64,000 nt of DNA from Diospyros lotus (Eukaryota; Streptophyta; Magnoliopsida; Ericales; Ebenaceae), in the NCBI RefSeq assembly GCF_014633365.1, contig NC_068344.1:32367170-32431169 (forward strand), given 5' to 3'. The translations under genes were made by a program, and so were the position numbers. Shown here piece by piece: positions 1-64,000 of this stretch. The notes beneath the pieces were generated by a model. It did no database searches, was not told where the DNA came from, and was given only the letters and a program-made list of their open reading frames with translations. Position 1 is the first letter of the stretch. Every line of letters begins with the position of its first letter.

Positions 1-287
1 AGCTGCTCGAACTTGATGCTGCGGAACATCTTTTGCAGCCTGCCGGCTGCAGCAAGCTTGCATCTTTCCATTTCATAGAGCTCAGAGCGGAAATGGTGGT
101 AAGGCCCCAAGCCCACAAGCCTAGGCACGTAAGCTTGTGGCTTGAAAGCACTTAGAGCTGCAGGGGCACGAAATATTGAAACTGGAACGTCTATATCAAT
201 CATGACCTCTTTCTCGAGGATTTTGCTCACTTGCTTGATCCATCTTTCCTCGCCGGAGCTTGATTCAAGGATTGAAGGTAAGTCCAT
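1..287 (-). CDS. DUF247 (UPF0481) plant protein, 5' end only
   Basis: The first 95 codons of a minus-strand reading frame run off the left edge with no stop. The start is the ATG at 287-285, shortly below a minus-strand TATA box. The N-terminus has the family layout: a short acidic/serine leader, then around residues 55-75 a stretch reading KPQAYVPRLVGLGPYHHF, then ELYEMERCKLAAAGRLQ. That matches the start of Pfam DUF247 (PF03140), where a 'P..VP..V.LGPYHH' motif is followed by 'L..ME.YK...'. Family members are usually 400-550 residues with a C-terminal membrane anchor, so about four fifths of the protein lies outside the window. DUF247 genes form tandem clusters in plants, and members are male determinants of grass self-incompatibility; nothing here shows which role applies. 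A truncated second copy lies at 14251-14433. The identity is well supported by motif; the function is unknown. Confidence 0.85.
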   Translation of the reverse strand, partial: MDLPSILESSSGEERWIKQVSKILEKEVMIDIDVPVSIFRAPAALSAFKPQAYVPRLVGLGPYHHFRSELYEMERCKLAAAGRLQKMFRSIKFEQ

Positions 288-346
288 GTTGGTGATGAGG
301 CTATGCCTTGCTAGCAATTTAGTTAACTTATGAAGATGAAGCCTTG

Positions 347-354
347 CTTATATA
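347..354 (-). promoter_or_regulatory. TATA box of the DUF247 gene
   Basis: On the minus strand the sequence reads CACTATATAAGCAAGG, placing TATATAAG about 60 bases before the ATG at 287. Transcription would start near 320, giving a leader of about 35 bases. The same box is kept upstream of the truncated copy near 14488. Read from sequence; use not shown. Confidence 0.55.
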
Positions 355-1033
355 GTGCTAAAAGGGCAATGCAACCTTTGAAAAAAAGAGTTTTGAAATG
401 GCAACTTTTGACTATATATATATATATGTCTACTTCATTTAAAACATGTTTAGGTACGAGTTTACTCACATATCTGATAATTATAAGATTTTATCATTAT
501 CAATTAATAATTCTAAAAAAAATTTAATTCTTATTTTATTTTGTTTTTGTACTCAGTATTTGAAATTATTGTTTGATGATGTTAATTACGTTAAATATGC
601 CTAATTATTTTCATTATATTCACTTCTAGGAAAGATGGAATTTTCTTCTATATCTTTTCATACTGAAGGCTTAGCTCGATCAAGATAAGCCCTTGTGTGG
701 AACACATGTTTAACAACTTTTAAATATTTCACTGTAAGAGAAATTAATAGAACTCTGGTGAATTGTTATAGCTTGAAGTTGGAATTGATAATATTTTGAT
801 CAAATTAAAATAAAAGAATTACTTATAGCAAGTATAATATAAAATTTATTAATGTTACCTTTTCAATTAATTAATTAAATATTTGAATAATGTTACATAA
901 CAAAGGATAAATCAGAAAGACATTTGACTAACTTGAATTTAAACACTTTAAAATAAGTAATTCACAAAAAAAAAATAACTTGTATTCTTAACACACTACA
1001 TTTTTTTTATTTGTTTATTTACCAAAACAACCA

Positions 1034-1036
<3 letters not shown>

Positions 1037-1066
<30 letters not shown>
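1037..1066. repeat. CT dinucleotide microsatellite
   Basis: An uninterrupted run of about fifteen CT units. Sister runs lie at about 1156-1175, 3900-3932 and 15297-15366 at matching places in the other duplication copies, always just before CCATGTGACAGCCATGG or a close variant. In the third copy the CT block and its flank are themselves duplicated. Short ORFs through these runs are artefacts of the repeat. Confidence 0.9.
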
Positions 1067-1073
<7 letters not shown>

Positions 1074-1472
1074 CTAAATTAGTGAGATAGAATATATTTG
1101 GTGTACAATAATGCTTCCTTAAATAATTCATAATATGCTTGTCTGATTCTCATAGCTCTCTCTCTCTCTCTCTCCACGTGACAGCCATGGAGGGACCATT
1201 CAAACTGTGGTACCTAGGAGGGACCATTCTTTATATATATCACAAGGAAAATGAATGTGCCAGTACATGCATGATAACAAGAAAACGTCACACTGACTAA
1301 TGTCAGATTTTTGAGAGTTCCACAAATATTTCTCACCCTTTTAATTTAATACATAATGATGATAAATATGGGGGTCCTAGCTCATCCTAGCTAGGTTCAT
1401 TTCCATTTATGTTTTTCAACATCACTGCGTAGCTTCTTGTAGGAAAATTCTTCTCAGAATTTGGGTTCTTTT

Positions 1473-1930
1473 TGTAACATTTCGCATCGAGCGATAAAAA
1501 TGATCGAAATAACTTATCCTGATGGACTTACGCGAATTTTCTGGGGGGTCACCCATCCTTAGATTATCCCAGATTAAGCACGCTTAACTTGGGAGTTCTT
1601 TGTCAACATTCAGCCCAAAAAGTATTCAGCTGGTGTTGTATCATTCCTTACTTATTCTCGATATATACTATTCTCCTCTAGGCTCTCAGGATATTACATT
1701 CTCCTCCCCTTAAGCACATGAGCGATAAGAAAGATCGGAACAATTTATCCTAATGGACCTACGCAAACTTTCCAGGGGGGTCACCCATCCTTAGATTACC
1801 CTAGGTCAAGCACGCTTAACTTGGGAGTTCTTTGCCAACATTTAGCCCAAAAAATATGCAGCTGGTATTGTATCCTTCCTTACTTATTCTCGATATATAC
1901 TATTCTCCTCTAAGCTCCCAAGGTATTACA
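1473..1930 (-). mobile_element. Cassandra TRIM retrotransposon, internally deleted
   Basis: Two tandem LTRs of about 220 bp lie on the minus strand, each starting TGTAATA and ending GTTACA or a near variant, separated only by a short purine-rich joint (AAGGGGAGGAG). The flanking target-site duplication CTTTT is at 1468-1472 and 1931-1935. Inside each LTR is a 5S rRNA-like stretch (on the minus strand AAGCGTGCTTAA followed by GGATGGGTGA, the 5S internal promoter region), the hallmark of the Cassandra family. Compared with the complete copy at 22362-23000, the region with the initiator-tRNA-Met primer site is missing. The paralogous DNA at about 7785 and 18778 lacks the element and shows the intact site, confirming the insertion. 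Non-coding. Confidence 0.9.
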
Positions 1931-1935
1931 CTTTT

Positions 1936-2794
1936 AACTGACTTATTTTTGGCGTTTTGCATGGTGCATTAATTTATTTTTCATCTTAATTAACACAATT
2001 TCCCCAACTTCTTTTACCGTTTTCTCATTCCTTATTATATTATTAATAATTTATTTTTTATTTTATTTCAAAAATTATGTGAACAACATTTCATATTCTT
2101 TTCTCTATTTGACTCTTTATTTTATTTATTTATTAATAAACTTCAAATCTATTTATTTTACCTTATATATACTTTTTTACTACTATAATCAATAATTAAA
2201 TACATACATATATAAAATTAATAATTAAATATACAAATCAATAATCAAATATATAAAATAATCAAATACATATATACACAAAATCAATAATTAAATATAC
2301 AAAATAATCAAATGCATACGTACACAAATTCAATAATCAAATATACAAATACACAATATCACTCATCCAATACACAAATAAATAAAAAATTAAAAAAAAT
2401 CACAAACCACAAGTTATTCATTTGTGGAGTTGTTCTACTTGTGTTGCAAGCTACCGGTTGCTTGGAGTTGTCGTTGCCTCTGTTGGTCGCTGCAACTATT
2501 GGATCTTACAGTCGATTTGTTTCTTGTCACGCTTGCACCTCTCTTCTTCGACCAATCCTTCTCTTCTTTGGCCAATGTCATCCTCTTTCGTGATTGATGG
2601 TCGTTGGGGTAGGAGGAAGATGGCGATGCTGTTTTTGAAGATTTTGATGGCCATAGTTGGCAATCCTTTTGAACTTCGTTAGAAATTTGGTGAATCAATT
2701 TGACAATGGCGAGAGCTATTGGAGGTATGATTTTGGGGTTGATTCCCTAAATTTGGCGATGACGATTCAAATAGCAAGCCATTGGAGTTAGCCT
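1936..2794. other. Non-genic stretch with AT-rich minisatellite
   Basis: After the Cassandra element about 60 bases continue the duplicated DNA, then the match to the other copies stops. 2180-2390 is a degenerate short tandem repeat built from CAATAATCAAATATACAAA-like units. 2400-2790 is less repetitive; it has overlapping short ORFs on both strands with no recognisable domain. I see no gene. Confidence 0.6.
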
Positions 2795-3526
2795 AACACT
2801 CAATTCTTAGCAACCCACTCTTTCTTTTGATTTTTTTTTTTATATCCATATCACTTTTTAAATATCTTTAGTTAAAGTTATAATTTTCTTAATTTTGTTT
2901 ATTGGTAACTTAATGTTTTATTATTGTGACAAATATATGTAAGATTTATATTTATAACTACTTGTCATTTTGGTATGTTATTTATATATATATATATTGA
3001 ATGTTAAAACCAAGTGAAAATTGTTGGATTAATTTTTTTTTATTTGATGTAGATACTGATTGGGTTTGGGTTGGGTAGTTATAGATGGGGCCTTGAGCCC
3101 AAATCTCAAGCCTCTGCAAGCAAACTTGTACTCAAACTGTTCATATGAAACAATCCGGTACACCTTTCCTACTTGCAATCGAGCCAGCATTAATTGAGTT
3201 CAAACTTGCAATTGGATTGCTTGAGAAATCAGCCTCATTGCTAGGGGTGTCTAAATTTTTTGATTTTAGACTAAAAATTCATATTAAACTGGAAATGGGG
3301 AATAGGTTAGGTGTGATTTTTTTAGTTTTGATCCAACATTTTATACTCAATTGACATGGGTATGGGCCTAGAAGACATGGGTATTAAAAAAAATCTCCTA
3401 AATTTTTTATCCTACCAATAGAAAAATCTCTCAAATTTCTATTTCTTTTTGTTTATAGGGAATAGATTTCTTTTGAGTGCTTAAGGCATGTCCTAGTTTT
3501 AAGTTATAGATACTTTGTAATTTTGT

Positions 3527-3893
3527 AATGTTTCACTGCAAGATTACTAGAACTCTGGTGAATTGTTATAGCTTGAAGTTGGAATTGATAATATTTTGAT
3601 CAAATTAAAATAAAAGAATTACTTATAGCAAGTATAATATAAAATTTATTAATGTTACTTTTTTAATTAATTAATTAAACATTTGAATAATGTTACATAA
3701 CAAAAGATAAATCAGAAAGATATTTGACTAACTTGAATTTCAACACTTTAAAATAAGTAATTCACAATAAAAAATGACTTCTATTCTTAACACACTATAT
3801 TTTTTTTATTTGTTTATTTACCAAAACAACCATGGAGGGACAGCCATGGAGGGACCCTTAAATAATTCATAATATCCTTATCTGATTCTCATA

Positions 3894-3937
<44 letters not shown>

Positions 3938-5004
3938 TGACAGCCATGGAGGGACCATTTAAACTGTGGTACCTAGGAGGGACCATTCTTTATATATATA
4001 TATATATATATATCACGAGGAAAATGAATATCCCTGTTTATGCATGATAAGAAGCAAACGTCACACTCGCTAATGTCATTTTTTTATAGTTCCACAAAAT
4101 ATTTCTCACCCTTTTAATTTAGTACATAATGATGATAAATATATATGGCGTTCCTTGTAAAATTAGTATTTCATCTTATCATTAGCGATCATGTTTCTAA
4201 TCCTAGGTTTATGCTTGTTGAGATCAAAATACCTAATTCCTAACTTGTGAAAATCACAAGGCAATAAAAAAAGGCTCGATTCCCAAGGGTCACGGTCTCC
4301 AAATTAAAACTTCACTGTCTAGATCCTAGAATCATAAGTCTAGAACGTAACCTCCAAATTTCAACTCAATTGGACAGTAAAACACATTTGATCGTCTGTT
4401 TGATAGCAATTAGGTAGGTAGAAATTGAAATTCGAGTCAAACCACAAGATAATATTAAAATGGCTCGATCCCCAAAGATCCAGGCCTCCAAATCAGGTTT
4501 CCACTATTCAGATCCTAGAACCACAAGTCTCGAACGTACCCTTCAAATTTCAACTCAATCGATTCACAAAACACCGTCTAATCGTTTGATCAACAAAAAA
4601 GTTAGGGAAGAACAAGTTGAACCACAAGGCAGTATGAAAACAACTTAACTCCCAAGGATCTGGGCGTCTAAATCAGATCTCTACTATTTAGATCCTAGAA
4701 CCATAAGTCTAGAACTTACCTTCCAAATTTCAGCTAATCGGATCACAAAATAAAATCCAATCGTCTTTTTAATCATAGTTGCATAGGCAGAAACTGAAAT
4801 CTGAATTCTCCAAGAACTCTTCTATTTTTCTTCTTATTTCTTCTCTTTCTTATGCATGAACTTTATAGCCTAAAAGGCACAAAACCCTAATCTCATTAAG
4901 GGGTATTTTAGTCCCATAAGATAAAAATATTTGTGATAGAAATTAAATCATCCTTTTAAAAATACACAATTATTACTGGGCCATTCTCCGACTAAGAGGG
5001 AAGC
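3527..5004. repeat. Segmental duplication, copy 2 (left part)
   Basis: Restarts at sequence equivalent to position 722 of copy 1 and runs in the same order, so copies 1 and 2 are head-to-tail. It lacks the DUF247 coding start. From about 4170 it continues into DNA matching about 17620-18700 of copy 3. It is split at 5004 by a solo LTR and resumes at about 7709. Confidence 0.8.
4255..4809. repeat. About 180-bp tandem repeat, three units
   Basis: Three consecutive, diverged units of roughly 180-188 bp begin near 4255, 4441 and 4622. Each opens with CACAAGGCA or CACAAGATA, then CTCGAT or AACTC with CCCAA, then AGATCCTAGAA and AGTCTAGAAC or a variant, then TTTCAACTCAAT-like sequence and AAACACC. 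The same array is present at about 17972-18505 in duplication copy 3, so it predates the duplication. An ORF at 4460-4648 is only a chance frame through it. Unit size is close to one nucleosome repeat. Confidence 0.7.
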
Positions 5005-7703
5005 TGTAATACCCGAGAATTTCTAAAGGACTCAAGAGTAAATTATTTTTGGGTAAAAATTAAATTTACAGATAAATTGAGGTTATAAGGTAATTTTTTA
5101 CCGTTATGAATGTCGAATCGACTACAAGAAATGCTCTGGAGCCAAAGTGCCTAAGAAAAATGATATGGTATTAACAAAAATTTCAAGCCATGATTTATAG
5201 CATCGAAAGAAATTGGATCAAAAATAATTTTCGGTATAGTTAAAATACAGCTATGGTTTAGGATGAAAAACTGAATTGTCGTAGGAGACTTCCGGGAAGT
5301 TAACCAAACTCTCAGGGGGCTCCGATTTTATGTAAGGATCAACCCTAAAGTGGTTTCAAGATGAAACAAAGGGGTTTATGGTCAAAACATAAATTTGGGC
5401 CTAAGTGTAATTTCTTAAATTTGCCTGAGGGAGGTCGAAATGGCACTTTTTTGGAATCTTCAGGGATGCAATGAAAATTATAGACCTTGTGGGTCGTAAT
5501 GACACTATTGGGAAGCTCAGGGGCTTCAAGGAAAAGACCAAAGTGTAAAATGGAAAGAGATTGAGGTCAAAGTGCAATTTTGCAAAATTTTGCAAAGGGA
5601 AATCTGCCATGGCCGACCAAGCTACCACCAACACCTCCCATCACCGAATTCCGTGGTAAAAGACTCGAGGGAGTGGGTTGAGGGGCCTCAGAGCTAGGTT
5701 TGGGCCGGCAATCGATCGTGTTGTCAACAAAAATGGCCAAATTTCGACCGAAAGTGGCCGAAATTTTGGGCTACTGTAATTGAATTTTTGGGGGCTCTCA
5801 TCGTGGTTTTTGGCTCGATTTGGGGAAGGTGGAAGCATTTAAGGCTTTGGATTGACCAGCCACGAGCGTTGCAAGGGTCGGGGAGGATTTAAGAGATGGC
5901 CGAATGAAGTAAAACATTAATCTCTCGAATCCGAGAGTTTGGGGAAAAATTAAGGAACAAGGATAAGGGGATTTTATTCTCCACACTTAGAGGGTCATTT
6001 CTAGAAAATTTGAGCGAGTTTCGTCAAGATTTGAGGGAGATACGAAGCTTCGTCGAAAAATCGAGCTTCGCTGAAATTTGGATTTAACCAGTTGGACAAA
6101 GGCCCCGATCAAGGAGTTTGAAGCTATGATCCTGTAGATAATGAAAAGAGGAAGGCGTAAGTTCAAACGGGAGGCAAAATGAAGCTCAAACAAAGGAGAA
6201 AAAGTTGAAAAACCAGAACTGGTCACGGTCGTGCGTAAGGAAAAAGATCGACGCGTGTAACACACGTGCCAGAAGGCAGTGCACGTGGAGGCGTGTAAAG
6301 GACTTTGAGGCGGCACGTACAAGCGCTTCCGGTGGTGAAAAATTCCAAAAAAAATTCCAAAAATGAGAGAAAAATAATATAAAGGTGTTTGTGCAAAAAA
6401 AATTTGGTGTTTACCTTCCAGGTTTCTTTGATTTCGCACAAACCAGTCTCGTAATGCGTGTAATCAAAGCATTGGGTAAGTTCTGAAATTTTATTTTTAA
6501 AATTATTAGAATATTATGAATTGTTGTGCAAAAATATTGGAGAAAATGTTTAAGGTATTCATTTGAAATATTAAGAGAGGAAAATGGAAGAAATTATGGA
6601 AAAATTATGAAAAATAGATATTTATGTTCATTTGAAATAAATATAGTGCATAGGGATCTTTGTGGCTCAAGGTTGAGCGGTTGTACGATTTTCGAGACTT
6701 GGCACGCAAATTGAGGCATTGCGCATTTTTCAAGGTATTTTGAATTATGTGCAAAATGTGAGTAATTTTTTCCAAAAACTCATATGTGCTATGTTGAGCA
6801 TAATAGTCATGAAATTTATGATCATTTTGCCATATTGTTCATATACTATTGCATGGAAAGTCATGATTTTCACATGGCATTATATTATTAGCATATTGAT
6901 ACTTGTGCATTGGGATAGGATGTCGTCCTGATAGTGTAACCGTAATTCCTCAAGGATGATTGATGGAACAACGTTAGGATTATCCTAAAAGCAGGTCAGG
7001 ATTTTGTCTAGGGTTCCGTGCGAGGTTGGTGGGCTAGGGAAGTTATACTATGACATATGATTGTTCATGTTATTGCATCATGCATCCATGTATCATATTT
7101 TTAAACCCTCGATAGAATATTCATCTTCTAATCGGATTATGCCCCTGGAACATTCAAACGTTTTAGATATGACTTGCAATTTAGACATGAAAGTGATTGA
7201 GACGTGACGGCACGTGATGACGTGTTTGATGAATTCAGTATGTGGTTTCAGTATTTTGCTTCATCATGAAGAGACGGATATGTTTTTGATCTTATACTCT
7301 TTTGATGATTAGTCTTGTACTATGTAAGAGTGTTATGTATTCGAGTGATGTTTGGAGGAACCGATCATGTAATATTATTCAATATTATTGACGTATTATT
7401 TGATCGTATATGAGGTATTCAGTTAGTATATTTGAAAGATAAGTCTCCATGCATTTTGTATTTGAAGATATACTATGATACGGATTCTTATGTTATAATT
7501 TAAGTGAATTCAGTTATGTACCACATCAGATTTTGATTATTGCTTCCACATTTATGATGATTATATGTTTTAGTTTATTGATTTTTATTTTGGTATAATG
7601 AGAAGGTAGAATAAGATTATCAGGAAATGATTTATATTAAATTTATGTTAAAAATATATATATTTTTAAATTATTTAATGATTGAAAAAAATGGAGTGTT
7701 AGA
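5005..7703 (+). mobile_element. Solo LTR, family starting TGTAATACCCG (copy f)
   Basis: About 2.7 kb starting TGTAATACCCGAG and ending GTGTTAGA (relatives end GCGTTACA). It is flanked by GAAGC on the left and AAAGC on the right, a 4/5 matching five-base TSD. The uninterrupted host sequence is seen in duplication copy 3 near 18695 (AAGGAAGCCTGACCC). Two relatives in this window share the order of sequence blocks: 26073-38394 and 56381-61989. No primer site, gag or pol follows, so it is a solo LTR of a Ty3-type element; lineage (Tekay/Del-like by LTR size and ends) is a guess. ORFs inside on the minus strand have no recognisable domain. Confidence 0.75.
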
Positions 7704-7708
7704 AAAGC

Positions 7709-8820
7709 CCAACCCAACAATGTCCAATTATGTTTTTTAACATCATTATGAAGCTTCTTGTAGAAAAATTCTTCCGAGAATTGGGGTTCTTTTAGCTGAC
7801 TTACTTTTGGGAAGAAACACGTTTTCCTACATTTTGCCATGGTGCATTAATTGCTCCATTGACTTACCCATCTTTAACACGCTTACCTTAACACCCAATT
7901 CTTAGCAACCCCCTGTTTCTTTTGTATTTTATTTTTATATCCACATTACTTTTTAAATATCTTTAGTTAAAATTATAATTTTCTTAATTTTTTTATTGAT
8001 AACTTAGAATCCGTTGACATTATTTTTCATAAAAAATATATATTTTTCATCCAAATTCATATTTTTGAGGTGTTTGATTGATATTATTTTTCATAAAAAA
8101 TGTTTCCAACTTTAACTCACGAACCTCATTTTCCTCAAAAAGTTGAAAAACATTTTCTTTGGGAAGATAGATTTTATTTTTCAGGTAATTGACATTTCCA
8201 TTCACGTCTTCTCCCATTCTCGTCTTTCTCTCTCCCCACCAGCAAAATATGGAAAACAACCCAAAATCTCTCTCATTTCTCTATATAAATCATCTTTCCC
8301 CTCTCTCTGCAAAACTCGCTCAAACAGGTTACAGGTATGGCTATTTTCGAGCAATGAGTTTCAACAAAAATGAAATTTGTGACTATATATATACATATAT
8401 ATATATATTTGCTCTCTCTACTAAATTTCTTCACATTTACTTTTTCAAGGATAAAAGGAGAAAGCAGTAGAAGAACTGAAGTGGGTTTCTGATGTATGAT
8501 TTTGTACACTGTTTATTTGCAGAAATTTGTTATGGGCTATACCTTATTTTTAGGTATTGATTTTGATTTCATTATTTTGATCCTTCTACATACTATTACA
8601 ATGTATTGTATCATGTTCTTTTGTTTTTTGTTTTTTCTTTTTTCTGCATAGGAAAAATGAAAACAGAATACTTAACATTGAAGAATGTGAAATCGAATTA
8701 TGTCCGCTTACCGTGGAAAATTCTGGTCTTACAGAAAAAACAGTGTACAGAATCGTCACAGATTAATAGTTCTTCAACTTCTTCTATTTCACTAAAATGC
8801 AAGGAAAAAAATGAAAAACA
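7709..8820. other. Duplication copy 2, right part, then unassigned DNA
   Basis: 7709-8001 resumes the duplicated block (compare 18700-19000), including the empty site for the Cassandra element near 7785. After 8002 the match ends abruptly. 8069-8200 has AATGTTTCC/AAAACATTTTC-type sequence typical of small hAT-like MITEs, but I cannot define its ends. 8385-8408 is a TA-rich microsatellite. 8645-8770 contains an open stretch reading ENSGLTEKTVYRIV, which resembles a helix-turn-helix of the kind found in mariner-type transposases; this is weak evidence for a fragment. Confidence 0.4.
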
Positions 8821-9692
8821 TGTTGGGACGAAAGCACTTACAAAACAAGGTTAGTGCACAATAATAATTGAACTAGAAACAAACAATACACAAAGTAAAG
8901 ATCAGAAAACCTCATTTTGGAAATGACAGTTACGAAGACTGCTCCAAGGCTTAGATTTGGTATGTCCGTTCACTACTTTGGTAACGCGAACGAATAGAGA
9001 CCACAAAGCTACAAAGAAACTCCCAAACTGACAGCCCAAAAAACCCCCCAACACCTCTCAACCGAAACAGCACGAAACCCTCTCTCCCCAATCGATCAAA
9101 GCCACATAAAATAGGTCACCACAAAAGTTGATCGGTCACAAAGACGGTGGGTCAAAATCACAAAGTCAATAGAGAAAGCTTACCCGTAAAAAAGACACAA
9201 GTCTCGAATATGTAAACGTTGAGATCGGCATCGAATGATTGCCTTTCGCATACAAGAAAAGGCTGCCGCAAGAATGGAAGGATAGATCAACCCACAAAAG
9301 TCAAGAAGACCCAATCACAATTGGTCGAACATAAAAGGTGAGACAGAAGCAATCGACCAAGGAAGAGAACACTAAGAAGTTAAGGTTTCGACCATGAGAG
9401 AGAAACACCAACAGAGGGCCACACAATGGCCTTATATATGATAGCTTTAGGGCTAAGCAAAGTGGGATTGGGCTTCAACAAGATGGGCTCCTTCATATCT
9501 TGAGCAAATGGGCTAAAGCTCGTTTCTCCTCCAAATATATGATTAAGGGCTTGTGGCCCATCTTCTAAAATGGGTTGCCAAAAGATGGTGACGCATTTGG
9601 GTTCTTCAATCATGGGTCAAAACCTATGAAGATAAAACCTACCCAAAAAATCGTCACAGCTTTGGGTCTCATTAGGAAACACAAACCCAACA
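8821..9692 (-). mobile_element. Solo LTR, family starting TGTTGGGTTTGTG
   Basis: On the minus strand this 872-bp segment starts TGTTGGGTTTGTGTTTCC and ends CGTCCCAACA. The flanking five bases are AAACA (8816-8820) and GAACA (9693-9697), a 4/5 match. A relative in opposite orientation lies at 55480-56296 with a perfect TSD. No internal retroelement region is present. The TG...CA ends and size suit a copia-type LTR. The ORF at 9380-9613 is inside the LTR and has no known domain. Confidence 0.75.
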
Positions 9693-11193
9693 GAACAATA
9701 CCTAAAATTAAAAAAAATCTGAAATGAAATTGTGTGGGTTTATAGTGGATCACAACGTTTTCCCTTTTATTAAGTGAAATATGATTTTAAATAAACACCT
9801 CAAGTAAGAGTAACTTTTTTCTAGAAAATTTGCGAATTAGCTTTTGACTCCTATATTCAGTTTACCTATATATAGGGGTGTCCATTTGGTTATAATCGAA
9901 TTGAACTAACAAAATTTAACTAATCGAACTGAACCAAACATAGGTCTATAACCCAACCAAACTAACCGAACCGTTACTCTAATTGAAATAACCAAAATCG
10001 AAATAACTGAATTTTGATTTGCTCTAACCGAACCGAAAACTGAACCAAAATTATTGCCAAAAAATCAAACCAAACCGAACCACTTAACACAATAACCAAC
10101 CTAACTGAAATCGATCACCAAAAACTGACCCGAAGAAACCAAACTAACTGAATTCAAATACAAGAAATCTGTTGGTTGGTGGCTGCTGTTAGCCTACTGT
10201 TACTGCTACCCTATGAAATATAATAGAACTTCCTATCTATCTCTAACAAAGTAACAATGAAACAGAACTATGTAGATGCAAATGCTACTTCTATTTAGGG
10301 GTGTTTGTCAAAGAAATATAACAGAACTTCCTAATTCCTATCTATCTTTAACAATGAAACATGTTGCTGCTATAGCTACAAAAAAATGGCATAAACACCA
10401 TATAAAAAACTTTCTAGCTAAACATATTCTCCCTTAGTCAAAAAAATGGCATAAAAACCATACATATGAGCATTATCAAAATCCATAAACAACACTGTTG
10501 AACATATGTTACATTTTCCCTCACATACAAAAAATGAAACCTACTGCTATCTTTACTCTATAGAGTTTGACATCTGTTGAAATTTGAACATAACCTCACA
10601 TAGATCACATTCAAATACAAAGGATGAAACATACGTTGATAGACTTTAGTTAGAAGAAACACACATTAAGTTTTGGTGGTGGGTGTTGATGATGTTGTAA
10701 TGCATAATTGTAGGCACCTACCTTAGAAGAAACAACCTATTAATTAATATAGAAAATATTAGACTTTAGTTATCAAGACTAAGGTATTTTGGAATTCAAA
10801 AGTTTTGCAATGCTCTGCAAACAATCACACCAAAAACAAACATGCAAAGGTCATGAACCATTGACTGGAATAACAAACGAATCATATCTCCCTTGAAAAG
10901 GATCTTCTGCACCTTCAATTAGTTTCATGGCCTGACCTATTCATGCAGCAAAATCAATCATGAAGCGCATAGCATTGATATAGGTTAAGTCCCGCCCTAT
11001 GACATTGAGCCACACAAAAAGTGGACCATGCTCCACATAGACAAAGTTTTGCAAAGTAGAAGCAAATACATTCCATTTTAAGAGAAGTATCATCATTTTG
11101 TAATTACCCGTACAAACAAAGACATTAAGACAACCAGGAATCTAAATTAGTTACTATATATAATACGACAATTATATTTAAGATTCATATTTA

Positions 11194-11307
11194 GGTGATA
11201 TAGACCTTCATCTGAAACACTTCCATTTGGATCATTTACTTCATGGTCTTCATCTGGAATCCATTCACCTTCTTCTAGTTCCTCAAGAGTCAAGACCATC
11301 ATTTCCT
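11194..11307 (-). pseudogene. Exon-like fragment inside the hAT element
   Basis: On the minus strand a TTTGCAG acceptor at about 11307 is followed by an open stretch beginning with ATG and reading EELEEGEWIPDEDHEVNDP, a very acidic sequence with no stop for over 30 residues. Further upstream on the same strand a possible donor (CTGACAGAG|GTTAGAG near 11675) ends a CT-rich leader, so a spliced minus-strand transcript starting near the right terminus is conceivable. It could be the N-terminus of the element's lost transposase or a captured host exon. I do not recognise the family. Confidence 0.35.
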
Positions 11308-11910
11308 GCAAATTGATTAAACATGGAATCCACTTCTATCACATTACACAACTAAACAATGTTGGGATAAAAATACATGCCTGAAATTTTGCAACTATTC
11401 TGTATTATGAGAAGTGTAGAGCAGAGGATCCCTTATGGAGATTCTATAGCAAGTTCAATAGCCTCATTTCCTTATACAACCTAAGATGTTTCGAAAAGAA
11501 CAAGTAGTGATTCTAGTGAATCCCAACATAATAGAGAATGGTAACAACATAATGAAATGAGAAAGATAATGTGTTGAGAGGCCCCCTTGAGACAACAACA
11601 AACAAACCCCCAAACCCATAACTAAAAGTCAAAAAAATTTAAAAAATCTGAAACCCTAACATAAGGAAAATTAAACTCTAACCTCTGTCAGTCGTAGGAG
11701 TGGCTGAGTGGGTCTATCGTCGGTGATATCGTGGGAACAAAAGGAATCAAACTAACCAACGCCCAATAATCGATAGGATTTAGGTTTAGGGTTTTGGTTA
11801 GGAGTAGAACGGAATGAGGCAAGGAGCTAACCAACGGTGACTAATCGACGGATGGTAAGGCTTCTCTCAATTTCGATTAGGATGGAAATGGATTAGGGTT
11901 TCTCTCTCCC

Positions 11911-12310
11911 TTGAATGCTAAAAGATTCAAACTCACTTCCAAACTCACATCTGTCAACGTCTGACGACAAAGGGAAAGGTGACGACGACGAAGGAAGTAC
12001 CGGAAGGAATTGACAGCGATGGTTGGGTACTAGGGTTTCCCTCTCTCTCTCTCTAGTTGCATTCGAATTGAAGACTCTTGAACATAACACAAATACAATG
12101 GATTGGATTTGGTTTCCCTTGAACGCTAAAAGATTCAAACTCACGTCTGTCAACGTCTAACGACAAAGGGAAAGGCGATGAAGGAAGTACCGAAAGGAAT
12201 TGACAGCGATGGTTGGGTACTAGGGTTTCCCCCTCTCTCTCTCTCTCTCTAGTTGCATTCGAATTGAAGACTCTTGAACATAACACAAATACAATGGATT
12301 GGATTTGGTT
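11911..12310. repeat. Tandem duplication of about 200 bp within the hAT element
   Basis: Two direct copies meet at about 12118. Both hold GCTAAAAGATTCAAACTCAC, GACAAAGGGAAAGG, GCGATGGTTGGGTACTAGGG, a CT microsatellite, and CAATGGATTGGATTTGGTTT. They differ by a few substitutions and small indels. The overlapping minus-strand ORFs here (11893-12415) are repeats of the same leader-like sequence, not genes. Confidence 0.8.
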
Positions 12311-12587
12311 TGGATGCGTAGTCGGTAGCCCCTGTTCTCCACGACATTCGATTTTTAGCATAAAACGACGTCGTTTTATCATATACAAAATGACGTCATT
12401 TTGATTAACTATCAATTCGGTTTAATTGGTTAACTGAATAAGGAAAACCAAATCGCTTTATTAATAATCAAAATTTGGTCAAGCATAACCTAAACCGATA
12501 ATCGACATTCAACAATCGAACTGAACCGGTCGGTTCGATTTTGGTTAGTTCTGTCTAACCGAATTGCTGCACACCCCTACCTATACA

Positions 12588-13204
12588 TATATATATATAT
12601 ATTGATGACCCAAGTGTCCAAACTTTATCTACCTAGTTTTGGAGGAGACCGGCCTTCCCTCTGATTCGGCCTCCGGGTAAATCAGTTGATTAGTTTATAT
12701 GGACTTACTAGTTTCTAATAATTGATTTGCTGGGATTTATTAGTAGTTAGCTACATGTTTTAAGTGCTCTTTCTTTAGTTGGATTTTAAGCTTGGGAACT
12801 TCTAGTTTAATGTTATCAGAGTTATATGTTGTTATTATAGAGCGATGGTTACTGATTTTTTGAAGAAAACTGTGGTAACTCCATTCAATCCCAATAGGGA
12901 CTATATTACACATATGGCAAAATTTAACCCCTTTTCTATCATGATTGATTATTGCTCTACATTGGTATTTTTAGGCCTTGACTGATGTATGTTACATTCC
13001 TTTTTTGGGGTTAATTTTTTGCATAACATCTTTGCAATGGATAGAAAAAAGATGTTACAACAATGAATCAACGTCGACGCAAACGACAACGTTTGGGTTT
13101 ATTTTGGATGATGCTCATGTAGACAATTGTGATAAATAATGATATTAAGGGTCATGACTGGCATCAAAGGATCCTTATAGAAATTGGGATGCTGAAAGAG
13201 AAAC
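12588..13204. other. Unassigned DNA before the Harbinger relic
   Basis: Contains a TA microsatellite next to the hAT end and no ORF with a known domain. 12840-13060 may belong to the same PIF/Harbinger element as the transposase relic downstream, but I could not find its terminal inverted repeat. Confidence 0.3.
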
Positions 13205-13833
13205 AACACTTATATGAATATTTTGTACAAGTGATAGAATCTATCATGAGCTACTTAGGATGAAAATAAGTCTATTTCGAAGATTATATGCTCATTTACG
13301 AACATATGGGTTGGTTGATAGTAAGTATGTTCGAGTTGAGGAACAATTGGCTATTTTTCTAAACACGATCGGACATAACCAACTTAATCAAGCTAGTAGT
13401 TTTACTTTCTTTAGATCTGATCAAACAGTGAGTTATTACTTCCACAAAGTGTTACACGCTTGTCTTGGACTGTATAGAGATGTTGCAATCAACGCCACTA
13501 TTCATAACTCACCATATGAGAAGGAAAATGTGAAGCCATGGTACAATTTTTTCAAGTTAGTTGTTCAAAATTATTTCAATGTATGGCATCCTTTAAGAAA
13601 ATAAAAATTACTTTTGGCAAGTTGATTTGCAAATGTCTCCTTAGAGGAACAAGTTAGGTATCGTAATAGAAAGCAAGTTATTTCTCAAAATGTTTTAGTA
13701 GCTTGCACATTTGATATGAAATTTACATATGTGTTGGCTAGTTGGGAGGGATCGGCACATGACGGTCAGTTGTTAAGGAGTGCAATATTACGCTAAGGCA
13801 TAAGCTAAAAATTTCTTTCGGTAAGTTGTATTA
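13205..13833 (+). pseudogene. PIF/Harbinger transposase (ALP1/HARBI1-like), broken
   Basis: The frame enters with YHELLRMKISLFRRLYAHLR, runs through VEEQLAIFLNTIGHNQLN and FFRSDQTVSYYFHKVL (13260-13604), then shifts or is deleted. It resumes near 13626 with VSLEEQVRYRNRKQVISQNV and FTYVLASWEGSAHDGQLL, stops at about 13793, and a further frame gives LKISFGKLY. These blocks match in order the plant Harbinger nuclease family (relatives of ANTAGONIST OF LIKE HETEROCHROMATIN PROTEIN 1). The segment before RYRNRK that should carry the first catalytic Asp is missing, and the RYRNRK...SWEGSAHD block stops early. A dead transposon gene. Confidence 0.8.
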
Positions 13834-14250
13834 ACTAGTTTGATAACATTTCTTTCACATGTTATAATAATAGTTTAATAATCACTATGCAACAAACAAT
13901 TTTTTAATAAGTAAATATTATCTTGTCAACATCAACTTCCCATTGGTTCTGAGATTTCTTGACTAATGAAGATTTCATGTGTGACTTGGTATTTGAGAAG
14001 CTTGGCTGAGATCCGCCTCCACTACTTTAGGATGCCAATAACCGACAACACGCAAGGGGCCCTCTCATTCTCTCTTATATAAGCTAGCCAACCACTGCTC
14101 AAGATATGTTCTTAATTTTCAGTCTTACAATAACTCTACCATCTTGAACTCTTATTTATTTGAACTTCAGAATGCTTGTAGGTGCTATCTCCCGCCGTGA
14201 GAATTGTCATTGCCTCAACCTATCCATCTTTTAGACCGGAAGGAACATTG
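13834..14250. other. Unassigned DNA with a TATA-like box
   Basis: No gene is seen. TCTTATATAAGCTAGCC at about 14070-14087 looks like a TATA box on the plus strand, followed by leader-like sequence. The segment ends where homology to the DUF247 duplication begins abruptly at 14251, which is a rearrangement breakpoint. Confidence 0.35.
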
Positions 14251-14433
14251 CCCCAAGCCCACAGGGCTAGGCACGTAAGCTTGTGGCTTGAAAGCACTTA
14301 GAGCTGCAGAGGCACGAAATATTGAAACTGGAACGTCTATATCAATCATCACCCTTTTCTCGAGGATTTTGCTCGCTTGCTTGATCCATCTTTGCTCGCT
14401 GGAGCTTGATTCAAGGATTGAAGGTAAGTTCAT
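14251..14433 (-). pseudogene. Truncated DUF247 gene copy
   Basis: From the ATG at 14433 about 61 codons match the DUF247 start at 1-287, with changes such as E-to-R after ILEK and P-to-A after FRA. Just after the VP..VGLG motif the homology ends and the frame runs into unrelated sequence (14215-14250) and a stop. At most 72 residues could be made against the 400 or more usual for the family. The upstream TATA box (near 14488) survives. This relic belongs to the third duplication copy. Confidence 0.85.
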
Positions 14434-15510
14434 GTTGGCGATAGGCTATGCCTTCCTAGCAAACTTATGAAGATGAAGCCTTGCTTATATAGTGCTAAAA
14501 GGGCAACGCAACGTTTGAAAAAAAAAAACTGTTGAAGTGAGTTTTGAAATGGCAACTTTTGACTATATATATATGTCTACTTCATTTAAAACATGTTTAG
14601 GTGATGTATGAATTTACTCATATACCTGATAATTATAAGATTTTATCATTGTCAATTAATAATTCTAAATTTTGTTAATTCTTATTTTATTTTATTTTTG
14701 TACTTAGTAATTGAAATTATTGTTTGATGATGTTAATTACGTCAAATATGCCTAATTATTTTCATTATATTCACTTACTTCTAGGAAAGATGGAATTTTC
14801 TTCTATATCTTTTCATACTGAAGGCTTAGCTGATCAAAGATAAATCCTTGTGTGGAACACATGTTTAACAACTTTTAAATGTTTCACTGTAAGAGAAATT
14901 ACTAGAACTCTGGCGAATTGTTATAGCTTGAAGTTGGAATTGATAATATTTTGATCAAATTAAAATAAAAGAATTACTTATAGAAAGTATAATATAAAAT
15001 TTATTAATGTTGCTTTCTTAATTAATTTAAACATTTTGAATAATGTTACATAACAAAAGATAAATCAGTAAGATATTTGACTAACTTGAATTTCAACACT
15101 TTAAAATAAGTAATTCACAAAAAAAAATGACTTGTATTCTTAACACACTATATTTTTTTTATTTGTTTATTTACCAAAACAACCATCGCTCTCTTCTTTC
15201 TTTCTTTTTTTTTTCTAAAATAGTAAGATAGAATATATTTGGTGTACAATAATGCTCATTAAATAATTCATAATATGCTTGTCCGATTCTCATAGCTCTC
15301 TCTCTCTTAAATAATTCATAATATGCTTGTCCGATTCTCATAGCTCTCTCTCTCTCTCTCTCTCTCCATGTGACAGCCATGGAGGGACCATTCAAACTGT
15401 GGTACCTAGGAGGGACCATTCTTTATATATATCACGAGGAAAATGAATATCCCTGTTTATGCATGATAAAGAAGCAAGCGTCACACTCACTGATGTCATA
15501 TTTTTTTATA

Positions 15511-17549
15511 AGGGTAATGCTATTTGCACAATTATTCTGACTATTGATTTGATAATTTAAGTCAAAATGACATATCTATCCTTAATCTAAATAACTAATT
15601 TACCCTTAACTTTTGATGCCCAATTTGAATACCCTAGCCGGCCATAAAATCTCTCTCTATTTCTCTCCCTCTCACTACGAAAATTTCTTCGACCAGCTTT
15701 TCTCTGACTACGACATCCTCTTTTTGGCCACTTTCCAGTGTCAAGCACTCCGATAGTAATCACGTCCTCAACATAATCCGGCTTTCTCTTCTTCTCTCTT
15801 CTCTTCCTTCTTCCTCATCTGATTTTATGCTTGGCTAGAGGTTTAAGGTTAGATCTATGGAGATTCGGCAATTAGATCTTGCTAGTTTTTTAGCATGTTA
15901 GTCGATGGGGATAAGGGTGTCGGGTGGTTACCTCTGATTGCCGAAAACTATCGACCACAATATTGGTGACAACTGCTAGTGCGTTTACGCGGGTGTTGGA
16001 TTTGGCTGAAAGTTTAAACTTATATTATATAGAGATTTGGCCTTTGGATGTTGTTGATTTTTTGGTATGTTGGTCGATGATGATGAGGGTGTCGAGTGGT
16101 TGCCTCTGATTACCGAAAACCACCAGCCACGATGGTCGATGGCGATTGACAGTGGGTTTTTAAGTTTTAACCGAAAATTAAAAATCAGATCTAAAAAAAT
16201 TCAACCGTTAAATCTAATCCATTTTTATATATGTTAACTTGTTTGGCTTGACAATTCTAATGGTAGATTCTGATTGTGGGAATCTCCGATCGGCAACCAT
16301 AGCGTTGGCCAGTTGTGGCAAATATTTTTTTTTCAAAATTTTAAAATAAACTTGTTTTTTGATGTTTTTATTTTGAGAAATAATTTTTAATAAAAAAATA
16401 CATTTTTAAAAGTTTACACTCAAAATATAAAATTAAAAATAAATTAAAAATTAAAAATTTAAATACGAAAAAATACATCACCTTATTCCTTATTTGAGCA
16501 TTTTCAATTTGACACTGGGTTATTAGTTCATTAGAACATTGTAAATGCTAATGACATTTTGAACAGTTTCTTGTCTATGCAATGTTAGTATCAATCTTGA
16601 TCATCAAACTTGAATGATCAATGATCTAAAGCAAACATCATGAGCGATAGTTGTTGTATTACAGTTATGTTTGTAAGTAAGATGAATTTAACTTTCCAAT
16701 TTTCAACTTCAATGTGTTAATCGTGTTATATCATTGAAAATAATTGTCAAATGAATTAATAGTTTAATTATTTAAAACTCTCCAAAATACTTTGTTAATA
16801 AAATTAATTTTTTTATATTGTCTTGTATTTAAATTCAGATGACTTAAATTAAAATATCATAAAAATATGATTTTTATATATAATTCAAAACTATCTTATT
16901 CTCTATAATCTCATTATTAGCATTACATATATATATATATGATCTTGTTGCTTATATTTTAATTTAAAAAAAAAAAGAATAATTAAAATTGGAAATCACA
17001 CTAAGCAAACAAAAAATAAAAAAATCATTCCAATATGAGACACCAACAGTAGGGGAGGGAAAAGACCTTGACAAAAATGGCCTGGAGGAGATGACGATGG
17101 TAGCAAATGGAGGAGGAGACATCGATGACAATAAAAGGGGTCGGTCCGAGTAGGTGAGAGAAAGAGAGAAGGGTAGAGGAGACACCAGCGACAACAAAGG
17201 TGGAGAAGACGCCGACTACAACAAAAGAGAAAAGAGGTGATGGTGGCATCAAAGAGAAAAGGAGACGTCAACAGGTCCAGTCCGAATAGGTAAGAGAGAG
17301 TGTGTGACAGACAAGAGGCGAGGGGTGAGTAGAGGTGAAGTCGACGACAACAATTGGTGGAGATACCGACGGCAACGGCAACGGAAGAGACTGTAAGAGA
17401 AAGAGAATGAATGAGGAATAATGAGTAAGTATTCAAATTATTACTTCTCTAGATAAATTTATTGCGATATTTTGGTGCCAAAACCAAAATATTGCGATAA
17501 ATTGAATTGTCCAATCGATTGGTAAAACTATTGTGCAAATAGCATTACC
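15511..17549. mobile_element. MULE-like non-autonomous TIR element
   Basis: Terminal inverted repeats share GGTAATGCTATTTGCACAAT: left end at 15511-15532, right end reverse complemented at 17530-17549. The nine bases TTTTTTATA (15502-15510) and TTTTTGATA (17550-17558) form an 8/9 TSD. Duplication copies 1 and 2 lack the element at about 1310 and 4090. A nine-base TSD and GG(G)TAATGC ends point to Mutator-like elements, though hAT cannot be excluded. The interior has a partial direct repeat (about 15886-15965 and 16050-16135) and purine-rich sequence at 17040-17410 giving overlapping low-complexity ORFs. No transposase. Confidence 0.75.
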
Positions 17550-17971
17550 TTTTTGATAGTTTCACAAAATATTTCTCACCCTTTTAATTTAGTACATAAT
17601 GATGATAAATATGGAGCTCCTTGTAAAATTAGTATTTCATCTTATCATTAGTGATCATGTTCCTAATCCTAAGTTTATGTCTGTTGGGATCAAAATACCT
17701 AATTCTTAACTTGTGAAAATCTGTGAGGAAACAAAACAACCATCCAAGTATCAAGTGCAATCATAAAAATAAAGGAGACAATCAATTTACATGAACCCCC
17801 CCTCAATGTGAGAAGTAAAATCACGGGACAAAACGCAATCCAAAAATTCCACTAAATTCACCAAATCTTGGTTACAAAAATCCTCTAAACAATCACAAGA
17901 GACAAAACACAAAATCAAACTTATCTTAAGTCAATGAAATAACAAAGGAGTTAGGGAAGAACAAATTGAAG

Positions 17972-18505
17972 AACAAGGCAGTATAAAAAAGGCTCAATTC
18001 CCAAGGATCTCAGTCTCCAAATCATATCTCTACCGTTCAAATCCTAGAACCACGAGTCTAGAATGTAACCTCCAAACTTCAGCTCAATCGGACCACAAAA
18101 CACCTTTTGATTGTTTGTTTGATTACAATTGTGTAGGTAGAAACTAAAATCCAAATCGAACCACAAGACAATACTAAAATGGCTTCATTCCCAAATATCC
18201 TAGCCTCAAAATCAAATATTAATCCTTCATATCCTAGAACCACGAATCATTAACGTACCTTCCAAACTTCAGCTCAATCAGATCACAAAACATAATTTGA
18301 TCAACAAAAGAATTAGGGAAGAACAAGTCAAACCACAAGGCAATACGAAAACGACTCAATTTCCAAGGATCCCAACATCCAAATCAAATCTCCATTGTGT
18401 AGATCCTAAAACCACGAATTTAGAACGCATATTCTAAATTTTAGCTCAATCAAATTGTAAAACACCGTCTGATCATCTCTTTGATAAGTAGAAATTCTAA
18501 TTCAA
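17972..18505. repeat. About 180-bp tandem repeat, three units (paralogue of 4255-4809)
   Basis: Units begin near 17972, 18160 and 18337, each with ACAAGGCA or ACAAGACA and then AGATCCTA-type and TAGAACG-type blocks. Same order and number as the array in duplication copy 2. Confidence 0.7.
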
Positions 18506-21500
18506 ATTCTCTAAGAACACTTATATTTTTCTCCTATTTCTTCTCTTCCTTATGCACAACTTTTATAGTCTAAGTGACACAAAATCCTAATATCATTAAC
18601 GGGTATTTTAGTCTTATAAGATAAAAATATCAGTGACAAAAAGTGGACAATCCTTTTAGAAATATCCAATTATTATTGGGTTATTCTCGAACTAGAAGGA
18701 AGCCTGACCCAACAATGTCCAATTATGTTTTTCAACATTCATGAAGTTTCTTGCAAGAAAATTCTTCCCAGAATTGGGGTTCTTTTAGCTGACTTACTTT
18801 TGGGAAGAACGCGTTTTCCTACATTTTGCCACGGTGCATTAATTACTCCATTGACTTACCCATCTTAACACGCTTTCCCCAGTTCTTTGACACCCAATTC
18901 TTAGCAACCCCCACTTTCTTTTGTACTTTTTTTTTTATATCCGCATCACTTTTTAAATATCTTTAGTTAAAATTAAAATTTTCTTAATTTTGTTTATTGG
19001 TAACTTAATGTTTTATTACTGTGACAAATATATGTAATATTTATATTTATAACTACTTGTCATTTTGGTATGTTATATATATGTATACATATAATTTTTT
19101 AGGAATAAAATTTGTCTAACTTTTTTATTACTGGTGTTGCGTTATGCTTGTTAATGTTAAAAACAAGTGAAAATTGTTGGGTTAATTTTTGTTTATTGTG
19201 CTGCGGATTTATAAAATTAGGTTTGGGTTGGGTGGTTATAGATTGGGCCTCGAGCCCATATCTCAAGCCCCCGCAAGCAAACTTGTACTCAAACTGTTCA
19301 TATGAGACAATCTGGTACACCTTTTGTTTTGCCCAGCTTCCACCTTTCCTACTTCCAATCCACCCTGCATTAATTGAGTTCAAACTTGCAATTGAATTGC
19401 TTGAGAAATCAGCCGCATTGCTAGGGGTGTCTATTTTTTTTATTTTTTTTATTTTAGACTAAAAATTCATATTAAACTGGAAGTGGGGAATTAGTGACGG
19501 AAAAATTAAGAAAGATGAAAAAGTGTAGAAACTATGGCCAATGATAATTAGAGATAATTAAATAGGTTAGGTGTGATTTTAGTTTTGATCCAGCATTTTA
19601 GACTCAATTGACATGGGTATGGGCCTAGAAGATATGGGTATAAAAATCTCCTAAATTTTTTTATCCTGCCAATAGAAAAATCTCTCAAATTTCTATTTCT
19701 TTTTGTTTATAGAGAATAGATTTCTTTTGAGTGCTTAAGGCATGTCCTAGTTTTAAGTTATAGATACTTTGTAATTTTGTTTCAATAAAATTCTTATTTA
19801 CGTAAAAAAAAGTTGTAAATTTAAAAACTAAAATTTTAAATTAATATTTGGGAAAGAAAGTCTGTAGTTTCACAAGAGGCATTAAAACTGATCCAAAGGC
19901 TTAAAGTTTTAAATATTTTTAGGCTAAAAAGTATGTTAAAAGAGGCAGTCGAGGTTGTCCTAATTTAATCTTTTGTTATCAATCTTAAATTTTTAAGCAT
20001 TGTCCTAATAATGTGTATATATACCAAAATATATGTCAGGCCTCGCTCCCGAATTACACGCTAGCATAGGAAGTCTGAGAGAACATCCATTCAAAATGGA
20101 TACAGATACAAATATCACTCAAAATTTGTAAAAAAATTATTTTCATTCCCGTATTTACTCACATCAATAGAAGCCAAAATACATACTATACATAATTCTT
20201 TACATTATAAGCTCGGGTTTACAACCCATATATTTTAAAATATACATGGGCACTAACTATCCAGAACTCGCCCAAATAATTATTATTTTTTTCCCTAGAA
20301 TGGCAAAAAAAATAAGGATGAGCCACAAGACTCAGTAACTATATAGCAAAGGGAAATTACGCCAAGATCAATACACGAAGGTATGAATAACCAAGAACCA
20401 AGGAAAGTTCACTACCCGACCACTAAATCTCAATTGAGTTCATGCCTTTCACACTGGACATCATCTCTCAAAAATTATAATTCATTACATTTCATTAAAA
20501 CACATTTGCAAAGAAAACAACTCTTTATATTTTATCAAGACACATTTTAAATTTCCATAATGTAACCATGCCCATACATAACAAATTGGCACACAAGGCC
20601 CCTCTAACCACATGTACCACATCATGCATCCCACACATAGACACCAATTTTCTCTTTTCAAGCCATGGACATCAATGTGCTATGCACTCATTCCATCATC
20701 ATGCACATGCATCCGTAATAATGAAAACCCATGTGGCTCCCAAGGCCGCCATTACCATGCATGTATGAATATATCACTAAAGATACCCATCATTCAACTG
20801 AATGCCATGCCTTTATAAAATCGTTTCATACTCATGTCACAATTTACAAGGGATACAATACACATGCATCACAATAGCTCAATAAATCATCACATCTATG
20901 CAAATACATACATATATACGCACATGTATCAAAATTTTAATAGCCCATCTTGGCTTGAGCATGCCTATCGGGTTAATGGCCACCTCGTCTGCGTTAGGCA
21001 CTCATAGGGTACCCCTTTTCCATACACGCAGACTTAGTTGCCGCGCCAAAATAATAATAGTGGCGCAAATTATAATATCAAGTATGCATATGCAACTTCA
21101 AATACATGTCACATCATGAGTGAACACTATAATACATGCAAGCCCTTTACACATAGTGTATACCCATGACTATATGTATAATGCATGTATGCCCTTCTTT
21201 ATACTATGAGTGTCCAATGGTAATTACCATGCCATGCTTAACGTATTTCATGTATGACATGACCCCACAATCATCCATCTAATTCAAAATCATAAGACAT
21301 ATTGTGGATACCATCCTTAGTGCTTTATGGATGTATTCCCTTCTTGGAAGACTCTTTTCTATCATGAAAGATCTTTTAGGGCATTACTAGGACACTTCAT
21401 AATTTAATTCAAGCACACATGTAATCACATTATCACTTTTAAAGTCCTCTAGACTTAACTTCCATACCCACTAGTTAAGTGGATTCAACATGATTATGAC

Positions 21501-21764
21501 AAGAAATTCAATCATTTCAATAGGTTCCAACAAGAAAAGCAAATGCTCATCCATTAGGTAACAACTTATCTTAACAATCTTGCTTAACTTGGATTGGGAA
21601 AGCCTTAACCAACTAAAATAAAACCTAAAATATATGTTATTATATATCAAATCGAAGCCCTCAAAGTCTAGTTTATGGAAATTCAAACGAATCAAAATTC
21701 AAACTTCTACATTAAAAGTTATGGCTAAAATAGCGAAACATACGCAGTGTAGTCAAAACAAAGT

Positions 21765-21930
21765 AGAGTCGACTTGAGGGCAAATAGAGTCGACTTGGGG
21801 CTAGTCGACTAGCCCAAAACCAAGTCGACTTGGCCTCCTGGACAAGTCGAGTCGACTAAAAATGGGGAAAAAAGGCCAAAAGAAATTAACTTCGACCGAG
21901 TCAACTTAACCCATAACAAGTCGACTCGAC
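21765..21930. repeat. GTCGAC palindrome cluster in LTR copy a
   Basis: Six GTCGAC sites in about 165 bases, most in an AGTCGACT context, plus decayed versions. Similar clusters occupy the corresponding place in copies b and d of the family. No coding role. Confidence 0.8.
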
Positions 21931-22361
21931 GCAACCCGAAATGCACGAAATGAGCACAAACCACCCAAAAACTCCTATTCTAGCTTCCTAACCCACAAAT
22001 GTCATTCCATGAATGAAATATGGGATGAAATATACCCCATGGAGACTTTCAAAAAGACCCAAAACCATCTCAATTGGAAAACCCACAAGCTAAAAAATAA
22101 TACAACATTTACAACCAAATGAGAGAAGCTATTTTACCAAGAATGATTTCAACACAATGGAAAAGACAACATCTTGCATCAAATGGAAAAGGAGAGAAAA
22201 AGAAACTTGCACAAAAAAAAATTCAAATGCAAGTAGAACTTGCCTTAAAGCTGTAACCAAAAGAGATCAAAGCTGAAAATCCCCACACTCTTGAAGCTCC
22301 AATCACAGCAAGAATAATGAAAGAAGAGGGAAAAGAAGAAGATGGAAAAAGAAGGAGAAGT

Positions 22362-23000
22362 GTAATACCACGAGAGCCTAAAGAAGGGTAGTATATATCG
22401 AGGATAACTAAGGAAGAAAACAACACCAGCTGGATACCTTTTAGGTTGAATGTAGGCAAAGAACTCCCGGGTTAAGCATGTTTAAGCTGGGGAAGTTTAA
22501 GGATGGGTGATCCCTTGGGAAGTTCGTGTAAACTTATTAAGGTAAGTTGTTCCGATCCTTCCTATCGCTCGATGTGGAATGTTACAAGTGGTATCAGATC
22601 CGACCCTTGGAGAAGACAGTCCGATAAGGGTAGGGAGTGGTGTCGAGGCATGAGGGCCTGAACAAGGAGCGGCTCTTGGAAGGCTTCTAGGATGGCAGCT
22701 CCTAAGGGGAGAAGATCTGAGACCAATTGTAAGGTCACATGATGAGGTCGTCATGTGCTCAAGGGGGGAAAAATGTAAATATCCCGAGAGCCTAAAGAAG
22801 GGTAGTATATATCGAGAATAAGTAAGGAAGAAAATAACACCAACTGGATACCTTTTGGGTTGAATATAGGTAAATAACTCCCGAATTAAACATGTTTGAG
22901 CTAGGGAAGTTCAAGGATGGGTGAATTCCTGGGAAGTTCGTGTAGGCCCATCAAGGTAAGGTGTTCCAGTCTTTTCTATTGCTCGATGTGGGATGTTACA
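22362..23000 (+). mobile_element. Cassandra TRIM retrotransposon, complete
   Basis: TSD AGAAG at 22357-22361 and 23001-23005. LTR 1 is 22362-22586 and LTR 2 is 22774-23000; both start TGTAA and end GTTACA. The first internal bases contain TGGTATCAGATCC (from 22589), the complement of the initiator tRNA-Met 3' end, and a polypurine tract AAGGGGGGAAAAA (22761-22773) precedes LTR 2. Each LTR holds 5S rRNA-like sequence (GTTAAGCATGTTTAAGC, then GGATGGGTGATC, then GGGAAGTTCGTGT), the RNA polymerase III promoter region that defines Cassandra. 639 bp in total, non-coding, mobilised in trans. Confidence 0.95.
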
Positions 23001-23658
23001 AGAAGCCACCACTGGGAACCAAAAGAGAAAAAGAAGAAAGAGAATTAATGAAGAAAAGACAATAGCATGGGGAGAAAAAGGGAATAGTAGGCTACCAACC
23101 ACCCCATTGAAAAATTACCATTTTACCCTCCACTCACACATGCAACACAAAATATCCTCATGCCCCTTATTGTCATTTTTCATTTTCTTATTTCTTTCCT
23201 ATTTTCTTTATCAAACTAATTATGCAAATCCCCTTTTTGCCCTCACCTTTATTCATAAAGCATGCATATTTTTGTCTTTTGCCATTTTTCTTTCTTTTTT
23301 CATTTATTTCATTCCACTCATATAAATACATGAGCTCAAGCCCAAATCTTTGGCACAATTAAATATAATGGCCCATTTCCATCATAAGTCCTAATGGGCT
23401 TTACAACTTCACTTAATTAGATTTGCAAAATTTCATACTTGGGTTTAACCCAATTTCATAGCCCCAATTCATTAGAGATTGACTTATTTTAGCTTCCCAC
23501 ATATAATAATAATGCTTATAAATTATCCACAAAATTTCTTTACATAAATTTGCTACATAAAAATACTTTTCACATTTATTCTAATAGGGTAAAATTTTCA
23601 ATGCTCAAAAATAAAATACCCATAATGTCTAGGTCCACTAACGGGTTGTTATAATATA

Positions 23659-24148
23659 TGATCTAATTCTCCCTTACGGCAACTCAAAAAGAAATATATA
23701 TCTCCACTTACTATAAGAAGACCACGCACGGATGCGCATGTCGTCCATTTAATTGAAAGCAGTCACATTGCACCATTGCAGTCCAAACACGGTACCATCC
23801 AAAGCCAAGAAATATATCCACTTACTCGGATTGTTATCCCTTGCTTTAGCTGATGTTGAAAAGGCAAAAAAAAGAATTCGAAGCCACAAATGAAGGGATC
23901 CAATTATAAAAGACGAAGAAGAGGCGGTTTGTTTGGTTAAGGCTAAGTGAATTCACATGAGTCAAATACTTTGACAAGTTCAAGTCCAATGTTTTAAAGA
24001 GCTTAAACATGCACGGCTAAGCCATAGACCAAGATTTATAGGTCAAATTGACACATAAAAAAAAGCAGTAACTAAATAAAAAAACAAATGGAATAAAGAA
24101 AGCTAAATCTCTAGCTTTGAGACAAAATAAGACAAACTAAGAACCAAT
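23659..24148. other. Unassigned DNA between solo LTR a and the CACTA element
   Basis: No ORF, repeat or RNA gene recognised. It is mostly simple A-rich sequence toward the right and ends at the TSD of the large CACTA element. Confidence 0.4.
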
Positions 24149-24174
24149 ATTCATCGCAAGAATTTTGACTTTTA

Positions 24175-24700
24175 GTGGCAGCCAAGATCGTTACTAAAAA
24201 CATAAAAATTCGCCACTAAAAGTTTTAGTGGCTATCAAATTGGTCACCACAAGCGGTCACTAAAAGGTTTATCACAAATAGTATTAGTGGCGATCATTGG
24301 CTGGCCGTCACTAAAAACAACCTTTTAGTGGCGGCCGAATGTGGTCGCCACACTAATAGCATTTTTTGTGACAGTCTTGGCCGTGACAAGTAATTACTCT
24401 TCAGTGTTGGCCACTAGTGACTGTCACTATTAATTTTCTTTCATGAGGGCCACCATTGTCACAAATAATGCATTTTTTGTGACAATTGTGCTACTTGTCA
24501 CAAATGATAAGATTTTAATGATAGTTTTGGGCGATACAAAATGAATGTTTTGTCTCTAAAAGGTCATATTTTTTAGTGATCACGTTATATTGGCCGCCAC
24601 AAAAAGTGTATGACAGATACTTTTAGTAAGAGTCATGACTGCCACAAAAGAAGATATATTTTTAGTGATCACTTTTTGTTGGGCGCTAGAAAAAGTGATT
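24175..24700. repeat. CACTA subterminal repeat array, left
   Basis: Repeated TTTTAGTGGC(C)GxC and GTCACAAATxA-type motifs in both orientations. The same motifs fill 42420-42812 and 47143-47647 at the other end of the element, where a solo LTR splits the array. Subterminal arrays like this are the transposase-binding regions of CACTA elements. Confidence 0.8.
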
Positions 24701-24811
24701 TTAATAAAAAATTTCCACAACCCACTACTTGTTTTTTTATATTTTAAACCCTATTAATTTAATATATTGCATTCAAAATAAACAACATTCTAATTATCAA
24801 GAAACTTCAAA

Positions 24812-25762
24812 CACTACAAGAAAAATAATTTTTCGCCATGGAATTTAGTGACGGAATTATTCCGTCGTTAATTAGCGACAGATAGAGATGGAATTTCCGT
24901 CGCTAATATTTTTAAATATTTTTTTAATTTAGCGACGAAAAGACCCATCATAAATTTAGCGACGAAATTAGGAATGGAAATCTCGTTGCTAAAAAATAAA
25001 AAAAATTAGCATAAAATATAAAATTTAGCGACATGGTCACACTTGTCGCTAAAAAATAAAAAAACATGAAATAAAAAATAAAAATTTCGCGACGGGGTCA
25101 CACTTGTCGCTTAAAAAATAATAAAAAATTAAATAAAAATATAAATTTTAGTGACGGGGCATACCCGCCGCTAAAAAATAAAAATAAAAAAATAAATAAT
25201 TTAAAATTTAGTGACGGGCACACCCGTTGCTAAAAAATAAAATAAATAAATAAAAAATTTAAAATTTAACGACGGCATCATACACATTGATAAAAAATAA
25301 AATGAAATTCAAAATGAGTGATGGAATATTTTAAAAATAAGTTTGAAAAATTTTGGGGTGCAAATGTAATTCTGAAAAGTTTAAACAAAAATACTATAAA
25401 AATATTTTATGCATTTGATAAACTAAGAAGTGTTCTAGATTAGCTGGTCGAGCGCGCAGATGGGAAATTGGAGGTCCCGGGTTCAATCCTCAGGAAAGGC
25501 AAGAAAAATCCTCATACTGGAAAATAATTCCAATGCTGCCATGTGGTGGGCAGAGGCGATGCCATGCAGCTCCCGTACACTGTACCAGCGATGCTTTTAT
25601 TTTTTTTTCCATGGCTAATTTAGTGAAAGAATTTAGCAACGAAAATTCCGTCACTTCACTGAACAGCGACGGGGACAATTCCGTCACTAAATTATTTAGC
25701 GACGGAATTTGAAGCTTTAGTGACGGATTTTTCAGTTACTAAATTCTTGATTTTTTGTAGTG
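24812..25762. mobile_element. Short CACTA element S1, nested
   Basis: Left end CACTACAAGAAAAATAA; right end reverse complemented CACTACAAAAAATC. TSD AAA at 24809-24811 and 25763-25765. Its body is filled by TTTAGCGACGG / CCGTCGCTAAA modules separated by A-rich spacers. It has no transposase. An internal tRNA-like segment (25431-25500) is shared with the related element S2 at 44566-46532. The ORF at 25490-25687 is a chance frame. Confidence 0.85.
25431..25500 (+). other. tRNA-like segment inside CACTA S1
   Basis: Reads ...GATTAGCTGGTCGAGCGCGC... then, about 30 bases later, GGAGGTCCCGGGTTCAATCC. The second part is a near-consensus pol III B box and T-arm; the first resembles a tRNA D-arm/A box. 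The equivalent segment of S2 (45965-46030) is diverged but keeps a perfect B box. It cannot be folded into a full tRNA with a matching acceptor stem by eye, so it is tRNA-derived rather than a tRNA gene. Confidence 0.55.
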
Positions 25763-25918
25763 AAAACGCTTTTATTTAAAACTTATTGACAATTAAGCAA
25801 ATAAATCTAATCAATTAACAATTGACTAACACTTTACATTTACATTGTCATAAAAAAAAGACATCTAGCACTTTATATTTACATTTAAGTACATATCTAA
25901 TCAAGCAAATAGGTCTAG

Positions 25919-26072
25919 TCAATTGTTATTTCCAATCCTCTTTGCCTTAATAACTTCCATAAAGGCTTCAAAAATTGATTATCTTTCTTTGACTTGGTCT
26001 AATTCTATCGACAATATTTCATTTTTCTCTTTCAAAAGTTGCATTTCATTTTTTAATCCATTATTATGTTGT
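25919..26072 (-). pseudogene. C-terminal end of CACTA Ptta-type transposase
   Basis: On the minus strand the frame enters at 26072 with a helix-forming stretch (NEMQLLKEKNEILSIELDQV), contains one internal stop after VKER, continues with SIFEAFMEVIKAKRI and ends at the stop 25921-25919. Long charged helices close Ptta/En/Spm transposases. The upstream part of the same gene is at 38395 and above; solo LTR g was inserted between them with a five-base TSD. Confidence 0.6.
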
Positions 26073-27337
26073 TATAATACCCCATGTTCGTATGAGATTG
26101 CTACGTAATTTTGGTAAGTTTAGAATACCGAAGAATTGAATTGATAGCAATTATAAGTACCGAATCTACTGTAGGGAGTGTCTCGGGGTGAAATTGTTTA
26201 AGGAGAATTATATGGTCTCGACAAGCGTATCGAGATAGGATTTATGGTATCGAAAGAAATCGAATCGGGAACGATTTTCAGTACAACTAAAATACAGCTG
26301 CTATTTAGGCTGCAAAACCGAATTGTCATAGGAGATTTCTATGAAGTCAACGGAACCCTAGGGGGGCTCCAATTTTTCGTAATAAGCAACCATTCAGTGG
26401 TTTCGAGATGAAACGACAGCCCGGTAAGGACATTAGGGCGAAATCGTTGTTATCGAGTAACTTTAAAGTTATTAATTTTGCGTTTTCGGTATTGAAATGC
26501 AAATTAATTCGATGTTTAAGGGCATAATTGCAGTAAGGGAATTAACCAAGTGAAATAGAGTTGGAATTCGAGATGTAAATATGTGATTTCTCTTGCATCA
26601 TAGTGTAATATATAGATATTATATATATATATATATATGCACATGAATGGCCAAGTTTCTCTGAAGCTTCAACGGCCAAGATTGGAAACTAGATTTGAGG
26701 AGGAAACCTGCAGTGGGTAAGGAGAAGAGATTTGAGAAGGTTGAAGCATTAAATGTGATGAGATTTGAGAAGGTTGAATCACTAAATGTGATGTGTATAT
26801 ATGTATGTACGTAGCAGTGTGGGGGCGTGAGGCCATGCCTCTGCAACTTCATTCCATACCACTGCAATGCCATAGCCATGCTTCTGCATTCGAGATTTGC
26901 GCAAAATTAGAGTAAATGGCAGTAGGATTTGAGGAATGGCAGCAAGATTATGATTAAATGTAATATATAATTTATACATATATATATATTATATATATAC
27001 GTGTTCTTAGTCGTAGCAAGCAAGCAATGGCTGCCTATAAATAGGTAGGGGGTTTGGCCAATTGAGAAGCAGCAAGGGAGATTGAGAGAGAATGTTGGAG
27101 CCGAGAGGGAGGGGCCTAGAATGGCCAAAATCGGCCATGGCAGCAGCAGCAAAGTTGTTGTTCGGCAGCCATGGCCGTGCGGAAACAGCTATGAACGGCA
27201 ATCAAAGGCTGCCAGCGAAGCAAGTAGTGATGGCGGCAATGGCGCGGTGACCGACGGCATCGGTGGAGCCCCAAAGGCGGCTAGAATGGGCTGCAACAAC
27301 TTGCGGCAGCCATGGCCGCAAGCTTCCAGCAGCTGGG

Positions 27338-29441
27338 TGATTAGTGGTTAATTTTGTAAAAATTTTGTTATAATTATACCCTTCTTTTGATCTTAAAAAT
27401 GGTTTAAATTAGATATTAATATATATTTTATGGTTATATGCAAGTTTAAATTGAAAAATGAATGAAATGAAATTTTAAAGTAAAATTTAATAATAATAAT
27501 AATAATATATAAAATTATATATAATACATATACATCATTATATGCATGCATGTAATATATATATATATAATATAATCTAATATATATATGTGCCATGTGT
27601 AATACATATATATAATATATAATTTATTAATAACATTAAATTATTATTATTATTATTTTTTTTTTTTAGGCATGAAGAATTCAAGCCCATGAAGACTTAA
27701 AGTCCATGAAGAATTCAAATCCATGAAGAAATCAAACCCATGAAGAAATCAAGCCCATGAAAAATTAAAGTCCATGAAGAATTCAAATCCATGAAGAAAT
27801 CAAATCCATGAAGAAATCAAGTCCATGAAGAATTCAAGCCCATGAAGAATTAAGGCCCAATTTGAACAACCCATGGAAAATATTATTTTGAGAAGGCCCA
27901 AGGATTATTTTTAATCCTAATGAAGATTAAAAACCAATTTATAGAAATCTATTTTTATTTTTTATGTGAGAGCTTTATTAGGTGTGTTTTTTAGCTAAAA
28001 TCCATTTAACTATTAGGTGGATGTTATAGCTAAAATCCATTTAACTTTATGAGTGCTTTATTAGGTATGTATTTTAGCTAAAATCCATTTAATATTAGGT
28101 GTGTATTATAGCTAAAATCCATTTAACTTTAAGTGTGTGAGTGCCCATTAGATATAATTATGTCTAATTGAATAATTGAAATTGTGTGGTTTGTATTGCA
28201 TCTTGTGGCCTATAAATAGCTCACTTGATTGCATTTGTAAGTGTGATTATTATTCTTGAATAAAAGTTTAGTTGTTTCCTTATAATTCTCTCTTTGAGAA
28301 TTGTTCTTGTTCTTTCTCATCTTCTTTAGTACTTTCTCTTATAATCTTACTTTTTTCTTTCTTCTTTTAAATTCTTATGTCATTTATTATTACTTTATTA
28401 TTCACCGCCTAAATGGCCGGTTAATTTGTGCCTTTAAATTTCTGCAATTTTAATTCTTGTCATTTAATTATTCACCGCCTAAATGGCCGGTTAATTTGTG
28501 CTTTTAAATTTCTGCAATTTTAATTCTTGTCATTTAATTATTCACCGCCTAAATGGCCGGTTAGTTTATGCCTTTAAATTTCTTGTCATTTAAATTCTGT
28601 TATTTAAATTACGTCATTTAAATTTATGTCAATTAACTTTCAAATAAAAATGAGTAGCTAAATCTAATCTTGGGTTAAGGCAAGGACAGTGTCCAACGCC
28701 AATGATTCCCAAAGAAAGCTGCGCTTTAAATAAGTAACATTAATTTAAATTTCAGTATGAGTGTGTATTAATTATTAAAAAATCACTAGGTTTGGATTGG
28801 AGCGTAAGCCTAACTTAGAGCTTTCATGCCATGTATGAGAGTTACTAGAACTGGAAACGCTATCATACCCAAATCCGGATGATTAATTTAGTTGTTTTGT
28901 GTATTAATTGCAATTGGATTTATGGTGGTTGCTTAAATTAGAATATCGCATATCATGTATGGGGATTGCTTAACCTAGAACTATCATCATCTCTAATTGC
29001 ATTTAATAACAAACCCTCATATCTGAAATTAAATTAATGTTGCTAATCTTTTATGCTAAAATTTGGGAATCAACGGGTTGGTACTGAAATTGTCTTAACT
29101 CAAGCACTATCCAAATTCATATTTTTACGTTTAATGTTTATTTTAATTTTTGCCTTACTTTATTTTCTAGTATCTGTTGTCTAAAAACAAAACCATAAAA
29201 AATCTTGTTGTCAATTTGTCCAAATGCGTGTGCGTGTGTGTGACATTCTTTTTCTTTTGCCATAAATAAATCTCTCAGTGGACGACCTGGATTCATCCAG
29301 AAAATATAAATATAAATTTGGACTACAACTGCACTCGTACACTGGCGAGTATAAACCTCTCACTAAAATAAAAAAAAAATATAAAAGTTTTATTATGATT
29401 TGTTTTTATTGTGTTTTAATTGCAGGGTGAGAGTGCAGCCA
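27338..29441 (+). repeat. 5' LTR of the LOG-bearing element
   Basis: Contains, in order: TA-rich microsatellites; a run of about ten CCATGAAGAA-type units near 27670-27850; four GCTAAAATCCATTTAA repeats at about 27990-28130; a TATA box (CCTATAAATAGC) at 28209-28220; and three tandem units of about 72 bp starting ATTCACCGCCTAAATGGCCG near 28400, 28470 and 28541. The transcript start is likely near 28245. ORFs inside are not genes. Confidence 0.95.
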
Positions 29442-29446
29442 AATTT

Positions 29447-29464
29447 TGGCGCCGTTGCCGGGGA
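29447..29464 (+). other. Primer binding site, tRNA-Asp
   Basis: Eighteen bases, TGGCGCCGTTGCCGGGGA, complementary to the 3' end (with CCA) of plant tRNA-Asp, five bases after the 5' LTR. Confidence 0.9.
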
Positions 29465-29586
29465 GATTAAGGCAAAAACAAAAAGAAAAAAATAAATAAA
29501 ATAAAAAAAAAGGAAAGAATAAGCATCTCTTGATAAAATCGGTAACTCTATTTCTCTTTTACTTTATTTTTGTTTGTGCATTGTAT

Positions 29587-30912
29587 ATGAGACTGAGATC
29601 AGGTAGAATTTTGAAACAGTATTTTCATATCATTCTGAGTCTTTACCTGCAATTGGATTGTCAACTTTACACTCATGTATCAAAATTACTACAATCTGTC
29701 TGCACAAGATACTTAGCATGATGAAAATTATCATTTTGAATCTGATTTGTCTAGACCTCTTAAGGATTATCTATACCCTCTTAGGCAAACCACTTTTGAT
29801 TTGCAATCAGACACTACCCATTTGTTACCCACTTACCATGAAATTGAGGTTTGGTGTGCTGTGTGTGAGACTTCAGCTCATTTAACGGATGACTGCCCTA
29901 TAATACCTGCTTTTAAGGAGGTATTGTATGGTCAATCCAATTACACACACACAACTATGAGAGAATGTATTACCAGAACCATGAGGAAAACTACCATTCG
30001 GACTTTGATGCATATCACCTTAATTCACACTTTCATCCAAATTTCTCATGGGAAAATGATTTTGTAGCCCAACCACATGAGCACTTCCTTTCCCAGCCTC
30101 AATCATTTCAAACGAATGAAGGGTCTACATTCGATGCATATCAACCCCCTCATGGGAGTTCATTAGAAGATACCTTCAATCTATTTATGCAAGGCCAAAT
30201 GGAAATTTTTACACAAATGTCCAAATGTCAAGAACACACCATTAGAGTTACAGATGACATTAGGAACCAATTGACACAGCTAACACAGACTTTGAGTATG
30301 TCAGAGCCTGTCCATCCCAACTCACTCCAAATCCCATTAATAAAACCCATCATCAAAAGTGAAAGTCAGGAGCAGGACATAGGAGTGACTGTCTTAAGGA
30401 ATGGAGAAATAATTGAGAAACTTGATGCCCCTAGGACAGTACACCTTTTGGTGCAAGAAAAGAGAGTGGTTGATCACAGTGAGGTAGATGTCAATGAAGC
30501 CTTGGAGGAAGAAAAAGACCAAAATGATGTAAGAAAAGAAGAAACCTGGGAGGAAGAAGAGGATAAAATCCGAGAGCTAAAATGTGAAGATGTCATAAGT
30601 TTATCCACATTTAAGCCTAAAATTCTATCTTTTAGGCTAGTCGATATTATTGGGGATCAAATTAAACTAAACATGTGTAAGGTGTTTGTGCAAATTAATG
30701 TGTCATACTCTGATGTAATAAAACCAACACCGCCGGATGATATATTTTCAAAATATGTATGTGCATTCATGAGAAAAATCAATTTACATAATTTTGAAAA
30801 TAACTTTAAAAGTGGTGTAGTCAATGAGAGATATTATACGATTAGGTGGGCAACCACTCATTTGATCCTTAACTGGAAGAAAAAAAAAAAAAAAAAAACT
30901 CTAAAAAAATAA
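29587..30912 (+). pseudogene. Damaged gag of the LOG-bearing element
   Basis: Fragments in shifting frames. MRLRSGRILKQ (29587 on) and then LSRPLKDYLYPLRQT (29747 on) resemble the gag N-terminus of Athila/Tat-type elements. A CCHC zinc knuckle, CAVCETSAHLTDDC (CX2CX4HX4C), lies at 29855-29896 and is followed by CPIIPAFKEVLYGQ. A frame change near 29965 leads to PNFSW and a long acidic tail (FNLFMQGQMEIFTQMSKCQE, then a Glu/Lys-rich stretch) ending in poly-Lys at 30912. The main capsid domain between N-terminus and knuckle is missing, and nothing resembling protease follows. The 315-residue frame 29965-30912 is open but probably not a functional capsid. Confidence 0.7.
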
Positions 30913-31105
30913 TAAAATAAAAATATATAATAAAATAATTTTATATATATATATACATATAAGTTGTTCCTTTTCTGCATTACTTAACTAGTGTTTCTCT
31001 ATGTGCAGTCTAAATAAAATTTCTCCATACGAGTTTATGTATTGAAGACCGCCAGGTATGCCTATCTTCTATCCTTTTATTGCCAATTGAGGACAATACG
31101 CAATT

Positions 31106-31119
31106 TAAGTTGGGGGGTA
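31106..31119 (+). other. Polypurine-tract-like motif, upstream of cargo
   Basis: AAGTTGGGGGGTAAGG lies before the cargo genes and resembles the true tract at 34761-34773. A third copy at 33340-33351 follows the cargo. The surroundings of the first and third also match (AGGTAT.CCTA, GCAATT.AAG), so the cargo is bracketed by direct repeats. Confidence 0.6.
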
Positions 31120-31205
31120 AGGTGTCTACAAAATTTTACCTAAAAAAAAAAAAATTAAAACAAAATTAATTAAAAAAAAAAAAATTGAATTGAGAGAGAC
31201 AGAAT

Positions 31206-31434
31206 TGACGCTGGTGGTAGCCATCTTTTCTTGGGCAGTGCAATCACACTGCCCTATAAAGAAAGAAGGCACACTGCCAAATGTTGAAAACAGAGGCGCC
31301 GAGCGTTGAAAAAAAAAAAAGGCACACTGCCAAATGTTGAAAAATGAGACGCTAAACGACATCAAGTCTGACGGTGCAATTATGGCATGCCTCGAGTCGA
31401 GTGTAGAATAGTGATGCCCATTGCTCTATAAGAG
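31206..31434 (+). promoter_or_regulatory. Candidate internal promoter of the cargo genes
   Basis: Two TATA-like boxes (CCCTATAAAGAAAG near 31252 and CTCTATAAGAG at 31424-31434), two TGACG motifs (31206 and about 31370) and a direct repeat of GGCACACTGCCAAATGTTGA (about 31267 and 31320) lie between the gag remnant and the cargo genes. This suggests transcription of the cargo independent of the LTR. Inference from sequence only. Confidence 0.45.
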
Positions 31435-31447
31435 ACTCCATATCTGT

Positions 31448-32124
31448 ATGAGGCAAGTCACCCCTCTTGAGCTCAATCTTCTCTCCTTTGTGTTATTCTC
31501 CGATCAGGTACTCTCATCCCTTTTGTAAAGTTTATAGTTCTTTACTTTCTTCTTAGTATAATTTTTTTTTTTTTTTTTTTGGATCTTTATCTCTCAAAAA
31601 TTCACAAGTACTATCCATCTCTCCCGCAGAATGATTTGAAAAAAATTTATGTTGCTAGGTGTGAAAGACTTAGGTTGTTGATGCTTAATAACATCCCTGA
31701 AGATATTCGTTGGCTGATCGAAGCAAAAGTTCGATTAGCTGGTGAAACTTCACCTAGTTTTAAGCATTTTCCAGGCTTAGGGAAGAGTAGTTTTGCGAAG
31801 AAAAGAAGAGCGAAAAGAGTGAATGGTTGTTACAAATGTGCTCGATGGACCTGTAACACACGATGCAAATCTGTGGGGTTTACGTCCATAAATCGAGAAG
31901 ATAAAATTAGTTTCATAAAGGATGGACTGAGTAAGGAGTCTCTGGATGATATCCGATTGACTCTTGAGACGCATCCATGTGGAATAGTGCAAAGAGAACT
32001 TCTTGCTTTATGGACCCAGTTCAGAAGTGACCACCAACGCTATAGTCTTGGGAATCTGACTAAAAACGACCCTGTTTGCCAATCTATAAGAAAATTGGAT
32101 GGGAAGCTTATCCCCGCTTCATAG
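31448..32124 (+). CDS. Cysteine-rich basic protein, plant-virus CRP-like, cargo ORF 1
   Basis: An open frame from 31579 to the TAG at 32122-32124 has no ATG at its start (codon TTG after 19 T). Two routes give a start: an ATG at 31448 whose 20-codon exon ends CAG|GTACTC at 31507 and joins in frame, phase 0, to 31630 after a CTCTCCCGCAG acceptor; or the internal ATG at 31681 (147 residues). The centre has a basic cluster KKRRAKR followed by C-X2-C-X4-C-X3-C (CYKCARWTCNTRC), then FIKDGLSKE. A basic cluster directly before a small zinc finger is the layout of the cysteine-rich nucleic-acid-binding proteins of carlaviruses and relatives, several of which suppress RNA silencing. Relationship and function are inferred; a plant zinc-finger origin is possible. 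The frame stays open after the TAG to the intron donor at 32166. Confidence 0.6.
31923..31974 (+). other. Hairpin motif, copy within cargo ORF 1
   Basis: CTGAGTAAGGAGTC and GACTCTTGAGACGCAT bracket an inner palindrome GGATGATATCC. GAGTC pairs with GACTC outside it. The flanks are the same as in the two copies after LOG (32971 and 33133), where the inner part is a different palindrome. Confidence 0.65.
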
Positions 32125-32166
32125 AAAGTGTTTAAGCCGTTTCTGGACGTAAAACCAGAGGAAGAT

Positions 32167-32271
32167 GTGAGCCACAATCACAACTACTTATACATACGCA
32201 TGATTTTTGTTTGTATTTATTTCTTGTTGAATTGTTGTATAGCTACTTTTGATAGCCAAACTTCTTTTCAG
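32167..32271 (+). other. Candidate intron between cargo ORF 1 and LOG
   Basis: GAAGAT|GTGAGC at 32166/32167 and a pyrimidine-rich CTTCTTTTCAG acceptor ending at 32271 define a 105-bp, AT-rich intron. The LOG ATG follows 20 bases later. Splicing of the upstream donor at 31507 directly to 32271 would make LOG the first large ORF of an mRNA. Not demonstrated. Confidence 0.5.
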
Positions 32272-32291
32272 GACATACAAAAGGAACAAAC

Positions 32292-32951
32292 ATGGAAGGC
32301 CAGTTAGTTCGTCGAATCAATACCATATGTGTACTTTGTGGCTCTCAACTTGGGAGCGATATTTGTTACGCACTTGCAGCGAGCGAACTTGGTAAAAAAT
32401 TAGGAGAGAAAAAAATTAATTTGGTATATGGGGGGGGGAGTCGTGGATTGAATGGTTATGTTTCACAAGCTGTACATCTTGGAAATTCATCTGTGGTAGG
32501 TGTAATGCCAATCCCTTTAGCTGAACCACATATTTCCGGGATTACACGCGGTCAACTTATAGAAACGACTTCTATGTCTGAGCGCATGGCTTGTAAGATT
32601 TATCAGTCAGATGCCTTCATTGCTTTACCAGGAGGTTTTGGAACACTTGAAGAAATCTTTTGTATAATCTCCTGGGCCAAGAGTAATCTCCATACCAAAC
32701 CCATTGGACTTTTAAATGTTAACCATTTTTTCGATGGGTTACTCTCTTTTCTTGATCAGGCTGTGGACCAACAGTTCATTTCTCGTTCAGCAAGAAAGAT
32801 TCTCATTTCTGCATCCACCATTGATAAGCTGCTAGAGAAATTACATGCTTATGTTCCACAGTACGATCCTCATGAGCCTCGGATAGACTGGTCTAAGGCA
32901 ATTAGTAACAAGCGCCAAAGGGGTCCGATTAATTTAGATTTATCACTGTGA
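32292..32951 (+). CDS. LOG: LONELY GUY-type cytokinin riboside 5'-monophosphate phosphoribohydrolase
   Basis: A complete 219-residue ORF, the usual length for plant LOG proteins (about 210-240). LOG enzymes cleave the ribose phosphate from cytokinin nucleotides in the cytosol, giving the active free base in one step. The start ICVLCGSQLG matches the family's xCVFCGS opening, LVYGGGSRGLNG (residues 44-55) is the glycine-rich nucleotide-binding loop, and PGGFGTLEE (113-121) is the lysine-decarboxylase-like/LOG signature. Arg98 and Glu121 sit at the positions of the catalytic pair. KPIGLLNVNHFFDGLLSFLD and a YVP motif near the C-terminus also match. Against typical plant LOGs, Arg51 and Asn54 in the loop and Met99 after Arg98 look unusual. 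Host LOG genes have several introns; this copy has none, as expected after capture from spliced RNA. It lies inside an LTR retrotransposon. Confidence 0.93.
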   Translation: MEGQLVRRINTICVLCGSQLGSDICYALAASELGKKLGEKKINLVYGGGSRGLNGYVSQAVHLGNSSVVGVMPIPLAEPHISGITRGQLIETTSMSERMACKIYQSDAFIALPGGFGTLEEIFCIISWAKSNLHTKPIGLLNVNHFFDGLLSFLDQAVDQQFISRSARKILISASTIDKLLEKLHAYVPQYDPHEPRIDWSKAISNKRQRGPINLDLSL

Positions 32952-32970
32952 GAAATGCTCTTTATTAAGA

Positions 32971-33010
32971 TGGCTGAGTAAGGAGTACTTTTTGTACTCT
33001 TGAGACGCAT
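32971..33010 (+). other. Hairpin motif, first copy after LOG
   Basis: A 40-base unit, identical to 33133-33172, with GAGTAC-TTTTT-GTACTC as a perfect stem-loop flanked by TGGCTGAGTAAG and TTGAGACGCAT. It begins 20 bases after the LOG stop codon. An RNA-level signal (3' end, stability or packaging) is possible. Confidence 0.8.
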
Positions 33011-33132
33011 CTAGTTATTGTACACCTTGCAGGATTTTTCTTGGTTGTGTTCTTTAAAAAAAAAAAAAAAAACAAAAAAAAAAAACAAAAAAACAAAACT
33101 GTGGAATGTTGTTAGCAAAGTCTATGATAAGG

Positions 33133-33172
33133 TGGCTGAGTAAGGAGTACTTTTTGTACTCTTGAGACGCAT
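33133..33172 (+). other. Hairpin motif, second copy after LOG
   Basis: Exact repeat of the 40-base unit at 32971-33010. Between them is a poly-A-rich block (about 33055-33098) interrupted by single C residues. Confidence 0.8.
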
Positions 33173-34760
33173 TTTGCTTATCTTATGACTTGCATGAAAT
33201 TTTTATTTTGGTGTGAAAATATAAATAAATATATATATGGTGTGTTCATTTGTTGTTTAAGTTTTAGCAGTTCACAGCAAATCTATGGACTTGTGGAGTT
33301 ACAGGTATTCCTAACAACCTTGATTTATTACTGCAATTCAAGTTGGGGGGTGTAAGGTCTAGTCATGAATTATTTGGTTCATATTTAACTGTGAGTTTGC
33401 TATTGCTAGTTTGTTGTCTTGTGGGAATTGATTATCTTTATCTGCTCTTATAAAAAAAAAAAAATTGTGTTTTAAATAATGCTATTCCTAAAGCTTTAAA
33501 GTTATGCACTGATAGCCGGTTAAGTTTGCAATACGAAACATGGATGCATTGATTTCTTATTTGAAAACGTTTATGCATGAGAATAAGTAATTTGCATTCA
33601 TCGGGGATTCAAAATTTAAAAATTGGTTATCGGTCATAAAGTCAAAGGTAACAGTAATTAGCTGATTAGTACATTGTATGATCCCTCAACAGAAGTGGAG
33701 ACTATTACCCAAGTAAGTGTTTGAGCCTAATAACCATTAATTCTGAGTGAAATAACACTTACTCTAAATATGCTCTCTTGTTTATCTTATCTTTTCAATG
33801 GCTTCAAAATATCAATTCGCTTTGAATGTCTAGTATGATAGCGGATGAATTTGACTGGTTTCAAACTTTGACTTAGATGACTGAGAACCATGATAGGGGG
33901 ATCAATTTCTTTCAGTTTGAGCCTATTAAACCTTTTTCTTTCTTTAAATTAACCTCCCTTGCTATCCCATTTGAGCCATTTGTAGTACAATTTCTTTCGT
34001 TACTCTCGGTTAACCCATAACCATATGAATTTTATCCAACCTGGTGTGATTTTGGGAATTAATCTGTCTTTCTATTTTCATATTTAAAGAGAAAAAGAAA
34101 AAAAAAGAGAAAAAAAAAGAAGAAAAAAAAAAAAAAAAAGGGCAAATTCTCTTAGCTATTCAGCATGACTGTTTCAAAATAAATGCTAAAAAAAAAAAAA
34201 ATCCCGACACACCCTTTGCACACTCTACATTTTTTTTGACAACTCGTATTAACCTTATAGCCCCATTACAACCAGTCTGGTCCCTGTTGATACTATAAAT
34301 CATGTGATCTCAGAATTCGAGTTTGGAGTAGGGAATCATGTTTAAATTCAGAAGTTACTCGTCTAGAGCATTATTCCAATCATGAAGCTATGTCAATTTC
34401 CCTGTTCTTTCATGAAAATACGTTCCTTGTATTTGGGATGGCACCGAGTTTTGAACTTGTTCTGCATTTACTCTTATAACGGTGCACCCCCTTGTGTGTA
34501 CACCTGAGGAATCCTTTTTATTGGAGAGAAAATCCATAGTAAGATTTGAAGTCAAAACTTTGAGGGAGTAAGTCTGTGTGTTGGTTATCCTAATTTCCAT
34601 TCCTGAGATTATATGACCTTTAACCAAAAATCTGATTTAGAATGATAAATTATTTATTCAATTTTATGCATTTCGGTTTCGAATTTAAAATTTTTACATT
34701 CATACAGTTATTAAAGCTTGGCATGTGTATAATCTGATTGCTAAGGGACTAGCAATGTTT
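33173..34760 (+). other. 3' non-coding region of the LOG-bearing element
   Basis: No supported ORF. The third polypurine-like motif is at 33340-33351, A-rich simple sequence at 34085-34140, and text such as TTGAGCCATTTGTAG and GGTTAACCCATAACCA of the kind found upstream of Athila/Tat 3' LTRs. The minus-strand ORF at 34388-34627 has no recognisable domain. Confidence 0.5.
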
Positions 34761-34773
34761 AAGTTGGGGGGTA

Positions 34774-36877
34774 TGATTAGTGGTTAATTTTGTAAAAATT
34801 TTGTTATAATTATACCCTTCTTTTGATCTTAAAAATGGTTTAAATTAGATATTAATATATATTTTATGGTTATATGCAAGTTTAAATTGAAAAATGAATG
34901 AAATGAAATTTTAAAGTAAAATTTAATAATAATAATAATAATATATAAAATTATATATAATACATATACATCATTATATGCATGCATGTAATATATATAT
35001 ATAATATAATCTAATATATATATGTGCCATGTGTAATACATATATATAATATATAATTTATTAATAACATTAAATTATTATTATTATTATTTTTTTTTTT
35101 TTTAGGCATGAAGAATTCAAGCCCATGAAGACTTAAAGTCCATGAAGAATTCAAATCCATGAAGAAATCAAACCCATGAAGAAATCAAGCCCATGAAAAA
35201 TTAAAGTCCATGAAGAATTCAAATCCATGAAGAAATCAAATCCATGAAGAAATCAAGTCCATGAAGAATTCAAGCCCATGAAGAATTAAGGCCCAATTTG
35301 AACAACCCATGGAAAATATTATTTTGAGAAGGCCCAAGGATTATTTTTAATCCTAATGAAGATTAAAAACCAATTTATAGAAATCTATTTTTATTTTTTA
35401 TGTGAGAGCTTTATTAGGTGTGTTTTTTAGCTAAAATCCATTTAACTATTAGGTGGATGTTATAGCTAAAATCCATTTAACTTTATGAGTGCTTTATTAG
35501 GTATGTATTTTAGCTAAAATCCATTTAATATTAGGTGTGTATTATAGCTAAAATCCATTTAACTTTAAGTGTGTGAGTGCCCATTAGATATAATTATGTC
35601 TAATTGAATAATTGAAATTGTGTGGTTTGTATTGCATCTTGTGGCCTATAAATAGCTCACTTGATTGCATTTGTAAGTGTGATTATTATTCTTGAATAAA
35701 AGTTTAGTTGTTTCCTTATAATTCTCTCTTTGAGAATTGTTCTTGTTCTTTCTCATTTTCTTTAGTACTTTCTCTTATAATCTTACTTTTTTCTTTCTTC
35801 TTTTAAATTCTTATGTCATTTATTATTACTTTATTATTCACCGCCTAAATGGCCGGTTAATTTGTGCCTTTAAATTTCTGCAATTTTAATTCTTGTCATT
35901 TAATTATTCACCGCCTAAATGGCCGGTTAATTTGTGCTTTTAAATTTCTGCAATTTTAATTCTTGTCATTTAATTATTCACCGCCTAAATGGCCGGTTAG
36001 TTTATGCCTTTAAATTTCTTGTCATTTAAATTCTGTTATTTAAATTACGTCATTTAAATTTATGTCAATTAACTTTCAAATAAAAATGAGTAGCTAAATC
36101 TAATCTTGGGTTAAGGCAAGGACAGTGTCCAACGCCAATGATTCCCAAAGAAAGCTGCGCTTTAAATAAGTAACATTAATTTAAATTTCAGTATGAGTGT
36201 GTATTAATTATTAAAAAATCACTAGGTTTGGATTGGAGCGTAAGCCTAACTTAGAGCTTTCATGCCATGTATGAGAGTTACTAGAACTGGAAACGCTATC
36301 ATACCCAAATCCGGATGATTAATTTAGTTGTTTTGTGTATTAATTGCAATTGGATTTATGGTGGTTGCTTAAATTAGAATATCGCATATCATGTATGGGG
36401 ATTGCTTAACCTAGAACTATCATCATCTCTAATTGCATTTAATAACAAACCCTCATATCTGAAATTAAATTAATGTTGCTAATCTTTTATGCTAAAATTT
36501 GGGAATCAACGGGTTGGTACTGAAATTGTCTTAACTCAAGCACTATCCAAATTCATATTTTTACGTTTAATGTTTATTTTAATTTTTGCCTTACTTTATT
36601 TTCTAGTATCTGTTGTCTAAAAACAAAACCATAAAAAATCTTGTTGTCAATTTGTCCAAATGCGTGTGCGTGTGTGTGACATTCTTTTTCTTTTGCCATA
36701 AATAAATCTCTCAGTGGACGACCTGGATTCATCCAGAAAATATAAATATAAATTTGGACTACAACTGCACTCGTACACTGGCGAGTATAAACCTCTTACT
36801 AAAATAAAAAAAAAATATAAAAGTTTTATTATGATTTGTTTTTATTGTGTTTTAATTGCAGGGTGAGAGTGCAGTCA
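34774..36877 (+). repeat. 3' LTR of the LOG-bearing element
   Basis: Same order of repeats as the 5' LTR. I see three base differences (each C in the 5' LTR, T here), a two-base shorter TA run and a two-base longer T run, giving the same 2104-bp length. TATA box at 35645-35656. Confidence 0.95.
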
Positions 36878-38394
36878 CTGGGCGGCATGGCGGCGAGACA
36901 AGGAAGAAGAAGAAGGAAAGAAGAAGAAAAAGAAAAAGGATGAAGAAAAAAAAGAAAAGAAAAAAAGAAAAAAAAAAGAAGAAAAGAAGAAGAAGCTATT
37001 GTTTGTAAGTTGCAAGGAGGAAGAAGAAAGGAGAAGGAAAAAAAAGAAAAAAAGAAAATAAAAGAAAAAATAGAAAAAAATGGGAAAAATTCTTGAAAAA
37101 ATTCTAGAAAATAGGAAATGAATATTTATTAATATTTCAGAGATTATGGGTAAGAAAACGGTTCAGGCGCGCATTTCAAGGATATGACACGCATACCGAG
37201 AAAGCTGGAGATGCTAAGTCAAGGTAAGTAAAATTTCCTAAAAAATTCTAGAAATTCAAGAATAGTGTTTTATGAATTTTCATAGTGAAATATTTGAGAA
37301 AATATTTAAGAAATATTTAGTTTGGATTTATTGAGGAAACATAGGAAGAAATAGAGAGAAAAATAAACAAAATGCAATAAATTATGCAAAAATAGGTTTT
37401 AATACTTATTTAATCAAATATGGTGATTAAGATGCTTTGAGATTTAAGTCAAAGTGACTCGTGCGAATTTTGAGGTTGGCATGCAAATTGAGGCGAGGCA
37501 CGAATTTCGAGGCGTGATGCGAATATTGAGGTAGCCCAATAAGCTCGAGGAGGTAAGTGGTACTTCCCAACTAGACCGAGTTTTATGGAAAATGCTTAGT
37601 TTGTAAGTGATTTATGTTCCTCGAAAATGTTTTCATCATATTGACATACCTTGATATGTATCCATCACGTAGACTGCATACATGACATGATTATGAAATG
37701 CATATGTACACGTTGATATCATTGATCATGTGCATTGTGGCCGTAGGGAGTACGAACTGATACCGCTACTTTACCAAGGGTGCCCCCATACACCCCGACT
37801 TCGAAAGATGTGGCCGTAAAAATGGTAGGTAGCATGAAGGGTGCAGTTGACACCTACGATGAGTAAGACATTGTATACACACATGATAAAATATTTTGTA
37901 CCTTTACTTAGATGATTCATCATCTAACTTGGGCTTTGCCCCTGGAATATCCAAATGTTGTAGATGGAGATTGCAGCAGATATGAGGATAAATGAGGCAT
38001 GAAATGACACTTAACAAAGTGCATGATGAATGAAATGTATGTAATGTAGCCCATGTATTTAAATTCTGCTACTTTGAATTCTAAACTTTTTGAGGAATGC
38101 TGATATATAACCTTATTTATGGTTAATGTTAGTTGAGAACTTATGCTTTGTATTGAGTTATGTTAAGGAACGATGATGTAAGATTTGAATTTCGATTTAT
38201 GTTAAGGTATCAGGTTATATCTTTACTTCCGCAATTTGATAGGTATAATAATTCTCTTTCGAGAAAAATAATTGGAAGTTCTGGGATGGATACGAGAAAT
38301 GATGTGATTTAGAATTAAGTTGAAAGAGAAAAAAAAATTTATTGTCCCAGAATTGTCCTAAGTTATAACGTACCCGAGAAAGCGGGGCGTTATA

Positions 38395-39552
38395 ATTGTC
38401 GCATTTGTTCTAATTTTGTAATGAGCTCATGATGAGATGGAATCTTTCCAATGACAGAAGAAGGAGTTAGTTTGAATCCATACCCACAAACACGTCCATG
38501 TCTTTCTCTTCCCATTACTTTAAAGAAAAATTCATTTTCATCAATAGTTTGAGAAGATTCTTCCTCAGCTCTTTGGGTTACTAAAGATTGATTTTTTTCT
38601 TGAAATTTGATAATAAATAAAATAGATATGCTGTAACCTAATACTAAAATACATATCATAATAACAACATAAACTGTTTAAAATAAAATTTACCATTATT
38701 TCTTGTGACGTGGAATCAACCATTGACTCGTCTTTTTTCTTATGTGTCATCTTGAACATTTCTTATGCAAACGGTTCGTGTCCTAATATTTCAACTTATG
38801 TTAAATAGATAAAGTTAATCAGCCAAAAAAAAAAAAAATTGTTAATGAGAAAGATGTATAAATGATTTAAATTATACATGTTCAGCTCTAACTCGAGCAA
38901 AACTTCTAGTGCTTGTAGTTTTAGTCATTGTTTGCTTTAACCGATTAGACTTATTACGAGCAAAGCAACCTATATGTAAGACCAAATACAATAATCAAGT
39001 TTTAAATAATTAAAATGACTCGTGCATAAAAAAAAGTAAAGGGTATAGTATATCTGAAACTCATGTAAGCTCAACAAAGTGACAAATTGTCTCCATTGCC
39101 CTTGCTCCACTGTTGTTGGAGCAAACTTAATTCGATCATCATCATTGTCATATGAATCATAATAGTCATCCTTCAACCTATATCTATAGTTTGCAAAATC
39201 CCTTCCCATCTTTTTAAAGATCTAATTTTTTCTTACTTTGTTTTCTTCAAATTTAAATTTCTCCTACCCAAGTTAAAAGAAAAAATTGTTTGAAACGTTA
39301 TAAGTCATGAAGAACGATTTAATACAATATCGTATAAGTATGATATAGAATAATTACTAATCTTACCAGTTCATAAGAATACATTTTATTCTTATTGTCT
39401 TGTGGAACATCTTCCCAACGCTTGCAAGAAATTGGTGCACCTTCACATACTTTAACATTCTTGCCAATATGACTTGCAAACACATTAGCATTTGATGCAA
39501 TGGCTTGACCATAATTATTGAATTCCAATGGCAATTTTTTACCAAGAGCCAA
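38395..39552 (-). pseudogene. CACTA Ptta/En/Spm-type transposase exons
   Basis: Minus-strand exons in order: KKLPLEFNNYGQAIASNANV to KRWEDVPQDNKNKMYSYEL (39540-39360); MGRDFANYRYRLKDDYYD to EQGQWRQFVTLLS (39209-39060); SNRLKQTMTKTTSTRSFARV (about 38960-38885); KMTHKKKDESMVDSTSQEIM (about 38757-38698); and ENEFFFKVMGRERHGRVCGYG onward to KLEQMRQ (about 38600-38395). Together these match PF03004 (Transposase_24), including the 'K.NR.KQ...TTGT.SFAR' and 'E.F..V.G..R.G.V.G.G' blocks. The last exon is cut by solo LTR g at 38394; its C-terminal end is at 25919-26072. Exon borders are approximate. It probably acted as the accessory DNA-binding protein of the CACTA element. Confidence 0.75.
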
Positions 39553-39714
39553 AGATGTTAGTATTTTATTCTTTGTTTTCCCTTGACCTCATTTTCTTAC
39601 ATTAGATGATGATGATCATATACAATAAATATATGATAAATAAAAATTAATAATTATTTTATCATTTTATAGATGAGAACCAAACTATTAAAACATAGCT
39701 AATTATTTCTTACC

Positions 39715-40920
39715 AGCGCAACTTTGTTTTGTAGATGGATTAAATTAGGTGGTGTGATAGGAGTTTGTTCGTTGGTTTCAACTATACCTTTCATTGGCTA
39801 CGACATAGACTTATATATAGAAAGTGACTAAAGAAAAAAGAAACGCTGAAATACACTAAGCTTTAGAAAAATAGAGGGAAAAAAAAAAAGAAACATACCA
39901 AAACTAAACAAGCATGATATATACAATCAATTATCATCACTTGAAATTGGTTTTTATTTCCCTCTTCCTTTAGTCCTTTTCTTTCCGTTGACTGAAGGAT
40001 ACATTTTTTTCCTTCGTTGTCTTGATGTCCTTTCTTCAAATGCAATCTCTAGTGGAATGTCACTTCTATGACATGAAAACTCACAATCATTTAGATCCGC
40101 ATCTTGGGTTGAACGTTGGCCAATGTTTGACAGATTATTTTTTTGAAATGGTTCATCACTAGTGGCTTCATAGGCATCCATATCATAAAAGTCTCGAGGT
40201 TGTGATTGTTGAACAACATACCAATTAGGTTTCCCTATTTCCCTTACATAAAACACCTGTTCAGCTTGACAAGCAAGTATAAATGGTTTATTAGTCTGCA
40301 ATGATCTATCAAAATTTAAGGAAGTGAACCTGTAATTATCTATCCTAATTCGTCTTCATTGATTGTATACATCTCTCTAATCACACTTGAATATACTACT
40401 CGTAAACCATTAAGATATTGCAATTCGATAATATTCATTAACACACCATAGTAATCCACATTACCAAGGGTGGGGTTACCATCTCTCGCAGTTGCAAAAC
40501 TATTAGTTTCCCCCCTCACGAAAACTCCACTATTTTGAGTTTTTAATTATTTCTCTCAATCTCGGGTGTGGAGCTGAAAACCATTAACAATGTAGCCTTT
40601 GTATGACAATGCACTATGATTTGGCCTTCAAGCAAGTGATAACAAATGATTGATGACTTTGCCATTTTCTGAATTATGCATTTGTGTCACCTATCCCTTT
40701 AAAGGGAAATGTGTTAAATAACAATATAGTCCAAATGAACATCATTGAACATGTAATCATAAAATATTTAAATGATACATATTGGATCTTAATATACTTA
40801 CTTGATGCTCAAACCAACTTGGGAATTCTCTATTATGAATGTTTTCTACATTTCTAGGATGGCAATAGGTTAGAGATTGGACCACCAATTGTTTGTGTTC
40901 TCTATTTTAAATTACACACA
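39715..40920 (-). pseudogene. TNP2-like CACTA transposase, C-terminal remains
   Basis: Minus-strand fragments: EHKQLVVQSLTYCHPRNVENIHNREFPSWFE (about 40910-40815), ENGKVINHLLSLA and YKGYIVNGFQLHTRD (about 40675-40560), NPTLGNVDYYGVLMNIIELQ (about 40480-40400), then FILACQAEQVFYVREIGKPN and WYVVQQSQPRDFYD (about 40290-40170) and a basic tail. These follow the order of DUF4218/DUF4216 at the C-terminus of TNP2 transposases. The N-terminal catalytic region is absent, so the element cannot supply transposase. Several stops and frame changes are present. A short helical exon (MKGIVETNEQTPITPPNLIH, about 39800-39715) lies between this and the Ptta exons. Confidence 0.75.
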
Positions 40921-42420
40921 AAAGTGGTAAGAGAAATTTCATGAAAAAATAATTGTTATAAATTAAGAGCAAATCGACAATGAACATTCATCTACTACAG
41001 AATTAATCAGCCTTCAAGGTGTAGATATATCTAAATAGTTTCAATATCTATTTGACTATCTTTGCCAAGACAAATTTTCATATAACAGATAAAAACAAGC
41101 AGACACACATACATCCACATATGCACAAAATTGTTAAACTAAAATTAGCCTCTATATTACCAATGTAAAAGATTAATCTTTGAATTTCATATTGGTGTTT
41201 TCCTACTTCCCTGAAACACATTCTTGAGCTACATATTTTGTTATACCCACATCAATTAAAATGTACCATTTACATCATTTTCATAGAGTATAAGAAAACG
41301 CTTCCCCCCAGCCCCCCACCCCCACTACCCAACACACACAAAAAAATAATAATAATAAATAAACAACTTGAGCTTTTGTCTATTCTTTTAACCTATTACT
41401 AACAGAAAACGTAAAAGTTGAATCTTCCCAATTAGAAAGGCCTAAAACTCCCACGCATGAACCATTATTAATTACACCAAAATAAAAGATAACCACGAAC
41501 GGATCGTTCCCTAAAAAAATCATTTCAGATGGAAAAACATAGAGAAACGTGTGAATCACTAATTATTATTAAGAGATGATTTAGGTAGGGAGAAGTACTA
41601 GTACGATGAAGCATAAAACCAGAGATAAATCCATGGATGAGAAGTAAAACTAACCATCAAAAACAAAATATGTTCTCTATTGCAACAAAATTAGAGAGAG
41701 ACCTACTAGAGTTGGAGGCCAAGATGGAGATGGAGATGGAGATGGTGGCAATGTTGAGACAGCAGAGGCGGCGGTAATGACAATGACAACGATAGTGTTG
41801 AGGCAATAAAGAGGCTGCAACGAAGCCAGAGATGGAGAAGGAAAGGGCTGTGACAGTTAGGCGGCGGAGGCGATGAGGTGGAGGCAATGAAGGTAAGATA
41901 AGAGAGGGAGATGGAGGGAAAAAAATAAGGAGACGGGAGAGATAAGGGAGGGAAATGTATACAGAAATGTTCATTGAACAATGTGTTGCTTGATTTACAT
42001 TTTTTAACTTTTTTTTATATTTTGAAGGGAAAAAAAAATAAACAAAATATGTTTTTCTCTTTTTGTAAACTTTATAGTAGTAAAAAATATACTTTTTAAG
42101 AATATTGAAAGAAGAATGAAATAAAAGTATATTGAAATAAAAACATACTTCGTATTTAATTATTAATTATATTTTATATTTTAAGAATATAAAAGTATAC
42201 TTTTTAAGAATAAGTATATTATTAATTATTAAAAGTAAAAAAATATACTTTTTAAGAATATTGAAAGAAGAATGAGTTCTATTATGAGATAAAAACATGC
42301 ATTAAAGTATATTGAAAGAAGAATGTTATTAATAATTATTTTTTTATTAATTATTAATTATATTTTATATTTCATGTGACAATTTATATTAAGACATTAT
42401 TGTACTTTTTTGTACTAATA
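40921..42420. other. CACTA interior, no recognised gene
   Basis: Mostly AT-rich. 41695-41950 is purine-rich on the plus strand with short GGAGAT and GGCGG repeats, giving low-complexity proline/serine ORFs on the minus strand; this may be the 5' leader of the element's minus-strand transcript. 42000-42400 is A/T simple sequence with repeated AAGTATATTGAAA and AGAAGAATG phrases. Confidence 0.4.
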
Positions 42421-43969
42421 ATTCACTTTTAGTGACTATCAGAGCTAACCGTCACAAATAAGTATGTTGAAATTAAAGTGATGACAAAAGCTTTTAGTGG
42501 CCACCATGGCTGACTGGCACAAATAATATACCTTTAGTGGTTGCTAATGACGGCCCTCACAAATAATCTGCTTTTAGTTGTCGCCACCACCGACCCTCAG
42601 AAATAAGCATGTCTATCAATCCATTCTCCCAAGCTTTTAATGGCCGCCATGGGTGGCTGTCACAAATAATTCACCTCTAGTGGCTGCCAGTTTTGGCTAT
42701 CACAAATAGTCATCTTTCAGTGGCCGCTAATGCCAGCCCTCACAAATAAGTATAATGGAGCCAAATCAACATCTGAAGCTTTTAGTGGCTGCCACATCTA
42801 GTTATCATAGATTGTCAAGGCCCACTTTTGGATATGCTCGCTAGCATAGTAACATCTGAAAGAAGGTCCTTCCAAATGAGCTTACTTCTAATAGGAGCAA
42901 TAATCATTCTTACATCATTTATTAAGGCTTTAAAAGCCATACACTTCTGAAAATAAACAAAAAACGCCAATAACATACAAAAAGAAATAACCTTCAACAC
43001 TGGCCCTTCACACAAATCCCAAAATCTTTAGGTCGGGGGAGATCTTTGTACGCATCTAAAATCAACTTCGAGCCCCATTAAACTCCCCTTCTACTACAGA
43101 TTTGCCCTTACCTGGAATGACAAAAAGTAAACAAGTGAGCCACAAGACTCAACAAGCATATAACAAGCAAAGAGGAATAGCTAGTGAAAAGGTTGATACA
43201 TGAAGGCATGCATAATATAAGAGTCGAGGAAAGAACCACTACTTGCATATATAGAGACCATTGAAATCATGCCTTCTTCATTAAACCATGCTTCAATATA
43301 TATATATATATATATCATACTTTTTTTTCTTACATCAAATCACACACTTCACCATTGAAGATAACATTCACACACTTAGACTATAGCACAATGCCCTTTT
43401 ATCAACATAGCTTATAGTACAAAATATATACATTACACATACAAAAATACAGACACACCGCCTTTGTGGAATATCCCCATTTCTTTCTTCTTTCTTTGTG
43501 GACACACCTCCCCCACTTTTTTTTTTAACATTTCTTTCTTTATGGACTAACCTCCCTTTTTGTCATGGCATGCCTGGGGGATATCCACTTACTTTTTTTC
43601 ACACAAAAATAATAGGTGCGTTAAGGCAATATATATATATAGATGCATATGCATACACATTCAAGCATCTTCACAATAATATGCCTACACTCACCCACTA
43701 GGATTCTAGGCCACATCACATCATAATCATGCATATGTCTTTATTCACATCCATTTATGGCTTATTCAGGAATTTAACATCCCATTATAATATCTGAGAC
43801 AAGTTGACAAGACACTAACAAGGTCAAATGTTATCCAAATTTTTCCCATAATATACCAAATCGAAGTTTATTGAGTTAGGGTTATAAAAAAAAAAATGGA
43901 TCTTAATTCCGATATCGGGACAAAAAGTTATGGTCTAAAAAGTATAAGGTGCGTAGTCTAAAAATGAAA

Positions 43970-44118
43970 AGTTGATTTTTGAAATTGAAAAGTCGACTTC
44001 CAAAATTGAAAAGTCGACTTTTGAAATAAGAAAATCGACTTCTACATCAACTTAGTCGACTCATCCAAGAGCTTAACATACAGAGTCGACTTTCACTCAA
44101 GAAAGTCAACTCTTAAGA
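43970..44118. repeat. GTCGAC palindrome cluster in LTR copy b
   Basis: Four intact AGTCGACT sites and several one-base variants spaced 20-40 bases apart in A-rich sequence. Confidence 0.75.
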
Positions 44119-44565
44119 CCTAGAAACGAAAACGGACAAAAGAATGCAATGTAAATCAACAATATTTGCATACAACCAACAAAATACCATTCCTTGAAAG
44201 ATTTTTGGAGTAAATCAAGCCCTAAATGAAACCTCAACAAGACTTATTTTTTTATTTTTTTTTAAAGAAATTTAGTAAAATGTTTGTAACCAAATAAAGA
44301 GACCCATTTTATCAAAAGACCAAATATTGTAGCAATGGAGGAAACAAAGTGTGCTCAAAATGGAGAGAAATAATCAATAATAACTTGCATTAAAGGATAG
44401 GAGAGATGAACATAGATGCTTGCGTTCAAACGGAGAGACCAAGAAGACGAAGAACTTGCCCAAAGTTGGAGACCCACCATCTTGAAGCTTGATTCGTCAC
44501 CAAGAGAATAGCAGATTGGTTGAAGAAGAATGAGAAGAAGGAAGAGGCTGCTGAGAGAAACAAGG

Positions 44566-46532
44566 CACTATAAGAAAAATGCATTTTTAGCGACGGAATT
44601 TCTGTCGTTAATTTTTTTAAATATTTTTTAAATTTAGCGACAGAATTAATGACGAAAACCCCATCACTAAATTTAGCGATGAAAATCCCGTCGCTAAAAA
44701 ATAAAAAAATTAAAATTTAGTGACGGACTCAACCCAGTTGCTAAAAAATTAAAAATAAATAAATAAAAAAATAAAAATATAGCGACGGGTTCAACCCGTC
44801 GCTAAAAAAATAAAAAAAAATTAAAATTTAACGACGGGCTCAACCCCGTCGATAAAATATAGAAAATATTAAATAAAAAAATTAAAATTTAACAACGGGT
44901 TCAACTCATCGCTAAAAAATAAAAACAATTAAATAGAAAAATTAAAATTTAGTAACGAGCTCAACACGTTGCTAAAAATATAAAACATAAATAAATAAAT
45001 AAATTAAAATTTAGCGACGAGTCCAACCCAGTCCCTAAAAAAAAAATTAAATGAAAAAATTAAAATTTAGCGACAGGCCCAAACTCGTTGCTAAAAAATA
45101 AAAAATATTAAATAAAAAAATTAAATTTAGCGACGGGCTCAACTCCGTCACTAAAAAATAAATAAAAAAAATAAAATTTAGCGACGAACTCAATCCCGTC
45201 GCTAAAGAATAAAAAATATTAAATAAAAAAATTAAAATTTAGCGACGGAATCAACCCCGTCGCTAAAAGATAAAAAAAATAATTCAAATGTAGCGACAGG
45301 TCAAGCCCGTTGCTAAAATCTTAAAAAAATAAATAAATAATTCAAATTTAGCGACATGCTAAACTCGTCGCTAAAAAATAAAAAATAAAAAATTAAAAAA
45401 ATTAAAATTTAGCGACGAGCACAACCCCGTCGCTAAAAAATAAAAAAAATTGAATAAAAATTAAAATTTAGATAAAAAGAATTTAAATAAAATTTAATAA
45501 AAAAAATAAAATTTAGCGAATAGGTCAACCTAGTTGCTAAAAAATAAAAATAATAAATAAAATTAAATAAAATAAAATAAAATTTAGCAACAGGTGCTCC
45601 CGTCGCTAGAAAATAAAAAAAAATTAAGTAAAAAATTAAAAATTTAATTAAAAAATTTTCATTTAAACATATCATAATAATTTTTACTAACATTAATATT
45701 AGTAAAAATTAAACTAATGATTTTTAAATATATTACAAATTAAAATTAAAAAAATAATTTTTCACAACTAATATAATAATTAATAAATTTTATTTTAATT
45801 AATAATGAAATAAAATTAAAATTAATATTCATTTCCCTTTACTAACATTAATATTAAAATTAATATCATTAAATAAGTTTGAGAAATTTTGGTATATAAA
45901 TATAATTCTAAAATATTTGGAAGAGAATGCTATAAATATATTTTATGTATAACAATAAACAAGAAGGCTTCCAGATCGACTGGCTCACGCGCGAAACTTG
46001 GTCATGAGAAGTTTGGGGTTCGAATCCGGTAGAAAGCTTGAGAATAATAGCTGAGGTAATATCTCAGCGTTGCCACGTGGCACACATGAGAGGGGGCCTG
46101 TCGCGCGTTGAATTTTGGGGTTGAATTTTGCTACGGAATTAGCAACGGGGTTGACTCCGTCACTAAAAAATAAAAAAAATTAAATAAAAAAATTAAAATT
46201 TAGTGACGGGGCTATCCCCGTCACTAAAAAGTAAAAAAAATTAAATAAAAAATTAAAATTTAGCGACGGGCTCAGAACCGTAGCTAAAAAATAAAAAAAT
46301 TAATAAAATTTAATAAAAAAAATTAAAATTTAGAGATGGGGTTAGCCCCATCGTTGATTAGCGACGGGTACAACCCCCGTCTCTGATTCCGTCACTAAAA
46401 AATACCTGTTACTAACCCTGTCACTAAATTTCAGCGATGCCCTTTTTAGCGACGAAAAAGTACCTATCACTAAATCCGTCGCTAAAAAATTTAGCGACAG
46501 ATTTTGATGTTTTAGCGACGTATTTTGTAATG
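44566..46532. mobile_element. Short CACTA element S2, nested
   Basis: Starts CACTATAAGAAAAATGC; ends TTTTGTAATG (reverse complement CATTACAAAA). TSD AGG at 44563-44565 and 46533-46535. About 1.97 kb, built from some seventeen modules of the form TTTAGCGACGGG...CCGTCGCTAAA joined by A-rich spacers of about 30-40 bases, plus a tRNA-like segment at 45965-46030. No transposase. Same family as S1 at 24812-25762. ORFs at 45433-45693 and 46424-46606 are spacer sequence. Confidence 0.85.
45965..46030 (+). other. tRNA-like segment inside CACTA S2
   Basis: ATCGACTGGCTCACGCGCG followed after about 25 bases by GGGGTTCGAATCCGG, a perfect pol III B box. Corresponds in place to 25431-25500 of S1. Confidence 0.55.
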
Positions 46533-47650
46533 AGGTAAAGAGAAAGAGAAAAGAATGAAGATTGGAGAAGAAGCAAGGGGCATGGCATGCCCTTCTCGCC
46601 AGTCACCTAACCCACCAACTTTGCCCCATTTTTCCATATTTTCTCCTTGCATTCACACACACAACACTAACTTTATTAAGCCCCTTTTGGTCTTTTGGCT
46701 TCATTTTCATTTTTATTTCTTATTCTTTTTCTTTAATCAATAATTATGCATACAAATATACATATATAATTCCTTTACTAAGGCCCACTTTTATTTATGA
46801 CCCAAGCCCATTCAAAAATCCATTCAAAAGCCCATTTCCTAGTAGGCCCATGGAATTGTTTAACCCACAGCTTTCATTGGGCTTTGAACACTTCGCCCGA
46901 GCCTACTTTATAACACCATTTATGCCTTAAATATTACACACAACCATTAATTTACTTTCAAATAAATTTTAACCAATTTTTTTTTAATTAATTGCATCTT
47001 AATCACAAGGAAATATTTTGCACCATTTAACCTCTTAATCACCCATAAATTATTCTAGGCATCTAACAATTAAGGCCCATGTGAAATGCACTATACCAAA
47101 AAATATAACTATCATCTAAGACCCATTAAACGGATCATTACACAGATAATATATTTTTAGTGGTCATCGATATCGGTCGTCACAAATAATACACTTATAG
47201 TGGCTGCCAATGCCAACCCTCACAAATAAACTTGTTTGAGTAGACCAACATCTTGAACTTTTAGTGGTCGCTATGTTCAACTGTCACAAATAATCCACTT
47301 TTAGTGGCCGCCACTCATGGTCGTCACAAACAATCGTCTTTTAGTGGCCGCCAATGCCAGCCCTCACAAATAAGCATGATTAGCGTCTTAAACTTTTAGT
47401 GGCCGCGACAATCAGCTATCACAATAATGCACCTTTAGTGGCCACAGATCATAGCCATCACAAATAATGAGCTTTTTACTAACCACCTATTGTGACTATC
47501 ATAAATAATGAGCTTTGTAGTGGCCAGTTTTGTTCAGTCACCACTAAATAGGTCTTTTCAATGACAAATATTCTTTGGTCGCCACTAATAATTGTATTTG
47601 TGATGAATATTTTTTGGCTACCACTAAAAGTCATTTTTCTTGTAGTGATT

Positions 47651-49942
47651 TGATCGACTGATAGGTAAAGATCAAATTTCCAAACACAACCTCTATTAGG
47701 ATGGAGCAAAAATCATGAACAATGGCTCACAAACAAGCTACGGTGTTGTCCTCTTGTATGCCTAGAACTACCAAGACCCTCGAGGATCTAAGGATGCTTT
47801 CTCACTTGAAGTAATATGGAGGAAGCAAAACTGTCCATTGAGAAAGAGTGAGAGGCTTTTAAGTACGGAGATGGTAAAAGAAAAGGAGCAAAAAAAAAAT
47901 AGTATGAGAGGAGGTTGGAGCACAAAAAAAAAAATAAAATTAGTGGCTGACCAATGGGGTAGATTCAACAAGGACTAGTACAGGAAGGCCATATTAGGGA
48001 AAGAAATTAAAATAGAGTAAATATCGCTAACAATGAAACCTTGACTTAACGTTGATCGTGCTCTACATCACAAGGGAAAAACTTCAAGAGAAAAGGTTAA
48101 TGGAAATAAGGAGAAGAGCAATGCTAATTCGGATGAGAACTCTTTTCTTTTGTTGTTGTCAAAATTAACAGTTTATGAATTGGTCCTTAATAACAAAATG
48201 TATATAAATCAGAAAGAAATAATTTTGTTCGGAGTAATGTTTTCTGGAAACATTAATGTCATTCGATTTTTTTTCTTAGAAAAATAATAATAATAATAAA
48301 ATAGGATTTATTTGGTAGAATATTGATGCTCATGCTCTCATTAAATAATCAAATAGAGTTTGTCTATATCTCATAATAATCACCGTCTCTTTCTCCATGA
48401 AAGAGGACCATTTAATCAAACTATATAGTACTGGTGGTGGAGGTGGGGGGCCATAGCCACAATGAAAATGAGTATTCACTGGATATATAATAAGTGCCCC
48501 ACTTCCATATATAATTATATGCAGTGGGGGTGGGGGGCCATAGCCACAATGAAAATGAGTATCACTGGATATATAATAAGTGCTCTACTTCCATACATAA
48601 TTATCTGCACGTGCCCCACAAATATGTTTTTTTTGCTTTCCCACTAACTTTTAGATTTTTGTGAAATACGTTATATATCTAGCAAAAATGAGGGAAAAAA
48701 TAAAATGATATTAATCTGAAAATGTCATGGATAAAGTTCATCGCTTTTCGTTCCTTTTAACCAACAATAAAAGCAAGAAAGAGAGAGACCACAGCGCAAT
48801 GAGGTAAAATCTCCACTTGCGATCGAGAACACGAGCAACGGAGAACCGCGCAAGGACGATAATCCCAAGAAAAAGAGAAACCACTCTATTTAAATTATAA
48901 AGACATTCATATTTTTATGTATTTCACTTGATTGGAGATATATTTATAAATAGAGGAAGTTGTCTTTTTACATTAATTTTATGTATAATTTTATTTTTTT
49001 AATTAAGTTTAGAAGATACTTGAGATTTATTTGATATATTATCGTGTAAGGAGATTATAGATATAGATACATTATATTATATATATATTTTTTATTTTAA
49101 TGAGAGATTCCTTATTTGTCTCTTCTTTTGTTGAAAACTAGTTATAAAATGATGCATAGCTTCCACGAGTTATGTTCTCACTTATTATTGGAAAGAATAG
49201 CTTCATGAATAGTTTAAAATTATAAGTCGAGTACCATCAAAAACTGCATCAAAAAATCACAGAAGAAATCTCGTTGGAGATCACATTTGTTGCTCCTCAA
49301 GTAAGACTATGTAAGCCTAATCCTTGATTGAGTTAAACCAAGTTACAATATATTAATTTTCTTGTTGCCATGCAACTTCGAGCATTAACTTGATCGTTAG
49401 AGTCTATTTTAAAAGAACAATAATCCCATATTTATAAAAATCTAACATGTGATGTTCTGAATCTTCAGTCCCAACATCATATCCCATTATTCTTTAGCTT
49501 CAATTTAATTAATTAGATGAATAACATGTGTTAGGCACAAGCCATGGACATAGTTAGTTAACACGTGATGTTCTGAATCTTCTCCGCCAAATTTTGATGC
49601 TTCCAATTTCCTCACCTTTATTATCACTTTATTTGGTGACCCACACAAATGCACGCCTCCATACCCACAATCTAATTTAAAAAAAAAAACAGAAAAGAAA
49701 TTAAAAACCTAGTTCTAGGAATGGAACTACTCTTTATTTGTTCATATTTCTTGCGGGGAGCCTCCATAAAGGAATGAACATTTAAATAAGTAGAAGATAA
49801 TTGATTTTTGAAGATAATTTTCTGAAGTTGATAGCACTTGGTCAACTAAAGTAGAATTGGGTTGACCAAACAATCTTTTTAGAGAGAGCGGAAACAATTA
49901 TAAATGAATTTTTTCAGGGGTATCACTTGGTTAACTAAACTA
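47651..49942. other. Unassigned DNA between CACTA and hAT elements
   Basis: No supported gene. 48443-48612 is a tandem pair of about 85-bp units. 48270-48300 holds an AAT-type microsatellite. 49380-49620 has two ACATGTGATGTTCTGAATCTTC-like phrases about 120 bases apart. Minus-strand short ORFs (47479-47971) show no domain. Confidence 0.4.
48443..48612. repeat. Tandem pair of about 85-bp units
   Basis: Both units contain GGGGGGCCATAGCCACAATG, AAAATGAGTAT, GGATATATAATAAGTGC and ACTTCCATA. They differ by a few bases, so the duplication is fairly young. The ORF at 48462-48647 follows the repeat. Confidence 0.85.
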
Positions 49943-50331
49943 GTTATACTATAAGGGGTGTTTGTTAACCAATATAAGAGGAAAAAAATATTAGATATGA
50001 GAAACATTATAGATGTTTGACCTTTTCAACATATTTATTAAACTTATCTATCTCCAAAAAATCCCTCATGTGATCTTTTATCTCCATTTTTTAAAATAAA
50101 TTTATCTGACATCTCCCTTCAAATAAATTTATCTAACATTTTGCAGATAAGTCTCAATTACCTATATGCTCCTTGTAGAATAATTAATGACATTTAATAC
50201 ATTTTAAAATTTTAAATTTATTAAATAAACTTATTCATTTAAGTCTTATAATTAATATTATTTAATATATTTTTAAATTGTCATATGTTTTGACAATTTT
50301 TAAAATTTAAATGACATTATTTGTAAGGGCT

Positions 50332-53149
50332 CACTCTCGAATATTCTCGCTAGTATAGGATATTCAAAAAGAAGTCATCACAGAGATGATATAGAACAAA
50401 CCATAAATAAACAAAGAACTCATTCATTACTAGCAGTGGAAATTAAATTAAGGTCCAGTTACACTTTGAATATCTCATGAGTTTGGGCTCAACGGCCATA
50501 CAAAATAGATAAGAAACTCTAATATTAACTAACAAAATAAAAATCAATTCGTCTCAAGCCTCACCAAAATACAAATCAGGATCCTTAAGTTAGGACGTGT
50601 CTCCGTATACTACTATCCCTAAGCCTTAGTCCCACTAAACTCGCCCTCAATAATAGGTTTTCCTTTACCTGGAATGGCAAAGAAGATCAAGTGAGCCACA
50701 AGGCTCAGCAAGTTCTAGAAATAATAAACAATTAACAGGATCCAAGAATATAATGACACTAAAAAGAGTAATTAAGAACTTGACAATTGCATACAAGTTT
50801 CATAATTTATGACTTGATCAATTCCAAGTTAAATGCATCATGCCACCATGTACTATTATGCAAATGTGCATATAAATTTCATATCAGTATCAAATCTCAT
50901 AGGCTCGCAAGCCATCAATCAACACGTGCCAACATGCATCATACGCATAAAATCTCACAATATAAATGTGGAGTCAACCTGCCAAGCTATGGCCACCTCG
51001 TCCCACTTCAAGTGCTCTAGGGTACCCTCTCCCTCCGCGCAAAATAATATGTGCGCAAAAATAAATAATACGAAGCATCATAACATAAACATACTGACTG
51101 TGGACAAAATATTTCATGCATTCATTTCCATATAAACATTGTGAAATTTCGACTCACAACTATTGCCATACTTATATATATATTTTCTGTCCATATCACA
51201 ATACTGGATAGTTTCCCACTCGCATCAATTATGCCCACGAGACACAATGATTTATCCAAGAATTTATTTAATTAATTTTCGAGAGGCTCGTAAATTCTTT
51301 ACAAGAAGAGAGGACCGGATTTTCTTTTGAAACAAAACGATTCCTAAAACAAGACCTTGCGGTAGGGCCTGAAGGGGATGACCAAAGTGGAGGCCTGCGA
51401 TAAGGTTGGAGCTCGCGGCAAAGGATCAATGTAAGAGCTCACGACAAGAGCTTGTGGCAAGAGCTCGCGGCCAAGGGCTTGAGGTAAGAGCTCACGGCTA
51501 AGGGCTTGAGGCAAGAGCTCGTAGCCAAGGGCTTAAGGTAAGAGCTTGCTGCCAAGGACTTGAGGTAAGAGCTCGCAAGCTCTTCACAGCAAGAGCTCAC
51601 AGCCAAGGGCTCACGGAAAGAGTTCGCGACCAAGGACTTGAGGCAAGAACTCGCAGCCAAGGGCTTGAGGCAAGGGCTTGCGGAAAGAGTTCATAACCAA
51701 GGACTTGATGCAAGAGCTCAGGATCAAGGGCTCGAGGCAAGGGCTCGCAGAAAGAGTTTGTGGTCAAGGGCTTATGGCAATGAGGCATATGGGCATGAGT
51801 ATATTTGTATATGGTGATGCGAGTAAGCATATATATATATATATATATATATGCATGTGTGGTCTGAATCTAGAAAGGGTCATTCGAATGAGGCATATAA
51901 GCTTATGAGGTTGATTTGAATAGATATACATAGGCTATTTAAAACAAATTAAGGGTATCTACACCAAGCTGTTCGTCTCACATTTATAAATATATATTTA
52001 TATATATGTATAAGTGGGTTTGCTTGATTGGGACAGGGGCATCCGAATGAAGCTGTGATTATACATATATATGTGTCGAATAAGGCACGGTGCATAAACA
52101 GAGATATACAACGTTGGATATAGGTATGTATGTATACAACTTGGCTTCTGGCTAACGCATTCGAACAGGGGTGGGGCGTATATAAGTATATATATAAATC
52201 TTTATATAACTTAACTATTACGGATACAAATGAACGAAAGTTTGCATCCTCACCTACCAAAGTGCCATTCACTGGAAGGAAATAAGGGCGATGTGAGTCC
52301 CCACTAACCTCAATAAGATTGTGTGTATATGTAATTAATAACTAAAAACTTGCAGAATGTTAAAGAGGATGCGTAAGAAACTTGTAGAAAGTTAAAAGAG
52401 AAAATAGAAAATCAAGGAAGCTTGCCTTGAAATACAAAATGTATAAGAGAGCTTACACTGAAAATAAAGGGGGAGAGCAAGAAGAACTTGCCTGAGAGAT
52501 GTTCCAATAGAAGAACTTGAGACTCTTTCTCCGAGCTCCAATTGCCAACAGAAAAAATTGATGAAGAAAAAGAAGAAGATGAAGTAGAATAAAAACACTG
52601 AGAAGATAAATGAAGGAGCAATGGAACAGTGGGAGACAAAAAGGGATACCACTTTGATTTAGGAGATATGCCCTGGCGAAAAGAAAAAAGAAGAAGGCAG
52701 TAGCAATAGTTGCTGGTCTGCATTGCCCTAGACTATTTTTCCTTTTTTTCTTCTCACAATAGACAAGCTTGTCAAGGCATTTTGGTATTTGACACACATT
52801 TTTATTTTAATTTTCTTTTTCTTATCCACATAAAATATTTAAATTCCTTCATCATTGGGCCCAAGCCCAACCCAGCAATTAAATAGCTCACCTGATAAAC
52901 ACATGAATTCATTAAAAATTTAATTGTGGCCTATTACATTAGTTTTCGATTTTCAAAAAATTTTAGACCTCATACACTTATTTTCACGATCACATGAACC
53001 ATAGAATAAGATTATTCGACCTAAAATTATTTCTATGCCATCCAAGCAAATTATATCATTAAATATAAAAATATTTAGACCAACATTTAAAATGCTATTA
53101 AACTGACGTTAAGTATTAAAATGCCTAAACTCATTTTAGGGTCGTTACA
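50332..53149 (-). mobile_element. Solo LTR, TGTAACGACCC family (copy c)
   Basis: Perfect TSD TTATT at 50327-50331 and 53150-53154. On the minus strand starts TGTAACGACCCTAAAATG and ends GTGAGCCCTTACA. It keeps the TTTACCTGGAATGGC and GTGAGCCACAAGGCTCA blocks. In place of the GTCGAC cluster of its relatives it has a 27-bp minisatellite with GAGCTC palindromes. 2818 bp, no internal region. Confidence 0.85.
51409..51783. repeat. 27-bp minisatellite in LTR copy c
   Basis: About twelve units, many reading AAGAGCTCGCGGCCAAGG followed by GCTTGAGGC; a few are shortened to 13-14 bases. Because 27 is a multiple of three it yields long ORFs of nine-residue repeats on the minus strand, which I treat as artefacts. 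Confidence 0.85.
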
Positions 53150-53432
53150 TTATTCCTTTCATCATTTTTTAAAATTTAAATTTCTCTCTATGTCTATGTA
53201 TTTTATTAACTAATACAATTCCTTTCACCAATTTTTAAATTATTTTTTTCAATTTTATATTTTATTATCTATTATGAAAATATGTTTTGGCCATTTTTAA
53301 TTATCTAGGTAGAAATATTGTAATTCCAACAATAATTGTATCTACTTTTCAACTCTTTTTAAATCTATTTTTGAACATAGATTTACAAAATAAAACATTA
53401 TTTTTAATTTTATTTTTTTGACAATTCATTTT

Positions 53433-55001
53433 TGTTAGGATTTTTAGCAAGAAATCCTAATTAGTCTTGAAGATTATTTATCATTCCTAATTGGTTTCTT
53501 GTTTAGTTTGTAATCCTATTTTATAGTCAGTTGAAAATTGTTATTAAGTAAGGAAACCTTAGTCTTGGTAGACAACGAAACATTTATCTTGTTGAAGAAG
53601 GAAACTACTTTATAAATAGGATGATTGGCTTGTTAGTCAAAGAGTGCAAGAAAAACTAGTGAGAGTTAGGAATGGATGTAATTGGGACTTGGGTTTAGAG
53701 AGAGAATATTGGACTTTATAGTTGTAAATTTTACTATATAGTGATATTTTTCTTTGTCATCTTGACGACTGTGTTTTTTTTCCTTTTTGAGTTTTTCATT
53801 TAAAAATCCCTTGTGTTCGAGTGTGATTGGATCGTCTTGTGTTTTTTCTCATCATATTTTTTCCCTTCAACAAGTAGTATCAGAGCTTTGGTTATTCGGT
53901 TGCCTATAGTACACAAAGGATATGCCAATTAAGCATGATGAAGTTTAATTTTGAAAAGTTCGATGGAAAGATCAATTTTGGCTTGTGGCAAATACAAGTC
54001 AATGATATCTGGATCCAATGCGAGTTACACAAGGTGTTGAAAGACAAACCAACTCCTGAAGGCTCTGGAAAATTTGGTAGAGCAAGTCTGGCAAAAGGCT
54101 CCAAAGATGTGACGTTGGAAGTTCATCTCTCAATTTTGTGGGAGATGAAGATGTTCTCTAAAGAGATGAATACATCCTCATGGCATGTTGTTAGACTACC
54201 AAAGTTGCCATGATCGAAAGAGGATGTGATACTTCCAGTGAGTCCACAAAGTTTGCACACGGACATTGGCTTGGCGGTGATGTAAAGTGTGGTGGAAAGG
54301 ATGTCGATGGCTGAAGAGCTCCCAAGGAAACCAAGCATGGGGGTTGCACCACAATTTTTCAGCAAGGTATTTTTCGACAGTGTGCCATGAAAATCTTAGG
54401 CCGTATATATATGCTTAAGTGGTTGTACCTTTTATGGTGGGGTACGGTGATCTTGGTGATAGAGATCATGGTGATTATCAATAATAGATAGTCATGATTG
54501 TTGTCGGAGAATGGACACATGTTTTTATGAATTCTCGCTGTAATGGTGGTTTGTTAGGATTTTCAGCAAGAAATCCTAATTAATCTTGAAGATTATTTCC
54601 TATTCCTAATTGGTTTCTTGTTTAGTTTGTAATCCTATTTTATAGTCAGTTGAAAATTATTGTTAGGTAAAGAAACCTTAGTCTTTGTGGACAAGGAAAC
54701 CTTAACCTTGTTGAACAAGGAAACTAGTCTATAAATAGGATGGTTGGCTTGTTAGTCAAGGAGTGCAAATCACTTGTGAGAAACCAGTGAGAGCTAAGAA
54801 TTGGGTGTAATTGAGACTTGGATTTAAAGAGAGAATATTGAGATTTGTAATTGTAAATTTTACTACATAGTGATATTTTTTCTCTATCATCCTGACAGCC
54901 GTGGTTTTCCCTTTTTGATTTTTTCATGTAAAAATCTGTTGTGTTCGAGTGTGATTTGATCATCTTGTGTTTTTTCTCATCTTATTTTTTTTCCTTCAAC
55001 A
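53433..55001 (+). mobile_element. Copia LTR retrotransposon, internally deleted
   Basis: LTRs 53433-53872 and 54552-55001, starting TGTTAGGATTTT and ending CTTCAACA. TSD ATTTT/ATATT (4/5). TAGTATCAGAGCTT at 53875 is one base off the initiator tRNA-Met primer site. Only 679 bp remain between the LTRs: a gag N-terminus and non-coding sequence. Both LTRs contain CTATAAATAGGATG or TTATAAATAGGATG as a TATA box. Confidence 0.9.
53935..54213 (+). pseudogene. Copia gag N-terminus
   Basis: 92 residues opening MMKFNFEKFDGKINFGLWQI, then NDIWIQCELHKVLKDK. FDGxNFxLWQxQVxD and the following LHKxL are characteristic of the UBN2/copia gag start. The frame loses similarity after about residue 60 and stops; the capsid C-terminus, zinc knuckle, protease, integrase and reverse transcriptase have been deleted. 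Confidence 0.8.
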
Positions 55002-55265
55002 ATATTAATCATAAAATACTATTTTAATCATAAATTTGTTATTGATGTTAACAAACAATTTTGAATGAATTTAGTAATACAGATGTTTTGATTAAAAAAT
55101 TCTTATCTTAGTGCAAATCATATGCATTAATTACAAACACATAGAAATGTAGAAAATATTCACAATAGAGAATTCCAAACTTAGGAAAGCATTTCAAACT
55201 TATTTTGATGCCTCTTATCTTACTCATTTTAACAAACGTCCCCTAAGGTTATACTCTATATAGAA

Positions 55266-55479
55266 GACATTTGTTCAAGTAACACTTGTATTTAGTCTAC
55301 TAACATAGGTGTCAAGTAAGCCTTGAAGAACATATTGTCCTTCTTGTGTCATCTATCCATATTTGATTTGTTGGTTACATGCGAGGAAGAAATGAGTGTT
55401 TTGATTTTTAGATAATTTAGTTGACTATATTCCTATAATGGTAGACAGTACTAAAGTGGAAACACAAATTGATATTCAC
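55266..55479. other. Short unassigned spacer
   Basis: AT-rich DNA between the hAT element and the next solo LTR. No feature recognised. Confidence 0.4.
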
Positions 55480-56296
55480 TGTGGGTTTGTGTTTCCTAAT
55501 GAGGCCCAAGGCGATGATGATGGTTCAGGTTAACTTAATAGGTTTTCAGGTTTCAGCCCAGGATTGAAATGATGGTTCAAACACCCTTATTGGCAGTCCT
55601 AATAGCAGTCGGGTCATAAGCCCTTAACCCTCCATTTGGAGGAGAAATGGGCCTTGGCCCATTTTCTCAAGGGAGGGAGGAAGCCCAAGCCCATTTCCCT
55701 TAGCCCATCTCTCTTGTGCCCAAGCCCCTTTATATTTGAAGGATTTGTTCCCTCTTTTGAGCCCTAGCCTGTGGTGGCCGTTCGTCCTTACTCTTGATCT
55801 CTCTCTCGGCCAATTCTCTTTTCCATTAATGGCCGATCCTTTTGGGGTTTTCTTTCCATCTCGGTCGGATGCTCATTTCCATGTTGGAGGCTGCCCCTTT
55901 CCTTGTGGGTTCTTGGTTGATCATTCATCGAGGCTTGTGTCCTCTATTTAGTCGATCAGTGGTTCTCTTTTCGGTTAAGTTTTTTGGCCATTATCTTTGT
56001 GATTACTCTCTGTTCCTTGGTGGATCCTACTGTGCGTGGAAGCTTGTGTGGCTTGGGTAAGAGGTGTTGATCGGCCGAGAGACTTGGGGGTTTTGGGCTC
56101 CTTTGTGCCTTGGTGTCCCTATTCGTTGGTTATTGCCTAGATGGTGATTGGACGAGCCCAGATCTGAGCTTTGGAGTAGTTTTCGTGACTGTCATTGTTG
56201 CCGAAACAATGAGTTTTACTTCATGTTCATCTTCATGTTATTTTTGGTTCATTCTATTGGTTTTGGTTTTGCGCACTATACGCTTCCGCCCCAACA
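55480..56296 (+). mobile_element. Solo LTR, family starting TGTKGGGTTTGTG
   Basis: Starts TGTGGGTTTGTGTTTCC, ends CGCCCCAACA, perfect TSD TTCAC (55475-55479, 56297-56301). Inverted relative of 8821-9692, sharing TTGGAGTAGTTTTCGTGACT-like and GGGTTTTGGGCTC-like blocks. 817 bp. The overlapping ORFs at 55736-56420 are LTR sequence. Confidence 0.85.
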
Positions 56297-57989
56297 TTCA
56301 CTACTTAGAATTTGTCGTTTATTCAATTACTTTTTTTCCACCAAACAAAAAAACATCTTGCCAATCGTTCAAAGGCATGCTGTAATACCCGAAAATAATT
56401 TAAGGATAAAAATATATTAGATTATAGTTATTATTATTCTTATAAAAGATATTATAGTTATCAAAAAAAAAATCAAATTTCGGCGTGAGGCATGGCCGCT
56501 ACCGCCGTTGCTGTCAAATCAGCAACCAGGGCATGGCCGAACTGGCATGAACGTGAAGGGGAGGGTCTCTAGCTCACGTTACCCCTTGTGATTGGTTGAG
56601 AGAGGCTCGAATTTGGCTATAAATAGCCAAGTTTCGGTTAAAGATTTTCATCAAAGTTCATAAACTTAAATCGAGAGTTTGGGAAGGATTTGGAGCGTTT
56701 TGATAAGGGGCTTTTGTTCCCTAGGTTGTGAGAAGCAATTCTGGAGATTTTGAGAGTTTTTGGAGAGGTATAGGGGTGTTTTTGCATTCAGCCGTATATA
56801 TATATATATATACATATATCGAGTGAAGGTGAAATCGGGTTGTAGAGCGATCGATCGAGGGATCTAATAAGGGGCTTTTGGTCGCGAGGCTATGGGTAGA
56901 AAATCTAGAAAGTTTCGTGTCAATCGGAGTTCGAATCAAAGGCCAATTTGACTCGCCGGAGTTCGGTGGTGGAATAGTTTCGGCCGACTGTTTTCGGCCA
57001 AATCGAAAGGCTTTCGGTGGTTTTTTCTGAACAAGATAGGTACCATTGGGATCGACTAAGGGAGAGGAATAACCTGGTGTTGTCGCTTTAATTTTCCGGT
57101 GTGTCGTCGCCGGAGAAGATGATCGGAGGTATTTTTTGTATTTTTTTAAATGCTAAAAATATATAAAATTCGATAAAAAATAGAGTTAAACGAATTAAAA
57201 TTCTGGAAAAATATCCAGAAATTCAAGGAAAATGAATAGTTTATTTTGATGAATTTTTATCTTGGAAATTTCTTGAGGAGATAATTAATTTGGATTTTTG
57301 AAAGGAAAGGTAAATAGAAAATAAATAGGAGGAATTTTTATAAAATTCTGAGAAAATTATAGAAGGATAAGGAATTTATTTTATGAAATTTGGTGATTTT
57401 TTCTTGAAGTAGATTCGAAGGAAATCAATGAGAAATAAATTTTCTCAAGGAAAAGTAATTATGGAAATTTGAGAAAATAGGAGAAAAATTTGGAAAATTT
57501 CTAGAAAATTCCACAGGCTTATAAATATTGTTTTATGAATTTTTGTGGAGAAAAATTTAGAAAAAATGCTTGAAGTGGTATTTACTTGAAATTATCGAGA
57601 GAAAAATAGGAAGAAATTAGAGAAAAATAATGAGAAAATTGGGAAAATAGATATTAATTTTCCTTTCAATGCATGTTATGATTTTTCGGCATTGGCATGT
57701 TGTGTTGTCCATATGGGACGTGGGTTGTTAACCTGTGACGTAGCTCTTGAGTGTCAGCACTCGGAATGCGTGTGTTAATGCTATGTGACCCACTTGGGAC
57801 GGGATTGAGACGGACTTAACCCTACGGTACTCATGTGGCGGGGCTGCTAGTGGACACCACCCCGGTTGTTGGCTCAAGTGGCGGGACTGAGAGTGGACAC
57901 CACCCCAGGTTCCTTTGAGCAATAGCATTAAGGCCGAGGTGTCGTTGATTCTGGGGATAGTGCTGATGTGACACTCTTGGGGCTAAGGT

Positions 57990-60900
57990 TGTAACGACCC
58001 GTTAGTGGGTTTAGAAGTTTATTAATATTTTAATTGTGAAAATTTGGGGATTTGCCCTATTAAATTGAATGTTGGAAAATATTCTTAAGTGTAAAAATTT
58101 ATGTATCTAAATTCATGAATTGGGTTGCCCATTTGGGCCAAGTGTTTAAAGTCCATGAATGTGATGGGTTTAGAGAAATCCTATGGGCCTAAAATGAATT
58201 GGGCAATTCGTAAATTGGGTATGGGAATTATATATGTGTGTGTATATCTTGATGTATGAAATAAATGATGTATTAAATTTATGGATTGGTTTTTGGAAAC
58301 ATGGGTTGAGCCCAAAGGGAGACTTTTTATATGGCAAGTGTTGAGTGGTTGTGAAGCCCATTGGGCTTAATGTTATGTTGATGCCCTTTTTGATGAGCTA
58401 ATGAAAATGGACCATTATAATTAATTGAGCCAATGAGTTGGGCTTGGGCCTATGAAAGAGTATGGGTGGATTTTTGAATTTGGGCTTAGGCCCATGTGTA
58501 AAATGTGAGAGATGGAATTTAATAATGAAATTATATACATATATATTTGTATTTTGGGGATTAAAAGAAAGAAGAAAATAATTGTAAAATGCAAAGTGAC
58601 CAAATTATCCTTGCTTTATTGAAAAAGATAAGGGCAATTAGGGAATTTCATAAATGGTTATTATTATAAATGAATTTATGGATATTATGGAGTAGAAAGG
58701 AAAATGAAAAAGAAAAGAAAAAGAGGTAAATGACCAAAAGGGGTTTAATGAGTTGTGGATTGTGGGCAAAATGGTAAATTTGCCAAGGGAGTGGTTAGAA
58801 GGTTGGTGAGCGGCCATCCCTTCCTCCATGCTTTCTTCTTTTCCTTTTTTTTTTTCTTTTCTTCTTTCTCTATCCTCTCCCGATCGGCCATTCTCTTCAT
58901 CATCTTCTTCTTCTTCTCCATTTTGATATCCATGGAAGCTTGAAGTGAAGTTGCAGCTGGGTGCATTCTTCTCCATTGGGTTTTTCTTCATCAAAGGCAA
59001 GTTCTTCTTGCATTTCTTTTGGGTTATGCAAGTTATTATTTCTTCTATGTTTGTTTCGTTGCAAGATCATGTTGATCTTCCTTGTTAATAAAGCCTTGGG
59101 CCCTTTTTTCTTGGGTCAAGTTGGTTTCCTTCTTATTTTCCTTGTTTTCGAATCTTCTATTTTGTTAGGAGATCAAATCATGAGTTTATATTGATGGGTG
59201 GATTATTTTCTCATTCCGTTAAAATCTTGTGTTTTGTCATCAATGGGTCTTTTTGTGAGTTTTCATTAAGGTTTAGTCACCCTAAATTCTCAAAGGAATG
59301 ACACTTGATTGATTAGGAATGTTAGAGGAGCAAGATTTGGTGTATCTTGCTTGGGATGTTGATTTTTTGTGGGTTGTCGTAGTGATTTTTAAGTTTCAGG
59401 TCTCTGTTGGTCGACCAAGTATTTCTGTCGGTCGACCAAGTAAGTGTTTTACCTTCTGATTAGTCGACCAAGTATTTTTGTTGGTCGACCAAGCATATAT
59501 TTTGTTTTCTGTTAGTTGACCAAATGTTCAATCGGTCGACCAAGTGTTTTAGTCGGTTGACCAAGTGGGCTGTTAGTCGACCAAGTGATTTCAGTTGGTC
59601 GACCAAGTGATAATATAAGCCTCTGTTAGTCGACCAAATGTTCAGTCGGTCGACCAAGTGATTTCAGTCGGTCGACCAAGTGATAATTTAAGCTTTCGTT
59701 AGTCGACCAAGTGTTTTTACTCGGTCGACCAAGTCCCTATTTAGTCGACTAACTCTCATTCATTGGTTGACTAACTCTTTTATTCGGTCAACCAACAGAA
59801 TGCAATGATTCTTTCTTTTTGGTCCGATTCTTTTCTAATGCTTGAAATTCTTTCCCAAAGCTCTTGTGATGTTTTAGTTGGCTTCAAAAATCATCTCGTG
59901 GATATGTAAGTGTTCCAAAATTGGGGAAGTTAATTAATGGAGGAAATTAAAGATGAAAATCATGAGTTTTTAAATGGTGAATTCATGTAATCAACTTGTT
60001 TGACCTTGAGAAATGGTATGAAAATGAATCCCAATAAATAATGCTAAAACATGTGATGAAAATACCAGTAGCTCATGTGAGGATGAAATCTTGAAATGTC
60101 TAAGTGTGCGTGATGATCATAATGAGAACATTTCTAATAATGAAGCATGTCGATATGTTTATTTGAAAACCCCCAGGAGCATTGCATGGTATTATTATTT
60201 ATGGTATGGAAATGAATCTCGATGAATGATGCCAAATCATATGATGAAAATATCATTGGCTCATGTGAGGAGATAATTTTGAAATGGCTAAATGCGTATG
60301 ATGATTATGAGGAGAACATTGCTAATAATGTAGCATGTTTGATATGGTTGCTTGAAACCTACACGAGCATTGCATGATATTATTATTTGCGCACTTATTA
60401 TTTTGCGCGGCGGTTACGTACCGCGGGTTGAGAAAATGATATCCTAAAGAGCGCCTGACGCGAGAAATGTGGCCATAGACCCGGTAGGCGATGCTCAAGC
60501 CAAGTGAATGGCTAAATGATTTTTCTATGTATATGTATGCATGCATGTGAATGAAAGGCCTTGAGGGCCGATGTGCTGCATAAAAAGTATATATATTCAT
60601 GAGAAATGAAATGATGCATAAAATGCACAATGCCAATGGCAAATGATCATAATGATTGAGAAATGAAATGATGCATAAAATGCATAATGACGATGGCATG
60701 GGAATGATAATAATGATGGGATATAATGGGAAATGCTACTCGTACTTGGGAAGTCGGGTCTATTCCATTTTGGTTTATCCATGCCTTGACTCTATTGTCT
60801 TTATTTATTGCAATATATACTTGCAAAACCTTGTGGCTCACCTTGCTTATTCCTGTCATTCCAGGTAAGGGATAAGCTATTGCTGAGGGCGAGTCCAATG

Positions 60901-61266
60901 AGGCTAGAGCCCGGGTTTAGTTGTGTATAGGGATGTCCCAGCTTCAAGATCTATGGGTGTAATGTTGAGGGCAGAAAATAGAGGGTTCAATTGGTTGTTA
61001 GAACCTTAGTGCCCTTTTATTTGAAAAATGTATGGGCGGTAAGCCCAAGATGATAATGTAAAGGGTGTGAAATATTTAATTTGAGCTCCTATTGATAGTG
61101 AGCAAATGTAGAGATGTTTTATTTTGGCTCCTGATGATCAGTGAGCAAGTAAAAAAAAAAAAAGAATTGGTATTTATTTTAAGTTTATTGTTCTTGTATC
61201 CATTTCGTAACGATCTCCTTTCGGATTTCCTATGCTAGCGGGATGATCCGGGAGAAGGCCGCTACA
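57990..61266 (+). mobile_element. Solo LTR, TGTAACGACCC family (copy d)
   Basis: Starts TGTAACGACCCGTTAG, ends GGCCGCTACA; flanks AAGGT and AGGGT (4/5 TSD). It is the only family member here in plus orientation. It keeps TTGTGGCTCAC and TCATTCCAGGTAAGG. ORFs at 58638-59000 and others are pyrimidine/purine-rich LTR sequence. Confidence 0.8.
59408..59795. repeat. GTCGACCAAGT minisatellite in LTR copy d
   Basis: About a dozen GGTCGACCAAGT or AGTCGACCAAGT units with irregular 15-30 base spacing, plus decayed units. The minus-strand ORF 59460-59657 (WSTN, LVDQ repeats) is the array read as protein. Confidence 0.85.
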
Positions 61267-61994
61267 AGGGTTGTGTTGGGTTTTGGAATGCTTTTGAGTA
61301 GGAGCGTAAAGCCGAACAATGACAATAGGGTGATTCTCAGGTTCATATGTCGAGGTTGTCCCTCTTAAGCAGGACTGGTTTGCCAATGGGTCGATGTGGT
61401 CGTGTCGCTTTTAGAGAGATTGCATTTCCCTCGGTTAGGGCTAAATGCTGTGTGGGATTCTCTTAGACTGGGGCATGTCAGGATTTATTAGTTTTATGCA
61501 TATGATTTTGCATATTTGCATGAAAATATTTTTGAACTCTTACTTAGATGATTCAACATCTAATTTGGACTATATCCCTGGAATATTTAAACGTTCCAGG
61601 TGAAAGCAGTGGCGCTAAGGAAAAGGATGTCGTTGAGATGTAACTGTTATGTTCAGTTTTCGTAGGTTTTGTCTATGATTACAATGTTCAGAGATGATGT
61701 CATATTTTGATATGTTCATGTGAAACATCGATTTGGTTATTGTAAAAGGAATTGTCAGTTATATATATATCATTGAGGCTTCGATCTTGCTTCCGCTGAT
61801 GTGATTGATAAATACCTGTCTTAGTCTATTAAATTTTGATATGCTGAGAAGGTACGATCAGGATTGTCGGGAAATGACTATGATGAGGATATGTATGTCG
61901 AGAGGCTTATGTTGTATGATATTGAAAAAAAAAAAAAAAATTCTCGAAATCTCGAGTTAATGCTCGCTTGGGAAAAGTGGGGCGTTACACATGC

Positions 61995-62323
61995 TTACTG
62001 GTTGGGATTGGTTGAGCAATCAAAATAATTGGTCGACCATACAGACATAATTTTGATAAAATCCATTTATTAGCTAGGAATCATCATATCATAATGTTGT
62101 AAAAGTATTTTTAATTTAAGGAAATAAATTAAGGGTTTTGTTATCATCAAAAGTTTATTAGATTGTACCTATGAGGTTAATAATTTTCTTAATTAGGTTG
62201 AAATTAAAAATAAGTTCAGTTCGATTAGTTTTTAATTAACATTGCTTGTAACAAAAAAAAGTTATTTCAACAATTTAGGTAAAACACAAGTACCCTAAAG
62301 AAAACATGAGATACATTATTTAA
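61995..62323. other. AT-rich spacer before the MITE
   Basis: No gene or repeat recognised. It is upstream DNA of the FAR1-related gene. Confidence 0.4.
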
Positions 62324-62761
62324 GGAAAATGCTATACGGACGAATGGGCTAACGCACAGGTTGACAAACCCGATTTAAATTACAATTAAACCCTCCATCC
62401 AAATTTACAGTTTTACCCTCCAACAAATTGGACGCCCACGCCCTTACTCTGTCTCGCTTGATCTCACTCTCAATCTCTCTCTCTGATTTAGGGTTTAGGT
62501 CGCATTATTCTCTCTCGCTCGCTCTCTCTTACCGACTGAAACCCCATTGCTATCGCTCGATCTCTTACCGTCTGAAACCTCATTACTACCGACGACGAGC
62601 TCTCTCTCTCTCTCTCTCTGTATATTTTAACCAATCGCGTCTCTTCCTATCGCCAGTAAGAAAGAAAGATTTTTATGTTTTTATGTTTATGTATTTTTAT
62701 AATGCAAGTGATGTTATGTTTCTTCCTGTGCGTTAGCCCATTCGTCCGTGTAGCATAATCC
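62324..62761. mobile_element. TIR MITE (MULE-like) upstream of the FAR1-related gene
   Basis: Left arm GGAAAATGCTATACGG (62324 on) and right arm reverse complemented GGATTATGCTACACGG (to 62761) continue as GACGAATGGGCTAACGCACA on both sides, about 36 bases of inverted repeat. 438 bp, CT-rich inside with a partial direct repeat (CTCTCTTACCGACTGAAACC / GATCTCTTACCGTCTGAAAC). A TSD is not evident. The ORF 62428-62736 is simple sequence. The GG(A)AAATGCTA start resembles the element at 15511. Confidence 0.8.
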
Positions 62762-62853
62762 AGATTTGGTGCCTTTGACTGTGCTTTAAAGTGACAACCG
62801 TTTCAGTAGTCACAGCTTTGCTATTCGCCAAACCAATGTGTGGGTTTCAGGCA

Positions 62854-62859
62854 TATATA
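62854..62859 (+). promoter_or_regulatory. Candidate TATA box of the FAR1-related gene
   Basis: GCATATATACTCC about 110 bases before a strong splice donor (GATGAG|GTAAAT at 62962/62963). This would put a first, mostly non-coding exon at about 62885-62962, with an intron to about 63574. That exon has a 15-codon upstream ORF (62895-62942). Confidence 0.4.
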
Positions 62860-63593
62860 CTCCATTCTCTGCTCTCCAATCAGCAGTGAGAAAGATGATG
62901 AGATCTCCTTCTTGCAGTTTGGCGGAGAGATTCATTTCTTGATGGGTCTCTTCTCAGATGAGGTAAATGGGTTTTGGGTCTCCCTGATTCTCAGTTTTCT
63001 TTAATGGGTTTGGTTTGCTTTTCTCTCCCTTTTCTGTTTCCTGTTTCCTTTTGATGCATTGTTGACATTCGTGGTCTTTCTGAGAGCTACATTGCTGGAT
63101 TCTGTTATGAATCTAATCTGTTTGTTGTCTGATAATTTATGGGTTTATCTTTTCTTGTTTGTGGGTTGAAAATCTGTATATGAGAAATGTGGATTTCGTT
63201 TGGGTCACTCTAGACATTTGATTCCAAGCATTTGGAAAATGATTTCATTTGGGTCACTGCAGACATAATTGGACCTTATAATAGTCTTTTTTTTTTTTTT
63301 TGAAAAAGCTATCATTTCTATTAATTTTTCTGCTTAGTTAGTATTATTATTAGACATAACATGGTAAATTGTTGTTGAGGTATGGTTGAGATAGATTACT
63401 TGGGCTTAGTTGTATTGGTTTGTTGTTAATACAAGTTGTAATGGTAGGTTTGAACTTAGGAGTGTTGAGGATTGCTTGGGCTTGGTCTGCTTAGTTAGAA
63501 TTTGTATATTTATGCAGTCTTTAAAATTGTGCAGTACATTTGCATATTTTAGAAGACAATCAATTTTATTTTAGAAGACGAAGGAAACCAACA

Positions 63594-64000
63594 ATGAGTG
63601 ACATAGGTATGTTTGATTTTTTCATTAGATTCTAATATGAAGGAAACCAACAATAATATATGTAACATTATATTCTGATATGATGGTTTTTTTTTTTTTG
63701 TTTTTTTTTTTAAGAAGGAAATCATATTGTGCTTGCAGAATCATTTGAAGATAATGAGGAAACTTTCGTTAATAATGAGGAAATTACCAAAGATAATGAG
63801 TGTCCCGCGTCAGAAGAAGAGAGTGATCTTGTCCCTAAGGTTGGAATGAAATTCAATGAGGAGAAAGACGTCTTTGAATTTGACAAAAGATATGCTTACC
63901 ATATGGGTTTTCTTGTTAAAAGAAGGAGTTCGAGGAAGGGTGATGACAGTGTTCTAAGGTATGTGGGATATACATGTAGCCAAGAAGGAAAAAGAAACAT
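63594..64000 (+). CDS. FAR1-RELATED SEQUENCE (FRS) protein, 5' end
   Basis: Proposed coding start ATG at 63594 in a short exon ending ATAG|GTATGT (63606/63607). A 132-bp intron ends GCTTGCAG at 63738, and the next exon is open to the window edge in the matching phase. The encoded N-terminus is acidic (SFEDNEETFVNNEEITKDNE), then reads VGMKFNEEKDVFEFDKRYAY, MGFLVKRRSSRKGDDSV and YVGYTCSQEGKRN. This is the opening of the FAR1 DNA-binding domain (PF03101, a WRKY-GCM1-type zinc finger). FRS proteins descend from Mutator transposases and act as nuclear transcription factors in light and hormone responses. The MULE-like transposase domain and SWIM finger expected downstream are outside the window. 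Exon 1 is less certain than exon 2. Confidence 0.8.

Follow-up and report, generated by a model that had tools for sequence, protein, structure and literature searches.

The stretch of DNA analyzed here (the window) comprises 64,000 nucleotides of the Diospyros lotus genome (assembly GCF_014633365.1, contig NC_068344.1, positions 32,367,170-32,431,169, forward strand). Within it resides an LTR retrotransposon whose two terminal repeats, each 2104 bp long with TG...CA ends, occupy positions 27338-29441 (5′ LTR) and 34774-36877 (3′ LTR) of the plus strand. Sequence comparison places the two copies of a target site duplication, CTGGG, at 27333-27337 and 36878-36882. The interior begins with an exact 18-nucleotide primer-binding site (PBS), TGGCGCCGTTGCCGGGGA (29447-29464, plus strand), which we take to be complementary to plant tRNA-Asp, and a polypurine tract (PPT), AAGTTGGGGGG (34761-34771, plus strand), adjoins the 3′ LTR. 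Together, the paired LTRs with their TG...CA ends, the duplication, the PBS and the PPT confirm that the element is an LTR retrotransposon. Its LTRs differ by three substitutions, each a C in the 5′ copy and a T in the 3′ copy, and by two dinucleotide indels. From this divergence, the insertion is estimated to be ~55-102 thousand years old if rates of 1.3e-8 and 7e-9 are assumed.

Organization of the element

Two genes are carried in the interior, one for a virus-type nucleic-acid-binding or cysteine-rich protein (NABP/CRP) and one for a member of the LONELY GUY (LOG) family. This cassette is flanked by two of three copies of the PPT sequence. AAGTTGGGGGG occurs exactly three times on the plus strand of the 64 kb and zero times on the other strand, and all three copies are inside the element; the internal ones, both on the plus strand, are at 31107-31117 and, 3′ of the cassette, at 33340-33350. 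A preliminary description of the locus as an LTR retrotransposon with an open, intronless LOG reading frame is borne out by the LTRs, the target site duplication, the PBS, the PPT and the 219-codon frame itself. The same description had overlooked the two internal PPT copies as well as the absence of a detectable pol region.

The longest stop-to-stop frames in the window are those of a gag-like sequence (331 amino acids), the LOG gene (231) and the NABP gene (217). All three are located in the element and the next longest frame spans only 169 amino acids, which places the LOG frame far above chance. Several smaller plus-strand features are candidates only. A possible internal promoter (31206-31434) includes TGACG at 31206 and 31369 and TATAAGAG at 31427, but it is a weak candidate because this octamer occurs four times on the plus strand of the window. 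A possible 3′ splice site (CAG followed by G, 32269-32272) is positioned slightly 5′ of the LOG start codon. A repeated unit at 32959-33010 and 33121-33172 shares two exact words (13 and 15 nucleotides) with the NABP frame at 31927 and 31960, and may be an NABP remnant. No RNA family was detected in the element at gathering score, and no tRNA gene was found in the window in a scan with the bacterial code.

The gag-like region reads in two frames. A plus-strand fragment at 29717-30064 carries a CCHC zinc knuckle, CAVCETSAHLTDDC (29855-29896), that was recognized by eye; the 331-amino-acid frame (29917-30912, plus strand) is in the second frame. The latter has four homologs at E≤0.001, two of which are from D. 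lotus and are 92% and 50% identical on two other sequences of this species. No match to Pfam gag or Athila models was obtained for the element. We likewise observed no Pfam match at E≤1 to reverse transcriptase, RNase H, integrase or protease among internal frames of at least 50 amino acids, a scan that covered 14 of 14 sense and nine of 11 antisense frames. An autonomous element was therefore rejected as a description, there being no detectable pol domain in the frames scanned.

The PBS and PPT presumably resemble those of Athila/Tat elements, and on this basis the element probably belongs to the Ty3/gypsy lineage, from the Athila/Tat side. This placement is uncertain because gag homologs outside Diospyros were not identified and the Pfam models gave no match. 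The division of the gag region over two frames, together with a TTG at the NABP start position, indicates that this copy has partly decayed.

A virus-type gene beside LOG

The preliminary description treated LOG as the only cargo and thereby missed half of it. Directly 5′ of the LOG frame is a plus-strand frame of 181 amino acids (31579-32124) that Pfam and its homologs assign to the Viral_NABP/Carla_C4 family, the cysteine-rich proteins of carla- and allexiviruses. Its Pfam scores are 35.4 bits for PF05515 (cutoff 23) and 21.1 bits for PF01623 (cutoff 20.9), and in an alignment of 28 sequences that includes the window copy, 26 match PF01623 and 25 match PF05515. The aligned homologs carry Met where the window copy has TTG; its first in-frame ATG is at 31681. 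Both a zinc-finger-like sequence, CYKCARWTCNTRC (31828-31866), and a basic stretch, KKRRAKR, are present. At E≤10 there are 527 homologs, and among the best 120 of these, 100 match K[KR].RA[KR] and 101 match C-x2-C-x4-C-x3-C; those named are from Populus, Orobanche, Xanthoceras, Acer and Rhamnella. Cluster sizes for this protein reach 566, a number of member sequences that possibly includes repeated samples and is not a copy number. No solved structure matched the NABP profile up to E=10, and the predicted structure is weak (mean pLDDT 67).

A divergent LOG with an additional tail

The LOG frame (32292-32951, plus strand) consists of 219 codons and a stop codon, and is both open and intronless. 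Its assignment derives from a Pfam match to Lysine_decarbox (E=4.2e-33), a PGGxGTxxE motif, and a predicted model that is close to the Arabidopsis structures 2a33 and 1ydh. A search scored 7999 candidates, 7848 of them homologs at E≤0.001, and the best 120 were listed. Seven of the 120 were dropped for length, and poplar-like sequences dominate the list, so clusterings at 85%, 70% and 60% were used. Clusters of up to 327 again represent member sequences, possibly repeated samples, rather than copy numbers. One cluster of eight member sequences represents a D. lotus LOG that is 97% identical to the window copy. Relatives of both the LOG and the gag-like frames thus exist in D. lotus. No further copy was found elsewhere in the 64 kb, where tblastn with LOG and NABP and blastn with the element (E≤1e-5) returned only matches internal to the element, except for a few tens of bases of flank adjoining the 3′ LTR.

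It is plausible, as proposed earlier, that a spliced LOG transcript was captured by a retroelement. The view that the cargo is simply a captured host LOG is not supported, given its ~50% identity to the host LOGs compared and the fact that LOGs of the cargo type form one clade apart from them (support 100/95). This host set is small, with eight full-length sequences and two PDB-derived fragments, of which five remain in the tree. We scored 100 clade sequences, namely the window copy and listed homologs of 195-245 amino acids after removal of eight host-like sequences and six of a sister type from Xanthoceras.

Two features distinguish this clade. The first is a C-terminal tail (32901-32948, plus strand) with basic residues followed by LDLSL. 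Residues 204-219 have pLDDT values below 50 in the model, consistent with a disordered, exposed tail, and we take the LxLxL pattern to be the EAR consensus. LxLxL tails are found in 87 of the 100 clade sequences (37 of 43 when redundancy is removed) and in none of the eight full-length host LOGs; the motif is short, and these leucine-rich tails reach it in 17.6% of cases when each is shuffled. A basic cluster, which usually precedes LxLxL, is present in 92 of 100 clade tails and likewise in zero of the eight host proteins. All six sequences of the Xanthoceras type have a basic cluster and none has LxLxL; with the pattern scored at residues −25 to −5 they count as zero of six, though in all of them the cluster is located further on.

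The second feature concerns the Arg-Lys pair that precedes PGG. The window protein retains R98, E121 and the PGGxGTLEE residues, but M99 replaces the Lys that is present in all ten host sequences and also in two bacterial structures, 5zbj and 1t35. Catalytic-site Arg and Glu residues are likewise retained across the clade while the adjacent Lys is mostly missing, with Ile, Met, Leu or Thr in its place in 41 of 43 non-redundant sequences. Loss of this conserved Lys may entail loss of LOG enzyme activity.

The LOG frame might nonetheless encode a normal, active cytokinin enzyme whose tail has no function, as would be suggested by the retained fold, R98, E121 and PGGxGTLEE. Judged from sequence, we consider this somewhat unlikely, given that both the tail and the substitution of Lys recur in most non-redundant sequences of the clade. 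Cytokinin-releasing activity cannot be assumed for a protein that combines a divergent position, an additional tail and a lost residue adjacent to the active site.

Association of the two cargo genes

Relatives of NABP and of LOG are numerous among other eudicots, and there are signs that the two genes remain together. Three gene models of Orobanche gracilis (P0164, P0191 and P0225) each include an NABP and a LOG domain. Furthermore, three contigs longer than 2 kb appear with the same length and the same source in the NABP and LOG match lists, where 0.18 would be expected; this comparison used a hand-typed subset of the listed matches, without nearly all chromosome-scale entries, many contigs shorter than 2 kb, and P0200 (longer than 2 kb), and equal length is not proof that two contigs are the same. 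The equal-length contigs and the joined Orobanche models suggest that the pair travels together. We infer that NABP and LOG move as one cassette that is also located in LTR elements elsewhere, with LTRs read directly in the window copy only.

These observations bear on three other explanations. An assembly join or chimera has a negligible chance of being correct, since the LTRs, PBS, PPT and target site duplication are mutually coherent, the two genes are joined in the Orobanche models, and close relatives of the gag-like and LOG frames exist in D. lotus. A second explanation is a single transduction event, in which a host LOG transcript was copied by chance and persists as passenger DNA that will decay. 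Host-gene capture by plant LTR elements is documented in the portion of PMC7264820 considered here, the LOG frame lacks introns, and the NABP start and gag frame of this copy are already altered. This scenario is nevertheless distinctly unlikely, because the clade spans many sequences from other eudicots with a tail that the full-length host LOGs lack, because the LOG and gag-like frames have relatives in D. lotus, and because an NABP partner appears to be retained beside LOG elsewhere.

Alternatively, the pair could be an ancient, endogenous, virus-like unit that is older than the element, was picked up by one retroelement lineage, and was spread by retroelements only in some plants. The membership of NABP in the viral families PF05515 and PF01623, the possible promoter 5′ of the pair, and the observation of LTR-enclosed cargo in the window only would all fit such an origin. 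Against it, no IMG/VR contig encoding a relative of NABP or LOG was confirmed at E≤1e-3 among the 7, 14 and 132 pattern matches of three scans, which is weak evidence because this resource may contain few plant RNA viruses. On balance, we regard this origin as unlikely.

A proposed host-manipulation cassette

The explanation that we favor, with a probability of about 0.62, is that the locus is a young, non-autonomous Ty3/gypsy-type element of a Diospyros-like plant that is mobilized in trans and carries an old, selected cassette, NABP/CRP plus a derived LOG, whose inferred function is host manipulation. Joining of the cargo at the polypurine tract would explain the three PPT copies, with the flexivirus-type zinc-finger gene and the derived LOG gene situated between the two additional ones. 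By analogy to viral CRPs, NABP may suppress silencing or activate transcription, such that the element escapes silencing or dividing cells are favored. LOG would operate in the nucleus. It might release cytokinin and thereby stimulate the division of cells that give the element access to the germ line, or its altered active site might make it a nucleotide-binding protein whose EAR-like tail recruits TOPLESS-type corepressors.

The preliminary description knew of no plant element family with LOG cargo. However, a YgdH (LONELY GUY) domain has been reported in Gypsy LTR elements of Citrus sinensis, C. clementina and Populus trichocarpa (Alvarado-Marchena et al., 2022, PMC9289625, citing Steinbauerova et al., 2011), and therefore the headline claim of such cargo is not new. 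Those elements resemble ours in carrying a LOG-family domain within a Gypsy-type LTR element, but their consensuses were found via reverse transcriptase, and the sections of the survey considered here mention neither an NABP partner nor a C-terminal tail nor an active-site change. There, LOG is a domain entry for which those sections propose no use. Gypsy elements of Phalaenopsis retain an AlkB m6A demethylase, again a domain that flexiviruses use (PMC9289625), although the protein is different; the window element pairs a flexivirus-type gene with a relative of a hormone enzyme.

The CRPs of carlaviruses, allexiviruses and mandariviruses share with the window NABP both PF05515 and PF01623, a basic stretch and a zinc finger. 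Carlavirus CRP-family members reportedly suppress silencing, and one is reported to cause hyperplasia by acting as a transcription factor (PMC12172455). In contrast, the 181-amino-acid window protein is retrotransposon-borne with no virus genes found around it. Retand TRP28, the Ogre plant mobile domain and Athila env-like frames are, in the passages considered, additional ORFs 5′ of the 3′ LTR, with the sense orientation seen in env-like elements (PMC11963269, PMC6317226, PMC7264820); the cargo here differs in being two unrelated genes in an element without detectable pol. In the passages considered, Chiba 2011 (PMC3136472) describes a cucumber insert that resembles a flexivirus replicase, and the phrase ‘nucleic acid binding’ does not occur there. 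A literature search at the level of titles found nothing relevant on NABP in retrotransposons or on an EAR motif with LOG, and no earlier report of an NABP partner beside LOG.

Annotators should be aware that cargo-clade sequences from Diospyros and Populus bear the name of a host LOG (‘LOGL10’), and so counts of the LOG gene family could be distorted. That LOG is found beside a member of the carlavirus CRP family suggests a role for the pair that can be tested. Most tentatively, and with the odds somewhat against it, a widespread eudicot retrotransposon lineage may keep a virus-style kit of two genes: a flexivirus-type silencing suppressor or transcription factor, and a LOG whose nuclear, TOPLESS-recruiting tail and changed active site would have converted a hormone enzyme into a nucleotide-sensing or cytokinin-producing transcriptional regulator that serves the element. 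Viral CRPs and retroelement NABPs would in that case belong to a common gene pool that moves between RNA viruses and LTR elements. If true, the cassette would be to a retrotransposon what a pathogenicity module is to a virus, with implications for the origin of flexivirus CRPs.

Anatomy and mobility of the element

The element, an LTR retrotransposon at positions 27338 to 36877, is bounded by a 5′ LTR (27338-29441) and a 3′ LTR (34774-36877), each 2104 bp long with TG...CA ends. The LTRs are nearly identical, with three substitutions and two dinucleotide indels between them; this divergence gives an insertion age of ~55 or ~102 thousand years at assumed rates of 1.3e-8 and 7e-9. CTGGG lies on either side of the LTR pair, and an exact 18-nt primer-binding site (PBS), TGGCGCCGTTGCCGGGGA, which we take to be a match to plant tRNA-Asp, begins 5 nt past the 5′ LTR. 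Among plant elements, tRNA-Asp PBSs make up 6% and 5-bp target-site duplications 93.4% in the accessible part of PMC6317226. The LTRs, CTGGG repeats and PBS named in the preliminary description were all re-found, and its observation is confirmed.

The three longest stop-to-stop frames of the whole 64 kb all belong to this element: gag-like (331 aa), LOG (231 aa) and NABP (217 aa), followed by one of 169 aa. The gag-like remnant spans two overlapping frames, the first with a CCHC knuckle recognized by eye, and yields no match to Pfam gag models. At E<=0.001 four homologues of its ORF were obtained. Two come from D. lotus (92% and 50% identical), where the sequences bearing them measure 45.05 and 47.76 Mb; the contig of the D. 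lotus LOG cluster is given as 38.82 Mb. Relatives on differently sized sequences fit an element family dispersed within Diospyros. No Pfam match to reverse transcriptase, RNase H, integrase or protease was obtained at E<=1 in the internal frames scanned (14 of 14 sense and 9 of 11 antisense frames of at least 50 aa), and therefore the element presumably moves in trans, in which case an autonomous relative would mobilize it.

Elsewhere in the window, a 133-aa frame on the minus strand (39954-40355) matches DUF4216 (E=2.1e-12), a domain typical of plant CACTA transposons, and is probably a transposon remnant judging from this match. The first 23 kb hold many diverged direct repeats, including a 1286-bp pair that is 87% identical (104-1312 and 14250-15505) and further pairs across 1-23000, which we regard as older repeat or nested element debris.

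A virus-type ORF upstream of LOG

An ORF of 181 aa (31579-32124), overlooked in the preliminary description, lies upstream of LOG and resembles virus-type nucleic-acid-binding or cysteine-rich proteins (NABP/CRP). It scores 35.4 bits against Viral_NABP (PF05515; Pfam cutoff 23) and 21.1 bits against Carla_C4 (PF01623), barely over the cutoff of 20.9. An alignment of 28 sequences including the window contains 26 with a Carla_C4 match and 25 with a Viral_NABP match (E<=0.01). A basic KKRRAKR stretch is followed by CYKCARWTCNTRC; among the best 120 of 527 homologues found at E<=10, 100 carry the basic pattern, 101 a zinc-finger-type pattern and all a precomputed Carla_C4 domain, with Populus, Orobanche, Xanthoceras, Acer and Rhamnella among the named sources. 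This copy opens with TTG, where the aligned homologues begin with Met at the protein level, and its first in-frame ATG is at 31681. Two repeats, 32959-33010 and 33121-33172, are 92% identical to each other and contain exact 13- and 15-nt words of the NABP ORF (31927, 31960); they are perhaps remnants of further NABP copies.

The NABP and LOG domains are joined in three predicted proteins of Orobanche gracilis, one of which ends in ...RKRSLDPLDLSL, as cargo LOGs do. In a hand-typed subset of the listed matches, three contigs of more than 2 kb (8723, 4511 and 2128 bp) recur with equal size and the same source in both lists, versus 0.18 expected (>=3 in 0.16% of 5000 trials), although equality of size is not proof of one contig; their NABPs are 67-74% and their LOGs 52-56% identical to those of the window. 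We consider it unlikely that one retroelement lineage merely picked up a pre-existing endogenous virus-like gene pair.

The cargo LOG clade

The complete LOG (LONELY GUY, cytokinin-activating enzyme) ORF of the preliminary description is borne out: 32292-32951 is open and matches Lysine_decarbox (E=4.2e-33). Of 7999 candidates scored, 7848 proteins are relatives at E<=0.001. Among the best 120 of these, the nearest is a Diospyros lotus protein that shares 97% identity and is placed in a cluster of 8. Relatives are widely spread, the cargo clade also including Populus, Rehmannia, Reevesia, Diplodiscus and Pterospermum. A host-rooted tree built from 49 rows (non-redundancy at 85%) groups the 43 cargo-type LOGs in a single clade (100/95) apart from five host LOGs; a one-off transduction of a host LOG transcript, carried as passenger cargo, seems quite improbable to us. 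Public annotations give the cargo-clade LOGs P0001, P0033 and P0037 of Diospyros and Populus the gene name 'LOGL10'.

Sister to this clade is one row of a Xanthoceras sorbifolium type (P0034, P0059, P0073, P0075, P0076, P0083) that retains an Arg-Lys pair and has a terminal basic cluster without LxLxL, possibly an intermediate between host and cargo LOGs. Since the cluster occurs near the end in 6/6 of these and LxLxL in 0/6, the basic cluster may predate LxLxL.

The EAR motif, through which proteins bind corepressors, has LxLxL as its consensus, and nuclear import is often mediated by basic clusters. The tail is conserved: LxLxL closes 87 of the 100 clade rows (the window and listed homologues of 195-245 aa, neither host-like nor Xanthoceras type) and a basic cluster precedes it in 92, versus 0/8 full-length host LOGs for each. 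LxLxL persists in 37/43, 20/24 and 6/7 rows after clustering at 85%, 70% and 60%, against 17.6% with each tail shuffled, and requires four changes on the LOG tree. Structure prediction gives a LOG fold with good confidence, closest to Arabidopsis 2a33 and 1ydh, and a tail (204-219) at pLDDT <50.

Arg98 and Glu121 are each retained in 42/43 non-redundant clade rows; the latter position is E in Pseudomonas 5zbj and A in 5zbk (with AMP), where the two structures differ. The Lys following Arg98, present in 10/10 host rows, 5zbj and 1t35, is however I, M, L or T in 41/43 clade rows, and enzyme activity of the cargo LOG is thus only putative.

Prior reports and proposed role

The interpretation in the preliminary description is supported in part: the element does carry LOG, but cargo of this kind, of which it knew no described family, is on record. 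In the accessible part of PMC9289625, a YgdH/LONELY GUY domain is reported for the Gypsy consensus sequences of two Citrus species and, once the survey's filter is lifted, of Populus trichocarpa, in agreement with Steinbauerova et al., 2011. LOG cargo is therefore known; new here are the NABP partner, the LOG tail and the active-site change. Neither NABP nor LOG was found in the available portions of extra-ORF papers on plant LTR elements (PMC7264820, PMC6317226, PMC11963269), and, in a literature collection with few subscription journals, the NABP-LOG cassette was absent among matches listed for carlavirus-type proteins with retrotransposons and for EAR/TOPLESS with LONELY GUY and LTR elements.

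We favor, at a probability of roughly 0.6, a trans-mobilized element whose NABP and derived LOG form a host-manipulation cassette. Clusters hold up to 566 members among the best 120 of 527 NABP homologues and up to 327 among the best 120 of 7848 LOG relatives; these are member sequences rather than genomic copies, which moderates our confidence. Only tentatively do we extend this to a eudicot retrotransposon lineage with a virus-style kit, in which NABP accompanies a LOG remodelled as a nuclear regulator.

According to the accessible part of PMC12172455, suppression of RNA silencing is common among carlavirus CRPs, and that of chrysanthemum virus B is a transcription factor causing hyperplasia. 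By analogy with these viral CRPs, NABP might shield element RNA or suppress silencing or, alternatively, turn on growth genes. The polypurine tract could be where the cargo segments were joined. The cargo LOG would produce cytokinin locally or act in the nucleus via its tail, and both genes would serve one end, an increase in dividing cells with less silencing, through which new copies may reach the germ line.
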